34,144 bases of DNA from Actinomycetes bacterium (lineage in GTDB: Bacteria; Actinomycetota; Thermoleophilia; Solirubrobacterales; Solirubrobacteraceae): the NCBI GenBank assembly GCA_021792455.1, contig JAJYUP010000020.1, positions 1-34,144 on the forward strand. Direction: 5' to 3'. A program made the position numbers and the translations under genes. The stretch's first letter is position 1; every line of letters begins with the position of its first letter. Under the pieces are notes generated by a model, which saw nothing but the letters and a program-made list of their open reading frames with translations, had not been told where the DNA came from and ran no database searches. Of the stretch, positions 1 through 34,144 are shown piece by piece.

Positions 1-237
1 GAGGCGCTGATGTGCCTCTGTGACGACGCGCTTGACGGACTCCTCGTCGCTGACGTCGGCCTGCAGCGCAATCGCCCCCTCCAGCTGATTTGCGAGGGCG
101 CCCGCCTTCTCTGAATCGATGTCGACGATCGCGACCCTGCCTCCCTCTGCCGTGAACTGCGCTGCGGTCGCTGCGGCGAGCCCAGAGGCTCCGCCGGTCG
201 CGAGCAGCACGCGCCCTGCGAACCTCGGCGCCGTCAT
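1..237 (-). CDS. Short-chain dehydrogenase/reductase (SDR), N-terminal part, cut by window edge
   Basis: The first 79 residues show a Rossmann nucleotide-binding start: residues 9-20 read VLLATGGASGLA, the TGxxxGxG loop of classical SDRs with Ala in the last Gly position, and an acidic residue follows the second strand (VAIVDID), which favours NAD(H). The catalytic Ser-Tyr-Lys lies outside the window. I chose the ATG at 235-237 because it leaves the usual 8 residues before the first strand. The frame stays open upstream to a TTG at 337-339, which would add 34 residues of non-SDR-like sequence. It is divergent from the SDR at 406, and two operator copies lie between them. An NAD-dependent alcohol/ketone oxidoreductase role is a family-level call; the substrate is unknown. 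Confidence 0.85.
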   Translation of the reverse strand, partial: MTAPRFAGRVLLATGGASGLAAATAAQFTAEGGRVAIVDIDSEKAGALANQLEGAIALQADVSDEESVKRVVTEAHQRL

Positions 238-334
238 CGTGGAGCGGCGGTCTGGCGGCCTGTGCGCAGAGGTGCGCGAGCCGCGATCTGAGCGCAGAGC
301 TTCATCGGCGTTCTCCTCCGGGTCGGGGACGTTG

Positions 335-348
335 CTCAATCGTTCGGT
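335..348. promoter_or_regulatory. Operator copy 1 (CTCAATCGTTCGGT)
   Basis: This is a 14-bp CG-centred site sharing CAATCG and CGGT with the window-wide consensus ACCAANCGNTTGGT. Its centre is exactly 21 bp, two helical turns, from operator copy 2, which would suit cooperative binding of two repressor dimers on one DNA face. It lies in the divergent gap between the SDRs at 237 and 406. Confidence 0.55.
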
Positions 349-355
349 CTATTCA

Positions 356-369
356 ACCAATCGGTCGGT
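356..369. promoter_or_regulatory. Operator copy 2 (ACCAATCGGTCGGT)
   Basis: This imperfect palindrome has half-sites ACCAATC and, on the other strand, ACCGACC. On the plus strand a weak -10 (TATACG, 376-381) lies 7 bp downstream, with a possible -35 (TTCAAC, 352-357) overlapping its edge. On the minus strand a TTGAAT hexamer (356-351) starts on its last base. Bound protein would cover both divergent promoters. The promoter hexamers are weak matches; the operator itself is better supported by its recurrence. Confidence 0.65.
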
Positions 370-405
370 CAACACTATACGCCCGCTTCGGGTAAGGTGC
401 AGGCG

Positions 406-1320
406 ATGTCGACGCTCTCCCTCGATGGCGAGATCGCGGTCGTCACCGGCGGGGCGGGAGGTATCGGCGCCGCCGCAGCCGCCGCCTACGCTGCCGCAGG
501 CGCGCGCGTTGCCGTCGCCGACCTCGATCTTCGAGCCGCCGATGCCGTTGTGCAGCGGCTCGGCTCAGAGCACCGCGCATATGAGCTCGACGTGCGTTCC
601 TGGGAGTCGGTCGAAGCGCTCGCAGCTGCGGTGCGCGATGAGCTCGGACCGGCAACCGTGCTGTTCAACGGCGCAGGCATCCAACGGGTGGTGCCCACCC
701 TGCAGATGGCGCGGGAGGACTGGGATCTCGTGATCGACGTCAACCTGAGCGGATCGTTTCGATGCTGCAGGGTCTTCGGTGCGGGGATGGTGGAGCGGGG
801 CCATGGGGCGATCGTCAACGTCGCCTCCCTGACTGGCGTGGAGTTCGGCGGAGGCGGACGCGTCGCCTACGGCGCGAGCAAGAGCGGGATCGCGGGGCTG
901 ACGCGCACCCTCGGCGTCGAGTGGGCTGCCAGCGGGGTGAGGGTGAACGCGATCGCTCCAGGGATCGTGAGCACGCCGCTGATCGAGCGCCTCGCCACGG
1001 AGGGCAGCCTCGATCTGGCGGATCTCGCCTCGCGCGTGCCGGCGCAGCGCGTCGGCAGCCCTGCCGACGTCGCCTCTCTTGCGCTGCTGCTCTCCTGTCC
1101 CGAGGGCTCCTATCTCGTCGGCCAGACGATCGTGCTCGACGGCGGTCTGTCGAGCGCTGGACCGCGGCAGACGGGCAGGCAGGTCAGCCCTGAGCAGGCG
1201 CGCTCAGGTCAGGCGGGTCGTGGGCAGGCGCGCTCACGTCAGGCGGGTCCTGAGCAGACGCGCTCAGGTCAGGCGGGTCCTGGGCAGGTGCGCGCAGAGT
1301 CGAAAGGAGCCGCACGGTGA
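406..1320 (+). CDS. SDR family oxidoreductase with repeat-encoded C-terminal tail
   Basis: This is a classical SDR of 304 residues. TGGAGGIG is at 14-21, the active-site Ser is at 141, YxxxK is at Tyr155/Lys159, and the C-terminal half has the usual IAPG segment and VLDGG end. The typical NNAG appears as FNGAG (87-91). It probably oxidises a secondary alcohol or reduces a ketone with NAD(P)(H). The ATG at 406 is preferred over the GTG at 397 because AAGGTG just upstream can act as the ribosome-binding site. The fold ends near residue 255; the last ~50 residues are a Gln/Arg/Gly-rich tail from a 30-bp tandem repeat. The stop overlaps the next gene (TGATG). It is the first gene of the rightward unit 406-4757, behind operator copies 1 and 2. 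Confidence 0.88.
   Translation: MSTLSLDGEIAVVTGGAGGIGAAAAAAYAAAGARVAVADLDLRAADAVVQRLGSEHRAYELDVRSWESVEALAAAVRDELGPATVLFNGAGIQRVVPTLQMAREDWDLVIDVNLSGSFRCCRVFGAGMVERGHGAIVNVASLTGVEFGGGGRVAYGASKSGIAGLTRTLGVEWAASGVRVNAIAPGIVSTPLIERLATEGSLDLADLASRVPAQRVGSPADVASLALLLSCPEGSYLVGQTIVLDGGLSSAGPRQTGRQVSPEQARSGQAGRGQARSRQAGPEQTRSGQAGPGQVRAESKGAAR
1201..1290 (+). repeat. 30-bp tandem repeat inside the 3' end of the SDR gene
   Basis: Three units of 30 bp (1201, 1231, 1261) begin CGCTCA[G/C]GTCAGGCGGGTC, and a partial degenerate unit precedes them. Because 30 is a multiple of 3, the array reads as a 10-residue protein repeat (RSGQAGPGQA-like) beyond the SDR fold. Expansion or contraction would only lengthen or shorten the tail. 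Confidence 0.85.
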
Positions 1321-3116
1321 TGCGAGGGGGGGACTCGATTGGCGTGGGCATCGGCTTCGATGCGGGCAGGCCGCCCCTGCCCGAGCTGCGCACAGACGTG
1401 CGGCCCTGGGCGCAGGCGAGCACGGTCGGCGACCTGCTGGTGGCAGCGATCGCCCGTGACCCCACCGGTGATGCCGTCGTCTTTCCAGATGAGCGCCTGA
1501 GCGCGGAAGAGCTGGGCGCGCGTGCGAGGCAGATCGCTTCGGGCCTGATCGGGCTCGGCGTGCAGCGAGGCGACCGTGTCGGTCTGCTGATGGCGAACAG
1601 CCCAGACTGCGTGGCGTGCATGTTCGCCATCGCGCTGGCGGGCGCGGTGATCGTGCCGATCAACACACGCTACAGAGCGCTCGAGCTTCCCTTCGTCGTG
1701 CGCGATTCGGGGGTTGAGGTCGTGATCAGCAGCGACCGGATCGACGACTACGCAGATCTCGTCGGTCTGTTGAGCGATGCGCTGCCTGGCCTCTCCGACG
1801 CGCAGGACAGATTCTCGCTCGAGCTTCCGCATGCTCCCGCGCTGCGGTCGGTGATCGCCCTCGGTGCCCGTGAGCGCCTCGGCACGCTCAGCGAGCGCGA
1901 TCTGCTCGCCGCCGCGAAGGGGGTGTCCCCTGCCGAGCTCGAGCACCGCCGCAACGGTGTTCGCCTTCGCGACGACGCGCTGATCCTCTACACCTCCGGC
2001 ACGACGGCGATGCCACGCGGCTGCCGTCTCTCACATGAGGCGATCGTGCGCAACTGGTCTGTCGTTGCGCAGATCCTGCAGGTGGGCCCGCGCGACCGGG
2101 TGTGGGCGCCCTGCCCCCTGTTCCATCTCGGCGCTGTCGGGCCGCTGCTCGCCTGCGTCTGCGCGGGGGCCGCGTTCCTCTCTGACACCTGGTTCTCCCC
2201 GCAGCGCGCGCTGAGGCTGATCGAGCGCGAGCGGGCGACCCACCTCTACCCCGCCTATCCCCCGATCACCCAGGGCCTGCTCGACCAGCCTGAGCTCGCG
2301 AGCGCCGACCTGAGCGCGGCGCGGGTGATGCTGAACGTCGGTCCAGAGGATGTCCTGCGCCAGATGCAGGCGGCGCTCCCACACGTCGTGCAGGTGTCGC
2401 TGTACGGGTCGACGGAGGGAGGCGGTGCGATCACGTACAACAGCCTCGACGAAGATCTCGAGGCGCGCGTCTGTACGACGGGCCTGCCGCTGCCTGGCAC
2501 GGAGCTGAGGATCATCGACCCTGACTCAGGCCAGGACCTCGGCGTCGGGGGAGCGGGGGAGATCGTTCTGCGCAGCGTCGGACTGTTCGAGGGATACGTC
2601 GATGAGCCCGCTGGGGCGCGGTCGAGCGTCGACGAGCAGGGTTGGTACCGCACCGGTGACCGCGGCGCGCTCGACGAGCGCGGACGCCTGCGGTTCCTTG
2701 GGCGCCTGAAGGAGATGATGAAGGTCGGCGGCGAGAACGTCGCGCCCGCAGAGATCGAGTCGGCGCTGAGCACACATCCATCCGTGAAGCTCGTTCAGGT
2801 GGTCGGGGTCCCAGACGAGCGCTTGGAAGAGGTTCCAGCCGCTTTCATCGAGTGTCGTGCCGGCGCAGTGATGACGGAGCAGGAGGCGATCGAGCACTGC
2901 CGCGGGCGCATCGCGCGCTTCAAGGTTCCACGGTACGTGCGCTTCGTGCAGGAGTGGCCTCTGTCTGCGACGAAGATTCAGCGTGGAGTCCTGCGAGCGC
3001 AGCTGATCGCCGAGCTCGAGCAGCGCCGGCAGCAGGGGGAGATCGCCGACCTCTCACCTGACGAGCGACCCGACGACTCGCGGGAGCTTGGCGTGCGGGA
3101 AGGAGAGCTGCGGTGA
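1317..3116 (+). CDS. Acyl-CoA ligase (AMP-forming, ANL superfamily)
   Basis: This enzyme should activate a carboxylic acid to its CoA thioester through an acyl-adenylate. The motifs are in order: the P-loop YTSGTTAMPRG at 225-235 (Ala replaces the usual Gly after TT), YGSTEGGG around 363-370, the YRTGD hinge region at 444-448, and the C-terminal lysine motif at 549-555. That last motif reads LSATKIQ, one residue shorter than the usual TATGKIQ; Lys553 is the probable adenylation lysine. The length of 599 is a little above the family's usual 500-560 because of an N-terminal extension (~30 aa) and a charged tail. AGGAG at 1305-1309 fits the GTG at 1317 or the ATG at 1320. It is the first of three paralogous ligases; the acid substrate cannot be predicted. 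Confidence 0.92.
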   Translation: MMRGGDSIGVGIGFDAGRPPLPELRTDVRPWAQASTVGDLLVAAIARDPTGDAVVFPDERLSAEELGARARQIASGLIGLGVQRGDRVGLLMANSPDCVACMFAIALAGAVIVPINTRYRALELPFVVRDSGVEVVISSDRIDDYADLVGLLSDALPGLSDAQDRFSLELPHAPALRSVIALGARERLGTLSERDLLAAAKGVSPAELEHRRNGVRLRDDALILYTSGTTAMPRGCRLSHEAIVRNWSVVAQILQVGPRDRVWAPCPLFHLGAVGPLLACVCAGAAFLSDTWFSPQRALRLIERERATHLYPAYPPITQGLLDQPELASADLSAARVMLNVGPEDVLRQMQAALPHVVQVSLYGSTEGGGAITYNSLDEDLEARVCTTGLPLPGTELRIIDPDSGQDLGVGGAGEIVLRSVGLFEGYVDEPAGARSSVDEQGWYRTGDRGALDERGRLRFLGRLKEMMKVGGENVAPAEIESALSTHPSVKLVQVVGVPDERLEEVPAAFIECRAGAVMTEQEAIEHCRGRIARFKVPRYVRFVQEWPLSATKIQRGVLRAQLIAELEQRRQQGEIADLSPDERPDDSRELGVREGELR

Positions 3117-3961
3117 GGCCATCCTCACAGGCTCTGTGGCTGTGGGCTGGAACGCTTGCCCATGCGAGCCTGGCCGAACGGATCGAGGCGGCGTGCGCGG
3201 GCGGGTTCTCGAATCTGTCCCTGTTTCCAGAGGACTACCGGCGCGCTCGCGCCGATGGGCTCACCGACAGCGACATTCTCGCGATGCACGAGGAGAAGGG
3301 CGTTCGCCTGATGACGCTCGACCCCTACGCGCGGTGGCTGCCGTTCGATCCGCCCGCAGCAGCCGACCCTCGCCTGCGGATCCTTCAGACGGAGGAGTCG
3401 GAGTTCTTCGCGATCGCGGAGGCGCTTCAGCTGCAGACGATGACGGCGATCGAGCCCTTTGGTCACAGCCACCCCATCGAGCGCCTGGCCGAGAGCTTTG
3501 CGCGCCTCTGTGACCGGGCGGCAGAGTCAGGACTGCGCGTGCACCTCGAGTTCACGCCCTTCAGTGGGATACCCGACCTCTCGACGGCCTTTGAGGTCGT
3601 GAGGCTCGCCGGCCGGGCCAACGGGGGTCTCGTGCTCGACACATGGCACTACCTGCGCGGACAGCGCGACGACGAGCTGCTGCGCTCGATCCCGGCAGAG
3701 TGCATCTTCGTCGTTCAGGTGAGCGACGCGAGAGCACAGGTGCAGGGATCACTGATCGAGGACACGTGGGCGCACCGGATGCTCCCCGGCGAGGGTGAGC
3801 TCGATCTTCAGACGGTGATCGCGATCCTCGCCGGCAAGCGCGGCGTCGGGCCGTTCGGCATCGAGGTGCTCTCTCGCACCCTGTGGCAGCTGCCGCCCGC
3901 TGAGATCGGACGGCAGTGTGGTGAGAGCCTGCGCGAGCTGATTCGGTTGGCAGGGGGCTGA
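3113..3961 (+). CDS. Sugar phosphate isomerase/epimerase-like TIM-barrel protein
   Basis: The 282 residues match the xylose-isomerase-like TIM barrel (AP endonuclease 2 superfamily). The metal and active-site pattern is visible: Glu146 (HLEFTP), Asp176 and His179 (LDTWH), Asp205 (VQVSDA), His221 (HRMLPGEGELD) and Glu251 (GIEV). Such proteins isomerise, epimerise or cleave hydroxy-carbonyl compounds with a divalent metal. The GTG start overlaps the ligase stop (GTGA), so translation is probably coupled. A paralogue sits at 9305-10123, also in an operon with a ligase and an oxidoreductase. The context suggests isomerisation of a hydroxy-ketone or enol intermediate rather than a sugar; that is inference. 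Confidence 0.8.
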   Translation: MRPSSQALWLWAGTLAHASLAERIEAACAGGFSNLSLFPEDYRRARADGLTDSDILAMHEEKGVRLMTLDPYARWLPFDPPAAADPRLRILQTEESEFFAIAEALQLQTMTAIEPFGHSHPIERLAESFARLCDRAAESGLRVHLEFTPFSGIPDLSTAFEVVRLAGRANGGLVLDTWHYLRGQRDDELLRSIPAECIFVVQVSDARAQVQGSLIEDTWAHRMLPGEGELDLQTVIAILAGKRGVGPFGIEVLSRTLWQLPPAEIGRQCGESLRELIRLAGG

Positions 3962-3968
3962 GGCGCCG

Positions 3969-4757
3969 ATGGATCTCGGTCTTTCAGGCAGCATCTGCAT
4001 CATCACTGGGGCAAGCCGCGGCATCGGCGCGGCGACCGCGCGAGAGCTCGCGAGCGAGGGCGCCCGCCTGCTGCTGATCGCACGAGACGGAGATGGCCTG
4101 CAGGCGGTCGCCGCGGAGTGCAGGGCGCGGGGCGGCGAGGCTGAGGTGCTCGTGCAGGACATCGCCGCCGAGGATGCTCCTGATGCGGTGCTGCAGGCCT
4201 GCCGAGCCGCGTTCGGGACTCCGAAGGTGATCGTCAGCGGCGCGGGGAGCAACTGGCTGCGCCCGCTCGACCAGGTGAGCCGCCAGGATTTCGAAGCCCA
4301 CTGGCGTCTGAACGTGCTCGCACCGTTCTCGCTGCTCCAGGCCGCGCTGCCAGAGATGGCGAAAGCCGGTGGGGGGCGCGTCGTCAACGTCTGCTCGATA
4401 GCCGCGAAGCGCCCCTCCCAGTTCAACGTCGCCTACAGCGTCACGAAGGCGGGCCAGCTTGCGCTCTGCAGGGTTTTCGCCGACGCGTACGCGCCAGCCG
4501 GCGTCTTGATCAACTCGGTGCTCCCCGGCCCGATTGACACCGAGCTGTGGGCTGAGGTGCTCGTCCAGTCGGCGGCGCATCAGCGCAAGACGCTCGAGCA
4601 GGTGCGCGCCGAGGCCGCAGCGGGCATCCCGATCGGCCGGTTCGGCACCGACGAGGAGGTCGCCTCCGTGATCGCATTCCTGTGCTCAGAGCGCTCAGGC
4701 AACGTCGCCGGCGCCGCCTGGACGGTCGACGGCGGCTCTGTCGCCTCGCTGCTCTGA
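3969..4757 (+). CDS. SDR family oxidoreductase
   Basis: This is a classical SDR of 262 residues with TGASRGIG at 13-20, Ser143, Tyr156 and Lys160, followed by NSVLPGPIDTE and a VDGG C-terminal end. An Arg (IARD) after the second strand suggests NADP(H). The NNAG motif is altered to SGAG. It starts 7 bp after the isomerase and closes the rightward unit. Its last 63 bp overlap, on the opposite strand, the 3' end of the SnoaL-like gene. It resembles 3-oxoacyl-reductase-type SDRs; the substrate is unknown. Confidence 0.88.
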   Translation: MDLGLSGSICIITGASRGIGAATARELASEGARLLLIARDGDGLQAVAAECRARGGEAEVLVQDIAAEDAPDAVLQACRAAFGTPKVIVSGAGSNWLRPLDQVSRQDFEAHWRLNVLAPFSLLQAALPEMAKAGGGRVVNVCSIAAKRPSQFNVAYSVTKAGQLALCRVFADAYAPAGVLINSVLPGPIDTELWAEVLVQSAAHQRKTLEQVRAEAAAGIPIGRFGTDEEVASVIAFLCSERSGNVAGAAWTVDGGSVASLL

Positions 4758-5336
4758 GCCGGGCAGATCGCCGCTGCCCACCTGACCGCGCGGCCAGCGT
4801 GCGGGGGGTTGACGCAGGGGATGGTGCACGCGCGCCTGTCCATAGAAGAGGCGATGCTCACGGCTTGCGAACAGCCACCGGCCATCTTCGCGGACATAGC
4901 GATCGTGGTAGAGGATGACCTGGTCGACCCACTGAGAGCCGACCTCGATTTCACCTGTGCAGTAGACCTCTCCACGGGCGTGGTCAGGGCCTTCGACGTC
5001 GATGAGGTGGTTGGTGACGTGCAGCAGGCACAGCCCAAGCTCAGAGAACCACCGCTCGAGGTCAGCCTGAATCCGATGCCGATCGATTGTCGGCATCCGC
5101 GCCGGCGGATCAGTTCTCGCCCACAGGGACAGCATGAGGGGGCGGTCGCGGCTCGCGAACGCGTGCGCGTAGCGAAAGGCGAGTTGCCTGATCTCCTCGA
5201 TTGCGAGCAGTCGCTGCACATCGGCGGCGGTCGGAGACGCCTGCGACCGCCGCGGATCCGCCTCTGCCGGCCTCACACCTGCCGGATCGGTCCCTGCTGG
5301 ATCGGCTCCTGAGGGGCCCGCCTCTGCGCCGCTCAT
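4695..5336 (-). CDS. SnoaL-like (NTF2-fold) protein
   Basis: The core (about residues 40-165) has the SnoaL_4 look: IEEIRQLAFRYAHAFASRD, a middle CTGEIEVG strand and a closing GRWLFASREH strand. The family includes polyketide cyclases, dehydratases such as the bile-acid 7-alpha-dehydratase, and ketosteroid-isomerase relatives, so a dehydration or isomerisation of a ring intermediate is plausible. The start at 5336 gives 213 residues with a low-complexity N-terminal stretch (SGADPAGTDPAGVRPAEADP). The C-terminal ~50 residues are Arg/Pro-rich, not family-like, and overlap the convergent SDR gene by 63 bp. It lies 49 bp downstream of the ligase and is the last gene of the leftward unit that begins at 7508. 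Confidence 0.75.
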   Translation of the reverse strand: MSGAEAGPSGADPAGTDPAGVRPAEADPRRSQASPTAADVQRLLAIEEIRQLAFRYAHAFASRDRPLMLSLWARTDPPARMPTIDRHRIQADLERWFSELGLCLLHVTNHLIDVEGPDHARGEVYCTGEIEVGSQWVDQVILYHDRYVREDGRWLFASREHRLFYGQARVHHPLRQPPARWPRGQVGSGDLPGSEQRGDRAAVDRPGGAGDVA

Positions 5337-5385
5337 CCTGTCGCGGCGCTCTGCCGCTGCTGCGCGAGCTTGGCGACCACGTCGC

Positions 5386-7047
5386 TCACGCTGCCGTCGC
5401 CGCCTCCCGCTCCCGCTGCAGCTCGGCGGCGAGCTGCTCGGCAAGCCTGAACTTCTGGACCTTCGTCGCGGACATCGGCCACTCCTGCACGAAGCGGATG
5501 TGCCTCGGCACCTTGAAGGAGGCGATGCTTCTCCTGCTGTGCTCGAGGATCTCCTCCTCGCTCGCATGTGCGCCGGGCTTCAGCTCGATGAACGCCGCCG
5601 GAACCTCCATGTACTTCGGGTCGGGAACTCCGACGACGACGGCGATCGCGACTGCGGGGTGCGTACACAGCATCGACTCGATCTCGACGGCGGCGACGTT
5701 CTCGCCGCCCACCTTCAGCATGTCCTTCAGGCGTCCGAGGTAGGTGACGCGCCCCTGCGCATCTACTGCGCCGATGTCGCCGGTGTGGAACCATCCGTCC
5801 TCGTCGATGCGCTGGGAGGTCAGCTCCGGGTCCTTGTAGTAGCCCTCGAACAGGCAGTAGCCGCGGACGACGATCTCGCCGCGCTGCCCAACGGCAGCGG
5901 GCGTCCCATCCTCGAGGCTGCGGATCTCCACCTCGATTCCGTCGAATGGCGGTCCACAGGTGGTCGTGCGCTGCTCGACGGTTTCCCCAGGGTCGTTGAA
6001 GCACACCACACCTGCGCACTCCGTGCACCCGTAGGCGCTTATGAGCTTCGCATCTCCAAGTGCCTTCTGGGCGGCTGCGAGCGCGTCGCTCGGCGCGACG
6101 TTGTTGACGATCCTCACGTGCTTGAAGCGGCCAGGATGGTAGAGAGGGTGGTTGAGCAGGGCCTGGGTTATCGCGGGGAACGTCGAGAACAGGATCGTCG
6201 CCTGCTCCTGCTCGATGACGCGCATCGCGACGTCCGCATCGAAGTGCGTCATCGTGAGCATCGCCGCGCCGGCGTCGATCACGCCGATGAGCGGCAGGAT
6301 CGCGCTCATGTGGAACATCGGCAGCGGATCCCAGAACCGGTCCGCCGAGGTCATGTGGAAGCGTGTGCGCCCCGCGATGACGGCGGTGCGCACCAGCGCC
6401 TCATGCGAGAGGGGGCAGCCCTTCGGCATCGCGGTGGTGCCGGAGGTGAACATCATCAGCGCCACCTGACGCATCGCGACGCGCGAGCGCCGGAGGTCCA
6501 CCTCCTCCTCTGAGACGGGCTCCCCCTGCGCAGCGAACTGCTCGCGGTCGAGCATCCCTGCCGCCCCCCTCTTTCCGAGCAGGACGACGGTGCGAAGCCT
6601 CGGCAGATGCGGCAGCTCCAGCCGCAGCGCCTCTGGGGCGGCCTCGAGGCCGCTGACCGTCTCGTGCAGCAGCGCGACGTAGTCTGCGTGCTCCTCGATC
6701 ACATCGCTGGTGAGCAGCACCTCGATGTCGCCATCGGCGATGACGTGGGCGAGCTCCCGTGGCTTGAAGCGGGCGTTGATCGGGACGACGACCGCTCCGA
6801 TGAGGCTCGCGCCGAGCAGGACCTCGACGAAGTCGATGCAGTTCGGCATGAGGATGCCGACGTGCGCGCCCGCCTCGACGCCAAGCCCAGCGAGCGACCG
6901 GGCCGCCTGCATTGAGCCCTCGAAGAGCTCAGAATAGGTGCGTCTGCAGTCGGGGAACGAGATTGCAAGCGCGTCGGCATCTCGCTCGCAGGCGCGCAGC
7001 AGCAGGTCTCCAAGCGTCCAGGAGTCGTGCCAGCGCTTCGTGTGCAT
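5386..7047 (-). CDS. Acyl-CoA ligase (AMP-forming, ANL superfamily)
   Basis: This 553-residue ligase carries TSGTTAMPKG (201-210), YGCTECAG (339-346), FHTGD (420-424) and the C-terminal motif MSATKVQK with Lys529. As in the other two ligases, the motif lacks the Gly usually found before the lysine. It is clearly paralogous to the ligases at 1317 and 11165 and closest to the latter (shared WDPLPMFHMSAILPLIGV). The ATG at 7047 overlaps the VOC stop (TGATG), which is better supported than the in-frame ATG at 7071 that would run into the VOC gene. It should make a CoA thioester for the VOC and SnoaL-like partners to act on; the acid is unknown. Confidence 0.92.
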   Translation of the reverse strand: MHTKRWHDSWTLGDLLLRACERDADALAISFPDCRRTYSELFEGSMQAARSLAGLGVEAGAHVGILMPNCIDFVEVLLGASLIGAVVVPINARFKPRELAHVIADGDIEVLLTSDVIEEHADYVALLHETVSGLEAAPEALRLELPHLPRLRTVVLLGKRGAAGMLDREQFAAQGEPVSEEEVDLRRSRVAMRQVALMMFTSGTTAMPKGCPLSHEALVRTAVIAGRTRFHMTSADRFWDPLPMFHMSAILPLIGVIDAGAAMLTMTHFDADVAMRVIEQEQATILFSTFPAITQALLNHPLYHPGRFKHVRIVNNVAPSDALAAAQKALGDAKLISAYGCTECAGVVCFNDPGETVEQRTTTCGPPFDGIEVEIRSLEDGTPAAVGQRGEIVVRGYCLFEGYYKDPELTSQRIDEDGWFHTGDIGAVDAQGRVTYLGRLKDMLKVGGENVAAVEIESMLCTHPAVAIAVVVGVPDPKYMEVPAAFIELKPGAHASEEEILEHSRRSIASFKVPRHIRFVQEWPMSATKVQKFRLAEQLAAELQREREAATAA

Positions 7048-7508
7048 CAGAAGGCACCGCCAGCCATCCACGCGGCGAACTGGGCGCGCCTGCTCTCCTC
7101 CACGATCTCGAGTCGCAGCCCGCCAGGCAGCAGGTGGTAGGCGAAGCCGGCGGGAGCCCTGCGGTCGCCGCCCCCGAACTCGAGCCGCGCGCCCTGACTC
7201 GACAGGCGCGCCGATTCCGCGGGGATGTCATCGACGAACACGCCGAGGTGATGCAGCTGACCCGCCGGCCCCGGGCTCCAGAGCCGACGCTCCTCGCTGT
7301 CGATCAGCTCGAGGTGGGGCGTTCCCTGCACCGAATAGGTGAACGCGATCTGCTCTGAGACCTCCTGCCCGTCGCCGGTGATGACCGTCTGGCGCCTGCG
7401 CTGAAGCGGCGCCCAGGTGAGCTCCAGACGCTCTCCGAGGTCCTCCATCGCGACCTCGATGTCCTCGACGACGATGCCGAAATGGTAGATGTCGAGGCTC
7501 CCGAGCAC
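7047..7508 (-). CDS. VOC (glyoxalase/dioxygenase-fold) protein
   Basis: It has two betaalphabetabetabeta modules. Metal-ligand candidates are His9 (IYHFGIVV), Glu in HLELID, His in LHHLGVFV and Glu in LRLEIVE, the usual H-E-H-E arrangement. The layout resembles methylmalonyl-CoA-epimerase-type or glyoxalase members acting by metal-assisted proton shift. I chose the GTG at 7508, which gives 153 residues and places the start 14 bp from the operator at 7522-7535; a TTG at 7526 is possible but sits inside that operator. There is no convincing ribosome-binding site, in keeping with a leaderless message. It is the first gene of the leftward unit with a ligase and a SnoaL-like protein. Confidence 0.75.
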   Translation of the reverse strand: MLGSLDIYHFGIVVEDIEVAMEDLGERLELTWAPLQRRRQTVITGDGQEVSEQIAFTYSVQGTPHLELIDSEERRLWSPGPAGQLHHLGVFVDDIPAESARLSSQGARLEFGGGDRRAPAGFAYHLLPGGLRLEIVEESRRAQFAAWMAGGAF

Positions 7509-7521
7509 AGCGTCGAAGCCT

Positions 7522-7535
7522 ACCAATCGGCAGGT
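7522..7535. promoter_or_regulatory. Operator copy 3 (ACCAATCGGCAGGT)
   Basis: It matches operator copy 2 at 12 of 14 positions. Read leftward, the site ends in GATTGGT, runs directly into the weak -10-like TAGGCT (7522-7517), and the GTG start of the VOC gene is 14 bp away. The same spacing is seen at 28029-28057. It is the only copy serving the leftward unit 7508-4695. Confidence 0.55.
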
Positions 7536-7653
7536 CGAACGTCTGCGAGCCCGCCCACCTCGCAGGGGGTGGGGCGGCGGGAGGCGACGCCCGCGACGGG
7601 AGCGGCTGGGAGCGCGCATGGGGCTGGTGGATCGCAGGGGATCGGGGCGAGCG

Positions 7654-7672
7654 GGCGGGCACTCCACCCGCC
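7654..7672 (-). terminator. Possible hairpin terminator after the EthD-like gene
   Basis: GGCGGG (7654-7659) and CCCGCC (7667-7672) form a 6-bp GC stem with a 7-nt loop, starting 8 bp past the stop of the EthD-like gene in its direction. There is no T tract, so this is a weak call. The rest of 7536-7680 shows nothing recognisable. Confidence 0.3.
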
Positions 7673-7680
7673 TCGATCTG

Positions 7681-8247
7681 TCAATGCTCTGGGGGTTGCA
7701 CGAAAACGACGGGGCGCGCGACGAAGGAGAGGCCGCCGAGCGCTGTCGCGAACCCATGCGCAGTCGCCTCACCCTCGCAGTAGATGCTGATCAGGTTGGG
7801 TCGCTGCGACCTCGGCGCAGCCCGCGCGAGCTGCATCACCTCGAAGCGTCCGTCGATCAGCGATGAGGCGAGGTTCGCCTCATCGCCGCCAAACGAGATC
7901 ACCCGGAATCCCTCGCGAGGCCCGTCTTTCAGGAGGGAGCCCGATGTGATCGCAGAGCTCCACGCCGCCTCGCGCGCGAACATCGAGTGCTCGTCTGGGG
8001 TGATCTGGTTCACGTACCACTCGGACGCGTACGCCTGCGCCTCGCAGCTCCTGTCGGCGAACCACGTCTCTGAGCATGCGAGGTAGCCGAGATGCGGCCA
8101 CCACTTGCGAAGCGGCTGGTTCTGGACGTAGCCGAGCAGGTGGGGAAGCTCGAGCATCAGGCGCCCATGGTGCGAGCACCAGTGGCCGTGCGCCTCTGCG
8201 TGAGGCATGCCAGGACGCAGAGGCGCGAGGAATATGCGGTGCTGCAT
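7681..8247 (-). CDS. EthD-like ferredoxin-fold protein
   Basis: The N-terminal part (GMPHAEAHGHWCSHHGRLMLELPHLLGYVQNQP) follows the EthD pattern of a HW...H...L..P.L..YVQN module; a second, weaker module is near the C-terminus (LISIYCEGEATAHGF). EthD-family and related alpha+beta barrel proteins include accessory proteins of ether or polyketide oxidation and small cyclases or dehydratases. Length is 188 residues from the ATG at 8247, which overlaps the alcohol dehydrogenase stop (TGATG). It is the last gene of the long leftward unit from 14963. A function on the oxidised product of the dehydrogenase or the luciferase-like enzyme is inference. Confidence 0.6.
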   Translation of the reverse strand: MQHRIFLAPLRPGMPHAEAHGHWCSHHGRLMLELPHLLGYVQNQPLRKWWPHLGYLACSETWFADRSCEAQAYASEWYVNQITPDEHSMFAREAAWSSAITSGSLLKDGPREGFRVISFGGDEANLASSLIDGRFEVMQLARAAPRSQRPNLISIYCEGEATAHGFATALGGLSFVARPVVFVQPPEH

Positions 8248-9308
8248 CAGGATCCTCTGATGTCGATGATGATCTTCACCTGCGCGCCGTCCCCATCGGC
8301 GAGCACGCGGAACCCGTCCTCGATCGCGGCGTGAAGGGGAACCGTTGAGGTCACGATCCGCTCGGCGGGCAGCTCGCCGCTGCGGACCTGCTCGATCAGC
8401 GAAGGCCAGCAGTCGAATGGGAAGCCAACCGACCCGATCAGGCTTGCGCCGCGAAGCACGAGGCGGCTGACGTCGAGCTCGACTGGCTTTTGCAGCAGGC
8501 CTGCCTGCACGACGCGGCCCGAAGGACGGATCGCCTCGAGCGCTGTGCGCAGGGCGCTCTCGCTGCCTGAGCACTCGATTGCGGCCGCGGCGCCATCTTC
8601 CCAACGCTGCCTGCACAACTCTTCAACGTCGTGCTTCGAAGGATCGACGACGTCGAAGCCGATCCTGCTCGCAAGCTGCGCCCGGCCTTCGCCGAGCTCG
8701 CTGATCAGCACCTCACCGGCACCGGCGCGGCGTGCGGCGAGCGCAGCGAGCATCCCGATCGGGCCCGCACCGGTGACTAGCACCGGATCGCCGGGGCGAA
8801 GGCGCGCAAGCGCAACCGCGGCGGTTGCGACGGCGCTCGGCTCGATCAGCGCCCCCTGCTCGTCGCTGAGATCATCAGGCAGCTTCGTCAGCTGGCTCGC
8901 GTCCACGAGCGCGAGCTCTGACATTCCGCCCCACCGGTGGCGCAGCCCGACAGCAGCGCGCAGCGCGCAGTGCTGAGGGTTGCCGCCTCTGCAGGGCCCG
9001 CACTGCCCGCAGCTGATCAGCGGCATCACAGATACGCGGTCGCCAGGGCTCAGCCCTTCGACCTGCTCGCCGACTTCGATCACCTCTGCGGAGAGCTCAT
9101 GCCCGAGGATCTGGGGCAGCGAGGCCCCCGTCAGCGGGTGCGGGGTCGTGCTCACTCGCAGCGGTCCTTCGAGGAACTCGTGCAGATCCGTGCCGCAGAT
9201 ACCGCACTTCAACGGGGCAGTCAGCACCTCGCTCGCAACTGGTGCGGCAGGCTCTGCGACCGACTCGAGCCGCAGGTCGCCTCGTCCGTGGAACCTCAGA
9301 GCCTTCAT
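8247..9308 (-). CDS. Zinc-dependent medium-chain alcohol dehydrogenase
   Basis: This is a 353-residue MDR-family dehydrogenase. Catalytic zinc ligands are Cys38 (GICGTD), His70 and Glu71 (GHE). Structural zinc cysteines are at 100, 103, 106 and 114 (CGQCGPCRGGNPQHC). The Rossmann loop is GAGPIGML, followed by an acidic residue (SELGE), pointing to NAD(H). The family face is butanediol/sorbitol-dehydrogenase-like, so a secondary alcohol to ketone conversion is likely. The ATG at 9308 overlaps the isomerase stop (ATGA), and its own stop overlaps the EthD-like start. All ligands are present, so it should be active; its substrate is probably a ring hydroxyl of a pathway intermediate (inference). 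Confidence 0.92.
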   Translation of the reverse strand: MKALRFHGRGDLRLESVAEPAAPVASEVLTAPLKCGICGTDLHEFLEGPLRVSTTPHPLTGASLPQILGHELSAEVIEVGEQVEGLSPGDRVSVMPLISCGQCGPCRGGNPQHCALRAAVGLRHRWGGMSELALVDASQLTKLPDDLSDEQGALIEPSAVATAAVALARLRPGDPVLVTGAGPIGMLAALAARRAGAGEVLISELGEGRAQLASRIGFDVVDPSKHDVEELCRQRWEDGAAAAIECSGSESALRTALEAIRPSGRVVQAGLLQKPVELDVSRLVLRGASLIGSVGFPFDCWPSLIEQVRSGELPAERIVTSTVPLHAAIEDGFRVLADGDGAQVKIIIDIRGS

Positions 9309-10123
9309 CGAAGCAGCAGCCTGCGCGTGTGCTCGATCGCCTGACGTGCGCGCTCTGAGGGCGGCAGGGCCGCAAGGCGCGCGACCGGCGTCTCCACGCT
9401 GAGCGGCGTCGCCGGCGGCAGGGCGTCGATCAGATCTCGCAGCGGGAGCTCGCCTTCGCCAGGGTGCAGGCGATTGGAAACCGCCTCCCGGTAGAGGCCG
9501 GCGCTGCCGTGCTCCTTTGGGACGGATGTGGCATCGCACAGCTGTGCATATGGGAACCGCTCTTGATGGGCGGCGGCGAGGCGCTTGACCTGGGCGGGGC
9601 TGCCGCCAGAGCGGTCGAGGTGCAGGGGGTCGACGAGCACCGCTGCGGCAGGATGCTCGCTCGCTTCGACGATCCTCATCGCCTGACCGACTGTCTTGCA
9701 CTCCGTGAATGCCATGAACTCGAGTGCGGCGCGCATCTCATACTCAGCGAGATCTTCGCACAGCCTCCTCATCACCTCGACGAACCGCTGCTCCTCCGGC
9801 TCGTTGTCGATGACGAGCACGTTCTCGGCGCCGAGCATCGCGGCACTCTCCCAGACGGGCTGAAGCGCATCGAGGTTCGTGCCGGCGTGCAGCCTGAGCA
9901 CCTCGACGTCGAGGACCTGCATTTCACGGCTCTCTAGCTCTGCAATCGTGCGCCTGCGAATCGGCGTGTCTGAGGCGAGCGGGTTCTCCTGTCGCGAAGA
10001 GGCATCGAGGATCCTGAGCGTGACCGCGTCGAACCCAGCTTCAGCCGCGATCGCAACGATCTGCGGCGGCGGCGCGTCGAGCACGGTGAGGCAGGCGAGG
10101 GCTGCCCTGCGTCCTGCGATCAT
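9305..10123 (-). CDS. Sugar phosphate isomerase/epimerase-like TIM-barrel protein (paralogue)
   Basis: This 272-residue barrel has the same residue pattern as the protein at 3113-3961: Glu135 (ALEFMAF), Asp165 with His168 (VDPLHLD), Asp197 (QLCDAT), HPGEGELPL around 220 and Glu244 (SVET). Sequence identity between the two looks low outside these motifs, so they probably handle different intermediates. The ATG at 10123 has GCAGGAGG upstream and lies in one copy of a 26-bp duplicated segment whose other copy contains the stop of the preceding gene. Metal-dependent isomerisation of a hydroxy-carbonyl compound is the family-based guess. Confidence 0.78.
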   Translation of the reverse strand: MIAGRRAALACLTVLDAPPPQIVAIAAEAGFDAVTLRILDASSRQENPLASDTPIRRRTIAELESREMQVLDVEVLRLHAGTNLDALQPVWESAAMLGAENVLVIDNEPEEQRFVEVMRRLCEDLAEYEMRAALEFMAFTECKTVGQAMRIVEASEHPAAAVLVDPLHLDRSGGSPAQVKRLAAAHQERFPYAQLCDATSVPKEHGSAGLYREAVSNRLHPGEGELPLRDLIDALPPATPLSVETPVARLAALPPSERARQAIEHTRRLLLR

Positions 10124-10159
10124 CGGCTCGCCCTGCCTCCTGCGATCATCGGCTCGCCC
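10112..10159 (-). repeat. 26-bp direct duplication at a gene junction
   Basis: TCCTGCGATCATCGGCTCGC occurs at 10112 and again at 10138, a 26-bp period, with 22 identical bases per copy. On the minus strand one copy carries the end of the luciferase-like gene (TGA at 10148-10146) and the other the ATG of the isomerase (10123). The duplication made the junction without harming either frame. Confidence 0.85.
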
Positions 10160-11168
10160 CTGTTATCGCGTCGATGAGAAGCGGCGGCAGCGTCTGGGCG
10201 ATCTGGTGCATCTGCTCCGCGAGCTCTGAGCTGCTCACCATGTCGAAGTTGATCCGGAACGTGAAGAACTCGGCACCAGCGGCAAGCAGCGCCCGCAGCC
10301 CTTCAGCGACCTGCTCAGGCGATCCGATCAAAGCTGAGCCGACGATGCGTGACATCTGCCTCGAGAGCTCCGCCGGTGACTCGAAGGCCGGCCGTCCCTT
10401 CAGGATCCACCAGGAGCCCGCCTCCTCGTGGAAGTGGCGCGCGAACCGCTCGCGGAACCTCCTCGCCTTCACCGGATCAGACTCGACCCAGAGGTCGCGG
10501 AGCGTGCCGACCACGCTGCCAGCCGACCTCTGGCGGACCTTCTCGACTATGCCTTCGAGCTCGTTCGGATACAGCGTCTGCGGCAGGATGAGGTTGTAGC
10601 CGCCGCTGCAGGCCCGCTCGATTGCGCGCTGCGCCATCCCTCCAATCCACACCGTCGGACCCCGGCGCGGCATGTCTGGAGAACCGCCCTGCTGTCCCTG
10701 GCCCCACATCTGCTCGAAGACCTGCAGCGTGCGGTCCATGCGCCTGCCCCTCTCAGCGCGAGACAGCCCAAGCGCATCGAACTCGGCATCCCTGTGGCCG
10801 AGCCCGAGGCCGAGGTCGACTCGGCCGCCGGAAAGCCTGTGAAGCTCCCCTGCGGTGCGGGCGAGCACGGTCGGGTCGTGCTGTGGCGCGAGCAGCACGG
10901 CTGTGCCGAATCGCAGCCTCTTCGTTGCGAGCAGCGCTGAGGCTGCAGCGTGCAGCGGCGCTGGGCACCAGCCGTCATACCAGATGCGGTGCTCTGCGCT
11001 CCAGATCGAGTGAAACCCAAGCTGCTCCGCAAGCGCCGCCTCCTCGCGAAAGGCCCTGTAGAGGGCGATCCTGTTGCGGGGCGCAAGGGCAGTCGTGCGC
11101 ATCGTCCACAGGCCAAGCCCAATGCGCTGCAGCACATCGCCCGTGCTCTGAAGGCCGATCCCGCTCAC
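10146..11168 (-). CDS. Luciferase-like (LLM class) flavin-dependent oxidoreductase
   Basis: The 340 residues follow the bacterial-luciferase TIM barrel: EEAALAEQLGFHSIWSAEHR, then an APQHDPTVLARTAGELHRLSGGRVDLGLGLGHRDAEF segment, then VWIGGMAQRAIERA, and the C-terminal IGSPEQVAEGLRAL seen in LLM and F420 enzymes. Members are FMNH2-dependent monooxygenases (including Baeyer-Villiger types) or F420-dependent dehydrogenases; the sequence does not decide between them. The GTG start at 11168 overlaps the ligase stop (GTGA). No separate flavin reductase is encoded in the window. Ring oxygenation of a ketone made by the nearby dehydrogenases is plausible. Confidence 0.85.
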   Translation of the reverse strand: MSGIGLQSTGDVLQRIGLGLWTMRTTALAPRNRIALYRAFREEAALAEQLGFHSIWSAEHRIWYDGWCPAPLHAAASALLATKRLRFGTAVLLAPQHDPTVLARTAGELHRLSGGRVDLGLGLGHRDAEFDALGLSRAERGRRMDRTLQVFEQMWGQGQQGGSPDMPRRGPTVWIGGMAQRAIERACSGGYNLILPQTLYPNELEGIVEKVRQRSAGSVVGTLRDLWVESDPVKARRFRERFARHFHEEAGSWWILKGRPAFESPAELSRQMSRIVGSALIGSPEQVAEGLRALLAAGAEFFTFRINFDMVSSSELAEQMHQIAQTLPPLLIDAITGASR

Positions 11169-12973
11169 GCTCGCCTCCCGGCGTCCTCGCCCTCCGCCTG
11201 GACGTCCTTCCCGGCGTCCTCGCCGTCCCTGGGGACGCTCTTGGAGAGGTCCTCGCCGTCCCTGGGGACGCTCTTGGAGAGGTCCTCACCGTCCCTCTCG
11301 GCGCTCGCCGCAGCTTTGAGGCCGGCTTCCCTGCCCTCTTCGAGCTCCCTCGCAAGCGCCTGCTGCAGCTCGAACTTACGGATCTTCGTCGCTGACATCG
11401 GCCACTCCGTCACGAACCTCACGTGCCGGGGGACCTTGAATGAGGCGAGCCCGCGCTCGCAGTGCTCGATCAGCTCGCGCTCGCTCAGTGATTGCCCTCG
11501 ACGCAGCTCCACGAAGGCCGCTGGCACCTCCATGTACTTCGGGTCTGGCACGCCGACGACCGCGGCGATGCTCACGGCGGGATGGGCGCAGATGTGAGAC
11601 TCGATCTCCAGCGCCGCGACGTTCTCGCCACCCACCTTCAACATGTCCTTCGTGCGGCCGAGGTAGCTCACGCGCCCGTCGGCATCGAGGCAGCCCACAT
11701 CGCCGGTGTGCAGCCAACCCTGCTCGTCGAGCACCTCCGCCGTGCGCTTCGGATCCCTGTAGTAGCCGTCGAAGACGCCGTAGCCGCGCACTAGGATCTC
11801 ACCGCGCGCTCCGACCTGCACGGGCTGCCCTGTCTCCAGGTCGCGGATCTCCACCTCCATGCCCGTGAAGGGCGTGCCGCTCGTCGTGCAGCGCTGCGTC
11901 AGGCTGTCCTCGATGTCGTTGAAGCAGACGACCCCGCCGCACTCCGTGCAGCCATAGGAGCTGATCTGCACGGTGTGGGGCATCTGCTCCTGCATCGAGC
12001 GCAGCGTGTCAGGGGGGGCGACGTTCAGGATGACCCGCGCGTGGCGCCACCGATCGCGGTGGTAGGAGGGGTGGTTCAGAAGCGCCTGGGTCACCGCTGG
12101 GAACGATGGGTAGAGGACGCTCGCCTGCTCGGCCTCGATCAGCTGAAGCGCCTGCCCCGCCTCGAAGTGGCTCATCGATATGAAGCTCGCCCCTGCGTCG
12201 AGCACGCCGATCAGCGGCAGGATCGCGCTCATGTGAAACATAGGGAGCGGATCCCAGAAGCGGTCCTCGTCTCTCAGCCTGAACTTCTCGCGCCCGGAGA
12301 TCAGCGCTGGGCGCACGAGCGACTCGTGGCTGAGCATGCATCCCTTCGGCTGCGCGGTCGTGCCGGAGGTGTACATCATCAGCGCGACGCTTCGCAGGCA
12401 GGTGCGGGCGTGCAGCTTCAGCACCTCCTCTTCGCTCACCTGCTGCGCGCGCCTGCCGAACTGCTCGTATCTCACCATTCCCGCCGCCTCGCGGCTGCCG
12501 ATCAGGACGATCTCGGCAAGCCTTGGCGCGGAGCTCAGTCGCGATGGGGCACCGGGCGGCCGGTGCGCGAGCTCAGGCAGAGCCTCGTGGAGCCGCTCGA
12601 CGTAGTCGACGTGCTCGCGCGCGATGTCGCTCGTGAAGAGCAGCTGCAGGTCGCCGTTCTCGATCACATAGCGCAGCTCGGGGGCCGCGAACCGGGCGTT
12701 GATGGGCACCATGATCGCGCCGAGCAGCGATATCCCGAACAGCAGCTCCACGAAGGCGGTGCAGTTCGGCATCAGCAGCCCCACCCTGTCTCCTGGGCCT
12801 ATGCCTGAGGCGCGCAGAGCGCGCGCAGCGGCGAAGGCGCGCTGCTCGAGCTCCGCGTAGGTCAGCCGCTCGCCGGGGAACACGAGCGCGTCGCGGTCTC
12901 GATGCGAGGCGGCCCCACGTGTGACGAGGTCCGCGAAGCGGAAGACCTCCTGCCATCTCGTGCCGGTCAACAC
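11165..12973 (-). CDS. Acyl-CoA ligase (AMP-forming) with repeat-encoded acidic tail
   Basis: This is the third ligase paralogue, 602 residues: YTSGTTAQPKG (201-211), YGCTECGG, LHTGD and the C-terminal MSATKIRK with the catalytic lysine. As in its paralogues, one Gly is missing before that lysine. After residue ~560 the protein continues as four 11-residue units (RDGEDLSKSVP and variants) from a 33-bp DNA repeat. The GTG at 12973 overlaps the MBL gene stop by 7 bp. It sits mid-operon between the MBL hydrolase and the luciferase-like gene, so it probably activates an acid formed within the pathway. The tail is acidic, likely disordered and not needed for the fold. Confidence 0.92.
   Translation of the reverse strand: MLTGTRWQEVFRFADLVTRGAASHRDRDALVFPGERLTYAELEQRAFAAARALRASGIGPGDRVGLLMPNCTAFVELLFGISLLGAIMVPINARFAAPELRYVIENGDLQLLFTSDIAREHVDYVERLHEALPELAHRPPGAPSRLSSAPRLAEIVLIGSREAAGMVRYEQFGRRAQQVSEEEVLKLHARTCLRSVALMMYTSGTTAQPKGCMLSHESLVRPALISGREKFRLRDEDRFWDPLPMFHMSAILPLIGVLDAGASFISMSHFEAGQALQLIEAEQASVLYPSFPAVTQALLNHPSYHRDRWRHARVILNVAPPDTLRSMQEQMPHTVQISSYGCTECGGVVCFNDIEDSLTQRCTTSGTPFTGMEVEIRDLETGQPVQVGARGEILVRGYGVFDGYYRDPKRTAEVLDEQGWLHTGDVGCLDADGRVSYLGRTKDMLKVGGENVAALEIESHICAHPAVSIAAVVGVPDPKYMEVPAAFVELRRGQSLSERELIEHCERGLASFKVPRHVRFVTEWPMSATKIRKFELQQALARELEEGREAGLKAAASAERDGEDLSKSVPRDGEDLSKSVPRDGEDAGKDVQAEGEDAGRRA
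11185..11303 (-). repeat. 33-bp tandem repeat inside the 3' end of the ligase gene
   Basis: Units start at 11185 (degenerate), 11218, 11251 and 11284 (partial). The two central units are identical: CCTCGCCGTCCCTGGGGACG plus 13 more bases. The period is a multiple of 3 and encodes 11-residue repeats (RDGEDLSKSVP). It parallels the 30-bp array at the end of the SDR gene at 1201-1290. Confidence 0.88.
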
Positions 12974-14055
12974 GCGACGTAATGGTAGGAGCCGTCCGCC
13001 TCTTCCCGACGCTCGATCAGTCCCTGCAGTCGCAGGTGGCGCAGATGGCTCAGCACGTTCGCGAGCACCGTCGGCGCTTGGCGGGAATCTGCCATCGCCT
13101 CCTTCGCGACCCTCTTCGCCACCGCGTAGCCGCCAAACGATCGTGGGTCGGTGTGGGCGCCGCCCCTGTTCGGGGCGGCGGTGTGGCGTGCGCGATCGTC
13201 GCCTGCATCGCCGCGTGAGCTCGAGCGCACCGCTGCAAGCACCGCCTCTCGTTCGCGCTCGATTCCCAGCCGCCAGAGGCGCAGATGGCTCGAGACCTCT
13301 GCCAGGGGACGTCCGTGGCCGGGGAGCAGCAGGGCGCTTCGCAGTGCCTCCACCTTCGCGAGCGAGTCCAGATATTCCTGCACGGGGTCCTCGCTGCAGC
13401 CGTAGTCCATGTAGGGGGTGTAGGCGGAGCCGAACAGATCGGCGCCGATCAGGACGCGGTCCTCTTCGCGGTAGAGGCAGACCTGGGAGGGAGCGTGCCC
13501 AGGGACCTCGAGCACCCGCCAGCCCTCGATCTGCAGGCCCTCCTGCAGCGTGCGCTCCGGGATCACCGGGGCGATGATGCCTTCGAGCTCCTCGCGCACC
13601 GTCTGATAGGCGGGCAGCTCGCCCGCTGGCACGCCCTCGCGCAGGGCGCGCCGCGCGCGAGCGGAGGCGATCTGCCGCGGGTGAAGGAGCGCGTCGGTGA
13701 AGTGGTGATGGCTTGCGTGACCGTACAGCGTGCAGCCGGTCTCGTCGATCAGCCGCCCCGCGGTGCCTGCGTGATCGGAGTGATAGTGGGTGAGCAGCAG
13801 CGAGGTGACCCGGCAGAGCGGGATCTCAGCGTCATTGAGCGCGTGCAGGAGCGTGCTCCACGAGGTCTCATCGCCCCAGCCGCCGCAGTCGATCAGCATC
13901 ACCTCGCCGTCTGATCGCTCGATCGCGTAGGCGTTGACGTGGGGGATGAGCTCCCAGGGCAGCGGCAGGCGCAGGCACCACACGCGATCGGCGACCTCCC
14001 GCGCCCCGCTGAGCGCCGGGTCGATCGTCCACGTTCTCGGCGGCGGGCCGACCAT
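12967..14055 (-). CDS. Metallo-beta-lactamase-fold hydrolase with C-terminal winged helix
   Basis: The HxHxDH motif is intact: His90, His92, Asp94 and His95 (THYHSDHAG), followed by PGHAPSQV, the bridging Asp in GADLFG and the late His in LLPGHGRPL. After the MBL core, ~60 residues (VLANVLSHLRHLRLQGLIERR) look like the winged-helix domain of LACTB2-like proteins. An Arg/Gly/Ala-rich linker precedes it. It should bind two zinc ions and hydrolyse a thioester, ester or lactone. The place next to an enoyl-CoA hydratase and a ligase favours thioester or lactone chemistry. Length is 362. The ATG at 14055 overlaps the hydratase stop (TGATG). Confidence 0.88.
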   Translation of the reverse strand: MVGPPPRTWTIDPALSGAREVADRVWCLRLPLPWELIPHVNAYAIERSDGEVMLIDCGGWGDETSWSTLLHALNDAEIPLCRVTSLLLTHYHSDHAGTAGRLIDETGCTLYGHASHHHFTDALLHPRQIASARARRALREGVPAGELPAYQTVREELEGIIAPVIPERTLQEGLQIEGWRVLEVPGHAPSQVCLYREEDRVLIGADLFGSAYTPYMDYGCSEDPVQEYLDSLAKVEALRSALLLPGHGRPLAEVSSHLRLWRLGIEREREAVLAAVRSSSRGDAGDDRARHTAAPNRGGAHTDPRSFGGYAVAKRVAKEAMADSRQAPTVLANVLSHLRHLRLQGLIERREEADGSYHYVAC

Positions 14056-14963
14056 CAGGCGCGCCGCTCCTCATCTGCGCCGCCCTGCTGCTCGTCGCCC
14101 CGCTCGTCGCCCAGATCGTCACCCTGGCCGCCGCCAAGGGCCTCTGGCCGCTCCTCGCCTGCCGTCGTGCTCTCATCCTCGTTCTCGCAGTCGTGGAAGC
14201 GAGCTGGACGTTTTTCGACGAACGCGGCGATGCCCTCGCGAGCCTCCTCGCAGCCAAGCGCCTCCGCGGCCGCTCCGCGCTCGATTGCCAGGCCGCGCAG
14301 GAGGTCGCCGTCATACCCGTCGTTGAGGGCGCTCTTGATCAGCCTGATCGAGGACCGCGGCATCTGCGCGAGTCGCTGTGCGAGCTCCCAGGCTGCCCGT
14401 CGCGTGGCGGGGCCATCCTCGCAGGCGGCGTTTATCAGGCCGATTCGCTGCGCACGATCGGCGTCGATGCGCTCCCCGAGCATCAGCAGCTGGGCGGCAT
14501 GTGCGCGGCCGACCAGCCGCGGCAGCCGCTGAGTGCCTCCGCCACCGGGGATGATTCCAAGGCCGGCCTCAGGCAGCCCGATCCGCGCTGCGCCGCGCGC
14601 CATGAACCGGAAGTCGAGCGCAAGCGCCATCTCGCAGCCGCCGCCGAGGGCGTGACCCTCGATTGAGGCGATCGTCGGCTTGCTCAGTCGCTGCAGGCGC
14701 AAAAACGTCGTGTGCACGAGGTCGATCTTGCGGGTGACTGCGCCGCGGCGGAAGTCGTAGCGCGCCATCGCCTTGATGTCGGCTCCTGCGACGAAGATCG
14801 TTGGGTGGGCGCTCGTGATCACGACCGCGCGCACGGCGTCGTCGAGCTCGAGCGTCGTCACCAGCTCGCCGAGCATCACATACATCTCGTCGGTGAGCGC
14901 ATTTGCCGGCGGGTTGTCGATTCTCAGCTCGGCGACGGCGCCGCGGCGGTCCAGGTGAAGCAT
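14055..14963 (-). CDS. Enoyl-CoA hydratase/isomerase (crotonase superfamily)
   Basis: The first ~255 residues are a crotonase fold: oxyanion-hole segments VAGADIKAM (58-66) and GHALGGGCEMALA (103-115), then LPEAGLGIIPGGGGTQRLPRLVG. Glu111 and Glu132 sit where the two catalytic glutamates of hydratases lie, so hydration of an enoyl-CoA is likely, though isomerase or retro-Claisen members share the fold. Residues ~260-302 are an acidic Gly/Glu/Asp-rich tail absent from the family. The ATG at 14963 has AGAGGA upstream and is 18 bp from the palindrome at 14981. It heads the seven-gene leftward unit and is divergent from the unit starting at 15038. Confidence 0.92.
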   Translation of the reverse strand: MLHLDRRGAVAELRIDNPPANALTDEMYVMLGELVTTLELDDAVRAVVITSAHPTIFVAGADIKAMARYDFRRGAVTRKIDLVHTTFLRLQRLSKPTIASIEGHALGGGCEMALALDFRFMARGAARIGLPEAGLGIIPGGGGTQRLPRLVGRAHAAQLLMLGERIDADRAQRIGLINAACEDGPATRRAAWELAQRLAQMPRSSIRLIKSALNDGYDGDLLRGLAIERGAAAEALGCEEAREGIAAFVEKRPARFHDCENEDESTTAGEERPEALGGGQGDDLGDERGDEQQGGADEERRA

Positions 14964-14980
14964 CGCGTCAGATCCTCTCT

Positions 14981-14994
14981 GCCAAACGTTTGGT
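14981..14994. promoter_or_regulatory. Operator copy 4 (GCCAAACGTTTGGT), divergent promoter
   Basis: The core CCAAACGTTTGG (14982-14993) is a perfect 12-bp palindrome, the best in the window. Rightward, a clear -10 (TATACT, 15000-15005) lies 5 bp beyond, so bound protein would sit in the -35/-10 spacer. Leftward, the ribosome-binding site and ATG of the enoyl-CoA hydratase start within 18 bp. One site can thus control both long divergent operons. Confidence 0.75.
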
Positions 14995-15037
14995 GGGTAT
15001 ATACTCGGTCGGCAACCATGGGCGACCCTCCAGCGAG

Positions 15038-16315
15038 ATGACAGCTCGATGCGAGCTGCTGGCGGCGGCAACGATCCTGCCTGATGACCGCGTTCGCACT
15101 CGCGGTGGGCATCGCTGCGCCGCCCAGTATGACGAGGACGCCGTAACGCTTGCGGCGCAGGCCGTGATCGCGCTCCGCCAGGACAGGCTGGAGCCACCTT
15201 CAGCGCTCATCTTCGCGACGGTCACACCGCCCTACGAGGAGGGCGGCTGCGCCCAGCTTGTCGCTGAGATCGCCGGCCTGCCCTCCCAGCTGTTCACCGT
15301 CGAGCTGACGGCAACCCCCCGCGACGGTCTTGCCGCGGTGCGGCTCGCATGTGGGCTCATCTGCGCTGGTGGTGGACACGTGCTGGTGTGCGCCTCGCAC
15401 CGGCGGCGTGCCGATGGCGAGCGGGAGGCGGGCGACGGTGCAGTCGCGCTGCTGCTTGGGCCTCCAGGAGCGGAGGGCGGCATCGCGCTGCTCACCCCTG
15501 TCCACTCCCACGCCGAGGAGCTGCGCGACCGTTGGCGGCTGCCAGGCGATCTCGCTCCGCGAGAGGGTGACGCATCCTTCACCGACGAGCTCGGCTCCAC
15601 GCGCGTCGCGCGGCTGCTTGCGGAGGCCCGACAGGCTGGCGAGCCGGGCGAGGAGGCTCCCCAGCCGATCGTCGTCGCCTCCTCATCGCGCGCCGCAGGG
15701 CGCCTCGAGCGCGCGCTTGGCGGCCCTGGCGATCAGGCCTTCGTGCGCACAGGCCTGCTCGGGTGCGCGCATCCGCTGCTGCGGATGCTGCTCTGCCTCG
15801 GTGAGCCCTCCCTGCTGCTCGCGGCCTCTGGCGGCCTCGGCGAGAGCCTGCTCGTCGAGCCTGAGGCGGCGGGGGCGGCGCTCGCCGCTGAGGTCTCAGG
15901 AAGAGTCGCCGCAGGGCGCGAGGTCGACGCCGTGCCCCCGAGCCCCGCTGCCCTCGGCTTCGACCCATACGCATCAGGCCCGCGCGCGTGGCGCGAGCGA
16001 GGGCAGGATCTGCGCCTCGAGGGGGTGCTTCGCGATGGCGAGATCCTCTATCCGCCTCCCGCCGGCCTTCAGGGGCCGCGGCAGCCGCTGCCACGGCGCG
16101 GGCGCGTGATCACCCACACCTTCGACTACGTCTATCCAGGCGCCGACGGCGTGCAGATGGTCGTGCTCGAGCTCGAGGACGGCAGCCGCTTCTACTGCCA
16201 GGTGCTGCCAGGGCAGAGGCTGCAGATCGACGAGGAGGCTCAGCTGCTGCCGAGGCGACTGCATGAGGGGGGCGGCATGATCCAATACTTCTGGAAGGCT
16301 GCGCAATGCCGATAG
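15038..16315 (+). CDS. HMG-CoA-synthase-like protein fused to a DUF35-type OB-fold domain
   Basis: Residues 1-~290 follow 3-hydroxy-3-methylglutaryl-CoA synthase-like proteins: YDEDAVTLAAQA, ALIFATVTPPY, GDGAVALLLG (132-141) and DRWRLPGD. The catalytic cysteine region is ELTATPRDGLAAV (89-101), with Thr/Pro where the family's Cys would be. Residues ~354-425 (HTFDYVYPGADGVQMVVLELEDG...) form a DUF35-like OB fold with no zinc cysteines. Related proteins elsewhere work beside thiolases and DUF35 proteins as acyl-CoA carriers or channels. The ATG at 15038 gives 425 residues and starts at the first family-like strand; the upstream open frame runs through the operator. It overlaps the thiolase gene by 10 bp. 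An active synthase is unlikely; a structural partner of the thiolase is my inference. Confidence 0.75.
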   Translation: MTARCELLAAATILPDDRVRTRGGHRCAAQYDEDAVTLAAQAVIALRQDRLEPPSALIFATVTPPYEEGGCAQLVAEIAGLPSQLFTVELTATPRDGLAAVRLACGLICAGGGHVLVCASHRRRADGEREAGDGAVALLLGPPGAEGGIALLTPVHSHAEELRDRWRLPGDLAPREGDASFTDELGSTRVARLLAEARQAGEPGEEAPQPIVVASSSRAAGRLERALGGPGDQAFVRTGLLGCAHPLLRMLLCLGEPSLLLAASGGLGESLLVEPEAAGAALAAEVSGRVAAGREVDAVPPSPAALGFDPYASGPRAWRERGQDLRLEGVLRDGEILYPPPAGLQGPRQPLPRRGRVITHTFDYVYPGADGVQMVVLELEDGSRFYCQVLPGQRLQIDEEAQLLPRRLHEGGGMIQYFWKAAQCR

Positions 16316-17493
16316 CGGGCGAGGTCGCGATCATCGGCTCGGCGGCGACTCGCTTCGGGGTCATCCACGATCGCGGATACCTCGACCTGCTCGCGGAGGC
16401 TGCGCGCGGCGCGATCGCCGACGCTCAGCTGACCCAGGATGAGATCGAGGCTGCCTGGCTTGGAACTGCGGAGCCGCTGACGGCGGCGCTGCTCGGCGAC
16501 GCGGGCACGGCCGTGACAGAGGCCCTGCCGGGGTTTGCCCCCCGGCCGGTCACGCGCGTCTCGACGTTCTGCTGCACCGGCATGGAGGCGGTGCGGGCGG
16601 CGGCGATGGCGATCGCCGCCGGCGAGCACGACTATGTGCTCGCGGTCGGCGCGGAGAAGATGCGCGACGTGCCGCCGCGGGGCAGCCTCGTCGCGCGCAC
16701 CGCGAACCTCACCCATCCGACGCTCGCGAAGGGACGAACTGCGCCAGGGCAGTTTGCGCTGCTCGCAAACCGCTACATGCACGAGTACGACTGCACAGTG
16801 GAGGATCTCGCCGCCGTCGCTGTGAAGAACCACGCAAACGCGGCGCGCAACCCGATCGCCCAGTACAGCGATCCGCTCACCGTCGAGCAGGTCCTCAAAG
16901 CACCGAGGGTGGCGGAGCCCCTTGGCGTGCTCGACTGCACGCCGACGACCGATGGCGCGGCCGCCGTCGTTCTCACCTCAGTCGATCGTGCGCGGGCGAG
17001 CGGCCGGCGCTTCGCGGTGATCGAGGGCATCGCCCTCGCCGTCGTCGATGGCTACTACGCCGGCTTCTATCACGATGAGGCCGACTATCTCGGCTTCCAC
17101 GTCACGAGGGCGGCGGCGGCGAGCGCCTACCGGCAGGCGGGCATCACCGCGCCGCGGCAGCAGCTCGACGTGATCGAGTGCCACGACTGCTTCACGATCA
17201 CCGAGCTCGTCAACTGCGAGGACCTCGGCCTGTGCGAGCGAGGGGAGGGCGTTCGCCTGCTGCGCGAAGGCGTCACCTCGGCGGAGGGCGAGGTGCCCGT
17301 CAACCTCTCTGGCGGCCTGCAGGCGTGTGGCCACCCTGTCGGCGCGACGGGCGTGAGGATGATCAAGGAGATCGCAGACCAGGTGCTCGGCCGCGCGGAT
17401 GAGCGCCAGGTGCAGGGGGCGCGCCGCGGCCTCGCTCACACGCTCGGCGGCCCTGGGGTCGCCTCGTGCGTCGCAGTGATCGCTGCGCCTTAG
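16306..17493 (+). CDS. Thiolase family protein, SCP-x/lipid-transfer type, with intact catalytic motifs
   Basis: This 395-residue protein has a nucleophile region FCCTGMEA (Cys90 probable), a His in ECHDCFTITE and the C-terminal CGHPVGATG. These match the Cys-His-Cys/His set of SCP-2/3-ketoacyl-CoA thiolases, unlike the two thiolase-like proteins at 28055 and 29155. It should cleave a 3-ketoacyl-CoA with CoA, or run the reverse reaction. Its start lies within the end of the HMG-CoA-synthase-like gene, so the two are probably made together and may form a complex through the OB-fold domain, as thiolase/DUF35 pairs do. The following VOC gene is 51 bp away. Confidence 0.88.
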   Translation: MPIAGEVAIIGSAATRFGVIHDRGYLDLLAEAARGAIADAQLTQDEIEAAWLGTAEPLTAALLGDAGTAVTEALPGFAPRPVTRVSTFCCTGMEAVRAAAMAIAAGEHDYVLAVGAEKMRDVPPRGSLVARTANLTHPTLAKGRTAPGQFALLANRYMHEYDCTVEDLAAVAVKNHANAARNPIAQYSDPLTVEQVLKAPRVAEPLGVLDCTPTTDGAAAVVLTSVDRARASGRRFAVIEGIALAVVDGYYAGFYHDEADYLGFHVTRAAAASAYRQAGITAPRQQLDVIECHDCFTITELVNCEDLGLCERGEGVRLLREGVTSAEGEVPVNLSGGLQACGHPVGATGVRMIKEIADQVLGRADERQVQGARRGLAHTLGGPGVASCVAVIAAP

Positions 17494-17544
17494 GCTGCAG
17501 TCACACGAGCGGCGGAAAGCCGATCAGCAGGGGAAAGGAGAAAT

Positions 17545-18036
17545 ATGAAGGTCAGCGTCAACCACCACGTCGGCCTGAGGGTTGCCGACATCGAGCGCGC
17601 CGCCCGCTTCTACATCGACGCGCTCGGAGGGCGCTGGGAGACGGCGCCGATGCTCTATGAGGGACCCGACGCCGAGATGATCATGGGCGGCACGCCTGGT
17701 GCGCGCTTCAAGGTCTGCCACATCGGCTTCGACGAGGGGGTGATCGAGCTGTTCGAGTTCCTCGAGCCGCTTGCGCCGAGCGGGCCGATCTCCGATCACG
17801 CGGGAAAAATCATCCACTTCGCCTTCGAGGTCGACGACGTCGGCGAGGCGCTGAAGCGGATCGAGGACGCCGGCGGCAGGCGCTACTGGCCTGAAGTGAG
17901 GAAGATGGATCTCGGGTTCGAGGTCGTCTATGCCACCGATCTCGACGGCAACGTGCTCGAGATCATCGACATCCCGATGCCAGACCTGATCGAGCGCCTG
18001 ATCGAGGCTGACCCCGCGAACCGGCCGCGGCCCTGA
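17545..18036 (+). CDS. VOC (glyoxalase/dioxygenase-fold) protein
   Basis: The 163 residues form two VOC modules: HHVGLRVADIERAARFYIDALG at the start and IIHFAFEVDDVGEALKRIEDAG in the second half, ending VYATDLDGNVLEIID. Metal ligand candidates are His7/8, Glu in VIELFEF, His in IIHFAF and Glu in LEIID. The GGGG..AAAGGAGAA sequence just before ATG 17545 is the best ribosome-binding site in this operon, so it may be the most highly translated. Members of this shape are lactoylglutathione-lyase-like; epimerase or extradiol-type activity cannot be excluded. Confidence 0.82.
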   Translation: MKVSVNHHVGLRVADIERAARFYIDALGGRWETAPMLYEGPDAEMIMGGTPGARFKVCHIGFDEGVIELFEFLEPLAPSGPISDHAGKIIHFAFEVDDVGEALKRIEDAGGRRYWPEVRKMDLGFEVVYATDLDGNVLEIIDIPMPDLIERLIEADPANRPRP

Positions 18037-18047
18037 GCGAGCGCGCG

Positions 18048-18872
18048 ATGGGACGGCTCGACGGCAAGGTTGCGTTCATCACCGGCGCCGCACGCGGCCA
18101 GGGCCGCTCGCACGCGCTCGCGTTCGCCAAGGAGGGTGCGGACCTGCTGCTCGGCGACATCTGCTCCGACATCGATGGCGTCGGCTATCCGCTTGGCAGC
18201 CCGCAGCAGCTCGAGGAGACCGCCCGCCGCTGCACCGCCCTCGGGCGGCGCGTCGTGACCGCGGTGTGCGACGTGCGCGATCAGGCGCAGCTGGACGCTG
18301 CCGTTGCGCTCGGCCTCTCGGAGCTTCGCAAGATCGACATCCTCATCAACAACGCCGGTGTGGGAAGCCCCGCCGGCCCGGCGTGGGAGCTCAGCGAGCA
18401 GCAGTGGGGACTGCTGCTCGACATCGATCTCAGCGGTGTCTGGCGCGCCGCCAAGGCTGTGATACCGCACATGATCGAGCGCAGATCGGGGGTGATCCTC
18501 AGCACCTCCTCCTCAGCCGGCTTGAAGGGGTTCGGGTGGGACGCCAACTACGTCACCGCGAAGCATGGCGTCGTCGGCCTGACGAAGAGCATGGCGATCG
18601 ACCTCGCGCCGTTCGGCATCCGCGTCAACTGCGTCTGCCCAGGGTCGGTGCGAGACGACGCTGAGCTCGACGGCCGCATGCTGAGGGGGGTCGCCGAAGA
18701 GTTCGGCGTCCCGCTCGAGAGCTACGAGCAGGAGTTCGCCTCCCACCACCTGCTGCCGGCGCTGATGGAGGCGAGGGACGTCTCTGCGGCCTACGTCTGG
18801 CTCGCCTCAGAGGACTGCGCCCGCGTCACCGGCACGATCCTCGCTCTCGACGCCGGCTTCACGACGAAGTGA
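18048..18872 (+). CDS. Mycofactocin-coupled type SDR
   Basis: The N-terminus GRLDGKVAFITGAARGQGRS, the 12-15 residue insertion after the second strand (DICSDIDGVGYPLGSPQQLEET) and AGLKGFGWDANYVTAKHGVVGL match the mycofactocin-coupled SDR family (TIGR03971). Members keep NAD(H) bound and pass electrons to mycofactocin rather than exchanging free NAD. Catalytic residues are Ser155, Tyr168 and Lys172. Length is 274; it starts 11 bp after the VOC stop. No mycofactocin biosynthesis gene (mftA-F) is in the window, so the cofactor would have to be made elsewhere in the genome. The substrate is probably a secondary or ring alcohol. Confidence 0.9.
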   Translation: MGRLDGKVAFITGAARGQGRSHALAFAKEGADLLLGDICSDIDGVGYPLGSPQQLEETARRCTALGRRVVTAVCDVRDQAQLDAAVALGLSELRKIDILINNAGVGSPAGPAWELSEQQWGLLLDIDLSGVWRAAKAVIPHMIERRSGVILSTSSSAGLKGFGWDANYVTAKHGVVGLTKSMAIDLAPFGIRVNCVCPGSVRDDAELDGRMLRGVAEEFGVPLESYEQEFASHHLLPALMEARDVSAAYVWLASEDCARVTGTILALDAGFTTK

Positions 18873-18880
18873 GCCTTCCT

Positions 18881-18962
18881 GTGGAGGTGCCGAGAGAGGT
18901 GGATCATCACCGTCTCCCGTGGCCTGTGCGTGGGATCCCCCCCGTGGAGGCGCGGAGAGAGG
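18881..18962. repeat. Imperfect 19-bp direct repeat at convergent gene ends
   Basis: GTGGAGGTGCCGAGAGAGG (18881) recurs as GTGGAGGCGCGGAGAGAGG (18944), with 2 mismatches and a 63-bp offset. It spans the end of the SDR and the 3' end of the cytidylyltransferase-like gene. It fits the window's habit of short duplications at gene ends. Confidence 0.55.
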
Positions 18963-19548
18963 CGAGCGCGCCCAGTGGCTGTGCCTCGACAGAGGAGGCG
19001 CCTGCGAGCAGCTGGGTGGCCAGGAGCGTCGTCGATCGCCCCTGAACGCGTGGGGCGACGAGCACGGAGCAGGAGAGCCAGGAGGCGACGAGCCGCTTGC
19101 CCGCCTCTGCGCGGTCGTCCTCAGTGAAGGCGAGGATCGTGGGACGCAGCGGGCGCAGGAGCTCGGCGTAGGCGGGAGCGGGGGCGCTGAGCAGCGGTCC
19201 TGAGATGCTGAAGACACCGTCGACGGGCGCAAGCGCGCAGAGCATCTCGCACCGCTCCGCGAGCGGCACGATCGGGCGGTCCCTGCCCTTGCGGGCGGAG
19301 GTGCGCTCATCGTCCTCCACCCCGACGACGAGCCCGGCGCCCGCGCTGCGCGCAGCCTTCAGAAAGCGCAGGTGGCCGACGTGGAGCAGATCGAAGACCC
19401 CGGTGGCGACGACGAGCCCGGAGTTCGGGTCGCCGACCCCCGCTGGACGCTTGTGCCAGCGCAGCTCGAGCGAGTCCTCGAGGTCGCCTCGACGCTCCCC
19501 TTCGCCGTGCTGGTGGCCGGGACCGCGGGAGAGCTCAAGCCGCTGCAC
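18907..19548 (-). CDS. Cytidylyltransferase-like (HIGH-type) nucleotidyltransferase
   Basis: The centre carries GVFDLLHVGHLRFLKAA (50-66) with the HxGH motif (His56, His59), then VVGVEDDE and a late GRSTT (related to the family's xxGxSTT). This is the pattern of glycerol-3-phosphate, ethanolamine-phosphate and RfaE-type cytidylyltransferases that join a nucleotide to a phosphorylated or acid substrate. The length of 213 from the GTG at 19548 includes ~43 N-terminal residues not seen in minimal members (~130-160 aa). It lies 90 bp downstream of a SnoaL-like gene in the same direction. Its role in a CoA-based catabolic cluster is unclear. The start is uncertain, and the last ~45 residues are low complexity. 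Confidence 0.7.
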   Translation of the reverse strand: MQRLELSRGPGHQHGEGERRGDLEDSLELRWHKRPAGVGDPNSGLVVATGVFDLLHVGHLRFLKAARSAGAGLVVGVEDDERTSARKGRDRPIVPLAERCEMLCALAPVDGVFSISGPLLSAPAPAYAELLRPLRPTILAFTEDDRAEAGKRLVASWLSCSVLVAPRVQGRSTTLLATQLLAGASSVEAQPLGALASLRASTGGIPRTGHGRR

Positions 19549-19638
19549 GGCAGACAGATCCGGCTGAGGCGATTCGGCGAGTGCGCGCAGTGGAGGCGGG
19601 ACGGGCGGGCGCGCTGCCCTCTGTGCGTCGCGAGCAGC

Positions 19639-20043
19639 TCACGAGCTCTCCGCCGCCTGCCGCAGGTCCCGCCGAACCTGATGGGAGTCGTACCAGCTCG
19701 AGAGGCGGTGGATGAGCCCGTCCTCGAAATCGAACACGTCGACCGCCTCGAAGGAGAGCGGTTTGTCGTTGGCGAGGCGTCCCTCGAAGTGGATCTCGAC
19801 TGTCGCGGTCGCCTCACAGATGAGCACACGCGTCGGTTCGTCCCTGTGCACGGGGTAGGGACGCAGCGCCGCCCTGTAGTAGCTGGCGACCTCCTCGCCG
19901 CCCTCGAGCGTCCTCGTGCCAGGGGCGCGCAGCTGTGCATCAGGGTGAAACAGCGAGGCAAGCCTCTCCCACTGCTCCCCGTTGATCGAGGAGAAATAGG
20001 CGTCGAGCACCTCCCTGATCCTCTGCTCCTGCGGGCTTGCCAT
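19639..20043 (-). CDS. SnoaL-like (NTF2-fold) protein
   Basis: This compact 134-residue NTF2 fold reads EQRIREVLDAYFSSINGEQWERLASLFHPDAQLRAPG, then EEVASYYRAAL, and the final FEAVDVFDFEDGLIHRLSSWYDSHQVRRDL. The closing IxxLxxWYD is typical of SnoaL/polyketide-cyclase and ketosteroid-isomerase-like members. The ATG at 20043 is preferred over the GTG at 20097: it starts at the family border and the longer version would cross the operator at 20058-20071. Cyclisation, isomerisation or dehydration of a ring compound is a family guess. It is divergent from the AhpD-like gene at 20331. Confidence 0.8.
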   Translation of the reverse strand: MASPQEQRIREVLDAYFSSINGEQWERLASLFHPDAQLRAPGTRTLEGGEEVASYYRAALRPYPVHRDEPTRVLICEATATVEIHFEGRLANDKPLSFEAVDVFDFEDGLIHRLSSWYDSHQVRRDLRQAAESS

Positions 20044-20057
20044 CTCGCCGTTCTTAT

Positions 20058-20071
20058 ACCAAACGGCCGGC
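20058..20071. promoter_or_regulatory. Operator copy 5 (ACCAAACGGCCGGC) with overlapping -10
   Basis: The left half ACCAAACG is perfect; the right half (GCCGGC) has two changes. Read leftward the site ends TTTGGT and the -10 TATAAG (20058-20053, 5 of 6 bases of TATAAT) begins on its last base. The SnoaL-like ATG at 20043 follows 15 bp later, so the mRNA would start at or within a few bases of the codon. Confidence 0.55.
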
Positions 20072-20158
20072 AGAGCCCCGCAACAGTGGTCCGGCACGGC
20101 GGGGACTCGGGGCCGCTGTGGAGCCGATCAGAGCGCGCCCACCCGGCCCCGCCCGTCT

Positions 20159-20172
20159 ATCAAACGATTGGT
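20159..20172. promoter_or_regulatory. Operator copy 6 (ATCAAACGATTGGT)
   Basis: This is a near-perfect match to the consensus on both half-sites. Rightward, TAGATT (20182-20187) lies 9 bp beyond and is a fair -10. It is the only strong site upstream of the AhpD-like gene at 20331, giving a 5' leader of roughly 140 nt. Together with copy 5 it brackets the 287-bp divergent gap 20044-20330. Confidence 0.65.
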
Positions 20173-20191
20173 CAAATGCGCTAGATTGCCG

Positions 20192-20269
20192 ATGTCTCTC
20201 GACCCGGCGCTCGTGGCCGCTGCAGCGGCGAGTCGCCCACGCAGCGAGCGGACCCCAGGCGAGAGGTGA
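20192..20269 (+). CDS. Possible 25-residue leader ORF
   Basis: An ATG at 20192 opens 25 codons (Ala/Arg-rich) ending in TGA at 20267. It begins 5 bp after the TAGATT hexamer, where a transcript from operator copy 6 would start, so it could be read leaderless. There is no homology or ribosome-binding site to support it. It is not in frame with the AhpD-like gene. It could as well be untranslated leader. Confidence 0.15.
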   Translation: MSLDPALVAAAAASRPRSERTPGER

Positions 20270-20330
20270 GGTGCGCGAAGATCTCTGACGGCAGAGCGCC
20301 GGCGTGCCGCGATGAACAGGAGGAGTGAGA

Positions 20331-20810
20331 ATGCCCCGGATCGAGCCGATACCGCCCTCACCAGAGGGAAACGCAGTGACCAACAGCCTGCTCGCGCGAG
20401 TGATGGGCCGCTGCCCCGACATCCTGCGCGCATTCGGCCGCCTCGACAACGCGATCCGCTTCCACGGGCGCCTGCCCGGCGAGCTGAAGGAGGCGGTGCG
20501 CCGGGCGACAGCCGGCGAGATCGGCTGCCTGTACTGCCGCTCGCTTGGTGCCCCACGAGAGGACCTCGACGCCCGCGAGTCGCTCGCGGTCGCCTTCGCG
20601 CAGGCGATCGCCCAGGATCCAAGCGGCATCACAGAGGCGCAGTTCGACGTCCTGCGGCAGGAGTTCGACGAAGAGGAGATCGTCGAGCTCGTCGCCTTCA
20701 CCTGCCTCGTCGCGATCTCTGGACAGATGTTCGGCGCGGTGATGGGGCTCGAGGCCGCGAGCGAGCAGGAGGCGGGCAGCTATCAAGAGGTCCTCTCCCG
20801 CGCGCGGTGA
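20331..20810 (+). CDS. AhpD-like carboxymuconolactone decarboxylase family protein
   Basis: This 159-residue all-alpha protein has the CMD/AhpD core: ELKEAVRRATAGEIGCLYC (51-69) with Glu63 and the CxxC pair Cys66/Cys69. The His usually found four residues after the second Cys in AhpD is absent (RSLG). Members act as peroxidase/reductase partners or decarboxylases. CAGGAGGAG at 20317-20325 sets the ATG at 20331 over the in-frame GTG at 20325. The FAD oxidoreductase follows 82 bp downstream in the same direction. The redox cysteines suggest thiol chemistry, perhaps protection from peroxide made by flavin enzymes; that is inference. Confidence 0.8.
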   Translation: MPRIEPIPPSPEGNAVTNSLLARVMGRCPDILRAFGRLDNAIRFHGRLPGELKEAVRRATAGEIGCLYCRSLGAPREDLDARESLAVAFAQAIAQDPSGITEAQFDVLRQEFDEEEIVELVAFTCLVAISGQMFGAVMGLEAASEQEAGSYQEVLSRAR

Positions 20811-20892
20811 GGCGGCGAGCGCGCTGCCCCTTGGCGATGAGCATCAGAATCACAGATCCGCGGCCGGCAGGTCGCCTGAGCTTGGAGGTTGC

Positions 20893-22272
20893 ATGAGCCG
20901 TTTCGACGCGGTGATCATCGGGGCTGGCGCAGCCGGCCTGACGGCGGGAGCGCTGCTTGCGAAGGAGGGACGCTCAGTCCTCGTCGTCGAGTCGAGCCCG
21001 TGGCTCGGCGGGCGCGGTCTCGCCGTTCCCGACGAGGGGTTCAAGATCAATCTCGGCGGGCACCTCGTCGAGGACTCCGGCTCAGGGATCACGAAGGTCT
21101 TCGAGCATGTCGGCAAGACGCTGATCCATGGGCCCGCCTCGAGCGACATGGTGATCTGGGAGGACGGCTGGAAGTCGGTGCGGGACCTGTACTCCGCCGA
21201 CAAGAGCGAGCTGAAGAAGGTGATCGGGATCCTGATGGAGACCTCCTGGGATGAGCTCGACCAGTGGGACGACCGCACGCTGCGGGAGTGGATGCTGCAG
21301 TACACGAAGCACGAGGGAGTGATCGCGCTGTGGGAGTTCATCACCGTGCTCGAGGCGATCACGGAGAACTGGTGGGACCACTCCGCCTCAGACAACCTGT
21401 TCGTGCGCAAGATGCACTACTCCGAGAAGAACGTCGCCGGATACTCCTTCTGGCCAGGCCAGGGATGGGATGGGATGTTCAGAGATCTCCACGACGCGGT
21501 GCTCGAGCACGGCGGGCAGGTGCGCCTGAGCACCCCCGCCTCGCGCGTCGTCGTGGAGAACGGCGAGGTCGTCGGGCTCGCCGTGCGCGATGAGCACGTG
21601 CTGCCGAACGAGATCTTCGAGGAGACGATCATCGAGACCTCCTGCGTGATCTCGACCCTGCCGTGCTGGAGCGTGCTGCGCGTCGTGCCTGAGCAGGACC
21701 TGCCCGACTGGTACGCAGCCCAGATCAAGCACCTCTCCAGAGTCGAGTTTCGGGCGACGTGGCTTGGCGTATACCTCGCGACCAGGGAGCCGATCCATGC
21801 GCTCGATCCGCGCGAGCTGGCGACGTGGCTGCACACTCCGAACCTGCCTCATGCCGGCTTCTTCTTCAACATGACGGCGATGGACCCATCCGTCTCGCCT
21901 GAGGGCAGCCAGCTGTACGTCGCAGGTCTCGACATCCCAGGAGAGAAGGTGCTCGACGTGAAGTGGATGCTTGCGACCCAGGAGCGGTTTGAGGCCGATC
22001 TCGCGATCATGTACCCAGGGCTCGAGCACGCCTACTGGCGCCGTCGCCACCTCGTGCACGAGCCTGGGCTCGGCGTGATTCAGAAGCCGAACCTCGTTGG
22101 GCGCTTCCGGCCGCACTGGCGCGCGCCGAACGTCGATGGGCTCTACTTCGCCTCCGACACGTTCCGCTCCCGTGGCGTTGGAGTCGATCGCGCCGCCCGC
22201 GCGGCGGTGACGGTCGTCGAGGACATCCTTGGGCGCCGCCTTGCGACCTTCGGGGACGGCTGGCGCTACTGA
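20893..22272 (+). CDS. FAD-dependent oxidoreductase, phytoene-desaturase/amine-oxidase type
   Basis: The N-terminus VIIGAGAAGLTAGALLAKEGRSVLVVE is a complete dinucleotide-binding GxGxxG...E motif, followed by WLGGRG and NLGGHLVED. The C-terminus VDGLYFASDTFRSRGVGVDRAARAA is the FAD-closing segment of the NAD(P)-binding-like phytoene-desaturase/amine-oxidase group. There is no signal peptide. Length is 459. GGAGG sits 4 bp before the ATG at 20893. Such enzymes desaturate or oxidise isoprenoid, steroid or amine substrates using oxygen or a quinone. A ring-desaturating dehydrogenase for the pathway substrate is a reasonable inference. Confidence 0.85.
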   Translation: MSRFDAVIIGAGAAGLTAGALLAKEGRSVLVVESSPWLGGRGLAVPDEGFKINLGGHLVEDSGSGITKVFEHVGKTLIHGPASSDMVIWEDGWKSVRDLYSADKSELKKVIGILMETSWDELDQWDDRTLREWMLQYTKHEGVIALWEFITVLEAITENWWDHSASDNLFVRKMHYSEKNVAGYSFWPGQGWDGMFRDLHDAVLEHGGQVRLSTPASRVVVENGEVVGLAVRDEHVLPNEIFEETIIETSCVISTLPCWSVLRVVPEQDLPDWYAAQIKHLSRVEFRATWLGVYLATREPIHALDPRELATWLHTPNLPHAGFFFNMTAMDPSVSPEGSQLYVAGLDIPGEKVLDVKWMLATQERFEADLAIMYPGLEHAYWRRRHLVHEPGLGVIQKPNLVGRFRPHWRAPNVDGLYFASDTFRSRGVGVDRAARAAVTVVEDILGRRLATFGDGWRY

Positions 22273-22295
22273 GCCTGGCGCTGACGAAGCTGCCC

Positions 22296-22339
22296 CTCTC
22301 ACGCGTCTCGTCCTCCTGCTTCGCAACGCCGCGAGAGAG
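22296..22339 (+). terminator. Possible long-loop hairpin after the FAD oxidoreductase
   Basis: CTCTCACGCG (22296-22305) pairs with CGCGAGAGAG (22330-22339) at 9 of 10 positions, with a 24-nt loop, 23 bp past the stop. There is no T tract. It may end the unit 20331-22272 before the promoter at 22374, but it is weak. Confidence 0.2.
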
Positions 22340-22380
22340 AACGCAGCCAGACGGCACTTTGCGAAGCGAAACGTTGACAT

Positions 22381-22394
22381 ATCAATCGACTGAC
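22381..22394. promoter_or_regulatory. Operator copy 7 (ATCAATCGACTGAC), degenerate
   Basis: The left half ATCAATCG fits; the right half has only partial symmetry. A perfect -35 hexamer TTGACA (22374-22379) lies just upstream. CAGATG (22394-22399) occupies the position taken by TAGATT at 28042. It lies 8 bp before the GTG at 22402 and 17 bp before the in-frame GTG at 22411, so the true start could be 22411. This is the weakest of the nine copies. Confidence 0.4.
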
Positions 22395-22401
22395 AGATGA
22401 G

Positions 22402-22929
22402 GTGAGCGCTGTGGAGAGCCCGAGCTTCGGATCCAGGCCAGCGCCTCCGAGGATTCCCTCGGTGGAGGAGCTGATCGCGACGCATGCGATCGAACAGGCC
22501 TTCGTCCACTATTTCGATCGGATCGATGCGAACGATCCAGAGGGCGCGGTGGAGGTGATGGTCGAGGACGTCGAGTTCGAGATCATGATCGGCAAGCGCA
22601 AGCAGGGACGCGACCGCTTCGCGCGCTCAGTCGGACGCGTGCTCGACCAGTACGAGCGCACGAGCCATCACCTGACGAATGTGAAAGTGCGGCTCGAGGG
22701 GGACGGCGCGGACGTGCTCGCCTACGTCTACGCCTACCACCGGATGCGCAACACCGGCGAACCGTGGCACCTGTGGGCGAGGATGCACGACCAGTTCCGC
22801 AGAGTCGAGGACCGCTGGATGATCACCGAGCACATCCTGCTCGGACTCGACGCGCAGCCGAACCGCCCTGACATACCGAGGAGCTGGTATCCAGGGCATC
22901 CAGGTCGACTCGACAGGACGCCCCTGTGA
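22402..22929 (+). CDS. SnoaL-like (NTF2-fold) protein
   Basis: The 175 residues show IEQAFVHYFDRIDANDPEGAVEVMVEDVEFEIMIG, then RTSHHLTNVKVRLEGDGADVLAYVYAYHRM and DQFRRVEDRWMITEHILLGL, the SnoaL_4 pattern shared with ring-hydroxylating dioxygenase beta subunits and scytalone-dehydratase-like enzymes. The HH pair (at about 93-94) and Asp residues could serve acid-base catalysis. GTG 22402 has AGATGAGG upstream; GTG 22411 is an alternative. The stop overlaps the next gene's GTG. Paired with a CMD protein; a dehydratase or isomerase role is likely but unproven. Confidence 0.8.
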   Translation: MSAVESPSFGSRPAPPRIPSVEELIATHAIEQAFVHYFDRIDANDPEGAVEVMVEDVEFEIMIGKRKQGRDRFARSVGRVLDQYERTSHHLTNVKVRLEGDGADVLAYVYAYHRMRNTGEPWHLWARMHDQFRRVEDRWMITEHILLGLDAQPNRPDIPRSWYPGHPGRLDRTPL

Positions 22930-23666
22930 GCGCGGCGCCTGGCGGAGGCGATGGCACCCACGACTCAGCTCTCGGCGGGGCGGCGCCCGCACGCCTGCCG
23001 CAGCGCTCAGAGCTGCTCGAGCAGCTTTCGCGCCTGACCCCAGAGACCGCTGAGGGCTATGAGCGCGTGCGCGCGACGATCGAGTCCGATGGTGCTCTTC
23101 CTGCGTCGCTGAAGGCTCTGCTCGTCGCCGTTGGCGCGAGCGCGAGGGGAAACGTCGAGCTCGCCGCTGCGGAGATCGCGAGAGGCCGGGCGATCGGGCT
23201 CGAGGAGGATCTGATCGCGCTTGCCCTCTCAGCGATCACGCTCTCACGTGGCGAGAACGCGGGGGCCAACCTGCTCGCGGCGGCAGGGAGGATCGGTGAG
23301 CAGCTGCCGGCCACCCGACCGCGCAGCGAGCACGATGGCGTCAGCTACTTCAAGCAGTACAACGCTGTGGAGGAGCTGCCACCGAGGATGGCGCTCCTGC
23401 ACGAGCACTCGCCTGAGGTCTTCGAGGGCTACTTCCGAATGCACCACGCGAGCCTGAGCTCCGATTCGCGCACCGACTGGATCGCGGAGCTGATGATGTG
23501 CTCGCTGAACGCGGCGGAGCTGCAGGCGGGCTTCGTCGCGATCCACGCCGCCTGCGCGCGGAGGCGGGGGGTGAGCGATGCCCAGCTGGTCGAGGCTGTC
23601 CTCTGCGCGATCCCCGTCTCCGGCGTCGGGGCCTGGGCTGCCGCCGCGGGCGCGCTGTTCGACTGA
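22926..23666 (+). CDS. Carboxymuconolactone decarboxylase (CMD)-like protein, two-module
   Basis: The 246 residues contain two CMD-like helical units: LKALLVAVGASARGNVELAAAEIARGRAIGLEEDLIALALSAI (about 60-100) and IAELMMCSLNAAELQAGFVAIHAACARRRGVSDAQLVEAVLCAI (about 182-225). Unlike the AhpD-like protein at 20331 there is no CxxC motif, so a redox role is unlikely; a decarboxylase or gamma-carboxymuconolactone-decarboxylase-like role is more in keeping. The GTG at 22926 overlaps the SnoaL-like stop (GTGA). The N-terminal ~25 residues are low complexity. It ends the unit before a convergent hairpin. Confidence 0.75.
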   Translation: MSAAPGGGDGTHDSALGGAAPARLPQRSELLEQLSRLTPETAEGYERVRATIESDGALPASLKALLVAVGASARGNVELAAAEIARGRAIGLEEDLIALALSAITLSRGENAGANLLAAAGRIGEQLPATRPRSEHDGVSYFKQYNAVEELPPRMALLHEHSPEVFEGYFRMHHASLSSDSRTDWIAELMMCSLNAAELQAGFVAIHAACARRRGVSDAQLVEAVLCAIPVSGVGAWAAAAGALFD

Positions 23667-23705
23667 CGGTGACGCTCACCTCAGGGGTGCTCGCCCTGCT
23701 CGCGT

Positions 23706-23720
23706 GAGGGCGGCGCCCTC
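23706..23720. terminator. Possible bidirectional hairpin between convergent genes
   Basis: GAGGGC (23706-23711) and GCCCTC (23715-23720) form a perfect 6-bp GC stem with a 3-nt loop, in the 126-bp gap between the CMD-like gene and the epoxide hydrolase gene. There is no T tract on either side. The position supports a terminator; the structure alone is common in high-GC DNA. Confidence 0.35.
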
Positions 23721-23792
23721 GAGGCGAGCGCCGTGCGCCCCCCGACCGGCGGGCGAAGGGCCCTCGAACCGCGCCGCGAGTGGCGGCCGAGC

Positions 23793-25016
23793 CTACTGCT
23801 CGCGCAGCTCTCCGAAGAACGCGCGCAGGTCATCCACGAGCAGCTCCGGCTCCTCCATCGGGTGGAAATGCCCGCCTGATGGCATCTTCGTCACCCGCTT
23901 CAGGTTGTAGAAGCTTTCCATCTTCGCGGTCGGCATCAGCATCAGCTCCTGCGGCCACAGCGTGATCGCCGTCGGCGCCTGAACGACCGGCTGGCGGTCG
24001 TGGCTCGGCTTCCAGAGGTTGTGCTGGGCCTCCCAGTAGTAGCGCATCGAGGAGGTGATGCTGTTGCCAACCCAGTAGATCATCGCAGTCGTGATGAGCT
24101 CGTCCCTGCTGAAGCGGCTCTCGACGTCCCCGTGGCAGTCGCTCCAGTTGCGACGGCGCTCGAGGATCCATGCGAGCAGGCCGACTGGGGAGTCGGCAAG
24201 CGCATAGCCGAGGGTCTGGGGGTCGTCGCTCTGCACGACGAGATGGCTGGTTGCGACCTTCATCCTCTGCTTGGTGTGCTCGAAGCGGTCACGCTCCGCC
24301 GGCCCGTACTCATCCGCTCCCGGCAGTCCCTTCTCGAACAGGTCCATCGGGGTGCAGACGCCGAGGTGCACGCCGATGAGGTGCTCTGAGTAGGCGTGGC
24401 CGAGCTGGGCGCAGACGAGCGCGCCCCAGTCGCCCCCATGCGCGGCGTAGCGCTCGCAGCCGAGCACATCCCTCATCAGGCGGTCCCACAGATCCGCGGT
24501 CCGCGCGAATTCGATGCCAGTCTGCGTGAGCGGCACGGAGAACCCGAAGCCGGGAAGCGATGGCACGACGACGTCGAAGGCCTCGCGCGGGTCGCCTCCA
24601 TGCGCGGCAGGGTCCGACAGCGGCCCGATCACCTTGCGGTAGTCCCAGAACGTCCATGGCCATCCGTGCGTGAGGATGAGCGGCATCGGGCTCGGCCCGA
24701 CGCCCCGGACGTGCACGAAGTGCAGCGGCACCCCGTCGAGGCTCACCCTGTACTGGGGCAGCGCGTTGATCGCCCGCTCCTGCGCACGCCAGTCATAGCC
24801 GCTTCTCCAGTGCTCGACGAGCTGCTCGAGGTATGAGCGCGCGACGCCATAGCGCCAGTCCTCATTTCCAGGGTCAGGCGGCCAGCGGGTGCGCTCGAGC
24901 CTGCTCGCGAGGTCGTCGAGCACCTCCTGCTCGATCGCAACCTGGAACGGCTCGACGGCGCTGTGGGCGCCGCCTGGCCGCCTCTCGCGCCCAGCGCCGT
25001 CCGGTGAGGCGCTCAT
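23793..25016 (-). CDS. Epoxide hydrolase (alpha/beta hydrolase with EHN domain)
   Basis: The N-terminal EHN domain (residues ~22-105: PFQVAIEQEVLDDLASRLERTRWP...) is followed by an alpha/beta hydrolase core with the oxyanion HGWP (117-120), nucleophile Asp196 in GGDWG, a lid Tyr in SSMRYYWE and catalytic His383 in GGHFHPMEEPE. This is the microsomal/juvenile-hormone type arrangement and all key residues are present, so hydrolysis of an epoxide to a diol is expected. Length 407 is normal. The start at 25016 overlaps the upstream CocE-like stop (ATGA). No epoxidase is seen in the window other than possibly the luciferase-like or FAD enzymes. Confidence 0.9.
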   Translation of the reverse strand: MSASPDGAGRERRPGGAHSAVEPFQVAIEQEVLDDLASRLERTRWPPDPGNEDWRYGVARSYLEQLVEHWRSGYDWRAQERAINALPQYRVSLDGVPLHFVHVRGVGPSPMPLILTHGWPWTFWDYRKVIGPLSDPAAHGGDPREAFDVVVPSLPGFGFSVPLTQTGIEFARTADLWDRLMRDVLGCERYAAHGGDWGALVCAQLGHAYSEHLIGVHLGVCTPMDLFEKGLPGADEYGPAERDRFEHTKQRMKVATSHLVVQSDDPQTLGYALADSPVGLLAWILERRRNWSDCHGDVESRFSRDELITTAMIYWVGNSITSSMRYYWEAQHNLWKPSHDRQPVVQAPTAITLWPQELMLMPTAKMESFYNLKRVTKMPSGGHFHPMEEPELLVDDLRAFFGELREQ

Positions 25017-26863
25017 CTGATCGTCTCCGGCAGCAGCAGCGCGCTTGGATGCTCTGCATCGTGGAAGATCTGCTGCGCGGCACAGACGGCGTCCTGCGCG
25101 CCGTCGAGGCCAAGCTCATTGCCCGTGTTGAGGTTGCGGTCGAAGCGCGGGAAGTTGCTCGAGCTGATCTCGAGCAGCACGCGGTGACCCGGCAGGAAGG
25201 TGTGCGCGAGGTCCCAGAGGTCGATGTGGAAGCAGGTGAGCTCTCCAGGCGTCAGCGGTGCTGAGCGTCGCTTCGTCGACTCCCTGTGGCGCGCCCGGAC
25301 GATCCCTTCGGCGAGGTTTGCGGCAAAGCCGTCAGGGGCGAGGTCGCACAGCTTCGCGGTGAAGTCGGTGTCAGGCGCGGAGGAGGCCGCGAACAGTCGC
25401 ACGCTGACCGGGCCGGCGATCGCAAGCGGCCTGGTGAGCACAGGGCTGCGGTAGCAGAGCACATCGCTGCGCTCGTGCAGCGGAGACTGGTCCTCGATGC
25501 CCGCGCCCATGATCGTCGGCATGAGGGTCTTGCCACCGATCGTCGGCACAGGGTGGAGCGGATCGTAGATGTATGAGTCAGGGGGCTGGCGGGAGTCTGG
25601 AGCGCCTTCGAGCAGCATGCCATCCGACCCTGTGCCAGCGGTGCCGCTCGAGTGCAGGTGCAGCTCGAGCAGACGATGAGCCGGCGGCCAAGCCGGCTCC
25701 TCCTCCCAGTCGTTCTCGCCGAGGCGCCAGAAGCGAACGCCGCCGGCAGGCCCGACATCGAGCCCCTTCACCCAGCGATCGAACCAGTCGAGCAGCATCG
25801 GTCCCGATCGCGACACCCCACACGCGGCAGCAGGCCCGAGCTCGACCGCCCCCGTGCGGCTGGTCGAGAAGGGGGAGACGTAGTTGGCGTGCTCCCACGG
25901 GCCGATGATGAGCCTGTGGTGGGAGCGCCCAGGCTCCGGCGCGCGCTCCGTGAGGGCGCGATAGAGGTCGAGGTGCGACTTGAGGAAGTTGTCGTGCCAG
26001 CCGACGATCGAGAGCATCGGTGCAGCGATCCGCTCCGCGAAGGCGAGCACGTCGATGCGCTGCCAGTACTCGTCGTAGTCAGGGTGGGTGAGCCACTCGG
26101 CGTACTGGTCCTCGCCGCACTCCTGGAGCAGCGGGTGGTCAGAGATCGGAAGCCTGCCCGCGACCCCTGCCGCATCGATGAGCGCCTGCGCGTAGCGGGT
26201 GCGCAGCTGCTCGCGCTGACTCTCCTCGATCTGCAGCCGCTCGATCGTCTCCCCAAGGGTCATGTAGGCCCAGTAGACGTTCCAGCCGAGCTCGAAGGCG
26301 CCGTTGGTGTAGACCCATCCGTCGTGACAGTCAGCACCGGTGCCGAGCACGGCGACCGCCTTGAGCTCCGGTCGGCCAAGGGCGGCGAGCGCGAGGGCGG
26401 TGTGGGCGGAGTAGGCGGTCCCATATGTGGCGAGTCGCCCGTCGCACCAGCTCTGGCTGAGCGTCCACTGGAGCGTGTCCTCTCCGTCCTCTGCCTCGTG
26501 GACGAAGGGGTGCCACCGGGCCTCGCTGCCGGCGCGGCCACGGACCTCCTGGATGAGCACCGCGTAGCCGCGGCGGACAGCCTCGATCGGGTTGAGGATG
26601 AGCAGCCCAGAGATGAACGCGAGCGAGCGGCTGCCCCTCACCCGGTAGATGAGGGTGGGGTGCGGTCCCGGGTGCTGAGGTAGGTAGAGGTCAGCGGCGA
26701 GCACGACCCCGTCGCGCATCCTGATCGCGTGGTCCCGCTGAACGACGACGGCGCTCTGCTGCCGCTCTTCAGCGCTCTGCTGCCGCTCCTGCGCGTTCCC
26801 CTGCATCCCCGCAGCGCCCTGCTGGGTCTCTTCACCGCTCCCCTGCATCTGTGCAACGCCCAC
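25013..26863 (-). CDS. CocE/NonD (peptidase S15-type) hydrolase with Ala in place of the catalytic Ser
   Basis: The 616 residues follow the CocE/NonD family: an alpha/beta hydrolase core (IRMRDGVVLAADLYLP, then VLIQEVRGRAGSE) and a C-terminal jelly-roll domain (RPLAIAGPVSVRLFAASSAPDTDFTAKLCDLAPDG). The acid (Asp291, GWHDNF) and base (His325, GPWEHANY) are conserved. The nucleophile motif GxSYxGxT reads GTAYSAHT, so Ala150 (codon at 26414-26416) replaces the Ser. The N-terminal ~38 residues are a Gln-rich extension with an ERQQSA repeat. Start at GTG 26863; an ATG at 26847 is also possible. A normal esterase or amidase is unlikely unless Ser152 substitutes. Operator copy 8 lies 26 bp upstream. 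Confidence 0.85.
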   Translation of the reverse strand: MGVAQMQGSGEETQQGAAGMQGNAQERQQSAEERQQSAVVVQRDHAIRMRDGVVLAADLYLPQHPGPHPTLIYRVRGSRSLAFISGLLILNPIEAVRRGYAVLIQEVRGRAGSEARWHPFVHEAEDGEDTLQWTLSQSWCDGRLATYGTAYSAHTALALAALGRPELKAVAVLGTGADCHDGWVYTNGAFELGWNVYWAYMTLGETIERLQIEESQREQLRTRYAQALIDAAGVAGRLPISDHPLLQECGEDQYAEWLTHPDYDEYWQRIDVLAFAERIAAPMLSIVGWHDNFLKSHLDLYRALTERAPEPGRSHHRLIIGPWEHANYVSPFSTSRTGAVELGPAAACGVSRSGPMLLDWFDRWVKGLDVGPAGGVRFWRLGENDWEEEPAWPPAHRLLELHLHSSGTAGTGSDGMLLEGAPDSRQPPDSYIYDPLHPVPTIGGKTLMPTIMGAGIEDQSPLHERSDVLCYRSPVLTRPLAIAGPVSVRLFAASSAPDTDFTAKLCDLAPDGFAANLAEGIVRARHRESTKRRSAPLTPGELTCFHIDLWDLAHTFLPGHRVLLEISSSNFPRFDRNLNTGNELGLDGAQDAVCAAQQIFHDAEHPSALLLPETIR

Positions 26864-26888
26864 GGCGCGAGGCTATCATGGGTGGCCC

Positions 26889-26902
26889 ACCAACTGTTTG
26901 GT
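26889..26902. promoter_or_regulatory. Operator copy 8 (ACCAACTGTTTGGT), divergent promoter
   Basis: The half-sites are perfect and flanked by CC/GG, giving 7-bp arms CCACCAA/TTGGTGG. The centre is TG instead of CG. Leftward, CATGAT (26880-26875) is a fair -10 for the CocE-like gene; rightward, TGGATT (26902-26907) starts on its last base, as at 28042. It serves the leftward hydrolase pair and the rightward SDR. Confidence 0.65.
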
Positions 26903-27095
26903 GGATTGACGTCGAGGCAACGCCTTCAGCCGCCGCCCTGCGATGGCTGTCGCACGAGGTGTGCGGAGGATGCTGAGCCTGGTGTGGCGGAGATGTGGCG
27001 CGTGGTGTGGCGAGGACGCGGCGCCCGGTGTGATCAGGCGGTGGCGCCCGACGTGGCGAGTGAGTGGCGGGAAAGGATGGGGCGAGGAGACGAGG
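26903..27095. other. Leader region of the SDR at 27096, with degenerate GTGTGGCG repeats
   Basis: Between the operator and the SDR start lie ~190 bp with repeated TGTGGCG words (around 26981-27010, and more diverged to ~27060). The SDR frame is open here up to 26943, but the translation is Trp/Arg-rich and unlike an SDR, so I treat it as untranslated leader. No structured RNA family is recognised. Confidence 0.3.
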
Positions 27096-27887
27096 ATGGG
27101 CGGATTCGACGTATCGAACATGGTCGTGTGGGTGACAGGCTCCTCCCGCGGCATCGGGCGGGGGATCGCGACTCATCTCGGACGGCAGGGGGCCGCGGTT
27201 GCCGTTCACGCCCGCTCTGAGGAGGCGCTCGAGCCTGTGCTCGGGCAGCTGCAGGCAATCGGTGCAAAGGCGCTTGGGGTCGCCGCGGACGTGCGCGACG
27301 AGCAGGCTGTGCAGGCAGCTGCGCTGCGCATCGCCGACCACTTCGGCAAGCTCGACGGTCTCGTCGCAAACGTCGGCGGGGCCGCCCACGCTCCGCTTGC
27401 GGAGGTGTCGCTCGAGCGGTTCCGCCGCCAGCTCGATCTCAACCTCACCTCAGCGCTCTCTGTTCTGCAGTCCGCCCACCCCCTGCTCCACGCGGCGAGG
27501 GGATCTGCCGTGCTGATCTCCGCGACCGCGGCGAGCAGCCCGACGCCCCAGTTCGGTCCCTATGGCGCCGCGAAGGCCGCGCTCGAGCACCTGAGTCGCT
27601 CGCTTGCGGCGGAGTGGGGTCCAGAGGTGCGAGTCAACTGCGTCTCCCCAGGCCTGATCGCGACGGAGGGGTCGCTGCGCGCCGTCTTCCGGGGGCGTGA
27701 GGAGCTCGTTGAGAAGGCGGGCTCGAGCACGGCTGTCGGGCGCGTCGGCGAGGTGGAGGACATCGCCTGGGCCTGCCAGTACCTGCTGAGCGAGGCGGCC
27801 TCCTTCGTCTCCGGTTCGGTGCTCGTTCTCGACGGCGGTCCCACGGAGGGTCCGACGCAGCGTATCCTGCGACTGATCGAGGATTGA
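27096..27887 (+). CDS. SDR family oxidoreductase
   Basis: This SDR of 263 residues has VTGSSRGIG (13-21), Ser142, Tyr156 and Lys160, then VNCVSPGLIATEG and a VLDGG end. NNAG is replaced by ANVG (91-94). His-Ala-Arg after the second strand suggests NADP(H). The ATG at 27096 with GAGGAGA upstream gives a normal N-terminus; a longer in-frame start at 26943 would add 51 atypical residues. It is alone in its unit, divergent from the hydrolase pair, and its final codons form the first copy of the triple repeat at 27873. A ketoreductase or alcohol dehydrogenase role is the family call. Confidence 0.87.
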   Translation: MGGFDVSNMVVWVTGSSRGIGRGIATHLGRQGAAVAVHARSEEALEPVLGQLQAIGAKALGVAADVRDEQAVQAAALRIADHFGKLDGLVANVGGAAHAPLAEVSLERFRRQLDLNLTSALSVLQSAHPLLHAARGSAVLISATAASSPTPQFGPYGAAKAALEHLSRSLAAEWGPEVRVNCVSPGLIATEGSLRAVFRGREELVEKAGSSTAVGRVGEVEDIAWACQYLLSEAASFVSGSVLVLDGGPTEGPTQRILRLIED

Positions 27888-27955
27888 CCTGCCCACTCTG
27901 CCGCTGATCGAGGATCGACCTGGCCATCCCCACCTGATAAAGGATCGACCTGTCC
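27873..27955 (+). repeat. 22-bp sequence repeated three times across the SDR stop codon
   Basis: CTGATCGAGGATTGACCTG (27873), CTGATCGAGGATCGACCTG (27904) and CTGATAAAGGATCGACCTG (27934) recur at 31- and 30-bp intervals. The first copy contains the last codons and TGA of the SDR; the others are intergenic. This is a duplication of a gene end, not a terminator-like inverted repeat. Confidence 0.85.
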
Positions 27956-28028
27956 CGCGGCTGGGAGCTGGGAGTGCACGCCGCTGAGGGCGTTTGCACC
28001 ACGCTGAGGACGGCCGCACGTCACGCTA

Positions 28029-28042
28029 ACCAATCGTTTGGT
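28029..28042. promoter_or_regulatory. Operator copy 9 (ACCAATCGTTTGGT) with overlapping -10
   Basis: This is a full consensus copy. TAGATT (28042-28047, 4 of 6 bases of TATAAT) begins on its last base and the ATG of the thiolase-like gene is 13 bp from the operator end. No ribosome-binding site precedes that ATG, so a leaderless transcript starting near 28054-28055 is likely. It controls the nine-gene unit running out of the window. Confidence 0.72.
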
Positions 28043-28054
28043 AGATTACCGCCC

Positions 28055-29158
28055 ATGGCTCGAACAGGCAAACAGACATGGATCATCGGCCTCGGTGAGG
28101 CGCGCAGCGCACCGAAACGCGATGATCTCGCGATCAACGAGCTCGCCTGGGAGGCGATCTCGCCGGCGCTCGAGGACGCGGGCGTTGCGCTCTCGCAGAT
28201 CACGGGGGCGGCGACGGCGAGCCAGGACTTCTGGGATGGGCGCACGATCTCGAGCATGAACGTGAACGAGCTCGTCGGAGGCACGACAGGCTCAGAGGCG
28301 AAGGTCGCCGCCGACGGCGCACAGGCGCTCGCATACGCCGCCGCGAGGATCGCCGACGACGACCAGCACCTCAACCTCGTGCTCGCCCACGCGAAGGAGT
28401 CCCAAGGCGATCCGCATGCGATCGAGATCGCGGCGTTCGACCCCTTCTTCGAGCGCCAGCTCGACCCAGACGAGACGGTGCTCGCCGGCCTCCAGGCCCA
28501 GCAGCTGTATGCGACGGGCGAGTTCACCCCTCAGCATGCCGCAGAGGTGCTCGCCGCCTGCAGGTCCCGCTCAGAGGTGCTCGAGCACATCACCGCCGAG
28601 CAGGTCCTCGCCTCGCCGCTCAGCGCCTCCCCGCTGCATGAGCTCGATCGCGCGCCCTTCATCGATGCCGCCGCCGCCCTCGTCGTCTGCAGCGACTCGA
28701 TGAGGCAGGCCCTGAAAGCGGGCGGCGTGAGGGTGGCAGCGACCAGCTCGCGCACGAGCGCCTACTGGAGCCAGCGTGAGAGCCTGCATGAGGCTCCGCT
28801 TGCGGGGCAGGCCGCGCAGGAGGCACTCGCGCTCGCAGGCTGGAGCATCGACGATGTCGACTACATGGAGCTGAACACGCCCTATTCGACGCAGCAGCTG
28901 ATCGTCGCGAAGGCGCTTGGCCTCGGCGGTGGCGAGGAGCTCGTGAGGCGCCTGAGAAGCGATGCGGCGATCAACCCCTCAGGCGGCTGGCTCGCCGGCG
29001 CCGCAGGCGGCGTCGCGGGGCTGCGCTCTGTGGTCCGGATGACGCGGCTGCTGCGGCAGCGTCCCTCACGGGCGCTGATCTACTCGACGACGGGCCTGTG
29101 CCTGCAGTCCCACCACATAGTCCTGCTCGAGAGCAGCGCAGAGGAGGTGAGTCGATGA
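28055..29158 (+). CDS. Thiolase-like protein lacking catalytic motifs (probable non-catalytic subunit)
   Basis: The 367 residues follow the thiolase-like fold of SCP-x/lipid-transfer proteins (WIIGLGEA..., NELAWEAISPALEDAGV; YMELNTPYSTQQLIVAKALGLG; INPSGGWLAGAAGGVAGLRSV). The nucleophile region reads GGTTGSEAKVAADG with no Cys, the HD.F motif is NTPYS, and GHPxGATG is replaced by AGAAGGVAG. None of the thiolase catalytic residues remains. The stop overlaps the next thiolase-like gene (ATGA), so a heteromeric complex is likely. The ATG at 28055 is fixed by the operator upstream. A structural or acyl-CoA-binding subunit is the best guess. Confidence 0.8.
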   Translation: MARTGKQTWIIGLGEARSAPKRDDLAINELAWEAISPALEDAGVALSQITGAATASQDFWDGRTISSMNVNELVGGTTGSEAKVAADGAQALAYAAARIADDDQHLNLVLAHAKESQGDPHAIEIAAFDPFFERQLDPDETVLAGLQAQQLYATGEFTPQHAAEVLAACRSRSEVLEHITAEQVLASPLSASPLHELDRAPFIDAAAALVVCSDSMRQALKAGGVRVAATSSRTSAYWSQRESLHEAPLAGQAAQEALALAGWSIDDVDYMELNTPYSTQQLIVAKALGLGGGEELVRRLRSDAAINPSGGWLAGAAGGVAGLRSVVRMTRLLRQRPSRALIYSTTGLCLQSHHIVLLESSAEEVSR

Positions 29159-30333
29159 AGAGCCTCGACGCAGTGCGCACTGCCGTCGTCGCCGTCGGCC
29201 AGACAGAGCATGGGCGTCGTCTCGATGCAAGCATGGCTGAGCTCGCGCGCGAGGCGATCGACAGGGCACTCGACTCGAAAGGCCTCACCCTCGAGGACAT
29301 CGACGCAGTCGTCGCGGGCAACATGGAGATGTTCGAGGGCATATACCTCGTCGATCAGCTGTTCGTCGGCGCGCTCGGCGCGCTTGGCAAGCCCCTCTAC
29401 AAGCTGAACACAGGTGGAACCGTCGGCGCGAGCACGGCCCTCGCCTGCTACCACCTCGTCGCCTCCGGCAGGCACGAGAGAGTGCTTGGCGTCGGTTTCC
29501 AGAAGCAGTCCGACGGCTCGACCCAGGCGGCGATCACGACGGTCGGAGACCCCGTCTGGGAGCGGGCGGTGATGGCGGGGGCGATCGGCAACTTCGCCTC
29601 GATGGCCTCGACCTACATCGCCGAAAGCGGCGTGACGCCAGAGCAGGCGGCGAAGGTTGCGGTGCTCGCCCGTCGCAACGCCTGCCTCAACCCCTACGCC
29701 CACCTGCGGATGCCTGACATCACCGTCGAGGAGGTGCTCGAATCGGAGATGCTCGCCTATCCGATCCACAGGCTCGACATGTGCCCATCCTCCGACGGTG
29801 CGGCCGCGATCGTGATGGCCTCTGAGGATGTCGCAGGCGAGATCGCCGATCAGCCGGCGTGGGTGCACGCGGTTGCGACGGTCCACGACCAGCAGTACAT
29901 GGGCGACAGCCCGAAGCGGCTCGCGGTGATGCGTTCGCTGAGGGGTGCCGCAGCGAAGGCGTACTCGATCGCAGGCATCGACTATCCGCTGCGTCAGCTC
30001 GACGTCGCCGAGGTCTATGAGCCCGCCTCATACGCTCTGCTCGCGATGTGCGAGAACCTCGGGTTCTGCGCGATGGGCGACGGCGGGCGCCTCATCGATG
30101 ACGGTGTGATCACGATGGAAGGGCAGCTGCCTGTCAATCCCTCTGGCGGGGTGCTCGCAACCAACCCAGTTGGGGCGACTGCGATGATCAGGGTCGTCGA
30201 GGCGGCCTCCCAGGTGATGGGCCTCGCCGGGGAGCACCAGATCCCTGACGTGAAGCTCGCGCTTGCGACCGGCTATGGAGGCAACGCGTGGACGGACATC
30301 ATCATCCTCGGCAGGCAGAGGCCGCGGCGTTGA
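29155..30333 (+). CDS. Thiolase-like protein, degenerate or variant active site
   Basis: The 392 residues match the thiolase family that travels with DUF35 proteins (acetyl-CoA acetyltransferase-like). The Cys position reads NTGGTVGAS, the usual HD/HN is YEPASY, and the C-terminal motif is NPSGGVLATNPVGATA in place of GGxxxGHPxGATG. Tyrosines in this loop resemble those proposed to act in Ltp2-type retro-aldolases, so a C-C lyase rather than a CoA-dependent thiolase is possible. GAGGAGG lies 8 bp before the ATG. It is followed by two OB-fold genes, the same order as known aldolase/DUF35 pairs. Confidence 0.85.
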   Translation: MKSLDAVRTAVVAVGQTEHGRRLDASMAELAREAIDRALDSKGLTLEDIDAVVAGNMEMFEGIYLVDQLFVGALGALGKPLYKLNTGGTVGASTALACYHLVASGRHERVLGVGFQKQSDGSTQAAITTVGDPVWERAVMAGAIGNFASMASTYIAESGVTPEQAAKVAVLARRNACLNPYAHLRMPDITVEEVLESEMLAYPIHRLDMCPSSDGAAAIVMASEDVAGEIADQPAWVHAVATVHDQQYMGDSPKRLAVMRSLRGAAAKAYSIAGIDYPLRQLDVAEVYEPASYALLAMCENLGFCAMGDGGRLIDDGVITMEGQLPVNPSGGVLATNPVGATAMIRVVEAASQVMGLAGEHQIPDVKLALATGYGGNAWTDIIILGRQRPRR

Positions 30334-30355
30334 GGTCCCTCAGGAGGTTTCTCAG

Positions 30356-30862
30356 ATGAGCGATCCAGATCCCCGCGTCCCCGCAGATCCCCGCGAGTTC
30401 AACCGCGAGCAGGCGAGGCGCATAGAACAGCAGGTGACGCTGCACTATCGGTTCGCCGCAGGAAAATACGCGAGCAGGTTCTTCGCCGCCCTGAGAGACG
30501 AAGGGAAGATCCTTGCAAGCAGGGACCGGCAGGGCAACGTGATGATGCCGCCAAGACCTGTGTGCGGGCTGTCAGGGCTGCCGATGGACGAGTGGGTGGA
30601 GGTCGGCCCTGGAGGCGTGCTTGCAGGCTGCACGATCGTCTATGTCCCGTTCATCGATCCGATGACGGGCGTGCAGCGACCCGTCCCCTACGGCTTCGGG
30701 CTCGTGCGGCTCGACGGCGCGGACACGAGCATCTACCATCTCCTCGACGAGACCGATCCGCAGCGCATCGGTGTGGGCAAGCGCGTCGAGGCGGTGTTCA
30801 AGCCGGTGCAGGAGCGCACGGGCTCTCTCGCCGACATCCGCCACTTCCGCCTTCTCGACTGA
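30356..30862 (+). CDS. DUF35-type OB-fold protein, zinc ribbon degenerate
   Basis: The 168 residues show a helical start (ASRFFAALRDEGKILASRDRQGNVMMPPRPVC) and an OB fold (AGCTIVYVPFIDP...PYGFGLVRLDGADTSIYHLLDETDPQRIGVGKRVEAVF). DUF35 proteins normally carry a CxxC...CxxC zinc ribbon between these parts; here only the single Cys in PVCGLSGLP is left, so zinc binding is doubtful. The family partners thiolase-like proteins and helps bind the acyl-CoA (as ChsH2 does with Ltp2). CAGGAGG sits before ATG 30356. Confidence 0.85.
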   Translation: MSDPDPRVPADPREFNREQARRIEQQVTLHYRFAAGKYASRFFAALRDEGKILASRDRQGNVMMPPRPVCGLSGLPMDEWVEVGPGGVLAGCTIVYVPFIDPMTGVQRPVPYGFGLVRLDGADTSIYHLLDETDPQRIGVGKRVEAVFKPVQERTGSLADIRHFRLLD

Positions 30863-30891
30863 CCCGCCTTCCCGACTGACAGGAGCGTGCG

Positions 30892-31326
30892 ATGGAAGAC
30901 ATCGTCTACGAGCAGAGGATCGAACTTCCCTACGTCTACACAGCCGGTGCAGCCCAGCGGGCCGCACTGCAGGGGTTGAGCGAGGGTCGCCTCGTCGCAT
31001 CGTCGGCAGGCGACTGGAGCAACGTGCCTGCCGCCCCGTTCGGGCCTGATGGCAGGCATCTGCGTGAGCTCTCAGATGCAGCCGACGAAGGCGTCGTCGC
31101 TGCCGCGACGAAGGCTCACCACCGGCCTGGTGCGCCTGTCTTTGCGCTCATCCGCATAGATGGCGCCTCGAACGTGATGCTGCATCGCATCGCAGGGCAG
31201 GAGGTGCCTGCCCCTGGGCAGCGTGTGCGTGCGGTGTGGGCGTCTGAGCGCAGCGGCTCGATCCTCGACATCGAGCACTTCGAGCTTCTCAGCGGCGACT
31301 CATCATCGCAGGGCGCCTCCTCGTGA
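30892..31326 (+). CDS. DUF35-type OB-fold protein, no zinc ribbon cysteines
   Basis: This shorter paralogue (144 residues) has the helical entry YTAGAAQRAALQGLSEGRLVASSAGDWSNVPAAPFGPDG, where no Cys remains, and an OB fold (VVAAATKAHHRPGAPVFALIRIDGASNVMLHRIAGQEVPAPGQRVRAVW). With the protein at 30356 it gives two OB-fold partners for two thiolase-like subunits, suggesting a four-component complex. GACAGGAG precedes ATG 30892; the stop overlaps the VOC start (GTGA). Confidence 0.85.
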   Translation: MEDIVYEQRIELPYVYTAGAAQRAALQGLSEGRLVASSAGDWSNVPAAPFGPDGRHLRELSDAADEGVVAAATKAHHRPGAPVFALIRIDGASNVMLHRIAGQEVPAPGQRVRAVWASERSGSILDIEHFELLSGDSSSQGASS

Positions 31327-31760
31327 GCGCCGCGGAGGGGGCAGGCCGCGTCGAGGGGCTCGCGCACGTCGGCATCATCCTCCCTGAGCTGCAGACCGCC
31401 GCGTCGCTGTTCTCTGAGAAGCTCGGGCTCGAGGTGAGCGGACCACATCCTGAGCCTGACCTCGGGCTCGAGGTGCTGTGGGTGAAGGCTGGCGAGACGG
31501 TGCTCGAGTGCATCGCGCCGACCTCACCTGACTCGCGGGCCGCCGCAGCCGTGCAGCGGGGCGAAATCGGGGTCCACCACGTCGCGCTGCAGGTGAGCGG
31601 GCTGGACGGTCTGCTCTCAGCGCTTTCGGAGGCAGGCGTGCCGATACGCGACTCGACCCCACGCCAGGGCGCTCATGGAACGCGCATCTCCTTTCTCGAC
31701 CCTGCTGCGAGCGGGGGCGCTTTGATCGAGCTGATCGAGGAGCCTGAGGGTGAGCGATGA
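31323..31760 (+). CDS. VOC protein, methylmalonyl-CoA-epimerase-like
   Basis: The 145 residues have AHVGIILPELQTAASLFSEKLGLE and a second module IGVHHVALQVSGLDGLLSALSEAGVP, ending GALIELIEE. Metal ligands His (AHVGI), Glu (VLECIA), His (VHHVAL) and Glu (LIELIE) are in methylmalonyl-CoA epimerase positions, so epimerisation alpha to a CoA thioester is likely. The GTG at 31323 overlaps the previous stop, and its end overlaps the CoA-transferase-like gene by 11 bp. Confidence 0.82.
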   Translation: MSAAEGAGRVEGLAHVGIILPELQTAASLFSEKLGLEVSGPHPEPDLGLEVLWVKAGETVLECIAPTSPDSRAAAAVQRGEIGVHHVALQVSGLDGLLSALSEAGVPIRDSTPRQGAHGTRISFLDPAASGGALIELIEEPEGER

Positions 31761-32637
31761 GGCGACGACGATGGCAGTGTGCCTCGCGCGCGAGATCAAC
31801 GAGGCGGATCTCGTCGGAATCGGACTTGGTACGCCTCTTGCGCTCGCGGCGGCGCTGCTCGCCCGTCGCACCCACGCGCGCGGTGCGCACCTCTTCACAG
31901 GCGGGATGGTCGTCCGTCCGCAGGCCGATCTGCTCAGCATCACCCTCGGCGCGAGCGCGCTGGCCGGGCGCTTCACGGGCTTCGTCAGCCATCTCGAGAC
32001 GATGGAGATGGCTGAGCGCCAGAGGATGACGCTGCAGTTTCTGCGCCCCGCTGAGGTCGATGGCTCAGGCAACATCAACACGAGCCGCATCGTCGGAGCA
32101 GACGGTGCGCTCACGCGTCTGCCTGGGGGCCTCGCGAGCGCCGACGTGCCGAAGCTGCTGCCTCGGCTCGTGCTCTACCACACCGACCATCGCCTTCGCT
32201 CGCTGCCAGCGGCTGTGAGCTTCATCACCGGCGCGGGCGGGGGCGACCCCGATCGCGGGGCCGCAGGGCCTGTTCGCCTCATCACCAATCGCGCGGTCTT
32301 CTCCTTCGAGTGCGGCCGCGCGCGCCTTCACAGCGTCCATCCTGGGCACACCGTCGAGGAGGTGCTCGAATCCACAGGCTTCCGCTGCGATGTCGAGGGC
32401 GTCGTGCAGACCGACGAGCCGACTGCCTTCGAGCTCGAGCAGCTGCGGATCGTCGATGAGCTCGAGCTTGCGGAGCTCGAGTTTCGGAGCACGAGGCGGG
32501 CGGCCGCAGCGAGGCTCGCGCGCGCTCTCGCGCAGGTGGAGATCGACGATTCGCGCGATGTCGCGGACCCTCAGCGCGCCTGCGAGGGAGAGGCGCCACC
32601 AACCAAGCAGCGTCAGGAGACCAGATGCCAGAGATGA
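31750..32637 (+). CDS. Class-I CoA-transferase beta-subunit-like protein
   Basis: The 295 residues match the beta side of glutaconate-CoA-transferase/IpdB-like proteins: GIGLGTPLALAAALLARR at the start, AEVDGSGNINTSRI in the middle, then VRLITNRAVFSFECGRARLHSVHPGHTVEEVLESTGF. The active-site glutamate region of true transferases is FTGGMV, with no Glu, as in IpdB. IpdAB hydrolytically opens the last steroid ring. The C-terminal ~30 residues are low complexity. It lies between two VOC genes, with its possible alpha partner at 33109. Start is GTG 31750. Confidence 0.8.
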   Translation: MSDEATTMAVCLAREINEADLVGIGLGTPLALAAALLARRTHARGAHLFTGGMVVRPQADLLSITLGASALAGRFTGFVSHLETMEMAERQRMTLQFLRPAEVDGSGNINTSRIVGADGALTRLPGGLASADVPKLLPRLVLYHTDHRLRSLPAAVSFITGAGGGDPDRGAAGPVRLITNRAVFSFECGRARLHSVHPGHTVEEVLESTGFRCDVEGVVQTDEPTAFELEQLRIVDELELAELEFRSTRRAAAARLARALAQVEIDDSRDVADPQRACEGEAPPTKQRQETRCQR

Positions 32638-33104
32638 GATTCGACCACGTTGCGATGCTCGTGCACGACCTCGACGAGTCCGTTGCGAAGTGGCGCACTG
32701 TGCTCGAGGTGCTCGACCCCGCCCAGAGCAGGGAGGTCGTCTATGGGGAAGGGGAAGAGGGAGGCGAGCGGATGCGCTGGGCGACGTTCGTCAACCCGGG
32801 CAAGACATCGATCCAGCTGTTCTCGCCCGCGGGTGAGGGCTTCCTGAAGAAGGTGCTCGCCAAGCGCGGGGAGATGGTGCACCACGTCGCGTTTCTCTCG
32901 AGCGACGTCGACGCGACCGTTCAGGAACTGCGCGATCGCGGGGTTCCGATCCTGCAGGAGCAGCAGACCGGCCCTGACACCTACCCATGGCTGCGGTGGA
33001 ACTTCGTTCCGAACGACTACTCTGGCGGGGTGCTGATCGAGGTCGCTCAGCGCTACCAGGTTGAGGATGGAAAGTGGGCGCCTGTCCCTGGTGACCCGCA
33101 GTAG
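32625..33104 (+). CDS. VOC (glyoxalase/epimerase-like) protein
   Basis: The 159 residues read FDHVAMLVHDLDESVAKWRTVLEVLDP, TSIQLFSP and, in the second module, EMVHHVAFLSSDVDATVQELRDRGVPIL, ending GVLIEVAQRY. His, Gln, His and Glu occupy the metal-ligand slots; Gln for the first Glu also occurs in some epimerases. It overlaps the CoA-transferase-like gene by 13 bp and precedes the alpha subunit by 4 bp, so it is part of the same tightly packed operon. A likely role is epimerisation or isomerisation of a CoA intermediate. Confidence 0.82.
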   Translation: MPEMRFDHVAMLVHDLDESVAKWRTVLEVLDPAQSREVVYGEGEEGGERMRWATFVNPGKTSIQLFSPAGEGFLKKVLAKRGEMVHHVAFLSSDVDATVQELRDRGVPILQEQQTGPDTYPWLRWNFVPNDYSGGVLIEVAQRYQVEDGKWAPVPGDPQ

Positions 33105-33108
33105 TGCG

Positions 33109-33912
33109 ATGGCGGAGCGGTGGACAAAGGCGCTCGACCGTCCAGGCAGCCTCGCTGCGGCGCTTTCAGGGATAGGAGACGGCGCGACGGTCGCGCTTGG
33201 GGGCGCTTCGCTGCAGCGCAAGCCGATCGCGGCGGTGCGCGCGCTCATCGACCTTCGACCAGCTCAGCTGCGCGTGATCTCCGTGCTCGGCTCCCTCGAC
33301 GTCGAGCTGCTGATCGCCGCAGGCGTCGTTGCTGAGCTGCACAGCGCAGGCGTCGGGCTCGACGGGGCCGGCCTCGCCCCGCGCTACCGGGCCGCGCGCG
33401 AGAGGGGATCCGTCAAGTTCGTCGAGTGGTCTGAGGGGACGCTGCTGTGTGCCCTCGAAGCGCAGGCGAGAGGCGTCCCCTCGCTGCCGACGTGGATGGC
33501 CCTGGGCAGCGACCTGCCCGCGCTCAACGACAACCTCCGTCAGGTGAGCGACCCGTTCACGGGCGAGCCTGTGATCCAGGTGCGCGCGCTCCACCTCGAC
33601 GCGGCGATCATCCACGTCAGTGGTGTCGACGTGCATGGCAACGCCTACGTAGATGGGGACATCGCCTTCGACGGCGCGCTCGCGAGGGCGGCGGACCGCA
33701 CGATCGTCACCTACGAGTCGCTGCGCCCAGCACAGCCTGAGCTCGCCTCGATCTCGCGTCTGTGGATCGACACCGTCGTCCCCGCCCCCTCAGGCGCGGC
33801 GCCGACGGGATGCCACGCCCTCTATCGCGCCGACCACGAGGTGATATCGCGGTGGGCGTCCGCCGGCGCGGAGGCGGACCCTGCGCTGCTTGCTGCAGGG
33901 AGCGGCGCATGA
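33109..33912 (+). CDS. Class-I CoA-transferase alpha-subunit-like protein (IpdA-like)
   Basis: The 267 residues follow the alpha subunit: IGDGATVALGGASLQRKPIAAVRALI, SLDVELLIAAG, FVEWSEGTLLCALEAQARGVPSLPTWMALGSD, and the family signature AIIHVSGVDVHGNAYVDGD. The RKP after the glycine stretch and the EG.L.C.L.A segment resemble IpdA of steroid catabolism more than acetate- or succinate-type transferases. The ATG at 33109 is the natural start; the open frame begins at 33061 inside the VOC gene. The stop overlaps the next gene (ATGA), its likely beta partner. Confidence 0.85.
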   Translation: MAERWTKALDRPGSLAAALSGIGDGATVALGGASLQRKPIAAVRALIDLRPAQLRVISVLGSLDVELLIAAGVVAELHSAGVGLDGAGLAPRYRAARERGSVKFVEWSEGTLLCALEAQARGVPSLPTWMALGSDLPALNDNLRQVSDPFTGEPVIQVRALHLDAAIIHVSGVDVHGNAYVDGDIAFDGALARAADRTIVTYESLRPAQPELASISRLWIDTVVPAPSGAAPTGCHALYRADHEVISRWASAGAEADPALLAAGSGA

Positions 33913-34144
33913 GCGGCGCAGGGCAGGCGGCGCTCACCGTCTCCGAGCTCGCGGACCTGCTCGTCGGCGCGCTCGCACGCGAGATCCTCGACTCTGGAGT
34001 CCGCGTCTTCGCCCTCACCTCGCCGGCGAGCGGCGTCGCGGCGCTTGCCGCACGCGAGCTCGGCGCCCGGCGCCTTGCGATCGCCGGCGGCTTCACCGCC
34101 CTCGACGCGGAGCCGGTGCCGAGCGTCTCGCTTGGAGAGGCGGG
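33909..34144 (+). CDS. Class-I CoA-transferase beta-subunit-like protein, cut by window edge
   Basis: The first 78 residues (LTVSELADLLVGALAREILDSGVRVFALTSPASGVAALAARELGARRLAIAGGF) match the N-terminus of IpdB/GctB-like beta subunits. The region where transferases have their glutamate reads IAGGFTALD, without Glu. The 4-bp overlap with the alpha gene makes it the natural partner. This leaves the beta-like protein at 31750 as an extra subunit. The C-terminus is outside the window. Confidence 0.72.
   Translation, partial: MSGAGQAALTVSELADLLVGALAREILDSGVRVFALTSPASGVAALAARELGARRLAIAGGFTALDAEPVPSVSLGEA

Follow-up and report, generated by a model that had tools for sequence, protein, structure and literature searches.

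Among the described systems, the closest to the locus considered here is that of Ltp3 and Ltp4, which are described, on genetic grounds, as a heteromeric aldol-lyase acting on C24-branched sterol side chains after carboxylation and hydration (PMC6678751). They are usually regarded as steroid genes; in the literature searched the evidence is genetic only, and the search turned up neither biochemical work on Ltp3/Ltp4 together with Rv3521 nor an assay of any member of their branch. In two further thiolase-fold aldolases, TcLtp2 and CtSal, the tyrosine equivalent to that described below for ThlB is the catalytic base, and CtSal has a glycine in place of the thiolase cysteine (PMC12329534).

We analyzed a stretch of 34,144 nucleotides (the window) from an uncultured actinobacterium of the Solirubrobacteraceae, in which a sequence-only reading had picked out two thiolase-like and two OB-fold proteins encoded side by side, apparently devoid of the usual catalytic and zinc-binding residues. 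All four open reading frames are present at 28055-31326 as that reading had placed them, and are designated ThlA, ThlB, OB1 and OB2 (Table 1).

A quartet of thiolase-fold and DUF35 genes

The proposed make-up of the quartet was borne out by Pfam profile matches of ThlA to PF02803 (1.7e-8), ThlB to PF22691 (2e-31) and OB1 to PF01796 (1.5e-11, with a zf-ChsH2 remnant at 0.0038). OB2 retrieves PF01796 at 1.1e-4, under the gathering score, and is linked by tblastn to actinobacterial DUF35 domains at about 1e-15; its WD40-repeat matches in the PDB sequence search were low-scoring repeats, which we judged to be noise. The ThlA and ThlB genes overlap in an ATGA at 29155-29158, and for OB1 the listed start codon was preferred to an upstream TTG at 30263. 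As dN/dS relative to the sister genome G014 is below 0.3 for all four (ThlA 0.28, ThlB 0.11, OB1 0.06, OB2 0.18), decay of these genes was ruled out; the constraint is uneven, being tighter on ThlB and OB1 than on ThlA and OB2.

Table 1. Features of the quartet and its operon, with positions in the window
Feature	Position	Strand	Remarks
SDR oxidoreductase	26943..27887	+	directly upstream of quartet; PF13561 4.5e-60; conserved in G014
ThlA	28055..29158	+	thiolase-fold protein, Ltp4 (PRK07937) branch, 367 aa
ThlB	29155..30333	+	thiolase-fold protein, Ltp3 (PRK08313) branch, 392 aa
ThlB Gly88	29416..29418	+	replaces thiolase nucleophilic Cys; Gly in 57/57 ThlB/Ltp3 proteins
ThlB Tyr288	30016..30018	+	replaces HDCF His (Tyr-Glu-Pro); Tyr in 56/57 ThlB/Ltp3 proteins
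ThlB Asn337	30163..30165	+	replaces GHP His (Asn-Pro); Asn in 57/57 ThlB/Ltp3 proteins
OB1	30356..30862	+	DUF35/OB-fold protein, 1/4 zinc-ribbon Cys kept
OB2	30892..31326	+	DUF35/OB-fold protein, 0/4 zinc-ribbon Cys kept
VOC1, methylmalonyl-CoA-epimerase-like	31323..31760	+	same operon; TIGR03081 7e-27, under cut-off; conserved in G014
IpdB/AibB-like CoA-transferase-fold subunit	31750..32637	+	same operon; PDB 5n02 6e-15, 6con 3e-7; conserved in G014, L074, L099
VOC2, epimerase/glyoxalase-like	32625..33104	+	same operon; PF13669; conserved in G014, L074, L099
IpdA-like CoA-transferase-fold subunit	33061..33912	+	same operon; PDB 6co6 5.5e-29

The best NCBIfam families of ThlA and ThlB are those of actinobacterial Ltp4 and Ltp3: ThlA is drawn to NF005924 at 1.3e-36 and ThlB matches NF006180 at 2.2e-116, both under the cut-off. 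Against the curated subfamilies, ThlB scores 388.9 bits with the Ltp3-type PRK08313 (curated score 514) and ThlA 126.8 bits with the Ltp4-type PRK07937 (curated score 419), placing both outside the named subfamilies as related proteins. In the tree, which took in Ltp2 rows and left out Sal, ThlB groups with every Ltp3 row and ThlA with every Ltp4 row in single branches, each with a support of 99 and both separate from the SCP2 thiolases and Ltp2. The tree, the family matches and the gene order together identify ThlA as an orthologue of Ltp4 and ThlB as one of Ltp3. The comparison with the Ltp2 and BbsAB families suggested by the sequence-only reading led us to reject both identities, given that the ThlB branch does not include the Ltp2 rows and that ThlB reaches only 108 bits with NF053628, the BbsB family, against a cut-off of 750.

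The same reading had likened the gene order to that of Ltp2/ChsH2 with two of each component. The 2+2 set stands; since Ltp2 falls outside the ThlB/Ltp3 branch, however, it corresponds not to a doubled Ltp2/ChsH2 but to the Ltp3/Ltp4/double-DUF35 module, of which, as judged from these comparisons, the quartet is a divergent version, its composition being already known. As a pair, OB1 and OB2 match the double-DUF35 protein whose gene adjoins ltp4 and ltp3 in actinobacteria (Rv3521-ltp4-ltp3); a comparison with its two domains one by one gave no clear pairing. Barring contig ends, ThlA-ThlB with two DUF35 domains recur in 30 Ltp-type and 30 named loci of many phyla, and the same quartet, in most cases with both zinc ribbons intact, is present in about 30 named genomes that include sulphate reducers. 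Chloroflexota, Proteobacteria, Desulfobacterota and Acidobacteria are among the phyla with orthologous quartets whose ribbons are intact, and the genes next to these encode hydratases, a BKACE protein and an acyl-CoA dehydrogenase; no paper on a DUF35-BKACE-amidohydrolase cluster was found in the literature searched.

In the ribbon alignment OB1 retains a single cysteine of the four (PPRPVCGLS) and OB2 none, confirming, with this refinement for OB1, that the CxxC pairs of the DUF35 zinc ribbons are incomplete in both. Their absence is nevertheless not a defining feature, because relatives in other phyla retain both ribbons, complete in 24 of 24 and 23 of 24 cases. On this alignment, the loss of zinc sites is lineage-specific.

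Active-site substitutions and proposed subunit roles

The SCP2-thiolase motifs (the nucleophilic Cys, HDCF and GHP) are not matched in ThlB and have no counterpart in ThlA, which shows ADG, NTPY and GAA at these sites; membership of the SCP2 thiolases was rejected on this ground. A nucleophilic cysteine is missing from the active position in all 57 ThlB and 61 ThlA proteins aligned, and the search by alignment for a Cys/His pair in the active sites yielded none. The claim that Cys, HD/HN and GHPxGATG are gone therefore holds for the catalytic Cys and His of both chains, but overstates the case for the last motif, which ThlB mostly keeps as NPVGAT with the His alone changed. The counterparts of ThlB Tyr288 in TcLtp2 (Tyr294) and CtSal (Tyr302) are catalytic, and ThlB His183 and Tyr374 are conserved throughout the ThlB/Ltp3 branch and absent from thiolases. 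The second catalytic residue of these aldolases (Tyr344 in Ltp2, Cys304 in Sal) is absent, ThlB having Asn-Pro and Pro290, respectively, at these places. As the slow-evolving chain that bears the aldolase signature, ThlB is probably the catalytic subunit.

The AF2 model of ThlA (pLDDT 89, pTM 0.91) has a thiolase fold, its closest structures being an archaeal thiolase/HMG-CoA synthase complex and benzoylsuccinyl-CoA thiolase. ThlA is the probable non-catalytic partner, as far as its motif sites indicate, and it has invariant residues of its own across phyla (Glu81, Asp87 and Gln351), which could point to a separate function. For the assembly we modeled the quartet of a relative (L077) from in-frame read-through rows only, because single-chain rows aligned to the wrong half of the fused quartet. 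With 11 rows and artificial read-through linkers this gave a pTM of 0.67, above the expectation for four unplaced domains, at a pLDDT of only 71.7; modeling did not produce a confident structure devoid of interfaces. Thiolase folds dimerize readily in any case, and the model has to be read with this in mind.

Proposed reaction and alternative explanations

Beyond the genes of Table 1, a hydratase and ligases lie near the quartet, and the syntenic cluster includes a probable Liv-type transporter. The neighborhood in G014 additionally contains an acyl-CoA dehydrogenase, a hydratase and a carboxyltransferase, the last of which has an orthologue (85 %) in the window's own genome. The IpdA-like subunit, which is 35-38 % identical to its best mycobacterial matches, retains the Glu that is Ala in the IpdAB entry 6coj.

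With somewhat better than even confidence, we interpret the quartet as orthologous to the Ltp3-Ltp4-(DUF35)2 aldol-lyase but diverged from it: the four products would form one heteromeric enzyme catalyzing retro-aldol cleavage of a β-branched acyl-CoA on ThlB. We infer that Tyr288, at the position of the thiolase His, would deprotonate the β-hydroxyl of the CoA thioester, as in Ltp2 and Sal, with breakage of the C-C bond and release of a shortened acyl-CoA together with a ketone or an aldehyde; His183 and Tyr374 are candidate donors of the proton to the enolate. With Gly88 in place of the nucleophile, thiolysis via an acyl-enzyme would therefore be impossible. ThlA may serve as a structural partner of ThlB, comparable to a chain-length factor beside its ketosynthase, with OB1 predicted to bind ThlB and OB2 to bind ThlA. 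The substrate is probably non-sterol and β-branched; its hydrated form would be a tertiary alcohol, which cannot be oxidized to a 3-keto group, and it could be made by the neighboring ligase, dehydrogenase, carboxylase and hydratase. The present data show the orthology, the order of the genes, the changed residues and the constraint; the reaction, the roles and pairing of the subunits and the kind of substrate are proposals.

A degradative-looking setting and the lack of an active-position Cys in either chain make it unlikely that the quartet is an acyltransferase or Claisen-type enzyme that joins or moves acyl groups through other residues, in the manner of PhlABC or, in archaea, the thiolase/HMG-CoA synthase complex. 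In favor of this reading, the architecture is shared, with a DUF35 protein holding thiolase-fold pairs together, and the ThlA model is nearest in structure to the archaeal complex and to benzoylsuccinyl-CoA thiolase. A true sterol side-chain pathway as in mycobacteria and rhodococci, involving the same reaction on a sterol, would accord with the orthology to Ltp3/Ltp4 and the Glu of the IpdA-like subunit; it is improbable given that KshA domains, of which the Mycobacterium-type genome G098 has five, were not detected in the 83 % complete genome of the window or in G014, G013, G004 and G041, that scanning the window for KstR-like sites gave nothing below two mismatches, and that sulphate reducers possess the quartet too.

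The sequence-only reading had proposed a heteromeric C-C lyase or acyl-CoA carrier in place of a thiolase; a probable heteromeric C-C lyase, as opposed to a thiolase, is supported; the carrier drew no positive evidence. A non-catalytic carrier or scaffold passing intermediates between neighboring enzymes would explain the loss of the classical catalytic residues, and DUF35 proteins are scaffolds in other complexes (PMC12329534). It is nonetheless decidedly improbable in view of the strong constraint on ThlB, the polar loop residues kept family-wide (Tyr288, His183, Asn337 and Tyr374) and the described need for the orthologues Ltp3/Ltp4 in a specific C-C cleavage step. Aldol reactions being reversible, and an HMG-CoA-synthase-like ORF being present at 15038-16315 of the window, condensation to build a branched acyl-CoA was also considered; this has very little probability, as the ligases, hydratase, dehydrogenase, IpdAB-like genes and probable Liv-type transporter point to breakdown.

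Relationship to known thiolase-fold systems

More tentatively, and with the balance slightly against it, Ltp3/Ltp4 might represent no more than the actinobacterial arm of an ancient class of four-subunit aldolases spread over many phyla, anaerobes included, which would combine a catalytic with a non-catalytic thiolase-fold chain, each with its own DUF35 partner, to cleave β-branched acyl-CoAs in pathways other than those of sterols, and which would have discarded the zinc ribbons in some lineages, including the present one. The zinc-intact orthologous quartets of other phyla offer simpler systems for testing the subunit roles and the reaction, and many annotations as "lipid-transfer protein" or "acetyl-CoA acetyltransferase" could be renamed.

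Of the known systems, Ltp3/Ltp4 with Rv3521 (Rv3521-Rv3523 of M. tuberculosis; ltp3/ltp4 of R. rhodochrous) shares with the quartet the tree branches, two DUF35 domains, overlapping genes, loss of the catalytic Cys/His and, in the Ltp3-type chain, Tyr for the HDCF His. Identity is 42-46 % for ThlB and about 26-32 % for ThlA; the DUF35 genes are separate and downstream here, whereas in the described module they are mostly fused and upstream, and the present operon differs in including IpdAB-like and VOC genes, with KshA not found in the genome. The C3 steroid aldolase Ltp2-ChsH2(DUF35) (PDB 6OK1) likewise joins DUF35 to a thiolase-fold aldolase in which Gly replaces the Cys and Tyr the His, but has a single thiolase chain and DUF35 domain, a Tyr344 without equivalent here and a separate place in the tree. 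Sal-Shy(DUF35), the bile-acid aldolase (PDB 9MYR), resembles the quartet in base Tyr, fold and DUF35 partner, and differs in its homodimeric thiolase part and catalytic Cys304. BbsAB (PDB 7PXP) also pairs thiolase with DUF35 and gives one of the best matches to ThlA by fold, but is a working thiolase. IpdAB/AibAB-type CoA-transferase-fold enzymes have similar subunits adjoining the quartet, which constitute a distinct enzyme of the same operon.

The operon and its surroundings

The window is one whole contig of an actinobacterial genome of 3.15 Mb that is 83 % complete. Four ORFs lie head-to-tail at 28055-31326, encoding two thiolase-fold proteins (ThlA and ThlB) and two DUF35/OB-fold proteins (OB1 and OB2); an ATGA overlap at 29155-29158 joins ThlA and ThlB, and OB2 overlaps the gene directly after it. 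Downstream of OB2 the operon encodes two VOC proteins, the first followed by an IpdB-like subunit and the second by an IpdA-like one. Further IpdA-like copies were seen on contig C18 of the same genome (three) and on contig C8 of the sister genome G014, whose deposited identity is a Solirubrobacterales MAG.

Judged by its gene content, the region 1-27000 looks like a single large catabolic region. It encodes three AMP-forming ligases, two xylose-isomerase-like proteins, a luciferase-like F420-type oxidoreductase, a metallo-beta-lactamase fold protein, an epoxide hydrolase, an S15-family hydrolase and several SDR and VOC proteins. An ORF resembling HMG-CoA synthase and the adjacent normal thiolase, both present in G014 (65 % and 91 %, respectively), possibly form a second complex of the thiolase plus HMGCS-like type.

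Features of the operon and of the second thiolase locus
Feature	Coordinates	Strand	Remark
ORF without Pfam match	15038-16315	+	N-terminal half weakly similar to archaeal HMG-CoA synthase (NF003274, 1.6e-11)
Normal Cys/His SCP2-type thiolase	16306-17493	+	directly after the HMG-CoA-synthase-like ORF
ThlA	28055-29158	+	
ThlB	29155-30333	+	
OB1	30356-30862	+	
OB2	30892-31326	+	
IpdB-like subunit	31750-32637	+	closer to AibB
IpdA-like subunit	33061-33912	+	Glu mutated in IpdAB entry 6coj is kept

Relationship to Ltp3/Ltp4 and spread of the module

The best curated families for ThlA and ThlB are PRK07937 and PRK08313, respectively. These families cover a pair of neighbouring thiolase-like genes in a locus that is widespread among actinobacteria, where two DUF35 domains, mostly in one fused protein, are encoded upstream of the pair. 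The order in one such genome (ligase, hydratase, F420-type oxidoreductase, double DUF35, PRK07937, PRK08313) agrees with that of Mycobacterium tuberculosis Rv3515c-Rv3523 (fadD19, echA19, cyp142, Rv3520c, Rv3521, ltp4, ltp3; PMC6429209), and it is on this order that we base the identification of the locus with Rv3521-Rv3523. A tree of 90 proteins placed every ThlA/Ltp4 row on one branch (99) and every ThlB/Ltp3 row on another (99), with the two branches subdividing in parallel and Ltp2 and the thiolases lying apart from both. In our judgement the pair is very probably orthologous to Ltp3/Ltp4.

A single scan of named genomes with the ThlB alignment yielded 30 loci, from Anaerolineae, Acidimicrobiia, Proteobacteria, Desulfobacterales, Rokubacteria, Nitrospirae, Acidobacteria and others, all with a ThlA-type gene followed by ThlB and then DUF35 genes, excepting only contig ends. 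The neighbours in this wide group include two enoyl-CoA hydratases, an acyl-CoA dehydrogenase, BKACE, an amidohydrolase-2 protein, a thioesterase and TetR. Linkage of the quartet to BKACE (PF05853), Amidohydro_2, two ECH, acyl-CoA dehydrogenase and TetR was observed in many phyla (L075 and L077-L103 among the relatives' loci), and a limited literature search found no published pathway for the quartet-BKACE-Amidohydro_2 cluster. Within the window's genus, the quartet in its present form occurs in only 2 of 24 genomes, with a 30 %-identical set in two more; it seems to be an accessory module for catabolism.

The two CxxC pairs are kept in the DUF35 proteins of the wide group outside the window's clade (24/24 and 23/24), are mostly or wholly lacking in actinobacterial Ltp modules (0/29 and 8/29), and are absent from the window's own group. 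Given this distribution, loss of zinc is most simply a derived state, and it took place more than once. Both this repeated loss of zinc ribbons and the breadth of the module beyond actinobacterial sterol degraders were unexpected.

Catalytic residues and the proposed reaction

Motifs were compared with SCP2-type thiolases of the same genome group, including the window's normal thiolase (FCCTG, CHDCF and GHP). At the three catalytic loops ThlB has Gly88, Tyr288-Glu-Pro and Asn337-Pro, and ThlA has none of the thiolase catalytic residues; OB1 retains one of the four zinc-ribbon cysteines and OB2 none. The sequence-only reading was thus right that the usual catalytic and zinc residues are gone. 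The predicted model of ThlA is a confident thiolase fold (pLDDT 89, pTM 0.91), with archaeal thiolase and benzoylsuccinyl-CoA thiolase chains as top structural matches. ThlA residue 343 is Tyr in the window and His in 60 of 61 ThlA/Ltp4 proteins, G014 included. In comparison with G014, purifying selection acts on each of the four genes, most strongly on ThlB and OB1 (dN/dS 0.11 and 0.06) and less on ThlA and OB2 (0.28 and 0.18), as simple counting estimates at dS of 0.7 to 1.4.

The base that starts retro-aldol cleavage is Tyr302 in CtSal (Tyr294 in TcLtp2), and CtSal has Gly at the position of the thiolase nucleophilic Cys (PMC12329534). Both features are present in ThlB and near-invariant over 57 proteins. 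ThlB lacks the second residue known from either Ltp2 or Sal and must therefore use another proton donor; the ThlB branch, unlike the thiolases, conserves His183 and Tyr374. We accordingly propose that ThlB would be the retro-aldol chain, with Tyr288 as base and a proton donor other than in Ltp2/Sal. A role of ThlA as structural partner would fit its missing machinery, faster evolution and exchange of a near-invariant His for Tyr343. Judged by matching constraint, ThlB may pair with OB1 and ThlA with OB2.

On L077:568-3858, a proteobacterial contig, the four quartet genes share one reading frame, and could therefore be modelled as a single chain read through the stop codons. With 11 aligned rows this model reached low-to-medium confidence (pTM 0.67, pLDDT 71.7), a pTM that should be well above expectation for unplaced domains. 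Between a thiolase and the heteromeric C-C lyase or acyl-CoA carrier suggested earlier, the heteromeric C-C lyase is in our judgement the best reading, and somewhat favoured as the reaction of the quartet.

Substrate and comparison with known modules

Within the window, the wider cluster includes an enoyl-CoA hydratase and three acyl-CoA ligases of the AMP-forming type. The syntenic G014 cluster adds another hydratase, an acyl-CoA dehydrogenase and the carboxyltransferase of an acyl-CoA carboxylase; beyond it lie additional CoA-transferase-fold genes and a probable Liv-type transporter, the latter assigned by eye. In the window's genome, contig C129 encodes a carboxyltransferase 85 % identical to that of G014, while synteny links contig C18 to the stretch of G014 that lies beyond the carboxyltransferase cluster. 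On chemical grounds, a beta-branched acyl-CoA would need a retro-aldol step, because its tertiary alcohol is not oxidisable. No KshA domain was found in the window's genome (83 % complete) or its relatives, and hence the likely substrate is not a sterol degraded by the standard 9,10-seco pathway.

According to PMC6678751 (citing Wilbrink 2012) and PMC10398937, Ltp3-Ltp4 is a heteromeric aldol-lyase that cuts C24-C25 in branched sterol side chains once these have been carboxylated and hydrated. The scheme put forward for Ltp3/Ltp4 runs from carboxylation through hydration to retro-aldol cleavage. The Ltp3/Ltp4 kind of module is known, and what is new is the window's variant of it.
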